NCBI RefSeq assembly: GCF_020905375.1
Contig: NZ_JAJJBU010000024.1
Coordinates: 1-64,000 of the forward strand
DNA: 64,000 nt
From: Arthrobacter cryoconiti
Lineage (GTDB): Bacteria; Actinomycetota; Actinomycetes; Actinomycetales; Micrococcaceae
Reading direction: 5' to 3'
Below the pieces are notes generated by a model that was not told where the DNA came from, did not search any database, and worked only from the letters and a program-made list of their open reading frames with translations. The translations under genes were made by a program, and so were the position numbers. The stretch's first letter is position 1. Each line of letters starts with the position of its first letter. Below, one piece after another: positions 1-64,000 of this stretch.

Positions 1-168
1 TTTGTCGTCATTGAGCTCGGCCTCAATGCGCAGCGCTGCAGCACTGGCAGTGCTTGCCTCGCCGCGGACCAGGTTCAACAGGGCCACGAGCTCCGCAAAA
101 CCGAAGCCGATGGCGTCAGGGAATCCTTGTTCACTCGCGGCATGTTCCGCAGTGGTTGCTTGAGTCAA
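1..168 (-). CDS. Partial hypothetical protein, 5' end only
   Basis: The N-terminal 56 codons of a minus-strand gene that leaves the window at base 1. It starts with TTG at 168, eight bases after a clear GGAG ribosome binding site (177-180), and reads MTQATTAEHAASEQ and onward without a stop. The visible part is acidic and alanine-rich with one amphipathic stretch (FAELVALLNLVRGE). I do not recognise the family. It follows the WXG100-type gene on the same strand with a gap of about 40 bases, so the two are probably co-transcribed, and it could be a partner or immunity-like protein, but nothing in the sequence proves that. Confidence 0.6.
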   Translation of the reverse strand, partial: MTQATTAEHAASEQGFPDAIGFGFAELVALLNLVRGEASTASAAALRIEAELNDDK

Positions 169-180
169 AGTCTTATCTCC

Positions 181-222
181 TTGTTGTTAGAAGCCAAAGA
201 ATTGTTGTTAGAAGCCAAAGAA
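181..222. repeat. 21-bp perfect tandem duplication at a gene 3' end
   Basis: Two identical 21-base units (181-201 and 202-222, beginning TTGTTGTTAGAAGCC) abut each other. On the minus strand each unit encodes the end of the WXG100-type protein (F-F-G-F) followed by TAA and a short spacer. The upstream gene stops at the first TAA (208-210), and the second unit forms the spacer that runs into the ribosome binding site of the next gene. It looks like a recent slippage duplication. Confidence 0.9.
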
Positions 223-1197
223 CTTGGCGACGTTCTTGGCACCGTCGGATACTGCGTCTCCCACGGCTACTGCACTATCGGCCACGGCACCGCCCACGGC
301 TACTGCGCTATCAGCTATCTTTCCACCGACGTAGTTGACGGAATCGTGGATGACAGGGACGTTGTCATAGAGGAACAGGGCGCCGCTGGCAATTGCGGCT
401 GCCGTGCCCACCGGCGGTGGAGCTAAGCTAACAAGCCCGAGGCCAGCCTTGACGGCGGAGTAGTATCCGTCAGCGGTCTTGCCTTCTGAAAAGGCGTTGA
501 AGCTGTCCAGCGCATCCAGCCCGGCGCCGAAAACACCCAAGCCCTTGCCAGCCACGTTAAAGAATTTGGAGGCCTTGGAGCCTTCAGCCAGGCTGAAGAC
601 CTTGTTCCAACTGCCGTCAAAAAGGTCCGAGGACATATTAGCGAACTGGCTGAAGGCGCTACGGGCTTGGAAAGCCTTCCAAGCTTCTTTAGAGAAAAAC
701 CCTGCCCGGTTGGCCTTGGTGAGCATCGAGGCCGTGTCGAAAATACCAGCACGCATGTTGGGGATCAGCTTTGCCCAGTTATAGGCATTCCATCCATTTC
801 TGAACGGTGACTTCTCATCTGCCAGCCAATCCGGACCTAGCTGGAAGGCTGGTGTCTTCCCGCCGGAGCCTGGACCGCCTGCGCCTGGGATGCCACCGCC
901 GGGGCCGCCCGCGCTCAAGCTGGCAGAGGAGCTGGCCTGTTTTTGTTCGTCGGCGTTACGGCTGAGGTCTCCGGCTGTTGTTTCCAGCATGAGGGCGGCT
1001 CGGGAGATGACGCCGCGCTGTTGACCTCGCCAGTGCTGGGCAAAACGCTGTGCGTCAGGGCCCTGCCAGTAGCGCGGCAACTGGTTTACCGCGCCGTCGA
1101 TGGTCATTTGCAGCGCCTTGAGTTTCTGGGAATTTCCAGAGAAGTCCTTAGCGAGTGCGCGTAGCTGCTCAACGTCGGCTCCAAGCATTTCAGACAT
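208..1197 (-). CDS. WXG100-domain protein with long C-terminal region
   Basis: A 329-residue protein. Residues 1-90 form a helical WXG100/ESX-like domain with the turn motif W44-Q45-G46, a known feature of small substrates of type VII secretion. Residues 90-115 are a Ser/Gly/Pro-rich linker, and the rest contains an Ala/Gly-rich hydrophobic segment near the C-terminus followed by a repeated ADSAVAVG unit and the end KNVAKFFGF. The long C-terminal part fits the general plan of ESX-exported polymorphic toxin or effector proteins, but no catalytic motif is visible. The ATG at 1197 is chosen because GGAG lies five bases upstream; a GTG two codons earlier would overlap that site. Function beyond the N-terminal domain is unknown. 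Confidence 0.7.
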   Translation of the reverse strand: MSEMLGADVEQLRALAKDFSGNSQKLKALQMTIDGAVNQLPRYWQGPDAQRFAQHWRGQQRGVISRAALMLETTAGDLSRNADEQKQASSSASLSAGGPGGGIPGAGGPGSGGKTPAFQLGPDWLADEKSPFRNGWNAYNWAKLIPNMRAGIFDTASMLTKANRAGFFSKEAWKAFQARSAFSQFANMSSDLFDGSWNKVFSLAEGSKASKFFNVAGKGLGVFGAGLDALDSFNAFSEGKTADGYYSAVKAGLGLVSLAPPPVGTAAAIASGALFLYDNVPVIHDSVNYVGGKIADSAVAVGGAVADSAVAVGDAVSDGAKNVAKFFGF

Positions 1198-1284
1198 TCT
1201 CACTCCGGTGTCTCAGATGGGGGTTGGCGATGCAACCACTATTTTACTTGAGTCTAAACGGGGGCAAGCATGGCGGCCATGGGG

Positions 1285-1887
1285 TCAACTCCCCATGGCT
1301 GACTCCGCTGCCCGAAGTTCGCCGGAACCTTTGGCCCACAGGGTGAAACGGTACTCTGTGCCATTCTTGGATGTGTGCCAGCCTTCGGACGGCGTGGCGC
1401 CTCGGAACGTCCACGCCGGGCCCAATGTGGGAGCTTGCGTGTCACCTGGTACATCTGTATTAATAACGGTGATGACGGCAACGTTGCAATCGCCCATGGC
1501 CTGCCGAAAGACCTCTCCGCCGCCAAGGACCCATACCTCCTCGCAGCCAGGAGAACGCTGTGCCTCCACGAGCGCTTGGGCTAGATCGGAGTGAACGACG
1601 GCGCCAGCCGCGTCAGGGGTACCAGCCCAGTTCTGCTGGCGGGTCACCACAATATTTGTGCGTTGCGGCAACGGGCGGAACCTCTGCGGGAATGATTCCC
1701 AGGTCCGCCGGCCCATGACCACTGGGTGGCCCGAAGTGACGCGCTTGAAGTGGGCCATGTCCTCGGGGAGATGCCAGGGCATGCCGCCGTCAGCGCCGAT
1801 GATTCCCTGAACGGTCTGGGCCCAGATCATACCGACAATTGGTTGGTTGAAACTGTAAAGCTCTGGCACTGGCGTGGAATCACTCAT
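1285..1887 (-). CDS. folA: Dihydrofolate reductase
   Basis: Reduces dihydrofolate to tetrahydrofolate with NADPH in the cytoplasm, restoring the cofactor oxidised by thymidylate synthase. The 200-residue product has the canonical substrate loop [10 protein letters not shown] with the catalytic acid at D43, the NADPH-binding MGRRTWES motif near residue 58, and the later GGGEVF glycine motif. The length is slightly above the usual 160-170 because of a short N-terminal extension before the first beta strand and a C-terminal tail. Its ATG overlaps the TGA of thyA by four bases (ATGA), so the two are translationally coupled. This is the standard thyA-folA pair and the call is secure. Confidence 0.96.
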
Positions 1888-2702
1888 ACGGCAATCGGCG
1901 CCTTGATGGTGGGGTGATGTTGGTAGTTGACCAACTCGAAGTCCGCAAAGGTGTAATCGAAAATAGAGTCTGGTTTGCGGGAGAAGCGCAGCTGTGGAGA
2001 CGAGTAGGGCTCGCGGGAAAGTTGCTCGTTGACCTGCCCTACGTGGTCATCATAAATATGTACATCCCCACCGGTCCAGATGAATTCGCCCGGCTCCATA
2101 TCCAGTTGCTGTGCCATCATCATGGTCAGTAGCGCGTAGGAGGCAATATTGAAGGGAACTCCTAAGAAGGTGTCCGCGGAACGCTGGTAGAGCTGGCAAC
2201 TGAGCTTGCCGCGGCCGTCTTTGGTGGGAGCCACATAGAACTGGAAGAAAGCATGGCATGGGGGGAGCGCCATGTTTTTCAACTCACCAACATTCCAAGC
2301 CGACACAATGTGGCGGCGAGAATCGGGGGATTGCCGCAAAGATTCCATGACCGCAGTGATTTGGTCGATGTGCTGTCCGTCCGGTGTGGGCCATGAGCGC
2401 CACTGGACTCCATAGACGGGGCCTAATTCTCCGGCGTCGTCCGCCCAGTCGTTCCAGATCTTCACACCATTTTCCTGGAGCCAGCGCACATTTGAATCGC
2501 CGCTCAGGAACCAAAGCAGTTCCATGGCCACGGACTTAAAATGCACTCGTTTGGTGGTGATCAGTGGGAAGCCCAATGCGAGATCGAAGCGAAGCTGGCG
2601 GCCAAAAACACTACGTGTGCCGGTCCCTGTGCGGTCCGACTTTTGTAGGCCGTTGGCCAAGACATCGCGGAGCAGGTCCTCATACGGGGTCAAAATAGTC
2701 AC
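1884..2702 (-). CDS. thyA: Thymidylate synthase
   Basis: Converts dUMP to dTMP using methylene-tetrahydrofolate, generating dihydrofolate for the adjacent FolA. The 272-residue length matches the ThyA family. The catalytic cysteine is C149 in [10 protein letters not shown]. The phosphate-binding SDRTGTGT near residue 22, the paired arginines in [13 protein letters not shown] and the [14 protein letters not shown] segment are also present. The start is GTG at 2702. No convincing ribosome binding site precedes it, but TAGACT (2709-2714 on the minus strand) lies six bases before the start codon and could be a -10 box producing a leaderless or nearly leaderless mRNA; that last point is inference. 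Confidence 0.97.
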
Positions 2703-2796
2703 GCAGATAGTCTAGCGGTGAACTTCACTGCTTTGCCTGCCGGGGAAGCAGTGAGTCAAACGCCGTAGCGCCGCTGAAACAACCCTTGATTGAGAC

Positions 2797-3765
2797 CTAA
2801 TCCTCGTACGGCTTGTGCCGTTCAAGAGCCACAATTGCACCAGGTTCGGCGATGGAAACATGGGCCACCAAAACTTCGCCCGGAGCTAGATGCGGGTCGG
2901 AGAACGGCAATTTTGCCGCCAGCTCAGGGCCCATGTGGGTTGCCAGGGCCGCCAACACTGTGGGCAGCACAGGCCGGTGTGTGCACAGCGCCGCTGCAGT
3001 CGACTTGGCTAACAGCCGCTCAACCACGGCGGTAACCTTGGCCGGATTGCGTTTGTGATCCGCCTCAGTCAATGCTGGGACTACCTTCACCTTGGCTTTG
3101 GTTGCTTGGGCGTAAGGGGAAATGGTTGCAATGCAGCGCAGCCATCCACTCGTGAGAATCTTTACCGGGTGCCAGGACATCAGCAGCCGTTGCAGAAACA
3201 GCGCCTGCCGCTTCCCGGTAGCAGCCAAGGGACGTTCCCCTTCGGCCCGGGTCCAGGCTGATCGAGGCTTGGATTTGGCATGTCTGATGATCAGCAATGG
3301 CCAGGTCGCTAGCGTGCCAGCCTCGAACGCCTCCACGAGGAAGTCAAGCGGCTCCACATCCGAAGGATTGGAGAGGAGCCCGCGCGCCTTGTTGGGGCTG
3401 CACCAGACGGCCGTGTCCACTTCCTTACCGTCTGGCATGGGTGGCATGTCATCGACGGCAGCGGCCCAATAGTGCACCTCCTTGATCCCGGGCTTGACTG
3501 CATAGCGAATAAAGGGCAGCGGAATGCCCAAGGTGATGGGCAGCCCCACCTCCTCACACACTTCCCGTACGGCGCACTCGGCGAGGGTTTCGCCCCTATC
3601 CAGCTTGCCTTTGGGCCATGACCAATCGTCGTATCTCTGGCGGTGGATTATGAGTAGCTCGAGCTTCTTCTTTTTCACCCGCCAGCACAGCGCTCCGGCT
3701 GCGTACACGGAGACGCCCGTGCCGCCGTCGTCCGCGGTGTCGTCAAGGTGCTCTGTCGTACGCAT
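2797..3765 (-). CDS. Nudix hydrolase fused to histidine phosphatase (MutT1-like)
   Basis: A 322-residue two-domain protein. The N-terminal half is a Nudix hydrolase with the full box at about residues 53-75 (GKLDRGETLAECAVREVCEE plus VGL). The C-terminal half begins with the histidine-phosphatase signature LLIIRHAKSKPR and later has THRPVL with the second histidine. The same architecture is known for mycobacterial MutT1, which degrades 8-oxo-GTP/dGTP stepwise to the monophosphate. The start at 3765 forms a TAATG junction with the stop of ppk, so the genes are coupled; an ORF extending upstream inside ppk has no support. The catalytic role is inferred from the family. Confidence 0.88.
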   Translation of the reverse strand: MRTTEHLDDTADDGGTGVSVYAAGALCWRVKKKKLELLIIHRQRYDDWSWPKGKLDRGETLAECAVREVCEEVGLPITLGIPLPFIRYAVKPGIKEVHYWAAAVDDMPPMPDGKEVDTAVWCSPNKARGLLSNPSDVEPLDFLVEAFEAGTLATWPLLIIRHAKSKPRSAWTRAEGERPLAATGKRQALFLQRLLMSWHPVKILTSGWLRCIATISPYAQATKAKVKVVPALTEADHKRNPAKVTAVVERLLAKSTAAALCTHRPVLPTVLAALATHMGPELAAKLPFSDPHLAPGEVLVAHVSIAEPGAIVALERHKPYED

Positions 3766-6008
3766 TACCGGTGCAGGGCAGTGCGCACACGGGAACGGCT
3801 GGCCAGCAGCCATGACTGGACGTCCCCCAGTGGATTGCCATCGCTGTCTTGATGGTGGCGGGTCCACTGGCCGTCATTATCTAGGTGCCAGCTGGAGGTT
3901 TCGGAGTCAAGGTAGCGCTCAAGCAGATCGTTAATGTCAGCGATGTCGTCCTTGTTGCCCAGCTGCACCAGAGCCTCCACCCTGCGGTCAAGGTTGCGGT
4001 GCATCATGTCCGCTGAACCGATGTACACGATTGGATCCCCGGCATTGGCAAAGGTGAAAACCCGTGAGTGCTCCAAGAACCGTCCCAAGATGGAGCGGAC
4101 TGTGATGTTCTCACTGAGCCCCGGGACGCCCGGACGCAACGAGCAGATGCCGCGGACTATCACTCCCACATCCACACCTGCCTGCGATGCCCGGTACAGG
4201 GAATCGATGATCGCTTCATCAACCATGGAGTTGACCTTGATACGTACTTTTGCTGGTATCCCGGCTCGCTGGTTCGCGATTTCCTTGTCGATGCGTTCGA
4301 TCAGCCCTGAGCGCACGGAGCGTGGTGCCACCAGAAGCCGCTCAAAGTTGGACTTCGGCGCGTACCCGGAAAGTTGGTTAAAGAGTGTTGAAAGGTCCTC
4401 GCCCACCTGGTTGTCAGCCGTGAGCAGGCCCAAGTCCTCGTAGTAGCGGGCAGTGCGCGGGTGATAGTTGCCGGTGCCGATGTGGCAATAGCGGCGTAGT
4501 CCGTCCTGTTCCTGACGGACGACCAAGGAAACCTTGCAGTGAGTTTTGAGTCCCACGATGCCGTAGACAACGTGCACGCCGGCCTGTTCTAGCTTCCGGG
4601 CCCAAGAGATGTTGGCTTGTTCATCAAAACGAGCCTTAATCTCTACCAGCGCCAAGACTTGTTTTCCGGCTTCGGCAGCGTCGACGAGGGCGTCAACGAT
4701 CGGGGAGTCGCCGGAGGTGCGGTACAGGGTTTGTTTGATGGCCCGGACCTTGGGATCCGCGGCAGCCTGTTCCAAGAAAGCCTGGACGGAGGTGGAGAAG
4801 GAATCGTAGGGGTGGTGCAGGAGAATATCCCGGCGTCGCATGGCAGCGAACACATTGGCGGCCTTGGACGTCTCTGATTCATTGAGGAAGCGAGAAGTAT
4901 GGGCCAGGTGTTTGGGATAGCGCAGGTCGGCACGGTCTATTTGGCCGATGATGGACAGACCCCGCATGTCCAGCGGAGCCGGGAGGGCATAAACCTCTGA
5001 CTCTTCGATGTCGAGTTCACGCACGAGCAAAGCCAAAATATTTGGGTTGATGTCCGTGGTGACTTCGAGGCGAACTGGCGGGCCAAAGCGCCGTCGCAAC
5101 AGTTCTTTCTCCAGCGCTTGGAGTAAGTTCTCGGCGTCGTCTTCTTCGACCTCAAGATCCTCGTTGCGGGTAACACGAAAGGTGTGGTGCTCCAGGACTT
5201 CCATGCCCGGAAATAACTGGTCAAGGTGCTGTGCAATGACCTCTTCTAGCGGGATGAAGCGCGCTACGCGTCCAGGAACAGTCCCGGCACGGGGGCCATC
5301 GACGCTGACCAGCCGGTCCAGTAAGTCCGGTACTTTCAAACGAGCAAAAAGTTCTTTGTCACTCACCGGGTTACGGACTACCACGGCCAGATTCAGCGAG
5401 AGCCCCGAAATATAGGGGAAAGGGTGAGCGGGGTCAACAGCAAGTGGGGTGAGTATCGGGAAGATTTTCTCGCCGAACATCCGGCTCAATTGTGCTTTGG
5501 CACTTTCGTCAAGCTCGTCCCAGTGAACTAAATGGATATGTTCGTACGCCAACGCGGGGCGAATCTGGTTGGCGAAGGCGTAGGCATGACGGGCCTGAAG
5601 TTGATGTGCTGCCTCGCTGATCTGTTCCAGTACCTCAATGGGGCTAAGGCCTGCTGGAGACGGAACGGCGAGTCCAGTGGCAATGCGACGTTTGAGACCG
5701 GCCACGCGGACCATGAAAAATTCGTCCAGATTGGAGGCAAAGATAGAGAGAAAGTTCACGCGTTCCAGAAGGTGCGTCTCCGGGTCCTCGGCCAGCTCAA
5801 GTACGCGTGCGTTGAATGCCAGCCAGCTCAGTTCCCGGTCCAGGAATCTGTCGGGGCCTATGGGCCCCTCTGGCATGACGTTCGGCTCAAACTCCGGGAT
5901 TTCGATCCTGTCCTGGGTGGCCCGGGCTGATTGGGCTTCGCCAGTGCCAAAGCGGTCCCGCCCAAAGGGGGCTGAACTGCCGGACTGTCCCGTGTATTCG
6001 CGTTTCAT
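3765..6008 (-). CDS. ppk: Polyphosphate kinase 1
   Basis: Makes inorganic polyphosphate reversibly from ATP. The 747-residue product has the PPK1 N domain from about residue 55 ([20 protein letters not shown]), the middle domain, and two phospholipase-D-like C domains. The conserved segments LLHHPYDSF and [13 protein letters not shown] contain the histidine regions used for autophosphorylation, and [17 protein letters not shown] lies near the end. The ATG at 6008 is preceded by GAGGA at suitable spacing, whereas the longer reading frame upstream has no family similarity. It is followed by the coupled Nudix/phosphatase gene. In actinobacteria ppk and a mutT1-type gene are commonly neighbours. 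Confidence 0.95.
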
Positions 6009-6060
6009 CGGTAAATCCTCATGATCGGGGCTGCTTGGGTTCAACATTACAAGCCGGCCC

Positions 6061-7041
6061 TTATGAGGCGGACATCGGTCCGTACATGACATCCGAATCC
6101 CACTTGGTAAAGCCCAAGTTGCGGTACAGAGCGACGGCGGCCTCATTGTCAGCATCGACGTACAACATGATGGAGTGCAAGCCACGACTTTGGAGGTGCT
6201 CAATGCCCTGCAAAGTCAACGTTTTGCCCAGGCCCAGCCCCTGTGCTGCCGGAATGACGCCCACAACGTAAACCTCACCCAGGGTGCACTGGCCAGAACG
6301 TGCGGGGTGGACCTTGGTCCAGTGGAAGCCGAGGATCTCATCGGCATCATTGACGGCTAAAAAGAATCCGGCCGGATCAAACCATGGCTCATCGATCCGG
6401 GCACTTAAATCCGCCAACGTCATGGCGCCCTGTTCGGGGTGATGCGCAAAGGCGGCAGCGTTCGCCGCTAACCATGGTGCCTCGTCCTGGTTCGGGACAA
6501 AAGTGCGCAGATGTACGCCCTTAGGCGTTGGCAACGTGTTCCCTTCACGATGAACCTCCGCTCCGGCTGGCCGGACCAGGCGCATGCGCCACAAATCCCG
6601 GATGGCACGGTACCCGTAGCTCGCGGCGAGATCTGCGGCGGCTTCATGATCGCCATGAGACCAGGCTTTGATACCTTGCAGGCCGCGCACCTCTAGAAGT
6701 TTGTCCACGACCATGGCGCCGACGCCTTCGTTGCGATAGTTGGGGTGGACTACGATCTCCAGCACGCCTTCGCTGCCGTTGAGTACGACGACGGCCACCG
6801 CGGCAAGATCTTCGCCTTCAGTGGGAGACTTTTCTTCGGGCGCATGTGTCAGGAGCACGAGGACGTTGTGAGGCCCCGCCGAGTCCGACTTGAGTTCTAC
6901 GAGAGTCTGCTCGGACAGGGGAGGGTTGCCGTCTTGGTCTTCCGCAGCGTTAACCAGATCTATGATTTCACGCAAGGTATCGGGTTCGGGGGCACCCGTA
7001 ATTACCGTCACTGGCCAACGTTCGGTCTTTGCTGCACTCAT
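6061..7041 (-). CDS. mshD: Mycothiol synthase (double GNAT acetyltransferase)
   Basis: Catalyses the last step of mycothiol synthesis, acetylating the cysteine amine of Cys-GlcN-Ins with acetyl-CoA. The 326-residue protein has two GNAT folds. The first carries [20 protein letters not shown] and the second [20 protein letters not shown] with the C-terminal [18 protein letters not shown], which together are typical of MshD. Mycothiol is restricted to actinobacteria, so this gene helps place the organism. The neighbour downstream on the map is a GlnR-type regulator, the same pairing seen in Mycobacterium tuberculosis (Rv0818-Rv0819). Confidence 0.94.
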
Positions 7042-7115
7042 GAGAACAGCCTAGTGGCCCCATGGCTCACAATGCGAGAGACTCGGGGCGAATGGGCATT
7101 TGATGCTTCTCTTGC

Positions 7116-7814
7116 TTAGGCGTCGGCTAATTCGTCGTTGGGCATCTTTGTGATCGTAAGCCGGTAGCCCACATTGCGCACCGTGCTGATGAGGCTTTCA
7201 TGATCGGACCCCAGCTTGGCGCGTAGGCGCCGCACATGCACGTCCACGGTCCGCGTTCCCCCGTAGTAGTCATAGCCCCAGACCTCGTTGAGTAGTTGGG
7301 CTCGGGTGAAGACCCGGCCGGGGTGCTGCGCCAAATACTTCAGTAACTCAAACTCTTTGTATGTCAGGTTCAGCGCTTTGCCGTGTACCCGGACCGTGTA
7401 GCTGTCTTCATCAATGACTACACCGGCAGCTTGGATCTCCGTATGGGTCTGCTCATCGCCACCGGCGGCCCTGGTCAGTGCAAGGCGGATGCGGGCTTCG
7501 ACTTCTGCAGGGGCCGCCGAATCGATGATCACGTCATCTACTGCCCACGACGCCGAAACGGCCGCCATTCCGCCCTCAGTGAGGACCAGAAGCAGCGGGA
7601 CGCTGATACCGGTCGCGCGGAGAAGTTGTGTTAGGGAGCGGGAACCGATCAGATCTTTGCGCGCGTCAACCATAATGAGCTCGCACGGTCTGGCGTCGAG
7701 CAGGGCTGTGGGGACCGCCGGGAGGATGTGCACGCTGTGATTCAACAGGCCCAAAGCAGGCAAAATCTCCACGGAGCTTCCGTGGTTACCGGTCAGCATG
7801 AGTATCTGCGACAT
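7116..7814 (-). CDS. glnR: GlnR-type orphan response regulator
   Basis: A 232-residue OmpR-family transcription factor. The receiver-like N-terminal domain keeps an aspartate at position 50 ([10 protein letters not shown]) but lacks the usual acidic pocket and phosphorylation-switch motifs, as known for actinobacterial GlnR, in which this Asp stabilises the homodimer rather than being phosphorylated. The stretch [20 protein letters not shown] is characteristic. A winged-helix domain follows ([20 protein letters not shown], then [15 protein letters not shown]). GlnR controls nitrogen assimilation genes in relatives. The ATG at 7814 follows GGAGG closely; a longer upstream reading is not supported. 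The gene sits beside mshD and is divergent from the next gene. Confidence 0.88.
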
Positions 7815-7937
7815 GACTTCCTCCAAAGTGCGGGATGCGCATCTTTGAGCGACGAACCACAGGGAACCCGCTACTGGCAACGCACCGGCCGCAGGTTGTT
7901 TCACAGTGTACAGCGCGGTATAAGGCAGGATTGAAGT

Positions 7938-8672
7938 GTGAAGTCATCAATTGTAGGACTCGTGGGAATCGTGGCGCTCGCAGCCATCGTGGCAGGGCAC
8001 TACCTTGGCCTCGGCAGTGTGGTGGTCGTGGTGGTTATTCTGTGCGCCGTGTTTGGCTATGGCTGGCCGCATTATTTGGGCATCCCGGCAAAAAAGACGC
8101 TTGGCACGGTCATTGCTGCCACGGGCGCGGGATCTGCCTTGACCGCAGGGCTGAGTGGGAATTCAAACTATTTGGTCTGGACGCCGCTCTTGATCGCTGT
8201 CGGGTTTGGCGCTGTGATGGTGGTCCAGATTATCCGTGGAACGGGTCAATCCCACCGGCTTGAGTCCACCCTTGGAGCCGGTGCCGGCGTGGCAGTTGCC
8301 GGTTTCGCGGGCGGCTGGGTCGGCTCCTACCGGTTCCTCGGCGACCCAGGCATGACACTGATTACAGCCATCAGTGCCCTGGTGGCCTTGGTCGTTTGTA
8401 TGCTGCCGTGGCCGGATCGGGTCACATCACTTCTGGCGATGGCGTTGGCAGCGTTGGCTGGTCCCCTTGCGGCGCTGCTCTTTTCGGATCTGCGGATCAT
8501 CCCGGCCGCTGTATTGGGAGTTCTGGTGGCGGCCGTGATCGCAAGTTTTCGGCGTCTGCGCACACTTTCTGGACCCTTGCGAGGCATGGGCGGTGCCAGC
8601 GCGGCCGCATTAGCGCCTGTCCTTGCCCTTGGAGCACTGGTCTATTTCCTGGACAGGCTGCTGTTGACCTGA
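7938..8672 (+). CDS. Polytopic membrane protein of unknown function
   Basis: A 244-residue hydrophobic protein with about eight predicted membrane segments (for example [19 protein letters not shown] and [17 protein letters not shown] near the N-terminus and [20 protein letters not shown] at the end). A Gly/Ala-rich loop and a short basic cytoplasmic stretch ([10 protein letters not shown]) are the only hydrophilic parts. It starts with GTG at 7938, and the only ribosome binding site candidate is AGGA about ten bases upstream. It is transcribed divergently from glnR and is followed by a one-membrane-segment microprotein and a nitrobindin-like gene. I do not recognise a family and make no functional claim. 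Confidence 0.75.
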
Positions 8673-8702
8673 CAGCGCCGCGGATCACGGTAGGATGACA
8701 CC

Positions 8703-8816
8703 ATGAGCGTACTTGCCTTAGAAATTTTCTTTATCTGCCTACTGGTACTTGCCGGCATCACCATGGCGTGGTTTGCGGCTCTTGTGGTGTGGCGGTTGTT
8801 CAAGGGCCAGCAGTAA
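8703..8816 (+). CDS. 37-residue single-pass membrane microprotein
   Basis: ATG at 8703 to TAA at 8814-8816 encodes MSVLALEIFFICLLVLAGIT followed by MAWFAALVVWRLFKGQQ. It is essentially one long transmembrane helix with a short basic C-terminal tail (RLFKGQQ). The upstream sequence (GGTAGGATGACACC) holds a weak ribosome binding site. The next gene starts seven bases after its stop, so the two form a unit. Similar tiny membrane proteins are common beside nitrobindin-like genes in relatives as far as I recall, but the function is unknown. Confidence 0.65.
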   Translation: MSVLALEIFFICLLVLAGITMAWFAALVVWRLFKGQQ

Positions 8817-8822
8817 ACTGCC

Positions 8823-9422
8823 GTGGCCATTGAAATCCCCACAGATCTGACACCCGAGCTCGTCCCGCTGTCATGGTTGCTGGGTACTTGGACCGGTTCT
8901 GGCCGGCTGGGGGCTGGTGAGGGTGATGACGAATATTTTTCCCAAACAGCCACGTTTTCCTCCAATGGTCTGCCATATCTGAGGTACACCGCAGAAACTT
9001 TTCTTACGGATCAAGACGGCGTAGTTTTGCGCCCACTTTCCGTGGAGACCGGTTTTTGGCAACTGGACCGTACCCTGAACGACGCCGATGGTGGACCGGG
9101 ATTGACTCCTGCGGACATCGTGCCTGCGTTGCGGACCGCCGACGACGTCGAAGCTCTGCGCAACGCAGATGACGGCTTTGACATCGTTGCCACAATCGTC
9201 CATCCAGGCGGTATCTGCGAACTTTATTACGGCAGCATTAAAGGCCCTCAAATTCAATTGTCAACGGACGCCGTCATGCGTGGCGCCGGATCAAAGGACT
9301 ACAAGGCAGCAACCCGGATCTTCGGCCTGGTTAATGGTGACCTTTTCTGGCGTTGGGATATTGCCGCTGACGGCAAGTCTCTGGCAGCTCACGCCTCTGC
9401 TGCTTTACACAAGGTTCGCTAA
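8823..9422 (+). CDS. Nitrobindin-like heme-binding FABP-family protein
   Basis: A 199-residue protein of the bacterial FABP-like/nitrobindin group (the family of mycobacterial Rv2717c), beta-barrel proteins that bind ferric heme and can isomerise peroxynitrite to nitrate. The signature near residues 20-27 is GTWTGSG, followed by YLRYTAETF and the gain of a beta-barrel pattern, ending in HASAALHKVR with the late conserved histidine region. The N-terminus lacks a signal peptide, so it is cytoplasmic. The GTG at 8823 gives the family-typical start (residues TPELVPLSWLLG follow directly). The start lies seven bases after the microprotein stop. The isomerase role is by family only. Confidence 0.8.
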   Translation: MAIEIPTDLTPELVPLSWLLGTWTGSGRLGAGEGDDEYFSQTATFSSNGLPYLRYTAETFLTDQDGVVLRPLSVETGFWQLDRTLNDADGGPGLTPADIVPALRTADDVEALRNADDGFDIVATIVHPGGICELYYGSIKGPQIQLSTDAVMRGAGSKDYKAATRIFGLVNGDLFWRWDIAADGKSLAAHASAALHKVR

Positions 9423-9500
9423 AACGTTCCCGTTGACTGCAGGCCCTCTCCTTTGCCGATTGCACGGAATACTCCATCCAGTGAAGGTGTTGAACCTGTT

Positions 9501-10598
9501 ATGAGCTATCTGAGTCCCCTGCTATCCCGCCACGGTGCCGTCCAGGCTGGTGGTCTTGATGCCGGAGTGGCTGCCCACTATGGCGACCCGAACCGAGAGC
9601 AGAGAGCGCTGGCTGGGTACAACGGACGGCCGGGAACGGCCGTGGTGGATCTTTCCCACAGGGGAGTCGTTACGGTGACCGGAGAAGACCGGCTCAGTTG
9701 GCTCAACACACTTTCGTCCCAGAGTCTCACCGGCTTGAAAGCAAATGTCGGGACTGAACTGCTATTTCTCAGCATTCAGGGTCGAATCGATTTTTTGGCG
9801 AGGGTCGTAGACGACGGGGCCACCACGTGGTTGCTTGTGGAAACACAAGAGGCACAGCCGCTTGCGCAGTGGCTGAATTCAATGAAGTTCATGCTCCGCG
9901 TGGAGATTGCTGACGTTTCTCAAGACTGGGCCGTAGTGGGTTCAGTCAATGAGGTGGAGGGCTGGGATAAATTACTCAAATGGACCGACCCGTGGCCGCA
10001 CATTGGGGAAGGCGGTTATAGCTACGCAGCCATTGACGAAGCTGAGCATCCGGGACTGGAAAGGCCCTGGCATGAGTATCTTGTGCCTGCAACGCAGTTG
10101 GTAGCCATGGTAGGGGATCGTCCGTTGGCGGGTGTATGGGCCGCTGAGGCCTTGCGAATCGCCGCCTGGCGTCCGCGCCTTGGTGCTGAGACAGATGAGA
10201 AGACCATTCCGCACGAGCTTGACCTGCTCCGAACAGCTGTGCATTTGTCCAAGGGCTGTTATAAGGGTCAGGAGACGGTGGCCCGTGTCCATAATCTTGG
10301 GCATCCGCCCCGTCGGCTCGTCTTTTTGCAGCTAGATGGCTCTCAGCACACCATCCCAGCGCCGGGCAGCGAGGTATTCGCCGGTGATAAGAAGGTGGGT
10401 GTCGTGACATCTGTTGCTCAGCATTATGAGATGGGTCCGATCGCACTGGCCCTGATCAAGCGGACCGTACAAACAGATGTTGTCCTGACCGTGAACGATT
10501 CCGACGAAAAGTACGTGGCAGCCCAAGAAACGATTGTGGCCACCGACGCTGGACAGGTAGTGGGGCGAGCCAAAGGGTTTCTTCGTGCACCTCGTTGA
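9501..10598 (+). CDS. ygfZ: YgfZ/GcvT-like folate-binding protein
   Basis: A 365-residue tetrahydrofolate-binding protein related to the T protein of glycine cleavage. The diagnostic YgfZ motif KGCYKGQETVAR sits near residue 250, with the cysteine that is essential in the E. coli protein, where it supports assembly or repair of certain iron-sulfur enzymes. The N-terminal part has the GcvT-like segment VVDLSHRGVVTVTGEDRLSW. The ATG at 9501 starts the family-conserved MSYLSPLLSRHGAV; the ribosome binding site (AAGG at 9484-9487) is rather far, so a start at TTG 9453 cannot be excluded. It lies 78 bases after the nitrobindin-like gene on the same strand. Confidence 0.88.
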   Translation: MSYLSPLLSRHGAVQAGGLDAGVAAHYGDPNREQRALAGYNGRPGTAVVDLSHRGVVTVTGEDRLSWLNTLSSQSLTGLKANVGTELLFLSIQGRIDFLARVVDDGATTWLLVETQEAQPLAQWLNSMKFMLRVEIADVSQDWAVVGSVNEVEGWDKLLKWTDPWPHIGEGGYSYAAIDEAEHPGLERPWHEYLVPATQLVAMVGDRPLAGVWAAEALRIAAWRPRLGAETDEKTIPHELDLLRTAVHLSKGCYKGQETVARVHNLGHPPRRLVFLQLDGSQHTIPAPGSEVFAGDKKVGVVTSVAQHYEMGPIALALIKRTVQTDVVLTVNDSDEKYVAAQETIVATDAGQVVGRAKGFLRAPR

Positions 10599-10722
10599 GC
10601 TAACGCGTTCCCCGGCAGTGGTTTCGAGCTAGAAAACTTATTAACAAATATGGTGCGGTTTCTTGCCCCCAAGTAGTCCACCTGGAATAATCCTTTAGGG
10701 ATAGCGGCTATGTCGGTGGAAG

Positions 10723-11337
10723 GTGGATGGGTTGGCTCGGGATAAACAGTTGACATCGTTGGGGATGGCTGCGCTTGGTTTGTTGGCTGAGCGTTCCATG
10801 CATCCTTACGAGATGTACCAGTTGCTGATTTGTCGTCGTCAGGACCGCCTGGTCAAGGTCAAGCCGGGAACGCTTTACCACACCGTCGGGCGGCTCGCGG
10901 AGGCGAATCTGATCCATGCCGTGGGTACGGAGCGGGAAGGAAAGCGGCCAGAGCGGACCAGTTACGCCATCCTCCCGGCGGGTCGTGAGGCTCTGGAACA
11001 TCGACTCAAGGAATTGCTGGCTCGACGCGCCAGCGAATACCCCAGTTTTCCGCAAGCTGTCGCCGAAGCTCATAACCTGCCATCCGGCGTCGTGGTTGAA
11101 CTCCTGCACAGCCGCCTGGTGGAGTTGGGAACCTACCTGAACGAATTAGATGGGGACGCCAAAAAAATGCAAGACAAGAGCGTGCCAATGAAATTTTGGA
11201 TTGAGTCCTCTTATCAGCAAGCCCTGACCCGGGCCGAGATTCGTTGGATCGAGCAGCTTCGCGCTGACATCACCACCGGGGCGCTCCCCTGGCAGCCACA
11301 CAAGAGCAATGACTTAATGAAACACAGCGAACTTTAA
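10723..11337 (+). CDS. PadR-family transcriptional regulator
   Basis: A 204-residue PadR-type repressor. The winged helix occupies residues 10-90 (MAALGLLAERSMHPYEMYQL, then VKPGTLYHTVGRLAEANLI and the wing), and the C-terminal helical part (from about residue 115) resembles the Vir_C dimerisation region. It precedes a DHA2-type efflux pump by ten bases, so it very likely controls its own operon in response to a pump substrate, as is known for PadR/LmrR regulators. GTG at 10723 is the first start; TTG at 10732 has better spacing from AAGGTGG and is an alternative. The 124 bases upstream show no obvious perfect palindrome. Confidence 0.88.
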   Translation: MDGLARDKQLTSLGMAALGLLAERSMHPYEMYQLLICRRQDRLVKVKPGTLYHTVGRLAEANLIHAVGTEREGKRPERTSYAILPAGREALEHRLKELLARRASEYPSFPQAVAEAHNLPSGVVVELLHSRLVELGTYLNELDGDAKKMQDKSVPMKFWIESSYQQALTRAEIRWIEQLRADITTGALPWQPHKSNDLMKHSEL

Positions 11338-11347
11338 GGAACACAGC

Positions 11348-12862
11348 ATGGAAACCGTGGCAAAACCTTGGCCAGCGCTATGGGCGCTGGTACTAGGCTT
11401 CTTCATGATTCTGGTCGATTCAACCATCGTCTCGGTGGCCAATCCGAAGATCATGGAGGGCCTACACACTGATATTAACTCCGTTATCTGGGTGACCAGC
11501 GCATATTTGCTGGCCTACGCCGTCCCGTTGTTGGTCACGGGCCGGATGGGTGACAAATACGGTCCGAAGAACCTGTACCTGGTGGGTCTGAGCGTCTTCA
11601 CGCTATCTTCGCTGTGGTGTGGATTCTCCGGCGATATCGGCATGCTGATCCTTGCCCGTGCCGTGCAAGGGCTTGGTGCGGCCATGATGACGCCGCAGAC
11701 AATGGCAGTGATCACTCGCATCTTCGCCCCGGATAAGCGCGGCCCCGCCATGGGTCTGTGGGGCGCCACAGCTGGAGTTGCAATGTTGGTCGGACCTATC
11801 CTCGGCGGAGTGCTGGTGGACGGCTTGGGCTGGGAATGGATCTTCTTCGTCAACGTACCCGTGGGCATCGTTGCGTTCGCCATGGCCTGGCGCCTAGTGC
11901 CCAGTCTAAAAACTCATGATCATAAATTCGATCTGCTCGGTGTTGCTCTCAGTTCCGTTGGTCTGTTCCTACTCGTTTTCGGTATCCAGGAAGGGGAAAA
12001 ATACAACTGGGGCACTATCGCCGGTCCGCTCTCGGTCTGGTCGATGATCATTGCAGGTGTGGTCTTCCTCATCTTGTTCGTTGTCTGGCAGGCTGTTACC
12101 AAGGGTGAAGCGCTGGTGCCGTTGCACTTGTTCAAAGTGCGCAACTTCTCCCTTGCCAACGCGTCCATTACCACCATGGGCTTCAGCGTCACTGCCATGA
12201 GCCTGCCGTTGTTCTTCTACTACCAGCTAGTCCGGGGCATGACACCCACGCAGTCGGCCCTGATGATGGTACCCATGGCTCTGTTCTCAGGTGTCTTGGC
12301 TCCGTTCGTGGGCAAGCTCGTTGACCGCGTCAATCCCCGATCGGTAGCAGTCGTAGGATTCATTCTTATGTCCGTTTCCTTACTGTGGACGTCGTCGCTG
12401 ATGAATCCAAGTACCCCTATCTGGTTGTTCCTCCTGCCCAGCGGGCTTTTGGGTATAGCCAGCTCTGGTATTTGGGCTCCGTTGTCCACCACAGCGACAC
12501 GCAACCTAGGGCCTAGCGAAGCTGGTGCCGGAGCTGGAATCTACAACACCACCCGACAGATCGGTTCCGTGTTGGGCTCGGCTGCCATTGCAGCTTTGAT
12601 TGCGGCTAGGCTCAGTGCCGAAATGCCAGCTGGTGCCTCTGCAGGTGCTAGCGGAGCGGGCGGACAGCTACCTCAGTTCCTTCAGGCAGGCTTTTCCACG
12701 GCTATGGGACAGTCCATGATCTTGCCGGCAGCAGTGGTGCTTCTAGGTGGCGTAGCGGCTGCGTTCTTCGCAAGGCCGCGTGCCGTGGATGCCATATACG
12801 CCGGATTTAGTGCCCCGGAAGGTGCGCCAGAGCAACTGAAGTCAGCAAGCCAGCAACACTAA
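11348..12862 (+). CDS. MFS drug efflux transporter, DHA2 family
   Basis: A 504-residue proton-coupled multidrug exporter of the EmrB/QacA type with about 14 membrane helices. Motif A between helices 2 and 3 reads VTGRMGDKYGPKNLY, and the start of helix 1 has the DHA2 signature FFMILVDSTIVSVANPKIM. The periplasmic and central loops and the two extra helices are those of the 14-helix group. The upstream PadR gene suggests inducible expression. The last 56 bases overlap the 3' end of a convergent GNAT gene. The substrate cannot be read from the sequence. Confidence 0.92.
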   Translation: METVAKPWPALWALVLGFFMILVDSTIVSVANPKIMEGLHTDINSVIWVTSAYLLAYAVPLLVTGRMGDKYGPKNLYLVGLSVFTLSSLWCGFSGDIGMLILARAVQGLGAAMMTPQTMAVITRIFAPDKRGPAMGLWGATAGVAMLVGPILGGVLVDGLGWEWIFFVNVPVGIVAFAMAWRLVPSLKTHDHKFDLLGVALSSVGLFLLVFGIQEGEKYNWGTIAGPLSVWSMIIAGVVFLILFVVWQAVTKGEALVPLHLFKVRNFSLANASITTMGFSVTAMSLPLFFYYQLVRGMTPTQSALMMVPMALFSGVLAPFVGKLVDRVNPRSVAVVGFILMSVSLLWTSSLMNPSTPIWLFLLPSGLLGIASSGIWAPLSTTATRNLGPSEAGAGAGIYNTTRQIGSVLGSAAIAALIAARLSAEMPAGASAGASGAGGQLPQFLQAGFSTAMGQSMILPAAVVLLGGVAAAFFARPRAVDAIYAGFSAPEGAPEQLKSASQQH

Positions 12863-13571
12863 ATCCGGTTGAGATCGCGAGGGTGTGGGCTGCGGCGTTG
12901 TTGAGGTCAGCTTGCCACTGCAGGACTAGCCCATCTGCGAGGGCCTCGTGGGCGGCGATGTTCGTCGCTAGCAGACCGAATCCTTGACCGCGGTGTTTCG
13001 GGGCCACCAAGGTCCTTAGGTGGGCCAGCAATCCCTGGTATTCGGCATAAGCGCTGGTGGCAATTGGTCTGCCGTCGCCGACTGGATCCTCCCCGTCGTG
13101 ATCGGCTTGGAAGTCCTGTGCGGTGACGTCCATGAGGGTGAACTTGTAAGGTAGGTCCCTGAGCCCGACGTCGTTGACGTCATCTGGTGGGCACAGGGCC
13201 TCCAAAGCCACGGCCTCCGGGTTTCCGCGCGAGACCGTGATTGTGCTGGCCGGTTGGCGTAGCGGGAGGTCGTCAGCGTAGTAGAGAGTCTGGGTGCCCC
13301 CGCCCCGCCCACCGGAATCCCGGCTCAGGCGCAACATCGTTGCGTGATCACTAAGCTCATCATCCGTGAAAGCCGACGCAGCTTGCAACAAAGGAGCCGG
13401 GCCGGTCAGGACGGCTTGGTTCCACAATCTGAGAAAAGTTAGCCCACCGTTCTCTCGCTCCGCCGTGATACGCGCGCTGTCCGTGCCACTGACCAATGCA
13501 CCCTTGGGCAGGCCCAGGCCGCGTTCCCAAGCTAGGCGGACAATTGGCGCTGCGCTGTAATCGAAACTCAT
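12807..13571 (-). CDS. GNAT-family acetyltransferase
   Basis: A 254-residue protein with a C-terminal GNAT domain: the acetyl-CoA binding motif is VAPKHRGQGFGLLATNIAAH at about residues 190-210, followed by the ALAISTGFSVAG segment. The N-terminal half (to about residue 150) has no clear acetyl-CoA site and may be a degenerate second GNAT fold or a specificity domain. Its ATG at 13571 yields MSFDYSAAP. The 3' end overlaps the convergent efflux gene by 56 bases, an arrangement that allows antisense interference. The substrate is unknown. Confidence 0.75.
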   Translation of the reverse strand: MSFDYSAAPIVRLAWERGLGLPKGALVSGTDSARITAERENGGLTFLRLWNQAVLTGPAPLLQAASAFTDDELSDHATMLRLSRDSGGRGGGTQTLYYADDLPLRQPASTITVSRGNPEAVALEALCPPDDVNDVGLRDLPYKFTLMDVTAQDFQADHDGEDPVGDGRPIATSAYAEYQGLLAHLRTLVAPKHRGQGFGLLATNIAAHEALADGLVLQWQADLNNAAAHTLAISTGFSVAGLLTSVALAHLPGH

Positions 13572-13581
13572 GTACCAACGC

Positions 13582-13652
13582 TAGTCCCCACGCCCTCCCA
13601 GACCGGCGCTGGCGCGCCGGTCTGGGTCCCTCGGGCGTGTGGGCCCACCCGC
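13582..13652. repeat. Structured intergenic repeat, family 2, copy 1
   Basis: A nested hairpin. The core is CAGACCGGCGC (13599-13609) paired with GCGCCGGTCTG (13614-13624) across a four-base loop, and the outer arms CCCACGCCC and GGGCGTGTGGG pair around it. The flanks, CTAGTCCCCACGCCCTCCC on the left and CCCTCGGGCGTGTGGGCCCA on the right, match the flanks of the element at 60332-60449, where the centre is replaced by 13-bp tandem repeats. It lies between the start of the GNAT gene and the end of pfkA, both on the minus strand. Confidence 0.75.
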
Positions 13653-13676
13653 GTTTGGCTTCCGTGTCTGGCGCTG

Positions 13677-14702
13677 CTAGCCGAACAGGATGGCTGCCTC
13701 GTCATAGCGATGTTGCGGGACGATTTTTAGGTTACCCAAGGCTGCTTCAAAGGGAACATGCTCAATTTCGGTGCCTTTGAGCGAGACCATTGTGCCCCAG
13801 CGTTCCTCTACCACGGAGTCCACTGCTGCCATGCCGAGACGGGTGGCTAATACGCGATCAAAACTGGAAGGAACACCACCTCTCTGGATGTGGCCAAGGA
13901 TAGTGGCACGGGTTTCAATGCCGGTGCGGGATTCGAGCTCGGGGGCCAGCTGCTCGCTGATGCCACCCAGACGGGGGCGGCCAAACGTGTCCAGACCGCG
14001 TTCGGAGTGTGCCGAGTCTTGGTGGTCGGGGACAAAGCCTTCCGCCACGACCACTAGGGGTGCACGGCCGCGATCGTGGGCCTCACGGACCCACTCGGCG
14101 ATCTGCTCAATGCTGGTCTTCTGCTCAGGAATTAAGATCGCGTGGGCGCCCGTGGCCATCCCCGCGTGCAACGCAATCCAGCCCACATGACGGCCCATGA
14201 CTTCAGCGATCATGCAGCGGTGGTGAGATTCGCCGGTCGTGCGCAGCCTGTCGATCGCCTCCGTGGCAATTTGCACTGCGGTGTCAAAACCGAAGGTGTA
14301 GTCAGTGGCGTCAAGATCATTGTCAACGGTTTTGGGAACACCTACAATCTTGAGCCCGGCATCTGTGAGGCGTCGAGCCGCAGCAAGAGTGCCTTCACCA
14401 CCGATCGCGATCAGCGCATCGATGCCCAACCGTTCCATGTGCGCCTTGATGACATCGGGGCCGCCGTTGCCTTCAAAAGGATTGGTGCGGGACGTGCCAA
14501 GGATGGTACCGCCCTGTTTGGAGATGCCGCGAACCATTTGGCGTGGCAGATCCATAATGTCGCCTTCGACGACGCCGCGCCAACCATCGCGGAAGCCTAC
14601 GAATTCATGGCCATAAACCTTAATGCCTTTGAGTACGATGCCGCGGATCACAGCGTTGAGTCCGGGACAATCGCCGCCGCTGGTGAGGATACCAATCTTC
14701 AT
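13677..14702 (-). CDS. pfkA: 6-phosphofructokinase
   Basis: Phosphorylates fructose 6-phosphate to fructose 1,6-bisphosphate in glycolysis. The 341-residue product begins MKIGILTSGGDCPGLNAVIR, the nucleotide-binding signature, and has GGEGT (G at the position equivalent to E. coli G104) and PKTVDNDLDATDYTFGFDTA with the catalytic D-N-D and a lysine at the position equivalent to E. coli 124. That Gly/Lys combination is known for ATP-dependent actinobacterial enzymes such as those of Streptomyces, while pyrophosphate-dependent forms have Asp at the first site. The ATG at 14702 follows GAAGGA. The substrate preference is therefore inferred as ATP. Confidence 0.94.
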   Translation of the reverse strand: MKIGILTSGGDCPGLNAVIRGIVLKGIKVYGHEFVGFRDGWRGVVEGDIMDLPRQMVRGISKQGGTILGTSRTNPFEGNGGPDVIKAHMERLGIDALIAIGGEGTLAAARRLTDAGLKIVGVPKTVDNDLDATDYTFGFDTAVQIATEAIDRLRTTGESHHRCMIAEVMGRHVGWIALHAGMATGAHAILIPEQKTSIEQIAEWVREAHDRGRAPLVVVAEGFVPDHQDSAHSERGLDTFGRPRLGGISEQLAPELESRTGIETRATILGHIQRGGVPSSFDRVLATRLGMAAVDSVVEERWGTMVSLKGTEIEHVPFEAALGNLKIVPQHRYDEAAILFG

Positions 14703-14837
14703 GTGTGGGGATTCCTTCGAGGGAGGGTTCAATGGGTTTCGGGCGCACCATTGAGCTCCGTGTCTACGCCAGTCTAGACGACCATGTGACGGAGGCAACT
14801 TTTACACGCATTACTGTTACATGCCTAGCCGCGCATA

Positions 14838-15113
14838 TTACCTTCTTGTCAACAGATGAATCGCACCTCCAACGACCATGGCGACTCCAGCACCAAAAAG
14901 GAGCCACATTGCTGTTTGGCCGGGAGGCAGGGAAAGGCCTGTTGCTCTGGACAGAATTACAAGGACACCAAGGATAACGACGACGGCGCCCCAGACGATG
15001 GTGCCGACTCGCACCTTATGGGTGGAACCAAGGGGTGTGTTGGTCTTCGGGTCGGGGATGTCGGGGATATTGATGGGCTGTTCGCCAGTACTCATATTCG
15101 GCTCCATATTCAT
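14838..15113 (-). CDS. Two-helix membrane protein in the PspC locus
   Basis: A 91-residue protein with a hydrophilic Pro/Asn-rich N-terminal 33 residues and two transmembrane segments (VGTIVWGAVVVILGVLVIL and MWLLFGAGVAMVVGGAIHLL), ending in a short basic tail (TRR). Its ATG overlaps the stop of the PspC/LiaF-like gene by four bases (ATGA), so it is translated with it; an internal ATG at codon 7 is another candidate. It probably belongs to the same envelope-stress module, but no family is recognised. The 135 bases between it and pfkA show no terminator that I can support. Confidence 0.7.
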   Translation of the reverse strand: MNMEPNMSTGEQPINIPDIPDPKTNTPLGSTHKVRVGTIVWGAVVVILGVLVILSRATGLSLPPGQTAMWLLFGAGVAMVVGGAIHLLTRR

Positions 15114-16450
15114 TGTTTCGCACCAACCGTGGCTACTGTGACCTTGCCAGCGAATCCGGACAGAGTCACCACCAGCCCGTAGCCCGTAGCTGAGGGGTTA
15201 AGATACGTACTGCTACTTTGTTTGACGGAACTGTCGGCGTTGCTTGCCTGGTCTTGGATGTGCACCGATGCGCCGGCTAGATCGCTCTTGATGGTTACTG
15301 GAATATCCGTGGGAACGTTGATGAGCACCCGGGAACCAGCCAACTCCAAGGGAATGTTGACGTCCTGAGTAAGGGCGGCTGGATCGCTGATCCCGGTCAG
15401 GTCTATGGTGGCGCGTGTCAACACCATGGAGAACCCGTCGTGGGCTGCGCTGACACTGGTGGGAGTCCACGAGTGTTTCGACAAGACGCTCCAAGATCCC
15501 GTGGTCGGAGCGACGCTCAGAGCTGTGGCAATCAGGAGGGCGACGACGGCAAAAGCACCCACTCCGCCGGCGCTCCGAGCTCGAAAACCGGAAACCATGA
15601 TGGCCAACCCCGCGACGATGGCCGCGACGGCTGCTGCTGCGGCCAGGGAGTACCGGTTCAGAGAAAGAATCCCGGACGCATCCAAGATCAGGACCAAGGC
15701 ACCTGCAACGACGGCAAGACCGACGGAGAGCCAACTGGCGTCCGCCCCCATCCGCGGGACACGCTTGAATGCGGGCTTCATCTCATGCCACGCATCCCGG
15801 CTCGGACCAGCAGACCGGTAGGGGCCGGCAGGGGGAGAGGACCAATCCTGGCCTTCCCACGCTTTGCTGCCAGCAGATGGAGCAAAAGCGGGATGTTGCC
15901 CTGAGGCTTGGGCGCCCGAGCGTTTTTTTCGGTTGCTGGCCCACACGATAAGCCCCACGATCCCGGCAATCCAGAATAGCGGCCACGGGAGCCAGCCACT
16001 GTTGCCATTCCAAGCGCTTTGTCCGGGGCCCACCGTGCCCAAGAAAATGCATAAGGCTGCTCCGGTCATACCCGTGGACCAGTGACCACGGAAGAGCTGT
16101 TCAACGTGAATGCGGCCATCAGGTTCGGGCAGGAGGGCCCAGGCCGCGCCGTAGGCAAGGAGGCCGAACCCAAAGAAAAGGGTGAGCACCACGGCCAGTC
16201 CACGCAAAATTACCGGGTCGATTCCCCACTTTTCTCCCAGACCACTGCACACTCCGCCTACCCAGCGGTTGTTTCCACGGAGAATCCCTAACGAACGTAA
16301 CCATACGAAGAACTTCGAGCTGTCTTCGCGCGGGGGCGCCATCCCCGGAGCAAAGTCTTGCTGGTCGGGGGAGTTGGAAGGTGGGGCAAACGGCGGCGGC
16401 TGAATTGGGTCGGGATCTGGTGGCTGCTGATCGTGAGGAGTGTCTTTCAT
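15110..16450 (-). CDS. PspC-domain membrane protein with LiaF-like C-terminus
   Basis: A 446-residue membrane protein. After a Pro/Gln-rich cytoplasmic leader (residues 1-45), residues about 57-110 form a PspC domain (NRWVGGVCSGLGEKWGIDPV, then a hydrophobic helix). Several more membrane segments follow, and the last 120 residues form a beta-rich region like the C-terminal domain of LiaF (SMVLTRATIDLTGI, then repeated V-x-V-P-type strands). LiaF restrains the LiaS kinase in Firmicutes. Here a kinase with its own PspC domain is transcribed divergently from a 113-base shared region, so the three genes look like a LiaFSR-type cell-envelope stress sensor. That role is inference from domains and context. 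Confidence 0.78.
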   Translation of the reverse strand: MKDTPHDQQPPDPDPIQPPPFAPPSNSPDQQDFAPGMAPPREDSSKFFVWLRSLGILRGNNRWVGGVCSGLGEKWGIDPVILRGLAVVLTLFFGFGLLAYGAAWALLPEPDGRIHVEQLFRGHWSTGMTGAALCIFLGTVGPGQSAWNGNSGWLPWPLFWIAGIVGLIVWASNRKKRSGAQASGQHPAFAPSAGSKAWEGQDWSSPPAGPYRSAGPSRDAWHEMKPAFKRVPRMGADASWLSVGLAVVAGALVLILDASGILSLNRYSLAAAAAVAAIVAGLAIMVSGFRARSAGGVGAFAVVALLIATALSVAPTTGSWSVLSKHSWTPTSVSAAHDGFSMVLTRATIDLTGISDPAALTQDVNIPLELAGSRVLINVPTDIPVTIKSDLAGASVHIQDQASNADSSVKQSSSTYLNPSATGYGLVVTLSGFAGKVTVATVGAKQ

Positions 16451-16563
16451 GATTCAATCGTGCCGCTTGACGGCGTTCACCGCTATCGGGGTGCACCCTG
16501 AATGAACCCTGATATGGGCCAAGAAATCGCGCCGAAGCTCCGCCGTCGTGCTTGGATTGGACC
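16451..16563. promoter_or_regulatory. Divergent intergenic region with palindrome GGGTGCACCC
   Basis: This 113-base gap must hold the promoters of both the PspC/LiaF-like gene and the sensor kinase operon. It contains the perfect 10-base palindrome GGGTGCACCC at 16489-16498, flanked by a second ACCCTGA half-site to its right. The regulator encoded downstream could bind here for autoregulation. Position and symmetry are observed; the binding role is a guess. Confidence 0.3.
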
Positions 16564-17853
16564 ATGAGCCCAAAGATGTACCGGTCCACGGACCGCAGAG
16601 TAGCCGGTGTCTGTGCTGGCCTGGCAGAACACCTTGGTCTGCGCGTAGGGCTCGTCCGCGCCATCATGGCAGCTTCGTGCTTCGTCTTTGGTGCCGGGGT
16701 GGTCTTCTATGCGTGGCTGTGGATTCTGGTGCCTTTGGAAGGTGAGGAACAATCGCTCGGGACACCGTTGCTGGACGCGGATGGCACCCCCTATCTGAAA
16801 CTCTTCCGTCCGGCACCAGAATCCTCGTTCATCGCCAATTCCGATACGAGAGAAGCTACGGCTACGCAGGCTGGACGCTCACTTGGTATCCGGGAAATTA
16901 TGGTGGGAGCGGTCTTGGTTGTCGCTGCCTTCGCCTTGTTTAGCGGGCCACTGATCCGGACCGTCAACGTTGGTACTTTGATTCCGATAACGGTGATAGG
17001 CATTGGTGCGGTATTGGCTTGGATGCAACTGGACGCGACCCGACGAGCTGGGCTACTCAACGCAGCCAACATTGGGACGCCTTTGGCAATAGTGAGGTTT
17101 AGTGCCGGCATAGGGCTGGTGATTGCCGGGGTGCTGATAGCCGTTAGCGGTTCGGGATCGTGGTCGCTAGCGTGGTCCTCGGCGATGGCGTCGCTTGCAG
17201 TGCTGGCTGGTGTGGGGCTCGTTTTGGCGCCGTGGGCATTGAAGTTCTGGAGGGACTTTCAGAAGGAGCGAACGGGACGGATTCGACAGACGGAACGGGC
17301 TGAGATTGCGGCTCACCTACACGACTCAGTGCTTCAGACGCTGGCATTGATCCAAAAACGGGCTGATTCCCCGCAAGATGTCACGCGTCTTGCCCGGGCG
17401 CAAGAACGTGAACTACGTGAGTGGATTTACCACGACGCCGACGAGACCAGCGGTGCGTTGGTGGCACGCATCAAGTCCGTGTGTGCAGAAATTGAGGACT
17501 TGCACGGACTGGCAGTTGAAGTGGTAGCCGTCGGAGATGCGGAACTGACCGAGCAAAGACAGCCGCTGGTTCAGGCAACTCGCGAAGCGGTGCTGAATGG
17601 CGTGCGGCACGGGGGCACAACGGTTTCAGTCTATGTTGAGGCCGGAGTCAAGGGTGTGGAAGTGTTTGTGCGGGACCGTGGTTCCGGCTTTGATGTGGAA
17701 AGCATGCCTGCCGACAGGCTCGGCGTGCGCGAATCTGTGGTTGGACGCATGCAACGCAATGGTGGCACGGCGGGGATCATGAGTTCATCGGAAGGGACGG
17801 AAGTGCGCCTTTATCTGCCTATCGGCGAACCAACCATGGAGGACATGAAGTGA
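16564..17853 (+). CDS. PspC-domain sensor histidine kinase (HisKA_3 type)
   Basis: A 429-residue membrane sensor kinase. An N-terminal PspC domain (residues 5-60, STDRRVAGVCAGLAEHLGL) is followed by four hydrophobic segments, then the dimerisation helix AEIAAHLHDSVLQTLALIQK with the phospho-acceptor His at 253, and an ATPase domain with the N box REAVLNGVRHGG and the G box DRGSGFD. This is the NarX/LiaS class that phosphorylates NarL-type regulators. The start ATG at 16564 follows GGATTGGA. The regulator gene overlaps its stop by four bases (GTGA), so the pair is coupled. The signal is probably an envelope perturbation, by analogy with Psp and Lia systems. Confidence 0.88.
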   Translation: MSPKMYRSTDRRVAGVCAGLAEHLGLRVGLVRAIMAASCFVFGAGVVFYAWLWILVPLEGEEQSLGTPLLDADGTPYLKLFRPAPESSFIANSDTREATATQAGRSLGIREIMVGAVLVVAAFALFSGPLIRTVNVGTLIPITVIGIGAVLAWMQLDATRRAGLLNAANIGTPLAIVRFSAGIGLVIAGVLIAVSGSGSWSLAWSSAMASLAVLAGVGLVLAPWALKFWRDFQKERTGRIRQTERAEIAAHLHDSVLQTLALIQKRADSPQDVTRLARAQERELREWIYHDADETSGALVARIKSVCAEIEDLHGLAVEVVAVGDAELTEQRQPLVQATREAVLNGVRHGGTTVSVYVEAGVKGVEVFVRDRGSGFDVESMPADRLGVRESVVGRMQRNGGTAGIMSSSEGTEVRLYLPIGEPTMEDMK

Positions 17854-18542
17854 GCGTGCCAGACTCAGCGAACCTGACAGGACCACCGACCGAAGCTGCA
17901 GCGGCCATCAGGGTTGTGATTGTGGATGATCATGCCATTTTCCGCTCGGGGCTCAAGGCTGATCTCGACGCTGATATCCAGGTTGTTGCCGAGGCGTCCA
18001 CCGTAGAAGAAGCCGTGGCGGCCGTTACCGCGCAAGCCCCAGATGTGGTGTTGCTGGACGTGCACTTACCCGGAGGCCGTGGCCAAGGTGGCAGGGAAGT
18101 CGTCGCCGGGTGCACTGCACAGTTGGGGCACACTAAATTTTTGGCGCTCAGTGTCTCCGACGCGGCAGAGGACGTGGTCTCCGTGATCCGCGCAGGTGCA
18201 CGTGGTTACGTCACCAAGTCCATCTCCGGAGCGGAGATTTCGGACGCCGTGCGAAGGGTGGCCGGGGGAGACGCTGTTTTCTCGCCCAGACTAGCTGGTT
18301 TTGTGCTGGATGCCTTCGGCACTTCCGAGGTCGCCGTGGAAGATGAGCTGGATAAGCTCTCCGTTCGAGAGTTGGAAGTCATGCGACTTATCGCCCGTGG
18401 CTATTCCTACAAAGAAGTGGCGAAAGCGCTATTCATCTCCATCAAGACAGTGGAAACCCATGTTTCCGCGGTCTTGCGAAAACTCCAGCTTTCTTCTCGT
18501 CACGAACTGACCCGCTGGGCCGCCGAGCGCCGCTTACTCTAA
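17850..18542 (+). CDS. NarL/LuxR-family response regulator
   Basis: A 230-residue two-component regulator. The receiver domain begins after a 20-residue leader and has the acidic pair D26-D27 (VVIVDDHAIF), the phospho-acceptor D70 (VVLLDVHLPGG), and the conserved Lys in YVTKSISG. The C-terminal LuxR helix-turn-helix reads VRELEVMRLIARGYSYKEVA followed by SIKTVETHVSAVLRKL. The GTG start overlaps the kinase stop, so the two act as a pair. Targets are unknown, but the divergent PspC/LiaF-like operon is the obvious candidate. A strong hairpin follows the stop codon. Confidence 0.93.
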   Translation: MSVPDSANLTGPPTEAAAAIRVVIVDDHAIFRSGLKADLDADIQVVAEASTVEEAVAAVTAQAPDVVLLDVHLPGGRGQGGREVVAGCTAQLGHTKFLALSVSDAAEDVVSVIRAGARGYVTKSISGAEISDAVRRVAGGDAVFSPRLAGFVLDAFGTSEVAVEDELDKLSVRELEVMRLIARGYSYKEVAKALFISIKTVETHVSAVLRKLQLSSRHELTRWAAERRLL

Positions 18543-18544
18543 CC

Positions 18545-18584
18545 CGGTGTCCAGACCAGCGAAATAACTCTGGCCTGGACACCG
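18545..18584. terminator. Terminator-like hairpin between convergent genes
   Basis: CGGTGTCCAG, one unpaired base, CCAG, a ten-base loop, CTGG, one unpaired base, CTGGACACCG form a stem of 14 pairs with one internal mismatch. It lies between the convergent response regulator and aminotransferase genes and can serve both. No U-tract follows on either strand, as is common for actinobacterial hairpin terminators, so activity is inferred. Confidence 0.6.
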
Positions 18585-18595
18585 TGCCGCACACA

Positions 18596-19828
18596 TTATT
18601 TGGCGGCTCCCAGGAACTCGGCCAGACGCCCAACACCGGTGGCGAGGTCGTCGTCTCCCAAAGCGTAAGAAAGGCGCAGGTAGCCGCTGGGACCGAAAGC
18701 TTCCCCAGGCACTACGGCAACTTCAGTCTTCTCCAAGATCAGCGCCGCGAGTTCAGCAGAGGTTGCTGGACGAATCCCGCCAACCTCGCGTCCTAGTAAG
18801 GCACGAACATCTGCATATGCGTAGAACGCGCCGTGCGGGGTGGGGCAGACGACGCCTTCAATGGCGTTGAGCCCGGCCACCATGGCTTTGCGGCGGCGGT
18901 CAAACGCCACCTTCATGGTGTCCACGGCGTCCAACGGTCCCTGAACTGCGGCCAAGGCGGCCATCTGTGAGACGTTGGCAACGTTAGAGGTTGCGTGCGA
19001 CTGCATGTTGGTGGCGGCTTTTGCCACGTCAAGGGGGGCAATCATCCAACCAACCCGCCAGCCGGTCATAGCGTAGGTCTTGGCCACGCCGTTGAGGATG
19101 ACCACACGATCGCCAAGCTCGGGGGCGGCGGTAGCAATCGAAGTGAACGGTACGCCGTCGTATGTCAAGTGCTCGTAGATCTCGTCCGTGAGGACCCACA
19201 AGCCCTTAGAGGCAGCCCACAGTCCGATTTCCCGAGTCTGTTCCGGGGAATACACGGCGCCTGTGGGGTTGGATGGGGAAACAAAGAGCAGAATTTTGGT
19301 TCTCGGGGTCAAAGCCGCTTCCAGCTGATCCACCGTGACCAGGTAGTTCTGCGCAGGTCCGGCGAAAACCTCCACGGGAACTCCGCCCGCTAGCCGAATA
19401 GCCTCCGGATAAGTGGTCCAGTACGGCGTCGGAATGATGACCTCGTCGCCTGGGTCGAGCAGGGTTGCAAAGGACTCGTAGACGGCTTGCTTGCCGCCGT
19501 TGGTGACAACAACCTGCGCGGGATCGACGGCGTAACCGGAATCGCGAAGAGTCTTAACCGCAATGGCGGCCCTTAGTTCGGGGAGTCCCGCAGCCGGAGA
19601 GTAGCGGTGAAACTTGGGATTCCGGGCCGCGGCGATGGCGGCCTCGACGATGTAATCGGGGGTGGGAAAGTCCGGCTCCCCGGCGCCAAAGCTGATGACC
19701 GGACGGCCGGCGGCCTTAAGAGCCTTGGCTTTGCTGTCTACAGCTAGGGTGGCGGATTCGGCAATGGCGGAGATTCGAGCGCTGATACGGCGCCCGGTGG
19801 CGTGGTCAGCTGTTAGTTCGGCAGACAT
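18596..19828 (-). CDS. aspC: Aspartate aminotransferase (PLP fold type I)
   Basis: Transfers the amino group between aspartate and 2-oxoglutarate. The 410-residue protein has the class-I aminotransferase layout: [14 protein letters not shown] near residue 47, [12 protein letters not shown] for cofactor phosphate binding, [11 protein letters not shown] with the conserved Asn, [11 protein letters not shown] with the PLP-contacting Asp/Tyr, and the Schiff-base lysine K250 in [15 protein letters not shown]. These match the subgroup Ib enzymes of Thermus and actinobacteria. The start at 19828 ([14 protein letters not shown]) is chosen because upstream in-frame sequence has no family similarity. 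The gene is divergent from tRNA-Trp and secE, as commonly seen in relatives. Confidence 0.93.
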
Positions 19829-20002
19829 CAAGACACTTTCTTCAAAAGGAGGCGTGAGTGGAGAAACTTCGTCACGCTCCAGCTTAGGCGCTTGCCGGTC
19901 TTGGTTCGACGAACAGGACAATGAATGCGTAGAATGGACTCTTGGTGCAAAAACACCATGATGAATCACGCCTTGAAACCGGGCTTCAAGTCCGGCGTCG
20001 GT

Positions 20003-20032
20003 TTGGAATTCGGCGACTCGAGACGGTAGATT
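20003..20032 (+). promoter_or_regulatory. Candidate promoter for tRNA-Trp
   Basis: TTGGAA (20003-20008) and TAGATT (20027-20032) are separated by 18 bases and lie about 44 bases ahead of the mature tRNA 5' end, a plausible -35/-10 arrangement. No experimental evidence is available. Confidence 0.4.
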
Positions 20033-20075
20033 GCTCATGGCGTAAAGCGCCGCGAGCTTTCTTGTGAAGCTTCAA

Positions 20076-20148
20076 AGGGTAGTGGCGCAATTGGTAGCGC
20101 AGCGGTCTCCAAAACCGCAGGTTGCAGGTTCGAGTCCTGTCTGCCCTG
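20076..20148 (+). tRNA. trnW: tRNA-Trp (anticodon CCA)
   Basis: A 73-base cloverleaf. The acceptor stem AGGGTAG (20076-20082) pairs with CTGCCCT (20141-20147) with one G-T pair, and the discriminator base is G, the tryptophan identity base. The D stem is GCGC/GCGC, the anticodon arm GCGGT-CTCCAAA-ACCGC gives CCA, and the T arm is GCAGG-TTCGAGT-CCTGT. CCA is not encoded. The gene stands directly upstream of secE-nusG, the usual place in actinobacteria. Confidence 0.97.
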
Positions 20149-20280
20149 CGTTTAGGCGTAGAGGGTTTGGTTCAGAGCAAGTAACGAACCAAACCCGTCT
20201 CCGTCTGGCGAATAACATGCACGAATAACATGAATAAGGCACGGTATCGGGCTATTTGCCCGGGTGTTTCCCAACAAGTG

Positions 20281-20565
20281 ATGAGTGAGGCAGTGGTGAC
20301 CGAATCTGCGGCAAGCCGCTCCAAAGGCCGCTCTGGCAAAAAAGCTGGCAAGCCCGGTCTTTTTGCGCGCATAGCGATCTTTCTCCGCCAAGTCATTGGT
20401 GAGATGAAAAAGGTTGTGACACCCACTCGCCAGGAGTTGGTCAATTACACGGTCGTTGTACTTGTATTCGTGGCAATCGTAATGGGGATCGTCACCGTCT
20501 TGGACTTTGGTTTCGGCAAGGCCGTGCTGTGGGTCTTTGGCGGTAACGTCTCCGTGGAGCAGTAA
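20281..20565 (+). CDS. secE: Preprotein translocase subunit SecE
   Basis: The small essential subunit that clamps SecY in the Sec channel. The 94-residue protein has a basic, disordered N-terminal third, the conserved amphipathic helix FLRQVIGEMKKVVTPTRQEL and one transmembrane segment (YTVVVLVFVAIVMGIVTVL), the single-helix form found outside E. coli. The ATG at 20281 begins MSEAVVTESAAS; a GTG at 20296 has a better placed GAGG and would shorten the protein by five residues. It lies between tRNA-Trp and nusG, the standard context. Confidence 0.93.
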   Translation: MSEAVVTESAASRSKGRSGKKAGKPGLFARIAIFLRQVIGEMKKVVTPTRQELVNYTVVVLVFVAIVMGIVTVLDFGFGKAVLWVFGGNVSVEQ

Positions 20566-20656
20566 AAGCTCGACTTTGGCCGGCCCCGTAAAATGAGCAT
20601 TATCTTCGGGGACGGTTTGAGCCATTTAAGTAACGCACAAGGAAAGCAGGAAATTC

Positions 20657-21475
20657 GTGTCTGAGCAGGAGCCCGAGACAACTTTCAGTGAGCAGGATCA
20701 GGACACTGTGGTTGTTGATGCTGCCATCAGTGCTGACCTTGATGTGCCCGTGGAGGACGTTGTAGCTGACGACTCAACGGAAAATGAGCCTGACCAGGTG
20801 CCTGAAACGGATGAGGATGCAGAATCAACTGATGCTGATGCTGATGCTGATGCTGTGTCGACTGAGCCTGAGGTAGATCCCGCCGAGGAATTCAAGGCAA
20901 TGCTGAGGCGCCAAGAAGGTGACTGGTACGTCATCCATTCTTACGCTGGGTATGAAAATCGCGTCAAGGTCAACCTTGAGTCCCGTAGCTTGTCGCTGAA
21001 TATGGAAGATTACATCTTCGAAGTTCAGGTCCCCATGGAAGAAGTCGTGGAGATCAAGAACGCGCAGCGCAAGGTCATCAATCGCGTGCGCATCCCCGGC
21101 TATGTCCTTGTTCGCATGGACCTGACAGACGCCTCCTGGGGCGTTGTCCGTCACACCCCTGGTGTTACCGGTTTCGTAGGCAACGCGCACAACCCGGTTC
21201 CGTTGCGCCTGAGCGAAGTGTTCTCCATGCTTGCCCCCATCTTTGAGGAGCAGCAGGCAGAAGAAAGCGGTATCCCGCTACGTCACGACCCGATCGATGC
21301 TGAGATCGACTTTGAGGTTGGTGAGGCCGTCATCGTTAGAGACGGTCCATTCGAGACTCTCTCCGCAACGATCTCCGAGATCAAGCCCGAGTCCTCCCAG
21401 CTGGTTGTGCTGGTTTCGATCTTCGAGCGTGAAACCCCCGTCACGCTCGCGTTCAACCAGGTCTCTAAGATCTAG
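20657..21475 (+). CDS. nusG: Transcription termination/antitermination factor NusG
   Basis: Binds RNA polymerase and modulates pausing and termination, and couples it to the ribosome. The 272-residue protein has an unusually acidic N-terminal extension of about 80 residues (E. coli NusG has 181 in all) that includes an Asp-Ala run [12 protein letters not shown] encoded by a GATGCT repeat. The NGN domain follows ([20 protein letters not shown]), then the C-terminal KOW domain ([20 protein letters not shown]). Acidic extensions are common in actinobacterial NusG. The GTG at 20657 follows AAGCAGG. Ribosomal genes rplK and rplA are downstream. Confidence 0.96.
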
Positions 21476-21522
21476 TTGTCCCACTGATTTCGCTGGGCAG
21501 CACACAGCTTTTGTACTGCACA

Positions 21523-21538
21523 GCGTCCGGCCGGACGC
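21523..21538. promoter_or_regulatory. Perfect 16-bp palindrome between nusG and rplK
   Basis: GCGTCCGGCCGGACGC is fully self-complementary, with no loop. It lies 48 bases after the nusG stop and 68 bases before the rplK start. It may be a protein-binding site or the tip of an RNA hairpin in the rplK leader. There is no T-tract, so it is not an obvious terminator. Confidence 0.45.
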
Positions 21539-21605
21539 CATTCGGCCACCCACCTTGGACGCGCTCCGTCGTCCTAGGAAAAGATATTGAGAGAAGGACC
21601 CTACA

Positions 21606-22037
21606 TTGGCTCCCAAGAAGAAGGTCACCGGCCTTATCAAGCTGCAGATCCAGGCAGGCGCCGCTAACCCGGCACCGCCCATCGGTCCCGCGCTTGGTCA
21701 GCACGGCGTGAACATCATGGAATTCTGCAAGGCGTACAACGCTGCAACAGAATCCCAGCGCGGAAACGTAGTCCCCGTTGAAATCACGGTTTACGAAGAC
21801 CGTTCATTTACATTCATCACCAAGACCCCGCCGGCTGCAGAGCTCATCAAAAAGGCTGCAGGCGTCGCCAAGGGTTCAGCTACCCCGCACACCGTCAAGG
21901 TTGCTCAGCTGACCAAGGCGCAGGTCACCGAGATCGCCACACAGAAGCTGGTTGACCTCAACGCCACCAGCATTGAAGGCGCCGAGAAGATCATCGCAGG
22001 CACAGCCCGCTCCATGGGTATCACCGTCGAAGCGTAA
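21606..22037 (+). CDS. rplK: 50S ribosomal protein L11
   Basis: Forms the GTPase-associated centre with 23S rRNA and is the target region of thiostrepton and of the stringent factor response. The 143-residue product is of family length and has the N-terminal [20 protein letters not shown] (with the conserved proline-rich loop) and the C-terminal RNA-binding GTARSMGI motif. It begins with TTG at 21606 after GAGAAGGA. The next gene, rplA, starts 169 bases downstream, a long gap for this pair, in which I see no gene. Confidence 0.97.
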
Positions 22038-22206
22038 GTCTTTTCATAGCTTTTGCTTTACCGTTCGCAGTGCTCATGCGCCGCGGACATCAATAAAAAT
22101 CATAAAGAGCGACGCCGGCACGCACAGTTATGTGGCTACCGGCGGCGACAGTGGCAGGGCCCGCGCGGTCCTCACGACCACAACTGCACAAGGAGAACCA
22201 AGCAGC

Positions 22207-22914
22207 ATGGCAAAGCGCAGCAAAGCATATGAGGCAGCCCTCGCCAAGATCGATGCGGAGAAAGTATACGCACCGTTCGAGGCCATCAAGCTCGCCAAGG
22301 ACACCAACCCGTCCAAGTTTGACGCCACAGTAGAGGTCGCCTTCCGTTTGGGAGTTGACCCCCGCAAAGCGGATCAGATGATCCGTGGCACCGTCAACTT
22401 GCCGCACGGCACCGGCAAGACCGCCCGCGTCCTCGTTTTCGCAACGGGTGAGCGTGCCGAAGCTGCTCTCGCAGCCGGCGCTGACTTCGTGGGTACAGAC
22501 GACCTGATCGAAAAGATCCAGGGCGGCTGGACCGACTTCGACTCAGCCGTTGCTACCCCGGACCTCATGGGTAAGGTGGGGCGCTTGGGCAAGATCTTGG
22601 GCCCGCGTAACCTCATGCCGAACCCGAAGACTGGCACCGTGACCAACGACGTGGCCAAGGCCGTGAATGACATCAAGGGCGGCAAGATCGACTTCCGCGT
22701 TGATAAGCACTCCAACCTGCATTTCATCATCGGCAAGGTGTCTTTTGACGCTCTGAAGCTGGCCGAGAACTACGGGGCTGCTCTGGAAGAGGTTCTTCGC
22801 TTGAAGCCCTCTGCTTCCAAGGGCCGTTACGTGCAGAAGGCTACCGTCACCACGACGTTCGGCCCGGGTATCTCGATTGATCCCGCAGCAACCAAAGTTG
22901 TTACCGAGGTTTAA
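22207..22914 (+). CDS. rplA: 50S ribosomal protein L1
   Basis: Builds the mobile L1 stalk that helps release deacylated tRNA from the E site. The 235-residue protein has the expected two-domain sequence, including [20 protein letters not shown] near residue 42 and the signature [20 protein letters not shown]. The ATG at 22207 follows AAGGAGAACC. A very strong terminator follows, so the rplK-rplA unit ends here. In many bacteria L1 also represses its own operon by binding the leader; no mimic structure was confirmed here. Confidence 0.97.
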
Positions 22915-22934
22915 GTTAGAAACCTGACTTACGT

Positions 22935-22978
22935 GAGGGGCTGGTGTAGCGCATAGCTACACCAGCCCCTCGCTTTTT
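22935..22978 (+). terminator. Rho-independent terminator after rplA
   Basis: A 16-pair perfect stem GAGGGGCTGGTGTAGC / GCTACACCAGCCCCTC with a five-base loop, followed by GCTTTTTG. It closes the rplK-rplA operon and separates it from the GNAT gene. Confidence 0.93.
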
Positions 22979-23065
22979 GCTTAGAGTTGATCACGAACCG
23001 AGGTCAACACTCCAAGAACAGCGGACCTGGTGACTATCAGGGCTAAGGGCTCACGGGGAGAGACA

Positions 23066-24145
23066 ATGAGCGAGATTCGTATTGAGCAACTACGCGTTCC
23101 AGACGCGTTGGACAGCGAGAGCGCTGGAGATTTTCGCAGTGCCGTCGAGGTTTCCCGGGCAGTCCGGATCGAGACCTGGGGCAACGATGACCTTGCCTAC
23201 ACTGCCGAGGAGATGCTGGCCCTGTGCCACGATCCCTACGAGTGGTACGTGGCTTTGATCGCCCGTTTGGACGGGGAAATCGTTGCCCGTGCAGGAATTG
23301 CCATGCCGTTGGACGAGGAAACTGACCTGGCCCACGTGACACTGGACGTGCTCCCGTCAGCGCAGGGACACGGACTAGGTCGGGAGCTCCTTGAGGCGGC
23401 AGAAGTTTTTGTGCGCGGGGAAAACCGAAGGATCGTCATGGTGGAGACCAACCATGCGGCAACTTGGCTAGGGCACGTCGATGAAGACGCGCTTCCGGCT
23501 GCCAGTGGGGTTGGATCGTTGCCTGTCAGCAGTAGGGAAGCAAGATTTGCGCACAACGCCGGCTATGGGCTCGAACGGGTGGAACAGTTCAGTTCCTGCG
23601 CTGTTCCGCTGGATTCTGCCGGAGCGAAGAAGCTGAGTGAGTGGGCCAGAGAAGCCAACGGCGGCGGATATGCACTCCACCAATGGACGGACCGTTGTCC
23701 GAAGCGCTGGGCGGCAGACTTTGTCCGCTTGGAGAACTCAACGGGTAACAATGGTGAAGCGGGTGAAATCTGGGATGAGACCAAGTTGCGCGAGTCTGAG
23801 GAGTTGTCGCTACAGACTGGACGCCACACACTGGTCAGTGCGGCCGAATGCCTCGCGACGGGACATTTAGTGGCGTTCACCTCTATCTCTGTCTTGGGTG
23901 CCCGTGCTGACATCGCGTTTCAAGATGAGACTGTGGTCCAGCTTGATCACCGCGGGCGCGAACTCGGCCTTGACATTAAGGTGGCCAACTTGGAACTCTT
24001 GGCGCGAGAATTTCCAGGCGTCGGCACTGTGTATACCTGGAACGCGGCGGACAACGAATACATGCTTTCCGTCAATGCAAAGCTGGGATTTGCCCCAGCG
24101 GGGATCACCGGTCAATGGCAAAAGAACTTGGAGAACGTGCTGTAG
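23066..24145 (+). CDS. GNAT-family acetyltransferase (two GNAT domains)
   Basis: A 359-residue protein with two GNAT-like halves. The first has the acetyl-CoA motif LDVLPSAQGHGLGRELLEAA near residue 105. The second has a degenerate form, HRGRELGLDIKVANLELL, followed by YTWNAADNEYMLSVNAKLGF, the usual motif B. This layout resembles Arthrobacter and Streptomyces proteins annotated only as N-acetyltransferases. The ATG at 23066 follows GGGGAGAGAC. It lies between rplA and rplJ, where the rif region is normally contiguous or nearly so, and is isolated by terminators on both sides. The substrate is unknown. Confidence 0.8.
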   Translation: MSEIRIEQLRVPDALDSESAGDFRSAVEVSRAVRIETWGNDDLAYTAEEMLALCHDPYEWYVALIARLDGEIVARAGIAMPLDEETDLAHVTLDVLPSAQGHGLGRELLEAAEVFVRGENRRIVMVETNHAATWLGHVDEDALPAASGVGSLPVSSREARFAHNAGYGLERVEQFSSCAVPLDSAGAKKLSEWAREANGGGYALHQWTDRCPKRWAADFVRLENSTGNNGEAGEIWDETKLRESEELSLQTGRHTLVSAAECLATGHLVAFTSISVLGARADIAFQDETVVQLDHRGRELGLDIKVANLELLAREFPGVGTVYTWNAADNEYMLSVNAKLGFAPAGITGQWQKNLENVL

Positions 24146-24477
24146 TTTCCCCGATTTGGAACCAGCGGCTCATTGGATCTACACTGGAATAACCAAAGAC
24201 CGTCGGTCGATGGAAACCATCCCCATGTAACAGGCACAGCGTGTGCCCTGTGACATGGATCAGGAGAAGTTTTCATTCGAAAGTCCTCATGCAGGACGGC
24301 CAACGCAGGTGCACAAAGCTTACGCAACGTGGAACGACGGAAGAAAATCCGTCGATACGCTGCGGATAACGCCCCGTACATCTGTGCGGGGCGTTTTGTT
24401 TGTCCTGATTCGCTTCCCTTTGTGGAGGCTACAGGGCAGGGCCGAACAGACCGGCACCAATTCCCGGAAGGAGGGTT
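24146..24477 (+). promoter_or_regulatory. Long rplJ leader (probable L10-type autoregulatory leader)
   Basis: This 332-base non-coding stretch precedes rplJ. It holds a small hairpin GGCACA-gcg-TGTGCC (24233-24247) and, about 85 bases before rplJ, a strong intrinsic terminator (24369-24400). A terminator inside the leader, ahead of the structural genes, is what is known for L10 leaders, where the L10-L12 complex binds the leader RNA and promotes attenuation. The anti-terminator structure was not worked out. No ORF here is credible. Confidence 0.6.
24369..24400 (+). terminator. Attenuator-type terminator in the rplJ leader
   Basis: ACGCCCCGTACA (24369-24380), a two-base loop, TGTGCGGGGCGT (24383-24394) pair over 12 positions including one G-T, followed by TTTGTTT. 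It stands ahead of rplJ, not after a gene, so it is more likely a regulatory terminator than an operon end. Confidence 0.8.
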
Positions 24478-25044
24478 ATGGCAACGCCAACAAAAGTGGC
24501 AGCAGTTGCGGAGCTCAAAGCAGATTTTGCAGACTCCAACGCAGCAGTCCTAACCGAATACCGTGGGCTCACCGTCGCTCAGCTCAAGGAGCTGCGCGTT
24601 TCTCTCGGCCAGGACACCAAGTTCGCGGTCGTTAAGAACACTCTGACTGCCATCGCGGCCAAGGAAGCTGGTGTTGATGCTTTCGACGGTCAGCTCTCCG
24701 GCCCCACCGCGATTGCATTCATCAAGGGTGACGCTGTTGCGGCAGCAAAGAGCCTGACGGATTTTGCAAAGAACAACAAAGCGCTGGTTATCAAGACCGG
24801 TTTCTTTGAAGGCAAATCCATGGATGCTTCCCAGGTTGCCGCACTGGCTGCCTTGGAATCCCGCGAGCTGCAGCTGGCCAAGGTTGCCGGCATCCTCAAG
24901 GCTCCGATGGCCGCCGTCGCGCGCACCATCGAGGCCCTGCGAGTCAAGCTTGCCGAAGACGCCCCTGTTGAAGAGGCTCCCGCGGAAGTTGCTGCCCCTG
25001 TTGACGAGGCTCCGGCCGCAGAAACAGCAGCAACCGAGGCTTAG
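24478..25044 (+). CDS. rplJ: 50S ribosomal protein L10
   Basis: Anchors L7/L12 dimers to the ribosomal stalk base. The 188-residue protein has the L10 core ([20 protein letters not shown] near residue 20, [18 protein letters not shown]) and the C-terminal helix that binds L12, then an Ala/Glu/Pro-rich tail (residues 160-188). The ATG at 24478 follows AAGGAGGG, an excellent ribosome binding site. The rplL gene follows after 92 bases. Expression is probably controlled by the leader terminator described above. Confidence 0.97.
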
Positions 25045-25136
25045 TCTCTACCCCATAGTTTTACCCCGGGTCCAGCAGGACAAGGGATATTAGATTTGGC
25101 CCCGATAGGGCCAAGAATACAGAAGGAGCGCCACCC

Positions 25137-25511
25137 ATGGCTAAGCTCACCAATGACGAGCTCATCGCAGCTTTCAAAGAACTGACCATCATCGAGCTCT
25201 CCGAGTTCGTCAAGCTCTTCGAAGAGACCTTTGAAGTAACCGCTGCTGCTGTTGCAGTTTCCGGCCCCGCCGGCGGCGCCGCTGAAGCCGAAGAGGAGCA
25301 GACGGAATTCGACGTCGTCCTCGAAGCTGCAGGCGACAAGAAGATCGCAGTGATCAAGGAAGTTCGCGCCCTGACGTCCCTCGGACTGAAGGAAGCCAAG
25401 GACGTTGTTGACTCCGCTCCCAAGGCTGTTCTGGAAGGCGTCACCAAGGAAGCCGCAGAGAAGGCAAAGGACGCTCTCGAAGCTGCCGGCGCCACGGTTA
25501 CCGTCAAGTAA
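25137..25511 (+). CDS. rplL: 50S ribosomal protein L7/L12
   Basis: The multicopy stalk protein that recruits and activates translation GTPases. The 124-residue product has an N-terminal dimerisation domain ([20 protein letters not shown]), an Ala/Gly hinge and the C-terminal domain with [20 protein letters not shown], the conserved factor-binding surface. The ATG at 25137 follows AGAAGGAG. A perfect-stem terminator follows 16 bases after the stop, ending the rplJ-rplL unit before the repeats. Confidence 0.97.
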
Positions 25512-25527
25512 TCTTCTCGCTTTTTTC

Positions 25528-25563
25528 AAAGAAGCCCCGCACCGATTGGTGCGGGGCTTCTTT
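25528..25563 (+). terminator. Rho-independent terminator after rplL
   Basis: AAAGAAGCCCCGCACC and GGTGCGGGGCTTCTTT form a 16-pair perfect stem with the loop GATT, the right arm ending in the T-run. It ends the rplJ-rplL operon. Confidence 0.95.
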
Positions 25564-25605
25564 GTGTCCGGCGGGGTATCTGACGCGGTACCGGACAGGC
25601 TTTCA

Positions 25606-25689
25606 CCGGCATTTTTCCGGCGTCTATCCGACGCGCCGGCCGCCTGGGGCCTTTAGCGTCTCCTTTACGTCGCCTACAAAAGATGCCGG
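25606..25689. repeat. Structured repeat, family 1, single copy A
   Basis: An 84-base nested palindrome. The stems are CCGGCAT/ATGCCGG (outer), GGCGTC/GTCGCC (one mismatch), GACGC/GCGTC and GGCC/GGCC (inner). The unpaired segments TATCC (left) and TCCTTTAC (right) are identical to those in copy B and in the tandem array at 52134-52775. Just upstream (25566-25595) is a further inverted repeat, GTCCGG/CCGGAC, that may be a decayed relative. It lies in the 316-base gene-free gap between rplL and the YbaK-type gene. Confidence 0.8.
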
Positions 25690-25708
25690 CCGAACGTTCT
25701 CGGTCATC

Positions 25709-25811
25709 CTGCGGTGGCGCCGGTATTCCCTCGGTCGCTATCCGACTGACGGCCGCAGGCGGCCTTACAGTCTCCTTTACGCGACCTACGGAAACACCGG
25801 CGCCACCGCAG
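25709..25811. repeat. Structured repeat, family 1, single copy B
   Basis: A 103-base nested palindrome. The outer stem is 16 perfect pairs, CTGCGGTGGCGCCGGT/ACCGGCGCCACCGCAG. Inner stems are GGTCGC/GCGACC, GACTG/CAGTC and GGCCGC/GCGGCC. The bulges ATTCCCTC, TATCC and TCCTTTAC match the array at 52134-52775. Where copy A has GACGC/GCGTC and the array has GACACA/TGTGTC, this copy has GACTG/CAGTC, so pairing is kept while bases differ. Confidence 0.85.
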
Positions 25812-25827
25812 ACCGCCAACAGCCCTG

Positions 25828-26307
25828 CTAGTCGAGCACCGAGATATCGGCCACTGTGGCACCCAAGGCTTCAATAAGGGAATCAGCATCTACGAACATG
25901 CTGTAACCGTGTTCCCCTGCACCCATGGCGACCCGACGCCCACGAATCGTTTCGTCAGCGAACACGGGCCACGGCGTCGTACTCCCCAAGGGGGTGATGG
26001 TGCCGCGCTCATAACCTGTAGCATCACGGGCCGCCTGGGGTGCCGGTAGTTGGAGCTTGTTCACACCCACCACAGCACGCAGTTTCGGCCAGGAGATGGC
26101 CCGCCCACCCGGGATCAGCGCAAAGAGGAACGATCCGTCGCTGCGTTTGACCACAAGAGATTTGAGGATCTGTTTGGGTTCGATCCCCAGCACCGCAGCG
26201 GCCTCGATGAGTGAGTCCGCGGGCGGACGCGCAAGAATCTCCACCTTTAGCCCTTTGTCACGGGCATCAGCCAGAACGCGGGCGTGTCCGTGGAGTTCTA
26301 TGCTCAC
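25828..26307 (-). CDS. ybaK: YbaK/EbsC-family Cys-tRNA(Pro) deacylase-like protein
   Basis: A 159-residue single-domain protein of the YbaK/ProX editing family, which hydrolyses mischarged aminoacyl-tRNA such as Cys-tRNA(Pro). Seen motifs are QILKSLVVKRSDGSFLFALI, with the lysine that is catalytic in YbaK, and GTITPLGSTTPWPVFADE, the typical GxxxPxG stretch. The start is taken as GTG at 26307, which overlaps the thiolase stop by four bases (GTGA) and gives VSIELHGHARVLADA; a longer upstream frame has no family match. It is translated with the thiolase gene but a functional link is not evident. Confidence 0.88.
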   Translation of the reverse strand: MSIELHGHARVLADARDKGLKVEILARPPADSLIEAAAVLGIEPKQILKSLVVKRSDGSFLFALIPGGRAISWPKLRAVVGVNKLQLPAPQAARDATGYERGTITPLGSTTPWPVFADETIRGRRVAMGAGEHGYSMFVDADSLIEALGATVADISVLD

Positions 26308-27503
26308 TCGGCGTCGCGGAAGAGCAGAAGCGCTTCGCCTTGACCGCCACCGCCGCACAGAGAGACAGCAGCCTTACCGGAGCCACGGCGCTGTAGTTCG
26401 AAGGCCGCGTGGAGTGCCAGTCGTGCACCTGAAGCTCCGATTGGGTGCCCCAGGGCTATGGCGCCGCCATGAATGTTGCACTTCTCCAACGGGTAGTCCA
26501 AATCGCGAAGGGACTGCACTGCCACAGACGCGAAAGCTTCGTTGATTTCGATGAAGTCCAGCTCCTGCGCTGTCCACCCAGCCCGTGTCAGCGCAGCCGT
26601 TATGGCGTGCGAGGGCTGAGAGTGAAGTGAATTATCGGGTCCAGCGACTTGCCCGGGTGCGCCCACTACGGCTAGCCAGCTCAGGCCGTGTTCATCCGCG
26701 TAGGCACGTGAAGTGAGTACCAGCGCGGATGCGCCGTCGGAAAGGGGGGAGGAGTTTCCAGCCGTGATGGCTCCGTCAGCAGAAAACGCTGGGCGTAGGG
26801 GGGCGAGTGTCTCCGCGGTGGTTCCGGCCCGTACGCCCTCGTCCTGTGTCAGTATCAGGGGTTCACCTTTGCGCTGAGGGACTGTGACGGGGACGATCTC
26901 GGCGTCAAAAACCCCGGCTTCATGGGCTGCTGCGGCACGCTGATGTGACGCGGCTGCCACCTCGTCCTGTGCGGAGCGGGTCAAATTCAACCTAATATTG
27001 CCTCGTTCCGTAGAGAGGCCCATAGATTCACCGTCAAAGGCGTCTGTGAGCCCGTCTCTGGCAGCGGCGTCCAGTGCCTGTACAGAACCATAGGTCCAGC
27101 CCTGGCGGGACCCTGGCAGCAAATGGGGGGCCCGAGTCATCGATTCCTGCCCACCGGCTACCACCACGCGGGCGTCACCGCTGCGGATCATCCGAGCAGC
27201 ATCAATGACGGCAGTCAAACCGGAGAGGCAGACCTTATTGATGGTCACGGCTGGCACGTTCCAACCGATGCCTGCCCCAATGGAACTTTGGCGTGCCGGA
27301 TTCTGGCCAGCACCGGCTTGGAGTACATGCCCCATGATCACGTGGTCTACGTCGCGGGCGTCGACTCCTGAGCGATCCAAGGCCGCCGAAATTGCCTTGG
27401 CTCCAAGTTCTACACCGGTGAAAGCCGACAATTGCCCGTTCAAGCGTCCTTGTGGAGTGCGGGCTCCGGAGAGAATTACCACATCGTTTGCTTGTGCCCT
27501 CAT
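26304..27503 (-). CDS. Acetyl-CoA C-acetyltransferase (thiolase)
   Basis: A 399-residue thiolase. The nucleophilic cysteine is C92 in TINKVCLSGLTAVIDAAR, with GGAIALGHPIGASGARL (catalytic His) and the second cysteine in SLCGGGGQGEALLL near the C-terminus. These fit biosynthetic or degradative acetoacetyl-CoA thiolases; the exact chain-length preference is unknown. The ATG at 27503 follows AAGGAG. It stands on the minus strand between rplL and rpoB with the YbaK-type gene, an insertion into the usual rif order. Confidence 0.92.
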   Translation of the reverse strand: MRAQANDVVILSGARTPQGRLNGQLSAFTGVELGAKAISAALDRSGVDARDVDHVIMGHVLQAGAGQNPARQSSIGAGIGWNVPAVTINKVCLSGLTAVIDAARMIRSGDARVVVAGGQESMTRAPHLLPGSRQGWTYGSVQALDAAARDGLTDAFDGESMGLSTERGNIRLNLTRSAQDEVAAASHQRAAAAHEAGVFDAEIVPVTVPQRKGEPLILTQDEGVRAGTTAETLAPLRPAFSADGAITAGNSSPLSDGASALVLTSRAYADEHGLSWLAVVGAPGQVAGPDNSLHSQPSHAITAALTRAGWTAQELDFIEINEAFASVAVQSLRDLDYPLEKCNIHGGAIALGHPIGASGARLALHAAFELQRRGSGKAAVSLCGGGGQGEALLLFRDAE

Positions 27504-27935
27504 GTTGGCGCTCCTTAGCAGTTTGTTAGCACCAGTCATCGTTGACTAGAGGCGCTTTCTCTATTGAATCTAACAGTAGGGGAGGTGTCGAATTATTCGT
27601 TTTTTGCGGAGGCGCGGTTTGTGCGGGCGTGGCTCCCGGAGTTGAGTCAGCAAAGATCAATACTTGCGCAATCTCGTAACGTGGGGTAGACACGCGGGCA
27701 ATATTGGTTGTAGAGTAGATCTTTGCGTATCCCTCTAAACCTTAAGCCTTCATATAGCGGTGGGCTTTGCTCGGACAAGAGTTGAGATCTTGCACATCCC
27801 TAGGGTAGCCACTTTAGGCCTCTGGGTGTGCAAGATGGAGCTTTCTTGGCCAGCGATCGCGGTGGTTTGATGACCACCGTCGAATCGGGTGAGGGTTCAC
27901 AAGAACAAGCCTGCAGGTCTGTGGAAGGATCCCTC
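27504..27935. promoter_or_regulatory. Divergent region upstream of rpoB with a candidate promoter
   Basis: This 432-base gap separates the thiolase start from rpoB. TTGCGC (27664-27669) and TAGACA (27687-27692), spaced by exactly 17 bases, form a good candidate promoter for rpoB, with a leader of over 230 bases. The leader is otherwise unremarkable; no protein or RNA gene is apparent. The thiolase promoter presumably lies within the first 150 bases. Confidence 0.45.
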
Positions 27936-30900
27936 TTGGTCGCCTCGAGCACCTCTAATATAAATAACGCTGCAACCGCTATCGATTCAAACAGCACGGA
28001 CGGTGCTAAGAGTCGCCTCTCATTCGCAAAGATTCACGAGCCGCTTGACGTCCCGAATCTGCTTGCGCTCCAGACCGAGAGCTTTGACTGGCTCGTCGGC
28101 AACGGACGCTGGCAGGACCGGATGGAAGCTGCCGTCAATACTGGCGATGACAGTGTGGCTGTTACGTCCGGTCTGTCCGACATCTTCGAGGAAATCTCCC
28201 CGATTGAGGATTTCCAGGGCACGATGTCCCTGTCCTTCACGGAGCCGGAGTTCTCCGACCCCAAGTTCACAGTTGACGAATGCAAGGACCGCGACGCCAC
28301 GTTCGCCGCTCCGCTGTACGTCAAGGCTGAGTTCATGAACAACCTCACGGGCGAAATAAAGCAACAGACTGTCTTCATGGGTGATTTCCCGCTCATGACA
28401 GATAAGGGAACATTCGTCATCAACGGCACTGAGCGCGTTGTTGTCTCCCAGCTGGTGCGCTCTCCAGGTGCCTATTTTGAGCGCACAGCAGATAAGACCA
28501 GTGACAAGGAAATCTTCACCGCCAAGATCATCCCCTCGCGTGGTGCTTGGTTTGAGCTGGAGATCGACAAGCGCGATCAGGTCGGTGTCCGCCTTGACCG
28601 TAAGCGCAAGCAGTCAGTGACGGTTCTGCTCAAGGCCCTCGGCTGGAGCGAAAGCCAGATCCTGGAGGAATTCGGCGAGTTCGATTCCATCCGTGCCACA
28701 TTGGAGAAAGATGCAACCACCGGGCGTGAAGACGCCTTGCTGGACATCTACCGCAAGCTGCGTCCGGGCGAGCCGCCCACCGTTGATGCAGCCGATGCTC
28801 TGCTGAACAATCTGTACTTCAACCCCAAGCGCTACGACTTGGCAAAGGTTGGCCGCTACAAGATCAACCGCAAGCTCGGGATCGATTTGCCCTTGAGCGA
28901 CGAGAAGGCTTCAGTGCTGAGCGTGGATGACATCGTCGCCATGATCAAGTACTTGGTCACCTTGCACGCTGGTGGCAAGACCACCAAGGGCCAGCGCGAC
29001 GGCGTCGAAGTTGACCTGCGCGTTGACGTCGATGACATCGACCACTTCGGCAACCGTCGTATCCGCGCCGTAGGTGAGCTCATCGAAAACCAGATCCGCA
29101 CGGGTCTTTCCCGTATGGAGCGTGTTGTGCGGGAGCGCATGACCACCCAGGACGTGGAGGCGATCACGCCGCAGACGTTGATCAACATCCGTCCCGTGGT
29201 TGCTGCGATCAAGGAATTCTTCGGAACCTCCCAGCTTTCGCAGTTCATGGACCAGAACAACCCACTTGCTGGCCTCACACACAAGCGTCGCTTGTCCGCT
29301 CTGGGCCCGGGCGGTTTGTCCCGTGACCGTGCAGGCATGGAAGTTCGTGACGTTCACCCGTCCCACTATGGCCGCATGTGCCCCATTGAAACTCCTGAAG
29401 GCCCCAACATTGGTCTGATTGGTTCGTTGGCTTCCTACGGTCGAATCAACCCCTTCGGTTTCATCGAGACCCCGTACCGTCGTGTGAAAGACGGCGTCGT
29501 CTCAGATCAGGTGGACTATCTGACAGCAGATGACGAGGTTGACGTGGTGATCGCCCAGGCGAACGCGCCCTTGGACGATAACAACCACTTCACCGAAGAC
29601 TCCGTTCTGGTTCGCCAGCGCGGTGGTGGTGGCGAGCCCGTCCTAATCCCAGCCGATGAGGTTGAGTACATGGACGTTTCCCCGCGCCAGATGGTGTCCG
29701 TGGCCACTGCCCTGATCCCGTTCCTCGAGCATGACGATGCCAACCGTGCCCTCATGGGTGCGAACATGCAGCGTCAGGCAGTGCCGCTGGTCCAGTCCGA
29801 AGCTCCCTTTGTGGGCACCGGTATGGAGCGCGCAACGGCTGTTGACGCCGGCGACGTCGTCATTGCCAAGAAGGCTGGCGTGGTTTCCGAGGTGTCCGCT
29901 GACATCGTTGTCATGCTCAATGATGACGGCACCGAGACGAACTACCCGATTGCCAAGTACCAGCGTTCCAACCAGGGCACCGCCTACAACCAGCGCGTTC
30001 TAGCCTCCGAGGGCCAGCGACTGGAAGTTGGCGGCATCATTGCCGACGGTCCCGCAACGGACATGGGCGAGCTTGCCTTGGGTAAGAACCTCCTGGTTGC
30101 CTTCATGTCCTGGGAAGGCTACAACTACGAGGACGCGATCATCCTCTCGCAGCGCATTGTTGCCGAAGATGTGTTGTCCTCGATCCACATTGAAGAGCAC
30201 GAGATCGATGCTCGCGACACCAAGCTTGGTGCCGAGGAAATCACGCGGGACATCCCCAACGTTTCTGAGGAAATCCTTGCTGGTTTGGACGAGCGTGGAA
30301 TCATCCACATCGGTGCAGAGGTTGAAGCTGGCGACATCCTCGTTGGCAAGGTAACGCCCAAGGGTGAAACCGAATTGACCCCTGAGGAACGCCTGCTGCG
30401 TGCCATCTTCGGTGAGAAGTCTCGCGAAGTGCGTGACACCTCATTGAAGGTTCCCCACGGCGAGTCCGGAACCGTCATTGGAGTCCGCGTCTTTGACCGC
30501 GACTCCGACGACGATCTGCCTCCCGGAGTGAACCAGTTGGTTCGCGTGTACGTGGCCAACAAGCGCAAGATCACCGATGGCGACAAGCTGGCTGGTCGTC
30601 ACGGTAACAAGGGTGTTATTTCCAAGATCTTGCCGATCGAAGACATGCCCTTCCTTGCTGATGGCACACCTGTGGACATCGTTTTGAACCCGCTGGGTGT
30701 TCCTGGGCGCATGAACGTCGGACAGGTTTTGGAAATCCACCTGGGCTGGGTTGCCAAGACCGGTTGGAAGGTTGAAGGCGAGCCGGATTGGATCAAGAAC
30801 CTCCCGAATCTGCCCCGCGAGAGCGGTCAGACCAAGGTTGCCACCCCGGTCTTCGACGGTGCCCGCGATGCTGAAATCACAGGCCTGCTCGATTCCACCA

Positions 30901-31454
30901 ATGTCACCCGCGACGGCGATCGCTTGATCGACTCAACCGGAAAGACCCGTCTGTTCGACGGTCGCTCCGGCGATCCGTTCCCGGACCCGATTTCCGTGGG
31001 CTACATGTACATCTTGAAACTTCACCACTTGGTGGATGACAAGATTCACGCCCGCTCCACGGGGCCGTACTCCATGATCACCCAGCAGCCTCTGGGAGGT
31101 AAGGCTCAGTTCGGTGGCCAGCGCTTCGGTGAGATGGAAGTTTGGGCTCTTGAGGCTTACGGTGCCGCGTATACGCTGCAGGAACTGCTCACGATCAAGT
31201 CCGATGACATCCATGGCCGCGTGAAGGTCTATGAGGCAATTGTCAAGGGCGAGAACATCCCTGAGCCTGGTATCCCTGAATCCTTCAAGGTGCTAATCAA
31301 GGAAATGCAGTCGCTGTGCCTGAACGTGGAAGTTCTTTCCACCGACGGAACCACGATTGAAATGCGTGACTCGGACGAAGAAGTCTTCCGGGCCGCGGAA
31401 GAGCTAGGCATCGACCTTTCACGGGCCGAGCCGAACTCTGTCGAAGAGGTTTAG
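27936..31454 (+). CDS. rpoB: DNA-directed RNA polymerase beta subunit
   Basis: The catalytic-cleft subunit of RNA polymerase. The start is TTG at 27936, seven bases after GGAAGGA, giving 1172 residues (close to the usual actinobacterial length); upstream in-frame codons lack family similarity. The rifampicin-resistance region is [20 protein letters not shown] then [11 protein letters not shown], the sensitive-type sequence with serine at the commonly mutated position. Later conserved blocks are [18 protein letters not shown] and [20 protein letters not shown]. The rpoC gene follows after 98 bases. Confidence 0.97.
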
Positions 31455-31552
31455 TGAGTCGACGGCGGCAACGCTTCCGTGCCGCCGTCGCACTTCTTCC
31501 CGTACCCCACAAGACTTTTTGACCTAAAAGAATTAGAGAGAACAGGACCCAT

Positions 31553-34500
31553 ATGTCCAGCGAATCTTCCTTCGGCCTCATGCAGATCGGCCTGGCCACC
31601 GCGACTGACATTCGCGATTGGTCACACGGTGAAGTAAAGAAGCCGGAAACCATCAACTACCGCACACTCAAGCCTGAAAAGGACGGCCTCTTCTGCGAGA
31701 AGATCTTCGGCCCGTCCAGGGATTGGGAGTGCTACTGCGGTAAGTACAAGCGCGTACGTTTCAAAGGCATCATCTGTGAGCGTTGTGGCGTTGAAGTCAC
31801 GCGCGCCAAGGTGCGCCGCGAACGCATGGGCCACATTGAGCTTGCTGCCCCCGTGACCCACATTTGGTACTTCAAGGGCGTTCCCTCGCGCTTGGGCTAC
31901 CTGTTGGACCTGGCACCGAAGGACCTTGAAAAGGTCATCTACTTCGCTGCGTACATGATTACCAGCGTTGACGAAGACGCCCGCCATGCCGAACTGCCGA
32001 ATCTTCAGACCGAGCACGACCTGGAGAAGAAGCGCATGGTTGACACGCGTGATTCTGACATTGCAACGATCGCCCGCAACCTTGAAGGTGAGCTTCAGCG
32101 TCTTGAAGGCGAAGGCGCTAAAGCTGCCGAGAAGAAGAAGGCCCGCGATTCCGCGGACCGCCAGATGGCAAATGTGCGCAAGCGTGCGGATGCTGAGATC
32201 GATCGCCTCGAGCAGGTCTGGGATCGTTTCAAGGCCCTCAAGGTTGCAGACCTCGAAGGTGATGAGGCCCTGTACCGCGAATTGCGTGACCGTTACGGCA
32301 TGTTCTTCGAAGGCTCCATGGGCGCCGAGGCCATCAAGAAGCGTCTTGAGACCTTTGATATGGCCGGTGAAGCTGAGATTCTGCGTGACATCATTCAGAA
32401 CGGCAAGGGCCAGCGCAAGACCCGCGCCATCAAGCGTCTGAAGGTTGTTAATGCTTTCTTGACCACCAACAACAGCCCGCTGGGTATGGTTCTGGATGCT
32501 GTCCCGGTGATCCCGCCGGAACTGCGCCCCATGGTTCAGCTCGATGGTGGCCGTTTCGCCACCTCGGACTTGAATGATCTGTACCGTCGGGTGATCAACC
32601 GCAACAACCGTCTGAAGCGTTTGCTTGACTTGGGCGCTCCGGAGATCATCGTCAACAATGAAAAGCGCATGCTCCAAGAAGCTGTGGACTCGCTCTTCGA
32701 TAACGGTCGTCGTGGCCGCCCTGTGACCGGACCGGGCAACCGTCCGTTGAAGTCGCTCTCTGACATGCTCAAGGGCAAGCAGGGTCGATTCCGTCAGAAC
32801 CTCCTGGGTAAGCGCGTTGACTACTCGGGCCGTTCGGTTATTGTGGTTGGCCCGCAGCTGAAGCTGCACCAGTGTGGTCTGCCTAAGCAGATGGCTTTGG
32901 AGCTCTTCAAGCCGTTCGTGATGAAGCGCTTGGTTGACTTGAACCATGCGCAGAACATCAAGAGCGCCAAGCGCATGGTGGAGCGTTTCCGTCCCCAGGT
33001 GTGGGATGTACTCGAAGAGATCATCACCGAACACCCGGTATTGCTCAACCGTGCACCTACCCTGCACCGTTTGGGGATCCAGGCGTTCGAGCCTCAGCTT
33101 GTTGAAGGTAAAGCAATCCAGCTTCACCCGCTGGTTTGTGGTGCTTTCAACGCTGACTTCGACGGTGACCAGATGGCAGTTCACCTGCCGCTGAGCCCCG
33201 AAGCTCAGGCTGAAGCGCGCATCTTGATGCTGTCCTCGAACAACATTTTGAAGCCTTCGGATGGCCGCCCGGTTACCCTGCCTTCGCAGGATATGATCAT
33301 CGGCTTGTACCACTTGACGACCAAGCGTGAGGGTTCAGCCGGAGAAGGAAGAGTCTTCTCGACCTCGGCTGAAGCCATCATGGCCCACGACGCCGGTGCC
33401 TTGCACCTGAACTCGCAGGTTAAGATCCGCTTGACCGATTTCGTGCCCAATGCAGGGTGGGAGGCTCCGGAAGGTTGGGAGCCCGGCATGCCCGCCATCG
33501 TGGCTACCTCGCTGGGACAGGTCATCTTCAACGAAACTCTGCCTGCGGACTACCCGTGGGTTGAGGAAGTTGCGGACAAGGGCCAGCTCTCTGAGATCGT
33601 CAACGACCTAGCGGAGCGCTACCCCAAGGTTATTGTGGCTGCGACGCTGGATAACTTGAAGAATGCAGGCTTCTACTGGGCCACCCGATCCGGTGTCACC
33701 GTCGCGATCTCGGACATTAAGGTCCCTGACGAGAAGCCGGCAATTCTGGAAGGCTACGAAGTCAAGGCCGCCAAGGTTCAGGCTCAGTTCGACAAGGGTC
33801 TGATTGCCGATGAGGAGCGTCGTCAAGACCTCATTGACATCTGGAACCAGGCAACGAATGAGATCGCTGACGTCATGCGAGCGTCTTTCTCGGTATCGAA
33901 CACCATCAACCGCATGGTTTCCTCGGGAGCCCGTGGTAACTGGATGCAGGTTCGCCAGATTGCTGGTATCCGTGGCTTGGTGGCAAACCCGAAGGGTGAG
34001 ATTATCCCTCGCCCGATCAAGTCCTCATACCGTGAGGGCCTGTCGGTTTTGGAGTACTTCATTGCTACTCACGGTGCCCGTAAGGGTCTGGCTGATACTG
34101 CTTTGCGTACGGCTAACTCCGGTTACTTGACGCGTCGTTTGGTTGACGTTTCGCAGGATGTCATTGTTCGTGAAGACGACTGTGGCACCGAGCGCGGACT
34201 GACACTGCCGATCGCGGTTGTTAGTGAAGATGGCGAGATCAAACTGCATGAGGAAGTCGAGAATAGCGTTTACGCGCGGACCTTGGCTGCCGACGTCGTT
34301 GACTCTTCGGCTAAAGTCCTGGCCCGCGCTGGCGACGACGTCGGAGACGTGCTGATCAACAAGCTCTTTGCTGCAGGAATCGAAGAGATCAAGGTCCGTT
34401 CAGTGCTCACGTGTGAGTCGACTGTTGGTACCTGTGCGCTTTGCTACGGCCGTTCCTTGGCCACCGGCAAGACAGTGGACATTGGTGAGGCCGTCGGTAT

Positions 34501-35455
34501 TATTGCCGCACAGTCCATTGGTGAGCCCGGCACGCAGCTGACCATGCGTACTTTCCACACCGGTGGTGCTGTTTCTGCCAGCCGTGGCGAGGACATCACC
34601 CAGGGTCTGCCACGTATCCAGGAGCTATTCGAAGCCCGTACGCCTAAGGGTGTTTCACCGATCGCAGAGGCTGCCGGACGCATCAACATTGATGAGTCTG
34701 AACGCACCATGCGATTGATCCTCACTCCGGACGACGGCACCGAAGAGATCGCCTACCCGGTCTTGCGCCGAGCTCGTTTGCTGATTGCCGACGGTGAGCA
34801 CGTAGTGGTTGGCCAGAAGCTGATCGTTGGTGCTGTGGACCCGAAGCAGGTTCTGCGTATCCTGGGCCCGCGTGCTGCTCAGAAGCACCTGGTTGAGGAA
34901 GTCCAGCGCGTTTACCGCAGCCAGGGTGTGGGCATTCACGACAAGCACGTGGAAGTCATCGTCCGTCAGATGCTCCGTCGTGTGACGGTCATTGAGTCCG
35001 GCGACTCGAACCTGCTGCCCGGCGAGCTTGCCGAGCGCGGTCGCTTCGAAACGGAAAACCGTCGCGTGGTTTCTGAGGGTAAGAAGCCGGCATCGGGCCG
35101 TAACGAGCTCATGGGTATCACGAAGGCCTCGCTTGCTACCGAGTCCTGGCTCTCTGCGGCTTCCTTCCAGGAAACCACCCGCGTTTTGACGCAGGCGGCC
35201 ATGGAAGGCAAGTCGGATCCGCTCTTGGGTCTGAAGGAGAACGTCATCATCGGTAAGTTGATCCCGGCTGGTACGGGTCTTCCGCGCTACACCAACGTTA
35301 CGGTGGAGCCGACCGAAGAGGCCAAGGCCAACCTGTTTACCGGTCCAAGCGCTTTCAGCGACTTTGACTACGTGGGCGGCGCTGGAGACCTTGGTGCTGA
35401 GTTCCGGGCCATCCCGTTGGATGACTATGATTTGGGCACCAACTTCAGCGGCTAG
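31553..35455 (+). CDS. rpoC: DNA-directed RNA polymerase beta' subunit
   Basis: Carries the active-site magnesium loop. The 1300-residue product has the N-terminal zinc ribbon ([20 protein letters not shown]), the absolutely conserved [16 protein letters not shown] catalytic triad, the bridge-helix and trigger-loop regions and the second zinc site ([20 protein letters not shown]). The ATG at 31553 follows AGAGAGAACAGG. A large antisense reading frame inside it is a shadow. Strong hairpins follow the stop. Confidence 0.98.
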
Positions 35456-35477
35456 CGCCTAAGGGAGCTGCAGAGGG

Positions 35478-35505
35478 TCCCAAACCGAGCTTTTGAGGTT
35501 TGGGA
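35478..35505 (+). terminator. Small hairpin after rpoC
   Basis: TCCCAAACC and GGTTTGGGA pair across a ten-base loop containing TTTT, 23 bases after the rpoC stop. It precedes the larger hairpin at 35516. Terminator or stability element; no U-tract follows. Confidence 0.4.
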
Positions 35506-35515
35506 GGCAGTGAAT

Positions 35516-35573
35516 GTGCGACGGCGGTTGGCCGGCTTCCCCGTGAAGCCCGCCAACCGCCGTCGCACGTTTA
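35516..35573 (+). terminator. Terminator after rpoC
   Basis: GTGCGACGGCGGTTGGC pairs perfectly (17 pairs) with GCCAACCGCCGTCGCAC; the stem is extended across a mismatch by GGCTTC/GAAGCC around the loop. GTTT follows. It ends the rpoB-rpoC transcript. The remaining sequence to rpsL (35574-35919) shows no gene; it must carry the rpsL promoter, which I could not define. Confidence 0.88.
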
Positions 35574-35919
35574 AGAGCGTGGCGTAAAGAATCCAATAGC
35601 CTACGCTCTTGGCTGCACGCTTACTGCGCACCCGATTCGTGTGGCGGCTTAACACGTGGTAACGTAATAAGCAATTGTTAGTGTGGCAGTGGATAAGAGC
35701 ATCCAGCTGACCGGCCAAGGCCAGTTCAGTAGATGCGGGTCCGGGTTGTACGGTTCTTGTACAGCGAATGCCACATTTTTGCATGCCTAGGCGCTGTGAA
35801 GTCGCCAAGCCTGCGGCTACCAGTAAAAGGCTTTTCCCGTCTCCGTCGCCATTGCGCGGCCGGCAGGAGGGGAAAGCGACACGAGAAGCATCGTCAAGAA
35901 AACAACGGAGAACACGAAA

Positions 35920-36294
35920 GTGCCTACGATTAACCAGCTGGTCCGAAAGGGCCGGACACCCAAGGTCACTAAGACCAAGGCTCCCGCACTAAAGGGTAGC
36001 CCCATGCGCCGCGGCGTTTGCACGCGCGTTTACACCACCACCCCGAAGAAGCCGAACTCGGCTCTGCGTAAGGTTGCCCGCGTGCGCCTTAACGGCGGCG
36101 TGGAAGTCACTGCCTACATCCCCGGTGTTGGCCACAACCTTCAGGAGCACTCCATCGTGCTCGTCCGTGGAGGCCGAGTGAAGGACCTTCCCGGTGTTCG
36201 CTACAAGATTGTTCGCGGCGCATTGGATACCCAAGGCGTTAAGAACCGCAAGCAGGCTCGCAGCCGCTACGGTGCAAAGATGGAGAAGAAGTAA
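35920..36294 (+). CDS. rpsL: 30S ribosomal protein S12
   Basis: Decoding-centre protein and streptomycin-resistance locus. The 124-residue product has the expected sequence, including [37 protein letters not shown] with the lysine at the position usually mutated in streptomycin resistance (K43-type, here wild type), and the second site GVRYKIVRG. It begins with GTG at 35920. The rpsG gene starts one base after the stop codon, so the pair is tightly coupled. Confidence 0.98.
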
Positions 36295-36295
36295 T

Positions 36296-36766
36296 ATGCC
36301 TCGCAAGGGTCCGGCCCCCAAGCGGCCGCTAGTAGTAGATCCCGTATACGGGTCCCCCCTGGTCACTCAGCTGATCAACAAGGTACTCGTTGACGGTAAG
36401 AAGTCCACGGCTGAGCGCATCGTTTACGGTGCACTCGAAGGTGTTCGCGAGAAGACCGGCAGTGATCCCGTAGTTGCCTTGAAGAAGGCCATGGAGAACA
36501 TCAAGCCGAGCCTTGAAGTAAAGTCCCGCCGTGTTGGTGGAGCCACTTATCAGGTCCCCGTTGAGGTCAAGCCGGGTCGTCAGACCGCTTTGGCCCTGCG
36601 CTGGTTGGTTGGTTACTCGAAGGCTCGCCGCGAGAAGACCATGACTGAGCGTCTGCGCAACGAGGTTTTGGATGCTTCCAATGGCCTTGGTGCCGCTGTC
36701 AAGCGTCGTGAAGACACCCACAAGATGGCTGAATCCAACAAGGCCTTCGCCCATTACCGCTGGTAA
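36296..36766 (+). CDS. rpsG: 30S ribosomal protein S7
   Basis: Initiates assembly of the 30S head and contacts the E-site mRNA. The 156-residue length is the family norm, starting [20 protein letters not shown] and containing [20 protein letters not shown] and the helical region [20 protein letters not shown]. The ATG at 36296 is one base after the rpsL TAA. Between its stop and fusA is a hairpin region (about 36779-36808) based on CGAGT and ACTCG arms with C and G runs inside. Confidence 0.98.
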
Positions 36767-36835
36767 CTAGAGCCGTTCGAGTCCCCCGCATTAAACCGGG
36801 GTACTCGCAAGCTCATCTCTAGAAAGGGAGACAAC

Positions 36836-38950
36836 GTGGCACAGGACGTGCTTACTGACCTTAACCGGGTCCGCAACATTGGCATCATGGCCCACATTGA
36901 TGCTGGCAAGACCACTACTACTGAGCGCATCCTCTTCTACACGGGTGTGAACCACAAGCTCGGCGAAACACATGACGGTGCTTCGACGACTGACTGGATG
37001 GAACAGGAAAAGGAACGCGGCATCACCATCACGAGCGCCGCCGTGACTTGCTTCTGGGACAATAACCAGATCAACATCATTGACACTCCCGGTCACGTTG
37101 ACTTCACGGTGGAAGTTGAGCGTTCCTTGCGTGTGCTCGACGGTGCCGTAGCTGTCTTCGATGGTAAGGAAGGCGTTGAGCCGCAGTCTGAGACTGTATG
37201 GCGTCAGGCTGATAAGTACCACGTACCACGGATCTGCTTCGTCAACAAGATGGACAAGCTCGGGGCCGACTTCTACTACACGGTCGACACCATTGTGAGC
37301 CGTCTAGGTGCCAAGCCTCTCGTTATGCAGCTGCCTATTGGTGCTGAAAGCGAATTCGTTGGCGTCGTCGACTTGTTGACCATGAAAGCCTTTGTTTGGG
37401 CTGGCGACTCCAAGGGTGACGTCACCATGGGTGCCAACTATGACATCTTGGAGATCCCCGCGGATCTGCAGGAAAAGGCTGAGGAATACCGTGCAGCACT
37501 CGTTGAGGCAGCTGCAGAGGCTTCTGAAGAGCTCATGGAGAAGTACCTTGAGGGCGAAGAGCCCAGCATTGAGGAACTGAAAGCTGGCATTCGCAAGCTG
37601 ACTGTCAACTCTGAGATCTACCCTGTCTTCTGTGGTTCTGCATTCAAGAACCGCGGCGTTCAGCCGATGCTCGATGCTGTCATCGACTTCCTGCCGAACC
37701 CGTTGGACGTCGGAGCGATGATCGGTCACGATCCTCGCGACGAGTCCATCGAAATCAAGCGCGAACCGAATGAAGACGAGCCGTTCTCGGCTCTTGCTTT
37801 CAAGATCGCAACGCACCCGTTCTTCGGCCAGTTGAACTTCATCCGCGTGTACTCGGGCAAGGCAACTCCCGGTACTCAGCTCTTGAACTCGACCAAGCAG
37901 AAGAAGGAGCGCATTGGCAAGCTCTTTCAGATGCACGCCAATAAGGAAATGCCTGTCAGTGAAGTCCATGCCGGTCACATCTATGCTGTGATTGGTCTCA
38001 AGGACACCACGACAGGTGACACCTTGTGCGATCCTGCACACCCGGTCGTATTGGAGTCGATGACTTTCCCGGATCCCGTGATCTTCGTGGCCATCGAGCC
38101 CAAGACCAAGGGTGACCAGGAGAAGCTCTCCACGGCTATCCAGAAACTCTCCGCAGAGGACCCGACGTTCACCGTCAACCTCAACGAAGATACCGGGCAG
38201 ACCGAAATTGGCGGCATGGGCGAGCTTCACCTGGATATCCTGGTGGACCGCATGCGTCGCGAATTCAACGTTGAAGCTAACGTTGGCAAGCCGCAGGTTG
38301 CGTACCGCGAAACCATCAAGCGTGCCGTTGCTAAGCACGACTACACGCATAAGAAGCAGACCGGTGGTTCGGGTCAGTTCGCAAAGATTCAAATTGCGAT
38401 CGAGCCCATGGACACTGCCGAAGGTGCCGTGTACGAGTTCGAAAACAAGGTCACCGGCGGGCGTGTTCCTCGTGAATACATCCCCAGTGTTGATCAGGGC
38501 ATCCAGTCCGCACTGCCTGATGGCGTGCTGGCCGGTTACCCGATGGTCGGCATCAGGGCTAAGCTGCTTGACGGCGCGTCCCACGATGTTGACTCTTCCG
38601 AAATGGCTTTCAAGATCGCCGGTCGCATGGCGTTCAAGGAAGCTGCTCGGATGGCCAACCCAGTCTTGCTTGAACCGTTGATGGAAGTTGAAGTCCGCAC
38701 CCCTGAGGAATACATGGGTGAAGTCATCGGTGACATCAACTCTCGCCGAGGCCAGATGCAGTCCATGGAGGATGCAAGCGGCGTCAAGGTCATTAAGGCA
38801 CTTGTCCCGTTGTCCGGCATGTTCGGCTACATCGGTGACCTGAGGTCCAAGACCCAGGGTCGCGCGGTGTACTCGATGAAGTTTGACAGCTACTCCGAGG
38901 TCCCCAAGGCAGTTGCCGACGAGATCATTCAGAAGGCTCGCGGCGAGTAA
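36836..38950 (+). CDS. fusA: Translation elongation factor G
   Basis: A GTPase that drives translocation of tRNA and mRNA and, with RRF, ribosome recycling. The 704-residue protein has the P-loop [29 protein letters not shown] and NKMDKLGAD guanine-specificity motif, then EF-G domains II-V. The GTG start at 36836 follows GAAAGGGAG. It belongs to the rpsL-rpsG-fusA-tuf (str) unit. The long antisense reading frame inside it is a shadow. Confidence 0.98.
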
Positions 38951-38958
38951 TCGTCCTT

Positions 38959-39006
38959 TTGCAAGGGATCACATTCAGTCCTTATGATGGATGCGATCCC
39001 TTGCAA
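38959..39006. promoter_or_regulatory. Inverted repeat between fusA and tuf
   Basis: TTGCAAGGGATC (38959-38970) and GATCCCTTGCAA (38995-39006) are exact complements with a 24-base spacer. No T-run follows, so it is not a standard terminator; it may dampen read-through from fusA to tuf or stabilise an mRNA end. Confidence 0.5.
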
Positions 39007-39053
39007 CCAGCAATTTCTTAAAAATCAAAAGCCCCCAGTAGACTTGCTAAGGA

Positions 39054-39080
39054 TTTCAGCGACGAACAGCGTCGCTGAAA
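39054..39080. promoter_or_regulatory. Hairpin in the tuf leader
   Basis: TTTCAGCGACG (39054-39064) pairs perfectly with CGTCGCTGAAA (39070-39080) over 11 positions with a five-base loop. It ends 33 bases before the tuf start codon and just upstream of the ribosome binding site AGGAGG. It could protect or regulate the tuf message. Confidence 0.5.
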
Positions 39081-39113
39081 GTAAGTCAACAAAAAACGTT
39101 CTAGGAGGAACCC

Positions 39114-40304
39114 GTGGCGAAGGCAAAGTTCGAGCGGACCAAGCCGCACGTTAACATCGGCACCATCGGTCACGTTGACCATGGTAAGACCACGTTGACG
39201 GCAGCCATTTCCAAGGTACTTTACGACAAGTACCCCACACTCAACGAGCAGCGTGATTTCAGCTCCATCGACTCGGCTCCCGAGGAGAAGCAGCGCGGCA
39301 TCACGATCAACATCTCCCACGTTGAGTACCAGACCGAGAAGCGCCACTACGCACACGTAGACGCCCCCGGTCACGCTGACTACATCAAGAACATGATCAC
39401 CGGTGCTGCGCAGATGGACGGCGCTATCCTGGTGGTTGCTGCGACTGACGGCCCTATGGCTCAGACTCGCGAGCACGTTCTGCTGGCCCGCCAGGTTGGC
39501 GTTCCCTACCTGCTGGTCGCACTGAACAAGTCCGACATGGTTGACGACGAAGAACTTCTCGACTTGGTCGAAATGGAAGTTCGCGAACTGCTCTCCTCAC
39601 AGGGCTTCGATGGCGACGAGGCACCTGTTGTGCGCGTTTCCGGCTTGAAGGCTCTGGAAGGGGACCCCAAGTGGGTCAAGTCCGTTGAGGACCTGATGGA
39701 TGCAGTTGACGAGCACGTTCCGGACCCGATCCGCGACAAGGACAAGCCGTTCTTGATGCCGGTTGAAGATGTTTTCACCATCACCGGTCGTGGAACTGTT
39801 GTTACGGGCCGCGCAGAGCGTGGAACGTTGAAGATCAACTCGGAAATCGAGATCGTCGGCATCCGTCCGGTCCAGAAGACCACGGTTACCGGTATCGAAA
39901 TGTTCCACAAGCAGCTCGACGAGGCATGGGCCGGCGAGAACTGTGGTCTGCTGTTGCGCGGAATCAAGCGTGAAGACGTTGAGCGTGGCCAGGTTATTGT
40001 CAAGCCTGGTTCCATCACCCCTCACACTGACTTCGAAGCCAACGTCTACATCTTGGCTAAGGATGAAGGCGGGCGTCACAACCCGTTCTACTCCAACTAC
40101 CGTCCCCAGTTCTACTTCCGCACCACGGATGTTACCGGTGTCATCACCTTGCCTGAGGGCACGGAAATGGTTATGCCTGGCGACAACACCGAAATGACTG
40201 TCGCGCTGATCCAGCCGATCGCCATGGAAGAAGGCCTCGGCTTCGCTATCCGCGAAGGCGGCCGCACCGTTGGTTCAGGTCGTGTCACAAAGATCATCAA
40301 GTAG
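39114..40304 (+). CDS. tuf: Translation elongation factor Tu
   Basis: Delivers aminoacyl-tRNA to the ribosome as a GTP complex. The 396-residue product has [36 protein letters not shown] and [11 protein letters not shown] for nucleotide binding and the conserved domain III end [14 protein letters not shown]. It begins with GTG at 39114 after AGGAGGA. Terminator follows. Only one tuf copy is visible in this window. Confidence 0.98.
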
Positions 40305-40328
40305 GCTTTGACTACTTAGGTTCTTTCT

Positions 40329-40365
40329 AAGGAGGCTCCCAGCTTTTGCTGGGGGCCTCCTTTTT
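40329..40365 (+). terminator. Rho-independent terminator after tuf
   Basis: GGAGGC-T-CCCAGC and GCTGGG-G-GCCTCC pair with a single T-G wobble and the loop TTTT, followed by TTTTT. It closes the str operon. Confidence 0.95.
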
Positions 40366-40441
40366 CCATTTAGTGGTGTTAATCGCCGATTTGGTGAATG
40401 TGTCGTCTAAGCTGGTGGTTCACCATGAGTTAGGGAAGAAC

Positions 40442-43400
40442 ATGAATTACCCACTGCAGCCTCCAACCAGTCAGCAGCCAGGATCATTCGCCACTGAACT
40501 CAATGACGCGTACCGAGTGGGTTACCTCCAGGGACACTTGGCTGGATGGCGTGATGCTGTGGCCCAGAGCGCGCAGCCAGCGCCCCAGGTGCCGCGAACC
40601 CAGCAAGAGCCGCAGGCCCAGAGCGCGCCCCAGGCCCGGCAAATCCCGCAGGCCCGCCAAATGCCCCAGGCCCCGCAAATCCCGCAGGCCCCGCAAATCC
40701 CGCAGGCCCAGAGCGCGCCCCAGTCCCCGCCTGTGCCGTTGATGCCGCAACAGGCTCCGAACTTGCGCAAATCTGCGAACTTCACTGCACCGCAACGTGC
40801 TCGCGTTGCGCAGAGTGGCCCCGTCTCCGCATCTCCGCGTTACCCTGCTGCTCGCGCGCTCACGCTGGCGAACCCCCATGAACTGGCGAGAAGAAAAGCC
40901 AGGCGTGAGTCGCAGAATATCAACATCACACTTTATATTGCAGCTTTGCTGATGGTGGCAGCAGCTGCCCTGTTCATTGCCAGTTCAGCGCCCACGGCCG
41001 TACGACTCATCGGCGTGTGGAGCGTAACGGCATTGTTCTACGGCGTTGGACTGGTACTCCATGCAAAGATTATTCGGCTCCGTCCAGCTGCCGTTGCCTT
41101 TGCTGGAACTGCGCTGGCACTTGTGCCGTTTGCCGGGCTGGCTACCTACAATCTTGGCTTTCCGGATGCACCAGTTGTCTGGCTGATTACTTCGGTGGTT
41201 GGCGCCGTTGCCTACGTTGTTACTGCCATACGACTCTCCAGTAGGTTGATCGTTTACCTCTCGATGGGTTTCTTTCTCTCCACGGCATGGTCCTCGGTCG
41301 CCGTTTTTGGTGCCGCTTTGGCATGGTACTTCACCATCTTGATTGTCTTCTCCGCGGTGCTCGTCTTGATCGGCAATTTGTTGGGTAAGCAGGGCGTCGG
41401 CCCTCAGGGCAGGGCAAATCTCTATGCCAGGCCGTTGGCCGCTCTTGGCCCGTGGTTCGCTCCGCTGGGGCTCATTGCTTCGCTGGTGTTCTCGCTCGCG
41501 TTGAATGCGGCCGACCACACTCTGGTGCTGGGTGCCGGAGTCTTCTACTACGCAGTCATGGCCATATTTGATAGCGCATCCATGCGTCGCTGGAACTACG
41601 TTGGTCTGCGGCTCTCTCTGACGTTGGCAGCGCCTTTCGCTGGCTGGCTTGTGGGGGAGTCCTGGGCATCCTCTGCGGGGACGATGACTGTTGTCTTGGC
41701 CGTTCAGCTTGTCCTGGTGGCACATAACCGCAGGTCTTTGGGGACGTGGCTGCGTACGTTGACGGGGCCTGATCTGGATGTGCAGTTCGGTGTTCCACTC
41801 ACAGCTTTGTTGGCCCTGGTGTGGAGTGTGGGTCTAAGCGTTTCCCGGCACGACGCCGGAGCGTGGGTTTGGAGCCCGGCCTTGCCGTTCGTCGTTGCCT
41901 TGCTAACCGCGGTAGCCGTGGTTCCGGCATTGTCCCCACGGGGTGAATGGCTGCCACTGCCCTCGCTTGGCGGCATGCTCATGGCCTTCAGCTTGCTGAA
42001 GGCCAGTGACTGGACTATTTTTCTTGCTGTCGCTGCTGCATGTTCTCTGCTGAGATTCGTCACGGCGAGAGCAGCGGAGGTGCGCCAGGTCATGCTGATG
42101 GCTACCCGCTTGCTGGCCACTGCATTGGTTGCGTCGGCAATGGTTGCCTATGTTCCGTCACAACCAAGCAAAACTGCGGTGATCGTCGCCGTCTTGGCTG
42201 TGATCGCGGCTGGCCAATTGTTCGCTGATACCATGATGGGTCGTTATGGAGTGCCCAGTCGCGTCACGGCGCTCTCTGGTGCTGCGTGGGCTGTGATCGG
42301 CGCCGTACTTGTTGTGGCACTCGCCGTGCTGCATACGAACGCGCAGCTCATGGCAACAGGTGGACTGGTGGAAAGGGTGCAGGGTCCCTTCGTTTTGGCG
42401 GCCGTTGCGATGACAGTCAGTGTTTGTCTGCATTCTTGGCTCAATCTGCCAAAGACAGGTCAGTATGTGCCGGCGGAAATAATGGCGCCAGCCTACTTGG
42501 TTGTTGCCGGATTCAGTGCGGGGTTTGTCTTTGCGGCGAGCGGTGCTGTGGTGGCTTGGGGAACCGTGGTGGTGTTCCTAGTGGGCATGGCCCTGTGGGT
42601 GCCGGCACAAGCGGCCAGTGGGCACCGTTGGTTGTACTGGCGCAGTGCTAGGGCTGCCTCACTTTTGCTCGTGATCGGCCTTTTCCAGTTGTGGCAGGAG
42701 CATGTGCGCGTTCCAACGCTTTGGGGGAGCGAAGTAACACTGTCGATGATGTTAGTCGTTGTCCTGGTGGCCCATATTTTGATTCTTGCTGGAGCGCTGG
42801 TTCGAAAACGTACACAGACTTCCTTGGGCATCGATGTCCTGATGACGTTGGTGGTCGCAGTTCTTGCAGCGGGTACAGAGTTGCTCACGGGAGCTAATGA
42901 GACTTGGACCGGTGGCACTGTCATCGCCATGCTCGCAGTCTCCACTGCGGTGTTGGGCTGGTGCGCGGCTCGACGTTCACCAGCTGGCGATGACATGCAC
43001 TCGCCATTGCCCACGTCTAATTCAGGAACCCACACTGAGGCATGGAACGCATTTTGGGCCCAGGCTGTCCTTGCAGCACTCGTGATTCCTTCGATCGCAC
43101 GTGATCACGGAAGCACGAATTCGCAGGTGCTGCTGGGCCTGACGAGCGTGGCGACTCTTCTTCTTGCCGTGAGGGCAAGCCAGCCGTACTTGCGCGGCGC
43201 CTATTTCTTGCTGGCGAGGATCGTCGTGACGATCTTAGTTGCCGCGATGGTCATGGACTTTACCCGGAATCGCACCACATTGACGTTGACGTTGAGTGCG
43301 GTTTTGCTGGGCCAGTTGCTAGTGCAGTGGTTGGCCAGCACGTCTGCGGAGTCACGCTTGGTGGGAGAACCCAGAGTGCTCCGTGCGAGTCTCTGGCTGC

Positions 43401-44701
43401 TCCTTGCCGCTCAGATGATTATCCCCGTAGCCTATGTAGCTGACGCAGGTGGCTTCGACTATGGATCGGCCCAGCGCTGGGTGGTGGTCGTAGAAGTAGC
43501 CGTGCTTGCTGTCTCTTCCGTGGTGGCCCAAGTCGTACTCAAGCAGCGTGGTGCGTCCTATTTGGCGATCATTTCCGTGATGGGCGGCGCTGCCATCATG
43601 GCTCCGGTTCTGTGGCCAGGAACCATTGCATTAGCTATGGCGGGCCTGAGCGTGTGCGCCGTTCTCTGGCGTTATGTTCAGACGCCGCGAACCGCTGACA
43701 TGCGTTGGTACTGGTTGATTGCAACCACAGCATTCCTGTGCACCGGCGCTCTAGTGGACTACGCCGCCGATCCGGGGATTCTGGCTATCATGTGGATCGT
43801 TGGCGGTGTGGCACTGATCGTGGGCGCCCATGTGCAAAACGTACCGTGGCTAACCCTGCCGGGCGCCTTGATGGTGGTTTTGGCAGCGGCTCTCATTCGA
43901 GCTCAAGTCTTTGAGCTGACACAACTTCTAGGCGGGGCCGCGCTTGCTGGTTTTGTGGTGGTTCTTTGCACACTGTATTTGGTCCGCCTGGTCCTGTGGG
44001 GTCTTGCTGACGTGGCCTCCATCCAACGCTGGAGCCTAGTGGGTGTGGCCATATGTGGCGGATTTGTCTTCGCGCTGATGGCTATGACAGAGCGAGATGT
44101 AATTCTGCTGGGTGCACTTGCCTTCACCATCACGGCTGTTCTGGCAGTCTTTGAGGCGCCGAGGGCACGACGGCGGATTATCGGCGACGTTGCCATTCTT
44201 GCCTGTGCACTTATTTGGTACTGGGCGAGTTCCATCTACGTGGATTTGGGACTCTTCTGGCTGGTGCAGTGGCTTGCAGCAGCGTTCGGGGCGCTGGCCG
44301 TCATCCGCTACGCCGCGAAACAGCCCGCTGTGGGCCGAGGACTCATGATGATCGCGGCCGGATTGGCTACGTTTGGAGCACTACTGACGTTCTTCAGCGC
44401 AGATGTTCTTGAGCAGCTCGTCTCACTCCTGCTATTTGTTGCTCTGCTGCTAGTGGGGATGATTGTTGACAACCGCGTTTTCACTATTTGGGGTGCTGCC
44501 GGGGTCGCCACCGCGGTTCTCTGGTACCTGCGAGGATTCACTTATGTTCTTCTAGCTGTCCTGGCTCTAGCCCTTATAGGCTTTGCGCTCTGGCGTCTGA
44601 ACCGCAAGAAGCCTCCTACTCAGGCGCCCGGCTTACCCCACGGCGGCTCACCTCACACAGGTGCACCCAACGCCATGGGTCCGCCTGCTCCGCCGCAGTG
44701 A
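40442..44701 (+). CDS. Giant polytopic membrane protein with Q/P/A-rich N-terminus
   Basis: A 1419-residue protein. Residues 1-40 are hydrophilic; about 45-105 are a low-complexity Gln-Ala-Pro segment with short repeats of the type QAPQIP and QARQMP; from about residue 155 to near the end there are well over 30 hydrophobic helices in an almost uninterrupted series with short loops, and the last 30 residues are Pro-rich. The overall plan resembles large actinobacterial membrane proteins annotated by a SCO7613-type C-terminal region, but no catalytic or transport motif is visible. The ATG at 40442 follows GGGAAG. It lies after the tuf terminator and converges on an MFS gene. Confidence 0.8.
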   Translation: MNYPLQPPTSQQPGSFATELNDAYRVGYLQGHLAGWRDAVAQSAQPAPQVPRTQQEPQAQSAPQARQIPQARQMPQAPQIPQAPQIPQAQSAPQSPPVPLMPQQAPNLRKSANFTAPQRARVAQSGPVSASPRYPAARALTLANPHELARRKARRESQNINITLYIAALLMVAAAALFIASSAPTAVRLIGVWSVTALFYGVGLVLHAKIIRLRPAAVAFAGTALALVPFAGLATYNLGFPDAPVVWLITSVVGAVAYVVTAIRLSSRLIVYLSMGFFLSTAWSSVAVFGAALAWYFTILIVFSAVLVLIGNLLGKQGVGPQGRANLYARPLAALGPWFAPLGLIASLVFSLALNAADHTLVLGAGVFYYAVMAIFDSASMRRWNYVGLRLSLTLAAPFAGWLVGESWASSAGTMTVVLAVQLVLVAHNRRSLGTWLRTLTGPDLDVQFGVPLTALLALVWSVGLSVSRHDAGAWVWSPALPFVVALLTAVAVVPALSPRGEWLPLPSLGGMLMAFSLLKASDWTIFLAVAAACSLLRFVTARAAEVRQVMLMATRLLATALVASAMVAYVPSQPSKTAVIVAVLAVIAAGQLFADTMMGRYGVPSRVTALSGAAWAVIGAVLVVALAVLHTNAQLMATGGLVERVQGPFVLAAVAMTVSVCLHSWLNLPKTGQYVPAEIMAPAYLVVAGFSAGFVFAASGAVVAWGTVVVFLVGMALWVPAQAASGHRWLYWRSARAASLLLVIGLFQLWQEHVRVPTLWGSEVTLSMMLVVVLVAHILILAGALVRKRTQTSLGIDVLMTLVVAVLAAGTELLTGANETWTGGTVIAMLAVSTAVLGWCAARRSPAGDDMHSPLPTSNSGTHTEAWNAFWAQAVLAALVIPSIARDHGSTNSQVLLGLTSVATLLLAVRASQPYLRGAYFLLARIVVTILVAAMVMDFTRNRTTLTLTLSAVLLGQLLVQWLASTSAESRLVGEPRVLRASLWLLLAAQMIIPVAYVADAGGFDYGSAQRWVVVVEVAVLAVSSVVAQVVLKQRGASYLAIISVMGGAAIMAPVLWPGTIALAMAGLSVCAVLWRYVQTPRTADMRWYWLIATTAFLCTGALVDYAADPGILAIMWIVGGVALIVGAHVQNVPWLTLPGALMVVLAAALIRAQVFELTQLLGGAALAGFVVVLCTLYLVRLVLWGLADVASIQRWSLVGVAICGGFVFALMAMTERDVILLGALAFTITAVLAVFEAPRARRRIIGDVAILACALIWYWASSIYVDLGLFWLVQWLAAAFGALAVIRYAAKQPAVGRGLMMIAAGLATFGALLTFFSADVLEQLVSLLLFVALLLVGMIVDNRVFTIWGAAGVATAVLWYLRGFTYVLLAVLALALIGFALWRLNRKKPPTQAPGLPHGGSPHTGAPNAMGPPAPPQ

Positions 44702-44736
44702 AGCCACTCTCGCTAGTGGCCATGGGAGCCTGGGCG

Positions 44737-46029
44737 TTATCTGACGCCGCGGACTCGGCCAACGGCAACTGCTCCGGCCAAAGCTGTTAAACCAGAGGCC
44801 AGGAACAGCCACGTAAAACCACCGGTGGCACTGACTAGCAGCGCACCCAGCATCGGGGCGAAAGCCTGTGGGACAGTCAGCGCAATGTTCATGATCCCCA
44901 GGTCTTTGCCGCGGGTGAGTTGGTCAGGAAGTACCTCTGTCGCGAGCGCCTGGTCCACGGAGAGGAAACATCCGTAGCCCAGTCCAAGGAGAGCTGCGGC
45001 AACAATGGCCGCTTCAAAGCTGGGAATGAACGCCAGTATCAGTGCCGCGGCGGCCTGCAGTACGGAGGCAGCAAACACGAATACGCGACGTCGGCCCAAT
45101 TTATCGGATAAGCGTCCTAACCATAATGAAGCAATGACAACAAAGACCATGTAGACCAAGGTCAAGATGATCAAAGAGTCTGCAGCATCGACAACGTGCA
45201 GGCCGTACATCAGAAAATATAGCAGCAGACTAGTGCCAAAAGCATTGCCCAGATTCACGAGGATGCGGCTCAAAAGTGTCCAGCCAAAATCCGGGAACGC
45301 TTTGGGACTGATCCACATGCCTTCGCGCAGCGATCGGAAAGTCAACGGTGGCATCACACCGGGTGGGAGCACCTGATCGGGGACGAGCAAGAGAAAAGGA
45401 AGCCCCAGCAAGACCAGCAGTGCCGCCATCAACGCATACCCGGAAAAAGTGCCCAAGGCCAGTACTGTCACCAAGACCAGCCCGGCAATGATGCCGATGG
45501 CTTGAGGGGCGGAAATCCACCCGGAGACGTAGCCGCGTTGGTTTACCGGAACTTGATCACTAATGGCAGCAGTGAGGGCGGCCGTGAGTACGCAGAAAAA
45601 AGTGCTCGCGGCTACCCAGCACGCACCGATGCCGGGCAGTGTGGTTTGGAGCCCAAGGACCAGCAGTGAGATCCCAAACCCTGCTGTACCAACCGCGATC
45701 CAAGGTCGGCGCCGCCCAAAACGAGACGTCGTACGGTCCGAAAGCGCTCCCGTAAGCGGATAAGCAATGACGGCAAAGGCTCCAGCAATTCCGGAAATAT
45801 AGCCGAACCCTAAAACGTTCGCCACCCAATCCTCGGTGTTGAGGAACTTCTCGATTTGCAACGGCAATAGCAGTTGCACGGGAGTTAACTGGGCAATCCA
45901 CACGCCGAACCAGCTCAGTGCGAAGAGGGCTATCCACTTTCCGCTAACCCGTTGACTTGGAACCGCGGCAAGGGAGGTGGCGTCGCCCGCCGGTAGCACA
46001 GGGCCATTACTATTGGTGACATTGCTCAC
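44737..46029 (-). CDS. MFS transporter, probably sugar-type
   Basis: A 430-residue transporter with 12 predicted helices and both cytoplasmic A-motifs: ALSDRTTSRFGRRRPWIAVG between helices 2 and 3, and GRLSDKLGRRRVFVFA between 8 and 9. The GRRRPW form is characteristic of the sucrose and GPH-type sugar symporters, so sugar uptake is a reasonable guess, although substrate and direction cannot be read. The GTG start at 46029 follows AAGG; its first bases overlap the stop of a small upstream reading frame (GTGA). The 35-base gap to the convergent membrane protein gene holds a small hairpin (GCCACT/AGTGGC). Confidence 0.82.
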   Translation of the reverse strand: MSNVTNSNGPVLPAGDATSLAAVPSQRVSGKWIALFALSWFGVWIAQLTPVQLLLPLQIEKFLNTEDWVANVLGFGYISGIAGAFAVIAYPLTGALSDRTTSRFGRRRPWIAVGTAGFGISLLVLGLQTTLPGIGACWVAASTFFCVLTAALTAAISDQVPVNQRGYVSGWISAPQAIGIIAGLVLVTVLALGTFSGYALMAALLVLLGLPFLLLVPDQVLPPGVMPPLTFRSLREGMWISPKAFPDFGWTLLSRILVNLGNAFGTSLLLYFLMYGLHVVDAADSLIILTLVYMVFVVIASLWLGRLSDKLGRRRVFVFAASVLQAAAALILAFIPSFEAAIVAAALLGLGYGCFLSVDQALATEVLPDQLTRGKDLGIMNIALTVPQAFAPMLGALLVSATGGFTWLFLASGLTALAGAVAVGRVRGVR

Positions 46030-46244
46030 CCTTGTACCTTCTCATACCCGTCAACAGCGTGAAAGAGGCTCCCGCTCCGTCCGGAAATGTGCGCGAACAG
46101 CGCCAGATGGGCGGGCGTGATTGGCGTTTGAGGGCGTATTCGGGCATACTTATTGAGTTGTTCAAGTGCCTTTTCGTGTCCCGGTCGAGATAATGCTCGT
46201 CGCAGGGTCCAAGTCAAGGACCAAACATAACCTCTCCTTCGCAT
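46026..46244 (-). CDS. Possible 72-residue hypothetical protein
   Basis: A short reading frame whose TGA overlaps the GTG of the MFS transporter by four bases, the usual coupling arrangement in this genome. The product is basic with a segment LEQLNKYARIRPQTPITPAH but has no recognised family. There is no clear ribosome binding site before its ATG at 46244. It may be a real small gene, a remnant of a longer gene, or chance. The 211 bases between it and rpsJ carry the S10 promoter region. Confidence 0.3.
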   Translation of the reverse strand: MRRRGYVWSLTWTLRRALSRPGHEKALEQLNKYARIRPQTPITPAHLALFAHISGRSGSLFHAVDGYEKVQG

Positions 46245-46382
46245 TCAGTGCGGGTACGTGCGCGACTTGTCGCGACACGCCCGACCGCGGGGGTCGGAGC
46301 TTCGGCGGATTGAGGAACCCGGAAATATCCGGATTCAGTTCGTTGGGAGCGTGGCTGTAAGTGCCACATTGAACAGGTAAAA

Positions 46383-46397
46383 GTAAACAGCGTTTAC
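46383..46397. promoter_or_regulatory. Palindrome in the S10 operon upstream region
   Basis: GTAAAC-AGC-GTTTAC is a perfect inverted repeat located 59 bases before the rpsJ start codon, the region expected to contain the S10 operon promoter and leader. It could be an operator; no regulator can be named. Confidence 0.35.
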
Positions 46398-46455
46398 GTC
46401 CACAGCATCGCTCGGTCTTAGGGTGCTTCGTTACAGGAAAGAGAGTCACGACGCC

Positions 46456-46764
46456 ATGGCGGGACAAAAAATCCGCATCCGGCTGAAGTCATATGACCAC
46501 GAGGTCATTGATGTTTCAGCCCGGAAGATCGTTGAGACGGTCACGCGCGCAGGCGCAACGGTAGTAGGCCCCGTGCCGCTGCCCACCGAGAAGAACATTT
46601 ACTGCGTAATTCGTTCTCCTCACAAGTACAAGGACAGCCGCGAGCACTTTGAAATGCGCACGCACAAGCGTCTAATCGACATCATTGATCCCACGCCGAA
46701 GGCAGTTGACTCGCTTATGCGTCTTGACCTGCCGGCCGACGTGAACATCGAAATCAAACTGTAG
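46456..46764 (+). CDS. rpsJ: 30S ribosomal protein S10
   Basis: First gene of the S10 cluster; its product is in the 30S head and is NusE in antitermination complexes. The 102-residue protein is of family length ([39 protein letters not shown]). The ATG at 46456 begins MAGQKIRIR and is preceded by GAAAGAGAG. The rplC gene starts 17 bases after the stop. Confidence 0.98.
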
Positions 46765-46781
46765 GGAGGTGCTGAGAAACT

Positions 46782-47432
46782 ATGACCGCGACCCGAAACA
46801 CTAAGGGCATCCTGGGCACGAAGCTCGGCATGACCCAGGTCTGGGATGAGAACAACAAGCTTGTTCCCGTAACTGTCGTCCAGGCTGATTCCAATGTCGT
46901 CACGCAACTGCGCAATGCAGACGTTGATGGCTATGTAGCGATCCAGATCGCCTACGGTGCGATCGATCCCCGTAAAGTCACCAAGCCTTTGGCCGGTCAC
47001 TTCGAAAAGGCAGGCGTCACGCCTCGCCGCCACGTCGTCGAGCTGCGCACAAGCGATGCTGACACATACGCCCTCGGCCAGGAGCTCTCAGTTGAGATCT
47101 TCGAAGCCGGCCAGAAGGTCGACGTCGTCGGCACTTCAAAGGGTAAAGGCTTCGCCGGTGTCATGAAGCGTCACGGCTTCCATGGTGCCCCGGCATCGCA
47201 CGGTGCTCACAAGAACCACCGCAAGCCCGGTTCCATCGGTGGCGCGTCCACCCCCGGCCGCGTTTTCAAGGGTGTCCGTATGGCTGGCCGTATGGGCGCT
47301 GAGCGTGTCACGACCATGAACCTCACGGTTCACGGCGTCGACGCCGAGAAGTCGCTGCTGCTGATCAAGGGTGCCGTCCCCGGCGCCCGCGGTTCGGTCG
47401 TCTTGGTACGCACCGCCGTGAAGGGAGCATAA
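46782..47432 (+). CDS. rplC: 50S ribosomal protein L3
   Basis: Early-assembly protein near the peptidyl transferase centre. The 216-residue product has the [20 protein letters not shown] start, and the loop that carries the conserved glutamine/histidine region ([20 protein letters not shown], then [20 protein letters not shown]). Five bases separate it from rplD. The start ATG at 46782 follows GGGAGGTGC. Confidence 0.97.
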
Positions 47433-47437
47433 CAAAA

Positions 47438-48289
47438 ATGGCAACTGTAAAGGTTGACCTGCCTGCAGAAATCTTCGACGTACAGACCAACGTGCCGCTC
47501 TTGCACCAGGTCGTCGTTGCACAGCTCGCTGCTGCACGCCAGGGTACGCACAAGACAAAGACCCGCGCTGAAGTATCTGGTGCAGGCCGCAAGCCGTTCG
47601 CTCAGAAGGGTACCGGCCGTGCCCGTCAGGGTTCCATCCGTGCTCCCCACATGACCGGCGGTGGCGTTGTCCACGGTCCGACTCCTCGTGACTACAGCCA
47701 GCGCACCCCCAAGAAGATGAAGGCTGCTGCACTGCGCGGCGCTCTCTCCGACCGGGCACGCAACGGACGTATCCATGTTGTTGCGCAGCTGGTGAATGGC
47801 ACTAAGCCGTCCACCAAGGCTGCCAAGGAACTTCTCGCCGGCGTGTCCGAGCGCAAGAACCTGCTGGTCGTCATCGAGCGCGCCAACGACGTAGCCGCCT
47901 TGAGCGTTCGCAACATCCCCAACATCCACGTTCTGTACGTTGACCAGCTCAACACCTACGACGTGCTTGTTAGCGATGACATTGTGTTCACGCAGGCGTC
48001 TTACGAAATCTTCGTTTCCGGGCGCGCAAGTGCAGAAGCATTTGCTTCTAGCTTGCTGCTGGTCGAAGACGTTGTAGGCGTTGAAGCCGCTGAAGGCGCC
48101 GAAGGCACCATCAAGGGCAACAAGGACTCCATGAAGTACCACGTGCCTGGTTCACGCTGGTACGACGCCACTGTGGCCGAGGTTTGGTTCGCAACTGTTG
48201 AGGACGCCAAAGCCGCTGGCTTCGTTCCCGCCGGTGGCGAGTCGGCGCAAGCCATCTCAAACACCACGAATGAGGAGGACGCCAAGTGA
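47438..48289 (+). CDS. rplD: 50S ribosomal protein L4 with C-terminal sunset-like module
   Basis: L4 lines the peptide exit tunnel. The core is normal ([20 protein letters not shown] is the tunnel loop region, and the globular end is near residue 194). The protein is 283 residues long, whereas L4 is normally about 205-220. From about residue 222 to 267 there is an added module with G-x-I-K-G-N, [17 protein letters not shown] and A-A-G-F-V-P-A-G, which is the pattern of the actinobacterial sunset domain, ending in an acidic tail (TTNEEDAK). The rplW start overlaps the stop (GTGA). The module is read from the sequence; its role is unknown. Confidence 0.93.
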
Positions 48290-48591
48290 GCGCCGTCACC
48301 ATCAAGGATCCGCGCGACGTAGTACTTGCACCCGTCGTCTCGGAAAAGAGCTATGGCTTGATCGATGAAGGTAAATACACCTTCCTGGTCGACCCTCGCT
48401 CGAATAAGACCGAGATCAAGTTGGCTGTGGAGAAAATCTTCTCCGTCAAGGTTGACTCGATCAATACCATCAACCGTGTCGGTAAGCGCAAGCGCACCAA
48501 ATTCGGATGGGGACAGCGCAAGAGCACCAAGCGTGCAATTGTCTCCCTCAAAGAAGGCACAATCGACATCTTCGGCGGTCCGCTTTCTTAA
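48286..48591 (+). CDS. rplW: 50S ribosomal protein L23
   Basis: Sits at the tunnel exit and docks trigger factor and SRP. The 101-residue protein has the standard pattern ([20 protein letters not shown], then [20 protein letters not shown]). It begins with GTG at 48286 and overlaps rplD by four bases. The rplB gene starts 30 bases after its stop. Confidence 0.97.
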
Positions 48592-48621
48592 GCGGAGACC
48601 ACTTTAACGAGGAAATAAACT

Positions 48622-49461
48622 ATGGGAATCCGTAAATACAAGCCGACAACCCCGGGCCGTCGTGGCTCGAGCGTTGCCGACTTCAGTGAAATCACGCGGT
48701 CGACGCCGGAGAAGTCTCTGGTCCGTCCTCTGCCCAAAAAGGGTGGCCGTAACAACACCGGTCGTATCACGACTCGTCATAAGGGTGGTGGCCACAAGCG
48801 GGCCTACCGTCTGATTGACTTCCGTCGTCACGATAAGGACGGCGTCAATGCACGCGTAGCTGAGATCGAATACGATCCCAACCGCACAGCGCGCATTGCC
48901 CTCCTGCACTATGTTGATGGCACCAAGCGTTACATCATCGCTCCAAACAAGCTCAAGCAGGGTGACTTTGTTGAAGCCGGTTCTTCGGCCGATATCAAGC
49001 CCGGCAACAACTTGCCGTTGCGCAACATCCCCGTGGGTACAGTTATCCACGCTGTGGAGTTGCGTCCCGGGGGAGGGGCCAAGATGGCCCGTTCCGCTGG
49101 AGCTTCTGTTCAGCTAGTCGCCAAGGAAGGCCGATTCGCTCAGTTGCGTCTGCCTTCAGGTGAAATCCGCAACGTTGACGTCCGCTGCCGCGCGACGATC
49201 GGCGAAGTTGGCAACGCTGAGCAGTCCAACATCAACTGGGGTAAGGCTGGCCGCATGCGCTGGAAGGGCGTTCGCCCGACAGTGCGTGGTGTCGTCATGA
49301 ACCCGGTTGACCACCCGCATGGTGGTGGTGAAGGTAAGACCTCCGGTGGACGTCACCCGGTCAACCCGAACGGTAAGCCTGAAGGCCGTACCCGCCGTCC
49401 CAACAAAGAGAGCGACAAACTTATTGTTCGTCGCCGTCGTACTGGCAAGAACAAGCGATAG
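48622..49461 (+). CDS. rplB: 50S ribosomal protein L2
   Basis: Essential for subunit association and peptidyl transfer. The 279-residue length matches the family. The C-terminal histidine-containing motif [20 protein letters not shown] is present, as are [20 protein letters not shown] at the N-terminus. ATG at 48622 follows GAGGAAATAAACT. The rpsS start is 12 bases after its stop. Confidence 0.98.
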
Positions 49462-49473
49462 GAGCCTCGAGAC

Positions 49474-49755
49474 ATGCCACGTAGCCTGAAAAAGGGTCCT
49501 TTCGTTGACCAGCACCTCTTTGTAAAGGTAGCTAGGGAAAACGAAAAGGGCACCAAGAACGTCATCAAGACCTGGTCCCGCCGTTCGATGATCATCCCGG
49601 ACATGCTGGGTCACACGATCGCCGTACACGATGGTCGCAAGCACATTCCCGTGTTTGTTACTGAGTCGATGGTCGGGCACAAGCTCGGCGAATTCGCCCC
49701 CACGCGGACTTTCCGCGGCCATGTCAAGGACGACCGCAAGGGCAAGCGCCGCTAG
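49474..49755 (+). CDS. rpsS: 30S ribosomal protein S19
   Basis: A 93-residue head protein contacting S13 and the A-site finger bridge. It begins [19 protein letters not shown] and holds [20 protein letters not shown], both family signatures. The start is ATG at 49474. It is followed by rplV after 39 bases. Confidence 0.98.
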
Positions 49756-49794
49756 GCGCTTGGCACTTACGGCTAAGACGAGAGAAGGATAGCA

Positions 49795-50160
49795 ATGGAA
49801 GCCAAGGCAAGTGCGCGTCATCTGCGCGTAACGCCTATGAAGGCCCGGCGCGTCGTCAACCTGATTCGTGGCAAGCAGGCGAATGAGGCATTGGCGATTT
49901 TGAAGTTTGCCCCCCAGGCAGCTTCGGAGCCGGTATTCAAGGTAGTCCAGTCCGCAGTGGCTAACGCCCGCGTTCTGGCGGATCGCGACAGCGTCGCGTT
50001 CAACGAAAATGATCTGTACATTAGCGAAATCTTCGTTGATGACGGCCCCACCATGAAGCGGTTCCAACCGCGAGCACAGGGCCGTGCGTTCCAGATCAAG
50101 AAGCGCACCAGCCACGTCACAGTGGTTGTCGCTACCCCCGAGAAAGAGGAGGCTCGCTAA
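49795..50160 (+). CDS. rplV: 50S ribosomal protein L22
   Basis: Reaches from the surface to the exit tunnel with its long beta hairpin. The 121-residue protein has [19 protein letters not shown] and the hairpin tip region [20 protein letters not shown]. The stop at 50158-50160 is directly followed by the rpsC GTG, so the two are coupled. Confidence 0.97.
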
Positions 50161-50994
50161 GTGGGACAGAAAGTAAACCCGCACGGGTTCCGTCTCGGGA
50201 TCACTACGGACCACCGTTCACATTGGTTCGCGGACAGCAATAAGCCCGGCCAGCGGTACAAGGACTTCGTAAAAGAAGACATCCAGATCCGCGCACTCAT
50301 GTCTACGGGCATGGACCGCGCCGGCATTTCCAAGGTTGAAATTGAGCGCACACGTGACCGTGTTCGTGTGGATATCCACACAGCACGTCCGGGTATCGTG
50401 ATCGGCCGTCGTGGAGCAGAAGCAGACCGCATCCGCGGCGAGCTTGAAAAGCTCACCGGTAAGCAGGTCCAGCTGAACATCTTGGAAGTCAAGAACCCGG
50501 AAGCTGATGCTCAGCTTGTTGCCCAGGGCATCGCCGAGCAGCTGACTTCACGTGTGGCTTTCCGCCGCGCAATGAAGAAGGCCATGCAGTCCGCACAGCG
50601 CACCGGCAGTGTCAAGGGCATCCGTGTCGCTTGTGCCGGTCGTTTGGGTGGCGCTGAAATGTCACGCACCGAGTTCTACCGCGAAGGTCGTGTGCCTCTG
50701 CACACCCTGCGTGCCAACATCGATTACGGCTTCTTCGAAGCTAAGACTGTGTTCGGCCGCATCGGTGTCAAGGTCTGGATCTACAAGGGTGACGTCACGA
50801 GCAAGGAATTGGCTGCTCAGGCAGCTGCTGCACCTGCTCGAGGCCGTGGCCCCCGTCGTGACGGCGATGACCGCGGATCCCGCGGCCCCCGCGCCGGTGG
50901 CGACCGTCGTCGTAACGAGCGCACCGAGGCTCCGGCCGCGGCTGCGCCAGCTGCAGAGACTGTAGCTGTGGCAGTAGAAGGAGGGCAGGCTTAA
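50161..50994 (+). CDS. rpsC: 30S ribosomal protein S3
   Basis: mRNA entry-site protein with KH domain. The 277-residue protein has the N-terminal [20 protein letters not shown] and the KH motif [20 protein letters not shown]. The C-terminal tail from about residue 220 is unusually rich in Arg/Gly/Asp and then Ala/Pro ([19 protein letters not shown], then [14 protein letters not shown]), extending it beyond the E. coli length of 233. Such tails are known in actinobacterial S3. It begins with GTG at 50161 and ends one base before rplP. Confidence 0.97.
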
Positions 50995-51411
50995 ATGCTT
51001 ATCCCACGTCGAGTAAAGTTCCGCAAGCAGCACCACCCGGGTCGCTCCGGGCAGGCTACTGGCGGTACCACAGTGTCGTTTGGCGAATGGGGTGTACAGG
51101 CTTTGACGCCTGCCTACGTCACCAACCGTCAGATTGAGTCCGCTCGTATCGCAATGACTCGTCACATCAAGCGTGGCGGAAAGGTGTGGATCAACATCTA
51201 CCCTGACCGTCCGTTGACGAAGAAGCCTGCCGAAACCCGTATGGGTTCCGGTAAGGGATCCCCCGAGTGGTGGATTGCGAATGTCAAGCCCGGTCGTGTT
51301 CTCTTCGAACTCTCCGGTGTATCAGAAGAGGTAGCTCGCGAGGCACTGCGCCTGGCAATCCACAAGCTGCCGTTGAAAGCACGCATCGTGCGTCGCGAAG
51401 GTGGTGAGTAG
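50995..51411 (+). CDS. rplP: 50S ribosomal protein L16
   Basis: Contacts A-site tRNA. The 138-residue product has [20 protein letters not shown] and the [20 protein letters not shown] signature. The rpsC stop ends at 50994, so the ATG at 50995 directly abuts it. The rpmC start is two bases after its stop. Confidence 0.98.
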
Positions 51412-51413
51412 AG

Positions 51414-51737
51414 ATGTCAGTTGGATCTAAGGATCTGGCCCCCGCACAGCTTGACGGGTTCGACAACGAGCGTCTTGTTGAAGAACTCCGGAAGGCCAAG
51501 GAGGAGCTGTTCAACCTGCGTTTCCAGTCCGCCACCGGTCAGCTGGAAAGCCACGGCCGTCTGCGCGTTGTTAAACGCGACATCGCCCGAATCTACACAG
51601 TGATGCGTGAGCGCGAGCTGGGCATTCGTCCAGACGTCGTTGCGCCCGCACCGGTGGAGAAGGCCTCCAAGAAGGCTGACAAGGAAGCCAAAAAGGCCTC
51701 CAAGAAGGCTGACGAAACAAAGGAGGACGCCAAGTGA
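51414..51737 (+). CDS. rpmC: 50S ribosomal protein L29, extended C-terminus
   Basis: Lies at the tunnel exit near L23. The family core occupies residues 1-76 ([20 protein letters not shown], then [13 protein letters not shown]). The remaining 30 residues are a Lys/Ala-rich repeated tail ([19 protein letters not shown]) making the protein 107 residues against the usual 65-80. Its last four bases overlap the rpsQ GTG. The tail resembles nucleic-acid-binding Lys/Ala tails of other actinobacterial proteins, and its role is unknown. Confidence 0.95.
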
Positions 51738-52030
51738 GCGATTCTGTAAGCAACATTGAAGAAGGCGCCGGCACCGTGGTTCGCCACGAACGCAAGAAAT
51801 TGCGTGGCTATGTCGTCTCCGACAAGATGGAAAAAACCATCGTCGTCGAGGTTGAGGACCGCGTAAAGCACGCCCTCTACGGCAAGGTTCTTCGCCGTAC
51901 CTCGAAGGTCAAGGCTCATGATGAAGAGAACAGCGCCGGCATCGGCGACCTGGTCCTCATCAGCGAGACTCGTCCGCTCTCCGCCACCAAGCGGTGGCGC
52001 CTAGTCGAGGTAATCGAAAAGGCTAAGTAA
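51734..52030 (+). CDS. rpsQ: 30S ribosomal protein S17
   Basis: Primary 16S rRNA binding protein. The 98-residue protein has the S17 core [20 protein letters not shown] and [20 protein letters not shown]. Its start overlaps rpmC (GTGA). A strong terminator follows 38 bases downstream, ending the S10 unit here instead of running on into rplN. Confidence 0.98.
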
Positions 52031-52068
52031 GCTTCTTCAACGTCCGCGTTGAGATTGTGAACTAAATT

Positions 52069-52110
52069 GCTGGGCCCGGCACCGTTTACGGTGGCGGGCC
52101 CAGCGTCGTT
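52069..52110 (+). terminator. Terminator after rpsQ
   Basis: GCTGGGCCCG-G-CACCGT and ACGGTG-G-CGGGCCCAGC form a 17-position stem with one G-G mismatch and a two-base loop, followed by GTCGTTTA. It separates the S10 unit from the repeat array and the rplN operon. Confidence 0.85.
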
Positions 52111-52114
52111 TAAT

Positions 52115-52780
52115 ACCCGGAACTGGCGCGAGGACTCTGGCATTCCCTCGGCGACTATCCGACACACGGCCGCGGGCGGCCTTTGTGTCTCCTTTACGTC
52201 GCCTACGTGAACACCAGAGTTTTACCCCCGGAACTGGCGCGTAGACTCTGGCATTCCCTCGGCGACTATCCGACACACGGCCGCGGGCGGCCTTTGTGTC
52301 CCCTTTACGTCGCCTACGTGAACACCAGAGTTTTACCCCCGGAACTGGCGCGTAGACTCTGGCATTCCCTCGGCGACTATCCGACACACGGCCGCGGGCG
52401 GCCTTTGTGTCCCCTTTACGTCGCCTACGTGAACACCAGAGTCTTACCCCCGGAACTGGCGCGTAGACTCTGGCATTCCCTCGGCGACTATCCGACACAC
52501 GGCCGCGGGCGGCCTTTGTGTCTCCTTTACGTCGCCTACGTGAACACCAGAGTTTTACCCCCGGAACTGGCGCGTAGACTCTGGCATTCCCTCGGCGACT
52601 ATCCGACACACGGCCGCGGGCGGCCTTTGTGTCTCCTTTACGTCGCCTACGTGAACACCAGAGTTTTACCCCCGGAACTGGCGCGTAGACTCTGGCATTC
52701 CCTCGGCGACTATCCGACACACGGCCGCGGGCGGCCTTTGTGTCTCCTTTACGTCGCCTACGTGAACACCAGAGTTTTAC
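52115..52780. repeat. Six-copy 111-bp tandem array of structured repeat family 1
   Basis: The repeated segment CATTCCCTCG begins at 52141, 52252, 52363, 52474, 52585 and 52696, an exact 111-base period. Each unit is an 87-base nested hairpin (52134-52220 and then every 111 bases to 52689-52775) plus a 24-base linker. The stems are ACTCTGG/CCAGAGT, GGCGAC/GTCGCC, GACACA/TGTGTC and GGCCG/CGGCC. Copies differ at only a few bases (TCTCC versus TCCCC, GTTTT versus GTCTT). Since 111 is a multiple of three, reading frames stay open through it on both strands; these are artefacts. Confidence 0.93.
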
Positions 52781-53148
52781 CGTGGTGGTATCGACAGTCT
52801 TGGTCTGTGCTCGGTGTGGGGTAGGCAACGCTTTTGGTGAGACCACGACGTCAGGTGTGGTAGCGCCGCCGTGCTAGGATAGTCTATTGCTGCGCCTTTT
52901 CTGTGCCGCCATTTTGGTGGAGGCAGTGGTGCGCAATTACCTCGTAAATGCTCGTGCCACTACAAACTGCCGTCCTCGTTCTGGAGAAATTCAGTCACAG
53001 GTGCGGAAAGTGCAGTTGGCATGAGACATTTAGGCGCGTTCTGGCAAAATCCAGGCGCGTCAAGAGACATCCCGATCAATACGTTCCGCAAGGCTTATCC
53101 ACAGCGGTTTTTGTGGCCAAGAACCGGCGCGACGAACAGGAGACACTA
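52781..53148 (+). promoter_or_regulatory. Upstream region of the rplN operon
   Basis: This 368-base gap between the array and rplN has no credible gene. TAGGAT (52875-52880) in the context GTGCTAGGATAGTCTATTG is a good candidate -10 box; a matching -35 is not evident. It would leave a leader of about 260 bases. It presumably carries an independent promoter for the spc genes because of the terminator after rpsQ. Confidence 0.4.
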
Positions 53149-53517
53149 GTGATTCAGCAGGAGTCGCGGCTTAAGGTCGCCGACAACACGGGTGCCAAGG
53201 AAATCTTGACCATTCGCGTTCTCGGTGGATCTGGGCGCCGCTACGCAGGCATTGGCGACACGATTGTCGCAACCGTCAAGGATGCAATCCCTGGCGGCAA
53301 CGTAAAGAAGGGTGACGTCGTTAAGGCTGTCATCGTTCGCACAAAGAAGGAACGCCGTCGCTCGGATGGTTCCTACATCAAGTTCGATGAGAATGCCGCT
53401 GTGCTTCTCAAGACTGACGGGGACCCTCGTGGTACCCGTATCTTCGGCCCGGTCGGCCGTGAACTTCGTGAAAAGAAGTTCATGAAGATCGTCTCGTTGG
53501 CTCCGGAGGTGCTCTAA
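53149..53517 (+). CDS. rplN: 50S ribosomal protein L14
   Basis: Forms inter-subunit bridge B8. The 122-residue length and sequence are typical ([40 protein letters not shown]). The GTG at 53149 follows ACAGGAGA, and the upstream in-frame extension has no similarity. It starts the second ribosomal protein unit; rplX follows after three bases. Confidence 0.97.
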
Positions 53518-53520
53518 CTT

Positions 53521-53883
53521 ATGGGAAAGATCAAGCAGGGTGACCTGGTTCAGGTCATCACAGGTGGCAAGCCTGAGCGTGGCGGAGATCGTGGCAAGCA
53601 GGGCAAGGTCCTGAAGGTCTACACCGAAACCAACCGCGTGTTGGTTGAAGGCGTAAACCGTATCACGAAGCACACCAAGGCTGGCCAGACGGAACGTGGC
53701 ACCACTACTGGTGGTATCGAAATCGTCGAGGCACCCATTCACGTTTCCAACGTTGCTGTGGTGGACCCGTCCACCAAGAAGCCGACTCGCGTTGGCTACC
53801 GCATCGAAACCGTTGAGCGCGACGGCCGCGAGCGTCAAGTACGCGTCCGCGTTGCCAAAGCCTCGGGGAAGGATCTGGCATGA
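53521..53883 (+). CDS. rplX: 50S ribosomal protein L24
   Basis: Initiates 50S assembly. The 120-residue product has the KOW start [20 protein letters not shown] and the later [17 protein letters not shown]. The rplE ATG overlaps its TGA by four bases. Confidence 0.97.
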
Positions 53884-54464
53884 GCGCCGAAGTTGCAGAG
53901 AGCACACCCAAGATCACGCCGCGCCTAAAGACCCGCTACGCAGCGGAAATCAAGGCGGCACTGGTTGAAGAATTCAAGTACGCGAACGTCAACCAGGTTC
54001 CGCGCCTGGTCAAGGTCGTTGTCAACATGGGTGTTGGAGATGCCGCTAAGGACTCCAAGATCATTGACGGCGCCGTCCGCGACATGACAGCCATCACCGG
54101 CCAGAAGCCCCAGGTTTCCAAGGCCCGCAAGTCGATCGCCCAGTTCAAACTGCGCGAAGGCATGCCGATTGGTTGCCACACCACGTTGCGTGGAGATCGC
54201 ATGTGGGAATTCTTGGACCGTTTGGTCACCCTCGCACTGCCCCGTATCCGCGACTTCCGCGGCCTAAGCGGCAAGCAGTTCGATGGCAATGGTAACTACA
54301 CCTTCGGTTTGACCGAGCAGGTTATGTTCCACGAGATCGATCAGGATTCCATTGACCGCGTTCGCGGTATGGATATCACGGTTGTGACCACCGCTAAGAC
54401 CGATGACGAAGGCCGTGCTTTCTTGAAGGCACTTGGTTTCCCGTTCAAATCCGAAGATAAATAA
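53880..54464 (+). CDS. rplE: 50S ribosomal protein L5
   Basis: 5S rRNA-binding protein that touches P-site tRNA. The 194-residue product has the family segments [40 protein letters not shown] and [19 protein letters not shown]. The start ATG at 53880 overlaps rplX. The next gene is rpsH after 85 bases; rpsN is not between them. Confidence 0.97.
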
Positions 54465-54549
54465 TCTACGTAAAAGGTCCCACAGCACTCTCACCGGCAT
54501 TAGCCAGTGTGAGTGAAGGAAACCGTTACGAGGAAGGGCAAGCGCCCAA

Positions 54550-54948
54550 ATGACAATGACAGATCCTGTCGCAGACATGCTTACGCGTCTGCGCAACGCA
54601 AACTCGGCACACCACGACACCGTGTCCATGCCGTTTAGCAAGCTTAAAGGCCACATCGCCGACATCCTCAAGGCACAGGGCTACATTGCTGCCTGGAAGG
54701 TCGAAGACGCCGAAGTTGGCAAGAAGATGACCATCGACTTGAAGTACGGTCCCACACGCGAGCGTTCAATCGCTGGCTTGCGCCGCATCTCCAAGCCGGG
54801 ACTGCGCGTTTACGCAAAGTCCACAAACCTTCCCAACGTGTTGGGTGGTTTGGGTGTGGCTATCTTGTCGACGTCCTCCGGTCTGCTGACCGATCGCCAG
54901 GCTGCCAAGAAGGGCGTGGGTGGGGAAGTCCTCGCCTACGTCTGGTAG
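54550..54948 (+). CDS. rpsH: 30S ribosomal protein S8
   Basis: Binds the central 16S domain and, in E. coli, represses the spc operon. The 132-residue product starts [20 protein letters not shown] and ends with the conserved [23 protein letters not shown] at 54550, preceded by GAGGAAGGG. rplF begins 20 bases after its stop. Confidence 0.98.
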
Positions 54949-54968
54949 TAGAGAGAAGGGAAAGAATA

Positions 54969-55505
54969 ATGTCACGTATTGGACGTCTCCCCATCTCCGT
55001 GCCTGCCGGCGTCGAAGTTAAGGTTGAAGAGAACCTAGTTTCCGTCAAGGGCCCGAAGGGAACGCTGGCACTCACTGTCGCCAACCCCATCACGGTAGCT
55101 CTCGAAGAGAACACCATCACGGTTAGCCGCCCCAACGATGAGCGCAACTCGCGTTCACTCCACGGCCTCACCCGTACCCTGATTGACAACCTGATCGTCG
55201 GTGTCACAAAGGGCTACGAAAAGAAGCTGGAAATTGTTGGAACTGGTTACCGTGTACTCGCCAAGGGCAGCAACCTAGAGTTCGCTCTGGGCTTTAGCCA
55301 CCCGGTTGTCGTTGAGGCACCCGAGGGCATCACACTGACGGTTGAGAGCCCCACCAAGCTCTCCGTTTCAGGTATTGACAAGCAGCAGGTGGGCGAAGTT
55401 GCTGCCAACATCCGCAAGCTGCGCAAGCCCGACCCCTATAAGGGCAAGGGCGTTCGTTACGCTGGCGAGATCATCCGCCGCAAGGTCGGAAAGGCTGGTA
55501 AGTAA
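54969..55505 (+). CDS. rplF: 50S ribosomal protein L6
   Basis: Located near the factor-binding site. The 178-residue protein has the duplicated L6 fold and the C-terminal signature [23 protein letters not shown] at 54969 follows AGAAGGGAAAG. rplR starts two bases after its stop. Confidence 0.98.
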
Positions 55506-55507
55506 CC

Positions 55508-55879
55508 ATGGCACTATCCGTACGAGGAAAGTCCAAGGCCGCAGCACGCGGCCGTCGTCACCTGCGAGTTCGCAAGCGCGTTAGCGGTACAACCGTTCGC
55601 CCGCGTCTTGTGGTCAACCGTTCGGCCCGCCACGTATTCGTGCAGGTCATTGATGACACCAAGGGTCTGACCCTGGTGTCGGCATCGACTTTGGAAGCCG
55701 ACATGCGCTCCTTTGACGGTGACAAGACCGCTAAGGCCAAGCGTATTGGTGAGCTCGTTGCCGAGCGTGCCAAGGCTGCAGGTATTGAAGCTGTTGTCTT
55801 CGACCGTGGTGGTAACCGCTACCATGGCCGTGTCGCAGCCATTGCCGATGGCGCACGTGAAGGTGGTCTGGCACTGTGA
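55508..55879 (+). CDS. rplR: 50S ribosomal protein L18
   Basis: Binds 5S rRNA with L5. The 123-residue product begins [20 protein letters not shown] and has [18 protein letters not shown] and [20 protein letters not shown]. Its TGA overlaps the rpsE GTG (GTGA). Confidence 0.97.
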
Positions 55880-56589
55880 CCGAGAACATTAACAAGGAGA
55901 ACACTGTGTCAGAAGCAACTGCCGCTGACGGTGCCGCCGTAAAGACTGAGACTGCTGCTGCTGCAACCGATGGCGGCCGTGGCCGTGGCGGTCGCGATGG
56001 TGGCCGTGGAGGTCGCGAAGGCGGTCGTGACGGTGGCCGTGGCCGCGGTCGCGATGGTGGCCGCGAGGCCGAGAAGAACCAGTTCATCGAGCGTGTTGTC
56101 AACATCAACCGCGTTGCCAAGGTCGTTAAGGGTGGTCGTCGCTTCAGCTTCACCGCCCTCGTGATCGTCGGTGACGGCAACGGAATGGTTGGCGTTGGCT
56201 ACGGCAAGGCTAAAGAAGTACCTGCAGCCATTGCCAAGGGTGTGGAAGAGGCCAAAAAGTCCTTCTTCCGTGTTCCTTTGATTGGCAAGACCGTTCCGCA
56301 CCGCGTTCAGGGTGAGGCCGCTGCTGGCGTCGTCATGCTGCGCCCGGCTGCTGCCGGTACCGGTGTTATTGCAGGTGGCCCTGTTCGTGCCATCTTGGAA
56401 TGCGTCGGCATCCATGATGTCCTCTCGAAGTCACTGGGATCCTCCAACGCCATCAACATTGTTCACGCAACTGTTGACGCACTCAAGCGCTTGGAAGACC
56501 CCAAGGCTGTCGCGGCTCGCCGCGGTTTGCCGTTGGACGAGGTTGCCCCAGCCGTGCTGTTGCGCAATATGCAAAAGGCAGGTCTGTAA
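55876..56589 (+). CDS. rpsE: 30S ribosomal protein S5, RG-rich extension
   Basis: S5 shapes the mRNA channel and decoding fidelity. The 237-residue protein has the S5 domain from about residue 70 ([20 protein letters not shown], then [20 protein letters not shown]). Ahead of it is a roughly 40-residue tail with repeated Arg-Gly-Gly and Gly-Gly-Arg units ([20 protein letters not shown]). GTG at 55876 overlaps rplR. A second GTG at 55906, six bases after AAGGAG, is an alternative start ten codons later. Confidence 0.96.
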
Positions 56590-56801
56590 TGACGACACCG
56601 AAGAACATCCAGGTTTCTGAAAAGAAGCTGGAAATCACTCAGATCAGGGGCGTCGTTGGCGTCAAGCAGAACCAGAAGGATTGCCTTCGTTCACTGGGCC
56701 TCAAGCGCATCGGTCATACCGTTGTCCGCACGGCTGACTCAGTGACCACAGGGATGATCAACACGGTTCCGCACCTAGTCAAGGTTGAGGAGGCTAAGTA
56801 A
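56589..56801 (+). CDS. rpmD: 50S ribosomal protein L30
   Basis: A 70-residue L30 with the [20 protein letters not shown]-type core (here [16 protein letters not shown]) and [20 protein letters not shown]. Its ATG overlaps the rpsE TAA by one base (TAATG). Two bases separate it from rplO. Confidence 0.97.
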
Positions 56802-56803
56802 AA

Positions 56804-57283
56804 GTGGCTACTGAAAAGACTGTCGAAACTGCGCAAAAGCAGAATGCACTAAAGGTCCACCACCTGCGCCCCGCGCCCGGATCCAAGACGGCTAAGACCC
56901 GTGTTGGCCGTGGTGAGGGTTCCAAGGGTAAGACCGCCGGTCGCGGTACCAAAGGTACTAAGGCTCGTTACCAGATCAAGGCTGGCTTTGCCGGCGGCCA
57001 GTTGCCGTTGCACATGCGCCTGCCGAAACTGCGTGGCTTCAAGAACCCGTTCCGCGTCGAGTTCCAGGTTGTAAACCTGGACAAGCTGAACGAGCTCTAC
57101 CCCGAAGGTGGCGTTGTCACCGTTGAGACACTGGTTGAAAAGGGTGCCGTTCGTAAGAACCAGCCTGTGAAGGTTCTGGGCACCGGTGACATCTCCGTCA
57201 AGGTTGACGTCACCGCCCACGCTTTCTCCACCAGCGCAGCGGAAAAAATTGCTGCTGCAGGTGGCTCCACTACTGAACTCTAA
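56804..57283 (+). CDS. rplO: 50S ribosomal protein L15
   Basis: Late-assembly 50S protein. The 159-residue protein has [20 protein letters not shown], the Gly-rich [15 protein letters not shown] and the closing domain [20 protein letters not shown]. It begins with GTG at 56804. The transcript is likely to end at the hairpin following it, giving secY its own promoter. Confidence 0.97.
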
Positions 57284-57311
57284 AGTTCTCTAGTGTGCAC
57301 ATCTAACGACT

Positions 57312-57358
57312 AGACTCTTGGTGGGCGGATCAAATGTTCCGCTCACCAAGAGTCTTTT
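57312..57358 (+). terminator. Terminator after rplO
   Basis: AGACTCTTGGTG-g-GCGGA and TCCGC-t-CACCAAGAGTCT pair across an eight-base loop with one G-T or mismatch position, followed by TTTC. It separates the ribosomal genes from secY. TAGAAT at 57439-57444 is a possible -10 box for secY. Confidence 0.85.
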
Positions 57359-57500
57359 CGTCTCGGTAGACACGCTGCGCGTCATTGCTCTGCGTAGCCG
57401 ACAATAAACTCGGTTTCAGTGCGAGCCATATCACGCACTAGAATCTTTTCTTGGGCTTCACTTACGAACCCCTCGCCATCTCTAGACATCAGGAGGACGC

Positions 57501-58826
57501 TTGCTTACCGCATTTGGCCGCGCCTTTCGCACGCCTGATCTGCGACGCAAGTTGTTGTTCACGCTGGGAATCCTCGCCATTTTCCGCTTGGGTGCGTTCA
57601 TCCCCTCGCCAGGAATCGATTATCGAAACGTCCAGCAGTGCGTGAACTCTGCCAACACCAATGAGGGTCTTTATCAGCTGGTGAACCTGTTCAGCGGCGG
57701 AGCCTTGCTGCAGGTCTCCATCTTTGCTCTCGGGATCATGCCCTACATCACAGCGAGCATCATTGTTCAGCTGCTGCGCGTGGTCATTCCCCGCTTCCAG
57801 GAACTCCACCTTGAAGGTGCCCAGGGCCAAGGGAAACTGACCCAGTACACGCGCTACCTCACCATTGCCTTGGGCCTACTCAACGGTACGACTTTGGTGA
57901 CTCTGGCCCGATCTGGTCAGCTATTTGCCGGGTGTGGTGCCGCAGGCACTGCTACCCCGTTGATCCCGAATGACAACCTGATTACGATCGTTCTTTTGAT
58001 TCTGACCCTGACGGCCGGCTCCGGCTTGATCATGTGGATGGGCGAACTTGTTACCGAGCAAGGTGTTGGCAACGGTATGTCCTTGCTGATCTTCGTTGCT
58101 ATCGCAGCTCAGTTCCCGACGTCGCTGGGCGCCATTTTGAAGACTCAAGGCTGGGGTACGTTCTTGATCGTCCTGGTCCTTGGACTCGTGGTGGTGGCAC
58201 TTGTGGTGTTCGTTGAGCAGTCTCAGCGCCGTGTCCCGGTTCAGTATGCCAAGCGCATGATTGGCCGGCGCACCATGGGAGGGACCAGCACTTACATCCC
58301 GATCAAGGTGAACATGGCCGGAGTAATCCCGGTGATCTTTGCTTCCTCGATGCTGTACCTTCCAGCTTTGCTGGCCCAATTCGCCACGCCGGCAAATGGT
58401 GGGAACACGCCGCCGTGGATCGACTTCATCAACAACTACTTAGTCCGCGGCGATCACCCGTTCTACATGTTGATGTATTTCCTCCTGACAGTGGGCTTTA
58501 CGTACTTCTATGTCGCGATTACTTTCGATCCGGAAGAAGTCTCTGACAATATGAAGAAGTACGGTGGGTTCATTCCCGGTATTCGAGCCGGAAAGCCTAC
58601 GCAAGATTATCTGCAGTACGTGATCTCTCGCATCACCTTGCCTGGATCGCTCTACCTAGGTGTTGTGGCGCTTATTCCGCTGATTGCCCTAGTCATGGTG
58701 GGAGCGAACCAGAACTTCCCGTTTGGCGGCACGTCGTTGCTGATCGTCGTTGGAGTTGGGTTGGAGACCGTCAAGCAGATTGATGCGCAACTGCAACAGC
58801 GCCACTACGAAGGGTTATTGCGATGA
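57501..58826 (+). CDS. secY: Preprotein translocase subunit SecY
   Basis: The channel of the Sec translocase in the cytoplasmic membrane. The 441-residue protein has ten transmembrane helices. The N-terminal helix region RKLLFTLGILAIFRLGAFIP, the plug-adjacent SGGALLQVSIFALGIMPYIT, the VGNGMSLLIFV segment and YAKRMIGRRTMGGTSTYIPI are characteristic. It starts with TTG at 57501 after AGGAGG. The adk ATG overlaps its stop by four bases. Confidence 0.97.
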   Translation: MLTAFGRAFRTPDLRRKLLFTLGILAIFRLGAFIPSPGIDYRNVQQCVNSANTNEGLYQLVNLFSGGALLQVSIFALGIMPYITASIIVQLLRVVIPRFQELHLEGAQGQGKLTQYTRYLTIALGLLNGTTLVTLARSGQLFAGCGAAGTATPLIPNDNLITIVLLILTLTAGSGLIMWMGELVTEQGVGNGMSLLIFVAIAAQFPTSLGAILKTQGWGTFLIVLVLGLVVVALVVFVEQSQRRVPVQYAKRMIGRRTMGGTSTYIPIKVNMAGVIPVIFASSMLYLPALLAQFATPANGGNTPPWIDFINNYLVRGDHPFYMLMYFLLTVGFTYFYVAITFDPEEVSDNMKKYGGFIPGIRAGKPTQDYLQYVISRITLPGSLYLGVVALIPLIALVMVGANQNFPFGGTSLLIVVGVGLETVKQIDAQLQQRHYEGLLR

Positions 58827-59395
58827 CAAGAATGCTGATCATTGGGCCTCCCGGGTCTGGAAAAGGGACGCAGGCCGAACGCATCTGTGCGGAACTTGGC
58901 ATTGTTGCCATCTCCACCGGTGATATTTTTCGGGCCAACGTCAAGGGTGGAACCCCGCTAGGCGTGGAAGCCAAAAAATATATGGACAACGGCGACTTTG
59001 TCCCTGACAGCGTCACCAACCGCATGGTTCGGGACAGGCTTGCCCAGGACGACGTCGCGCAGGGGTTTTTGCTTGATGGCTACCCCCGTACTACAGCCCA
59101 AGTCGATGAGCTTGATGACATTTTGGCAACGGCCGGCGTCGAGCTTGGTACGGTTGTCCAGCTGACCGCTGACGATGAAGAATTGGTCAAGCGCCTGCTG
59201 GGCCGCGCGCAGGAAACTGGGCGAAGTGACGATACCGAAAAAGTTATTCGGCACCGCCTGGACCTGTACCGCGAACAGACAGAAATTGTTCTTGCTCGTT
59301 ATGCGGAGCGTGGGATTTTAGTCAAGGTCGACGGTCTTGGCGATATCGACGAAGTCACCAGCCGTGTCATGGACGCCATTAAGAAGACGGCTTAG
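58823..59395 (+). CDS. adk: Adenylate kinase
   Basis: Interconverts ATP plus AMP and two ADP. The 190-residue protein has the P-loop IIGPPGSGKGTQAERICAEL, the AMP-binding STGDIFRANV and the LLDGYPRTTAQVDELDDI motif. It is of the short form: between ELGTVVQLTADDEELVKRLL and YREQTEIVLARYAERG there is only a brief segment, not the long LID with zinc cysteines. ATG at 58823 overlaps secY. Confidence 0.97.
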   Translation: MTRMLIIGPPGSGKGTQAERICAELGIVAISTGDIFRANVKGGTPLGVEAKKYMDNGDFVPDSVTNRMVRDRLAQDDVAQGFLLDGYPRTTAQVDELDDILATAGVELGTVVQLTADDEELVKRLLGRAQETGRSDDTEKVIRHRLDLYREQTEIVLARYAERGILVKVDGLGDIDEVTSRVMDAIKKTA

Positions 59396-59436
59396 ATCCA
59401 AGAGCGAAGGCGTGCAAACGGCACACTGAGCATAGG

Positions 59437-59469
59437 AGGGCTCCTTCCCGATCGTTGGGGAGGAGCCCT
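59437..59469. terminator. Hairpin between adk and map
   Basis: AGGGCTCCTTCCC (59437-59449) pairs with GGGGAGGAGCCCT (59457-59469) with one T-G wobble and a seven-base loop. Only a weak T-run (TTTT, 59476-59479) lies several bases downstream, so it is a terminator or an mRNA structure in the adk-map gap. Confidence 0.55.
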
Positions 59470-59498
59470 TGGACATTTTCCAGTGAAGGGATTCCGAC

Positions 59499-60335
59499 AT
59501 GGCGTTTGGCCAGCAGCGGATTGAGTACAAAAGCATTGAACAGATGCGCATCATGCATCGCAGTGGGCTCATCTTAGACGATGCCCTAAATCAGACTATT
59601 GCAGCGGCCGCTCCCGGAGTCACGACGGGGGAGCTGAATAAGCTCTTTGCCTCGATCATCACCAAAGCTGGTGCGAAATCCAACTTCCTAGGCTATTACG
59701 ACTATCCCGCGTCCATCTGCACGTCGGTGAACGAAGAAGTCGTCCATGGAATCCCCGGCAAGCGTGTTCTCAAGGCTGGAGACGTCCTTTCGATCGACGG
59801 GGGCGCGATCGTAGAGGGCTGGCACTCTGACTCCGCGCGGAGCACCATAGTGGGCGCAGCGGAAGAAGAAGACGTAGCAGACCGGCGGCTCAGCGACATT
59901 ACCGAAGAGTCCATGTGGCATGGGATAGCGGCCATGGCTAGCGGCAAGTACGTTGGCGATATTGGCGACGCGATTGACGACTATGTCACGTCGGCGCCGG
60001 GAGCGCCGCTAGGCATCCTAGAGGACTACGTGGGCCACGGAATCGGTACCGCCATGCACATGGCCCCGGATGTGCTCAACTACAGATCCAAACATCGCGG
60101 CCCCAAACTCAAACCCGGAATGTGCCTGGCTATTGAACCGATGCTGGTGCGGGGAGCCCTGGAGACCACCACTCTCGGTGATGACTGGACCGTTGTCACT
60201 AACGACGGCGCTCGTGCCGCCCACTGGGAACACTCTGTTGCCATCCACGCAAAAGGCATCTGGGTTCTAACGGCGGCAGACGGCGGTGCTGAGCGCCTAG
60301 AAGCGTTGGGCGTCACGCCAGTGCCTCTGGGCTAG
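59499..60335 (+). CDS. map: Methionine aminopeptidase type I
   Basis: Removes the initiator methionine. The 278-residue metalloprotease has the five metal ligands in order: Asp in SIDGGAIVEGWHSDSA (two of them, D in DGG and D in SDSA), His in YVGHGIGTAMH, Glu in CLAIEPMLV and Glu in AHWEHSVAI. The ATG at 59499 gives MAFGQQRIEYKSIEQM. Downstream is a 13-bp tandem repeat whose first half overlaps its stop codon region. Confidence 0.96.
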   Translation: MAFGQQRIEYKSIEQMRIMHRSGLILDDALNQTIAAAAPGVTTGELNKLFASIITKAGAKSNFLGYYDYPASICTSVNEEVVHGIPGKRVLKAGDVLSIDGGAIVEGWHSDSARSTIVGAAEEEDVADRRLSDITEESMWHGIAAMASGKYVGDIGDAIDDYVTSAPGAPLGILEDYVGHGIGTAMHMAPDVLNYRSKHRGPKLKPGMCLAIEPMLVRGALETTTLGDDWTVVTNDGARAAHWEHSVAIHAKGIWVLTAADGGAERLEALGVTPVPLG

Positions 60336-60449
60336 TCCCCACACCCTCCCCACCTGCGCTCCGCACCTGCGCTCCCCACCTGCGCTCCCCACCTGCGCTC
60401 CCCACCTGCGCTCCGTACAGCCGGGGCCCTCGGGTGCGTGGCCCCACCC
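60332..60449. repeat. Repeat family 2, copy 2, with 13-bp tandem repeats
   Basis: The left flank CTAGTCCCCACACCCTCCC, which includes the map TAG stop, and the right flank CCCTCGGGTGCGTGGCCCCA match the flanks of the element at 13582-13652. The arms CCCCACACCC and GGGTGCGTGG can pair. The centre is occupied by five units of [C/G]CACCTGCGCTCC (60350-60362, 60363-60375, 60376-60388, 60389-60401, 60402-60414). Confidence 0.75.
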
Positions 60450-60658
60450 CCACCCACCCTCCGCACTACTTCTTCCCTGTCTCTTGAGGTTTTCCGCTGA
60501 GGCAGGGATGAAGTGTTTAACCTCCCGTTTCCTGCTGTCCACTTTCAAGACACCCAATGCCGACGTTCGATGATTAACGTTTCGAGTGGTGCCGCGACAG
60601 GCCCCGCAAGCACTGCGGGTCGGATAGTCGTGGCTTGAATCGAGAGGGTGCAAGCGAA
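60450..60658 (+). promoter_or_regulatory. Upstream region of the ugpQ operon
   Basis: A 209-base gap with no gene. It contains a hairpin CCCGCA-agcac-TGCGGG (60603-60619) and an AT-richer stretch CGTTCGATGATTAACGTTTCG with imperfect dyad symmetry that could be a LacI-type or phosphate-responsive operator. No PHO-box consensus or clean promoter is visible. Confidence 0.3.
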
Positions 60659-61372
60659 ATGCGCATCTATGCCCACAGAGGGGTGTCGGCTCACTATCCG
60701 GAAAACACCCTGGCAGCTTTTGCCCGAGCGATTGAACTCGGTGTTGATGGGATTGAGTTGGATGTTCGGACTTCAGCTGACGGCGTTCCGGTCGTCATTC
60801 ACGACGACACCGTCGAACGCACCACGAATGCCATCGGATCTATCGCTGACTTCACTGCCAAGCAGCTGAACTTACTAGACGCTGGCCACCGCCAGCACGT
60901 CCCCACGCTTGCTGCGGTCCTCAAACTTGCTGAAGGTAAAGCGCGGGTGAACATCGAACTCAAGGAATCGGCAGTTGTCCCAGCCGTACTGGAAGTGACC
61001 TCGTCTTTTGACAACCTTGACTGGTTTGCTTCCGGCTCAGACTGGGATGCACTGAAGCAACTGCGCGCGCTGGACCCGGGAAGCGATGTCCATCCGCTCA
61101 CCGTAGGAAATCCCCTAGGTATGGATAGCACCGGAGATTTGGCCCGCGCAATTGAATTCGTGATCAATCACGGTGGATCGGGAGTATCCATTTGGGAAGG
61201 CTCCTTGGATCAGGTATCCGTGGACCTCATCCATGGACGAGGACTAAAAGTCTGGGCATGGACAGTCAACGACGGTGACCGCGCCTGCGAACTCGCCCAG
61301 CTCGGCGTGGATGCGGTATGCACCGATGACCCCGAATTGGTCCGCAACGCCGTCGGCCTTGGCATTTCATGA
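60659..61372 (+). CDS. ugpQ: Glycerophosphodiester phosphodiesterase
   Basis: Hydrolyses glycerophosphodiesters to glycerol 3-phosphate and an alcohol. The 237-residue GDPD domain starts with MRIYAHRGVSAHYPENTLAA (catalytic HRG and the metal-binding Glu), then GIELDVRTSADGVPVVIHDD (Glu-x-Asp and the second catalytic His), and GLKVWAWTVND late in the barrel. No signal peptide is seen, so it is cytoplasmic. It overlaps ugpA by four bases. Its position at the head of the Ugp-type transporter genes supports the function. Confidence 0.92.
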   Translation: MRIYAHRGVSAHYPENTLAAFARAIELGVDGIELDVRTSADGVPVVIHDDTVERTTNAIGSIADFTAKQLNLLDAGHRQHVPTLAAVLKLAEGKARVNIELKESAVVPAVLEVTSSFDNLDWFASGSDWDALKQLRALDPGSDVHPLTVGNPLGMDSTGDLARAIEFVINHGGSGVSIWEGSLDQVSVDLIHGRGLKVWAWTVNDGDRACELAQLGVDAVCTDDPELVRNAVGLGIS

Positions 61373-62295
61373 CGGGGATGGATAAGTCGATTCCGCTGGG
61401 ACGCACCAAGCGTCACGCCAGTGCTCGCGCCCGTCGGGAGGCATGGGTGTTTCTCGCATTGGCGCTACCAAACATAGTGCTGATTGCCTTCTTCACGTAC
61501 CGGCCGCTACTACTGAACATGTACTACTCGACCTTGGACTGGACCTTAGGGTCGATGGATGCCGTCGTCGTGGGGCTGGGGAACTATGTGGAGTTCTTCA
61601 CCTCTGGAGACGCCGAGGAAGTCCTGAGCATCACAGCCATTTTCACCGTAGCCACGGTGGGTGGAGCTCTAGTGCTTGGCTTATTGGTAGCGCTCGTGCT
61701 CAATAAGAAGGTACCCGGAGCGACGTTGGCCCGCTCTGCAGTGTTTGCCCCCTATGTCCTTTCCGGAGTAGGCGTAGGCCTGGTATGGCTCTTCATCTTT
61801 GATCCCGTCTATGGCGCACTTTCTTGGGTGCTGCGTGGCATAGGACTTGCCAGTCCGCAATGGATCAACGATCCCAACCTGGCCCTTGTCATGCTCATCA
61901 TCGTGTACGTGTGGAAAAACTTGGGCTATTGCGCGGTCGTGTACTTGGCCGGGCTGCAGTCTCTGCCGAAGGACGTCATGGAGGCTGCTTCATTGGACGG
62001 TGCCGGAGCCTTTCGGCGTTTCTGGCTGGTCAGCTTCCCACTCCTCTCACCCACCACCTTCTTTCTACTAATAACAAGTCTCCTGAGCTCCCTTCAAGCG
62101 TTCGACATCATCAAGATCATGACGCCAACCGGCAACGGTACCGGAACCCTTATTTTCGAGGCATATTTGCAGGCCTTTGGTGCCTACAACCGTGCAGGGT
62201 ACTCAGCTGCCATCTCGGTGGTGCTCTTCGTTGTTCTGCTCGCCATGACAGGAATGCAACTGCGTTTTGTCGAAAGGAAGGTGCACTACTCATGA
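61369..62295 (+). CDS. ugpA: Ugp-type ABC transporter permease, subunit A
   Basis: Inner-membrane permease of a carbohydrate/glycerol-3-phosphate ABC transporter. The 308-residue protein has six transmembrane helices and the cytoplasmic EAA loop EAASLDGAGAFRRFWLVSFP that contacts the ATPase. The N-terminal segment ALPNIVLIAFFTYRPLLLNM starts helix 1 of the UgpA/MalF family. ATG at 61369 overlaps ugpQ. No ATP-binding subunit is in the window, so the cell may use a shared ATPase or one further downstream. Confidence 0.88.
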   Translation: MTGMDKSIPLGRTKRHASARARREAWVFLALALPNIVLIAFFTYRPLLLNMYYSTLDWTLGSMDAVVVGLGNYVEFFTSGDAEEVLSITAIFTVATVGGALVLGLLVALVLNKKVPGATLARSAVFAPYVLSGVGVGLVWLFIFDPVYGALSWVLRGIGLASPQWINDPNLALVMLIIVYVWKNLGYCAVVYLAGLQSLPKDVMEAASLDGAGAFRRFWLVSFPLLSPTTFFLLITSLLSSLQAFDIIKIMTPTGNGTGTLIFEAYLQAFGAYNRAGYSAAISVVLFVVLLAMTGMQLRFVERKVHYS

Positions 62296-63167
62296 GTTTG
62301 CAAACAACGCACGCGCCCCGAACTGGCCCGCTCTCTCCAGCTAACCTCGCCCGGACAGTGGTCACCGGATGGCTCCCGCTACTGCTCGCGATAGTCGTCG
62401 TGGCAGCACCCTTGGCCTGGATGGTCCTTTCTTCGCTGAAAGAACCAGGGGAAATCGTTAGCACTGAGCTTTCTGTGCTCCCAGCGAACCCCACTTTCCA
62501 GAACTACGTGCAGGCTGCCACGACGGTGCCCTTTGCCAGATTCTTTGCCAACAGCGTGATTGTCACGCTCATAGGCTCGACGGTCAAGTGTCTGCTTGCG
62601 ATCCTGACCGCCTATGCGCTGGTATTCGTCCAGTTCCCGTTCAAAAGAGCCATCTTCTTGGCTATTTTGGTAGCCCTGATGGTGCCTCCACAGGTCGCCG
62701 TGTTGCCAAACTATATTTTTGTTGCCGGGCTGGGCGGTTTGAACACCTATTGGGGCATCATTTTGCCGGGACTTGGAACGGCTTTCGGGACCTTCTTGTT
62801 GCGACAACATTTCCTCACGCTGCCGGCGTCGATCCTTGAAGCAGCGGAGATCGACGGCGCCGGGCACCTGCGCAGACTATGGCAGGTGGTGGTCCCCATT
62901 TCGGGTCCCAGCATCGCAACGGTGGCACTTGTGACGATCGTGGGGGAGTGGAATGACTACATCTGGCCACTGATCATCACGGACAAGCCGGAGATGATGA
63001 CCCTCCCGGTTGGGTTGACCCTACTTGCAAACAGCGATTCATCCGCACAGGCGTGGGGAATCCTTATGGCCGGTGCCGTCATAGTGATCGTGCCCATCTT
63101 GATCATCTTCGCTGCCCTTCAGCGCTTCATCGTGGCTGGACTGACACAGGGCTCAGTCACAGGATAA
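62292..63167 (+). CDS. ugpE: Ugp-type ABC transporter permease, subunit E
   Basis: The second permease, 291 residues, of the UgpE/MalG family: six helices with the EAA loop EAAEIDGAGHLRRLWQVVVP and the family segment MVPPQVAVLPNYIF. The start is ATG at 62292, overlapping the ugpA stop (ATGA); a longer in-frame reading upstream inside ugpA is a shadow. Confidence 0.88.
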   Translation: MSLQTTHAPRTGPLSPANLARTVVTGWLPLLLAIVVVAAPLAWMVLSSLKEPGEIVSTELSVLPANPTFQNYVQAATTVPFARFFANSVIVTLIGSTVKCLLAILTAYALVFVQFPFKRAIFLAILVALMVPPQVAVLPNYIFVAGLGGLNTYWGIILPGLGTAFGTFLLRQHFLTLPASILEAAEIDGAGHLRRLWQVVVPISGPSIATVALVTIVGEWNDYIWPLIITDKPEMMTLPVGLTLLANSDSSAQAWGILMAGAVIVIVPILIIFAALQRFIVAGLTQGSVTG

Positions 63168-63246
63168 TTTCCCCCGCCCGACCCGCAACTCCTTCGACGA
63201 ACGCTTCTTTTCCCTTTGATAACTACCTATTGAAAGAGACATCGCC

Positions 63247-64000
63247 ATGACGACTGATATCAACCGTAGAAATCTCCTCGCCGCTGCCGGACTCGGCATG
63301 GGTGCGCTGGCACTAGCTGCGTGCGGCGGGCCAAGCACCGCAGCCCCTGCGGCAACCGCATCGGCTACGGACTGGTCCAAGGTAAAGCCGGCAAGCAAGA
63401 TCACTTTTATGTCCAGCCATCCCGGAAAATCTGCGGACATTGAGGCGGCGCTGATAAAGGACTTTCAGGCGGCGAACCCTGGGATCGAGGTTGAACTGGT
63501 CACCGGCGGCGCCAACTATGAAGAAGTCGCCCAGAAGTTCCAGACGTCCCAAGCCGGAAATAATGTCCCCGATGTTGTGGTGGCATCGGATGTGTGGTGG
63601 TTCCGCTACGCCATTGCTGGCACAGTGGTCCCACTAGAAGCCTTGTTGTCTGCGGTGGATGATAAGAGTGCAGGCTTCAATAAGACTCTCTATGACGACT
63701 ACAACTACGGAGAAAGTCACTGGGCAGTCCCTTACGCGCGGTCCACACCGCTCTTCTACTACAACAAAGATCACTTTGCGGCAGCAGGCGTCCCGGACCG
63801 GGCACCGGCCACATGGGACGAGTTCGCCTCCTGGGCTCCAAAGATTCAAGCAGCCAATGCAGGTAAGCCAGGCTACCTGCACGCCTATCAGTACCCGGCG
63901 CTTGCCGGGTATGCCGGATGGACTTTGCAAAACGTCCTGTGGGGCCAGGGTGCTGGTTGGTCTAACAAGTGGGACATGACCGCTAACTCGGATGCTTCCG
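63247..64000 (+). CDS. ugpB: Ugp-type substrate-binding lipoprotein, partial
   Basis: The 5' 251 codons of a family-1 solute-binding protein that runs off the window. The N-terminus has a twin-arginine motif (NRRNLLAAAG) and a lipobox LAAC with the lipidated cysteine at residue 26, so it is a Tat-exported lipoprotein. SHWAVPYARSTPLFYYNKDH, followed by the PATWDEF segment, resembles UgpB of E. coli (STPVLYYNKD region). The ATG at 63247 follows GAAAGAGAC, 79 bases after ugpE. Substrate is inferred as glycerol 3-phosphate or glycerophosphodiesters from the ugpQ neighbour. Confidence 0.85.
   Translation, partial: MTTDINRRNLLAAAGLGMGALALAACGGPSTAAPAATASATDWSKVKPASKITFMSSHPGKSADIEAALIKDFQAANPGIEVELVTGGANYEEVAQKFQTSQAGNNVPDVVVASDVWWFRYAIAGTVVPLEALLSAVDDKSAGFNKTLYDDYNYGESHWAVPYARSTPLFYYNKDHFAAAGVPDRAPATWDEFASWAPKIQAANAGKPGYLHAYQYPALAGYAGWTLQNVLWGQGAGWSNKWDMTANSDAS

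Follow-up and report, generated by a model that had tools for sequence, protein, structure and literature searches.

The hairpins described here constitute a new and dispersed family of repeated elements in Arthrobacter, REP-like in kind, longer, and built to a blueprint of its own. What we observe is a family whose stems covary, together with a polarity between its strands, a preference for the 3' ends of genes, frequent inverted pairs, and intergenic slots that are shared between species. We lean toward reading it as a REP-like element whose copies were at one time spread in the form of a single-stranded hairpin and are now largely inherited in place.

Blueprint and covariation of the hairpin

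The window (the whole 64-kb stretch of DNA under analysis) holds eight copies, all matched on the minus strand by a covariance model, R1, that was built from 27 copies (alignment A4). Copies A (25601..25693, 81.4 bits) and B (25709..25812, of which 25715-25804 match R1 with 97.1 bits) together take up 25601-25804, and six tandem copies make up an array at 52 kb (52132..52221, 89.7 bits; 52243..52332, 86.8 bits; 52354..52443, 87.2 bits; and 52465..52554, 52576..52665 and 52687..52776, each 90.0 bits), for which TRF reports a period of 111 bp and 6.0 copies. The pattern TCCTTTACG..CTAC turns up six times in the window, where chance would give 0.00. Fold z-scores for copy B are -9.9 on the minus and -9.7 on the plus strand, and for one array copy -6.8 and -4.3; that of copy A is weak on the minus strand (-1.4) and stands at -3.6 on the plus strand.

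Copies A and B occupy the gap between rplL (ribosomal protein L7/L12; 25137..25511, plus strand; Pfam PF00542 and PF16320), the upstream neighbour of copy A, and a YbaK-like gene with an aminoacyl-tRNA editing domain (25828..26358, minus strand; assigned by Pfam PF04073 and orthologues), which converges on rplL and has its stop codon near copy B. The array occupies the gap between its upstream gene rpsQ (S17; stop codon at 52028-52030; Pfam PF00366) and rplN (L14; 53149..53517, plus strand; Pfam PF00238). Upstream of rplN, at 52870-53148 and in loci L376-L398, there is also a promoter-like region and leader with a hairpin of the CGTTCTGGCAAAATCCAGG type, a stretch that by eye is well conserved in most of 23 loci and is possibly an unannotated ribosomal-protein leader. 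The window further contains a tandem repeat, CTCCCCACCTGCG, at 60346-60414 (5.3 copies, 96% matches) and tandem 18/36-bp repeats, CAGGCCCCGCAAATCCCG, at 40610-40709.

Read on the strand that bears GTAG, the element is one imperfect hairpin of roughly 90-110 nt, in which a copy-specific outer stem, an unpaired GTAG, stem 2, the loop GTAAAGGA, stem 3 and a GC-rich tip are followed by the returning arm of stem 3, the loop GGATA, and the returning arms of stem 2 and of the outer stem; the core, from GTAG through the second arm of stem 2, spans 61 columns. Copy A has a T-type outer stem, the GTAG tag, the loops GTAAAGGA and GGATA, and GACGC/GCGTC as stem 3; copy B is C-type, with a long copy-specific outer stem and GACTG/CAGTC in that position; in the array, stem 3 is GACACA/TGTGTC. 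The initial annotation had quoted these third stems, along with the second stems GGCGTC/GTCGCC, GGTCGC/GCGACC and GGCGAC/GTCGCC, and all are present as given, including the single mismatch in copy A; the outer stems, as it also stated, differ between copies and yet pair in every one. Its unpaired stretches fared less evenly: TATCC is indeed identical in all eight copies, whereas TCCTTTAC is exact in only six, array copies 2 and 3 reading CCCTTTAC on the plus strand, and ATTCCCTC mostly belongs to one arm of the outer stem.

That the stems covary is established because 103 distinct copies could be compared; the three kinds of copy in the window alone would be insufficient. Alignment A6 comprises 118 matches, equivalent to 103 distinct rows (three from other genera), fitted to the R1 model, which leans toward the structure, and in these rows 97.0% of 2425 base-pair cells are paired. 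Changes on both sides of a pair are found in 18 of 24 pairs against 10.5 in shuffles, further pair types number 53 against 34.9, and the covariation score is 0.381 against 0.170; none of 500 shuffles reached as high on any of these measures, and structures slid along the alignment scored at most 0.106. The stem 3 differences are plain in raw loop-pattern matches as well, independently of model fitting. The unpaired GTAG before stem 2 is exact in 85 of the 103 rows. Seventy-two rows have the loops GTAAAGGA and GGATA and 12 have GTCAGGGA and GGAAA, with no row mixing these two main sets and other forms seen once each or three times. At least five copies (L010, L016, L021, L027 and L305) carry, inside the element and beside the GGATA or GGAAA loop, a near-constant hairpin insert of about 60 bp (CCCCAAGCGCTCCC...CTCGTGGGCCCA).

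Wobble pairs are distributed unequally between the strands: on the GTAG strand, G-T wobbles number 151 and A-C mismatches 11, most of the G-T excess coming from a few shared outer-stem positions, so that the independent events are fewer; in stems 2 and 3 and the tip alone, the counts summed per pair are 19 and 3. Since G-T so outnumbers A-C, the single GTAG strand is probably the form on which selection acts. The proposal in the initial annotation, that what is selected is a folded molecule (RNA or single-stranded DNA) and not the sequence, is supported by the pairing, by the double-sided changes and by the shuffles, and is further backed by the polarity of the wobbles and by the persistence of the core in one shared slot described below; a covariance-model search, of the kind it called for, yielded the 103 distinct copies.

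It is conceivable that the arms covary neutrally, with palindromes corrected by template switching and no selection for pairing at all, and the outer stems, which are long, often near-perfect and copy-specific, with their double changes clustered, look much as such a process would leave them. Stems 2 and 3, however, are only 5-6 bp long and lie between conserved loops that are not complementary, and they covary nonetheless; furthermore, the core outlasts its spacers in the gap between argJ and argB. We regard this explanation as very improbable.

Placement between genes and conservation in place

Gene context was assigned with a simple caller that relies on codons and for which 20 ORFs of the window served as training set. 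Of the 105 distinct copies, 57 are in tandem gaps (six of these being the array), 38 in convergent gaps and none in a divergent gap, with 10 lying within a called gene, whereas 61 element-free gaps of at least 60 bp in the same loci comprise 40 tandem, 6 convergent and 15 divergent. Divergent gaps thus hold 0 of 95 intergenic copies and account for 15 of the 61 other gaps; for convergent gaps the figures are 38 of 95 and 6 of 61. With the array taken once and copies called inside genes dropped, 67 of 90 copies carry GTAG on the strand opposite to the gene that turns its 3' end toward them, at a median distance of 31 nt, the remaining 23 having a median distance of 95 nt. Because copies in pairs and in shared slots are not independent, the 93 loci were collapsed to 43 slots, of which 20 are tandem, 19 convergent, none divergent and 4 inside a called gene; per slot, divergent placement is 0 of 39 against 15 of 61 gaps (p = 3e-4), and slots with single copies are opposite in 24 cases, same in 6 and mixed in 7 (p = 0.001). 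A bias toward one replication strand was considered and rejected (39 against 51, p = 0.25, for 90 copies in seven genomes, with 1 of 22 rows left out in G015, 4 of 28 in G006, 4 of 17 in G012 and 2 of 22 in G021).

Such placement would suit an element that the host maintains by selection at the 3' ends of genes and that acts in cis, as RNA or on transcription, be it a bidirectional terminator, an insulator or a stabiliser of mRNA 3' ends, and transcriptional insulation is the main rival to the REP-like reading. The orientation toward the facing gene (67 of 90 copies; 24 slots against 6), the enrichment in convergent gaps and the conservation in place between argJ and argB all speak for it, and on the plus strand of the array the GC-rich tip together with the TTT after it is scored six times as a terminator-like site, compared with 1.4 in shuffles. 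Against this, 25400-25900 gives 0 terminator-like sites (0.5 in shuffles), in a scan that also misses the GC-rich hairpin at about 25530-25562 after rplL, terminator-like by eye. Where a GC-rich hairpin of this kind, apparently the terminator of the upstream gene, is visible in either of the two ribosomal slots, rplL or rpsQ, the copies come after it (again by eye); moreover, the strand that tolerates wobbles is antisense in the majority orientation, and orientation within one slot varies between species. Taken together, we consider a host element of this kind rather unlikely as the principal explanation.

Neighbouring copies less than 500 bp apart form 21 pairs among 146 copies in seven genomes. 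Twelve of the pairs are inverted, always minus then plus and never in the opposite order, and the spacers of several of them are alike by eye. The other nine are direct; six of these are in the window (A with B, and the array), one lies elsewhere in the same genome, and G021 and G012 have one each, that of G012 involving a partial match. The direct copies found elsewhere in the genome of the window lie 114 bp apart at G000:C54:8988-9191 (L446), and with A, B and the array this genome appears to favour tandem direct copies where other genomes have inverted pairs. For two distant copies in G014, the idea that they delimit a transposon was rejected, the intervening ORFs being ordinary metabolic genes by eye.

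Seventeen slots are common to at least two genomes, and the widest of them spans ten. It lies between genes identified through Pfam as an ArgJ family member and an amino acid kinase, the latter of which we take to be argB. Six species, picked for their shared orientation and stem 2, keep one copy in one orientation here, and the other species of the slot have other copies, some of them reversed. Among the six, identity with gaps excluded is 0.921 in the core, 0.857 and 0.826 in the outer-stem arms, 0.627 and 0.538 in the spacers, and 0.834 at the coding end of argJ (five of the six species); with gaps counted as differences, the corresponding values are 0.908, 0.857 and 0.732, 0.475 and 0.462, and 0.830. 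In G004 and G007 the left spacer contains a further copy; without these two, its identity is 0.553. The copies differ by compensated changes in stem 3 and in the outer stem. Conservation of this order fits use by the host at least as well as it fits selfish DNA, and a host role, for instance the insulation of facing genes, may be compatible with it.

In the rplL-ybaK slot, inspection by eye of 20 loci (rplL being out of view in at least one) revealed copies in seven genomes and a remnant in one. Several genomes have unrelated long palindromes beside ybaK in this slot (L304, L306, L314, L315 and L322), as if, by eye, the gap attracted or tolerated palindromes. Between rpsQ and rplN, the 23 loci inspected in the same way show copies in G000, G003, G006 (inverted), G012, G014 and G021, and a remnant in G019.

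In several slots the species do not agree in orientation, and this, with the siting downstream of genes, would suit an architectural site that acts as double-stranded DNA or as a cruciform, bound for example by gyrase or a nucleoid protein, as some E. coli BIMEs are. There is no obvious reason why, at a site of that kind, one strand should show so many more G-T than A-C pairs (151 against 11), and we think this reading improbable.

Distribution and relatives

Of 58 related genomes, 17 have the loop pattern, and these 17 belong to a single genus. R1 matches 26 of 118 genomes, namely all 23 of the Arthrobacter genus (G016 by one weak match of 34.8 bits) and three from other genera. Copies were fully counted in ten of the 23, the other 13 being scored for presence of an R1 match; at E up to 0.01 there are 35 matches in G014, 28 in G006, 22 each in G015 and G021, 17 in G012, 13 in G000, 9 in G003, 2 in G005 and 1 each in G002 and G016. 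Across 396 genomes of the order, a stricter pattern, GTAAAGGAG..CGGATAG, is present in two, which both belong to this genus. Three contig records with the element (SDTb3-6, GMC3 and E3) are Arthrobacter in NCBI terms and were confirmed by R1; among the matches listed, loop-pattern hits beyond these three in the genome and viral contig sets are taken as chance. Carriage by plasmid or phage was rejected, copy B and its flanks giving no blastn match as query.

Across 197 genomes of the bacterial family, the Micrococcaceae, an R1 search at E up to 1e-5 hits 21, of which 11 are from the genus and 10 from outside it, the latter with a single match apiece. Seven of these ten weak matches outside the genus have loops near TTTAAT/TTCGTT, and six of the seven are one orthologous slot. 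They belong to sister hairpins, from neighbouring genera, that resemble the study family in having a variable outer stem, a short tag, stem 2, a loop, stem 3 and a GC-rich tip, with covarying stems; they differ in their loops, which replace GTAAAGGA/GGATA, and in their tags, mostly GGAA or GTTA, with GTAG in 2 of 15 copies examined. A sister-family model, R2, searched in 17 genomes, finds 10 places in one genome and 8 in another of the same genus, two to three matches in genomes of three other genera (some being both strands of one place), and no match in four of the 17; it also picks up copies of the study genus in G000 (4, all on the strand given by R1 as well), G006 (15) and G014 (23). In 19 sister copies fitted to R2, 94.3% of 662 cells are paired, and 30 of 36 pairs show double changes. 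A single relative in another genus (L415, in G031) has the loops GTAAAGGG/GGATA and a much longer tip hairpin, and looks like the study family.

It is tempting to view these hairpins as a class of structured element in the Micrococcaceae that was undescribed before, in which nested stems are free to change around a conserved, lineage-specific two-sided loop, and which would serve as a recognition site for a protein on single-stranded DNA or RNA and be selected by the host at gene 3' ends; we offer this tentatively, as a possibility that falls well short of probable.

Relation to REPs and possible origin

The initial annotation knew of no named element with this layout. As far as Rfam is concerned this is borne out: only a tRNA matches in the whole window, and in the region of copies A and B, searched up to E = 5, only three microRNA models appear, far below their cut-offs. 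Nor did the accessible text of the open-access literature yield a description of this hairpin family. The general kind is known, however, and it is shared with REPs and REPINs, for which a GTAG tag, dimers, location at 3' ends and compensatory changes are reported in the available text of three papers (PMC3733652, PMC2817692, PMC3116915).

GTAG-REPs, as those available portions portray them (PMC2817692, PMC3733652), likewise consist of a palindrome whose middle is not complementary and whose 5' foot carries an unpaired GTAG (or GTGG), are mostly intergenic near gene 3' ends and chiefly in tandem and convergent gaps, form dimers in opposite orientation, and undergo complementary changes in their stems. 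In the Arthrobacter element we find the tag (85 of 103 copies), the non-complementary middle (in both A4 and A6), siting at 3' ends with divergent gaps devoid of copies, and the inverted doublets (12 of 21 pairs) that characterise REPINs and BIMEs. It is set apart by its length, a 61-column core within a 90-110 nt hairpin against a GTAG-REP unit of 20-40 nt, by its conserved two-sided internal loop, and by the lack of a RAYT gene flanked by the repeat (PF01797, 23 genomes), and because the length and the RAYT association do not agree we have not filed it as a GTAG-REP. A REPIN, in the portion of PMC3116915 at hand, similarly comprises inverted pairs with a spacer, but those are two inverted copies of a short repeat, whereas one unit of the Arthrobacter element by itself forms a long hairpin, with two unequal conserved loops. 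Abundance is given in the accessible text as usually more than 100 copies (PMC2817692), or as 20-100 or fewer for many families (PMC3733652); our counts, from 1 to 35 per genome over the ten genomes, lie below the former figure and inside the latter range. The main text of the 2013 survey (PMC3733652), so far as it was available, places GTAG repeats in Proteobacteria, Cyanobacteria, Chloroflexi and PVC and contains no match to Arthrobacter or Actinobacteria. RepRanger (PMC12306157) does compute an intergenic palindrome count for Arthrobacter livingstonensis, with palindromes limited by default to 32 nt and loops to 11 nt, and no family like the present hairpin was found in its accessible text.

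A RAYT as the present mobiliser was rejected. PF01797 occurs in 2 of 23 genomes of the genus and in none of the genes of the window's own genome; both PF01797 genes adjoin an OrfB/TnpB gene, and R1 finds no hairpin element within those two 3-kb loci.

We favour the REP-like reading, with a confidence that only modestly exceeds doubt, because the tag, the imperfect palindrome, the inverted pairs and the 3'-end bias match those of REPs and REPINs, and because the strands show polarity. The element would have spread as a single-stranded DNA hairpin, and a protein may have recognised it by its GTAG tag together with its two-sided internal loop, by analogy with the recognition of REP by RAYT. The mobilising enzyme would today be either lost or unrecognised, and the copies would largely be inherited in place, with selection still keeping their fold.

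If so, REP-like biology would extend to the Actinobacteria, where the hairpin is longer and more elaborate. The family also represents a natural experiment, in that some 100 copies have the same loops on freely changing stems, many of them in slots that cross species. As such, the question of why bacteria retain repeats of this kind becomes directly testable, and the conserved loops could serve as bait for the partner protein.
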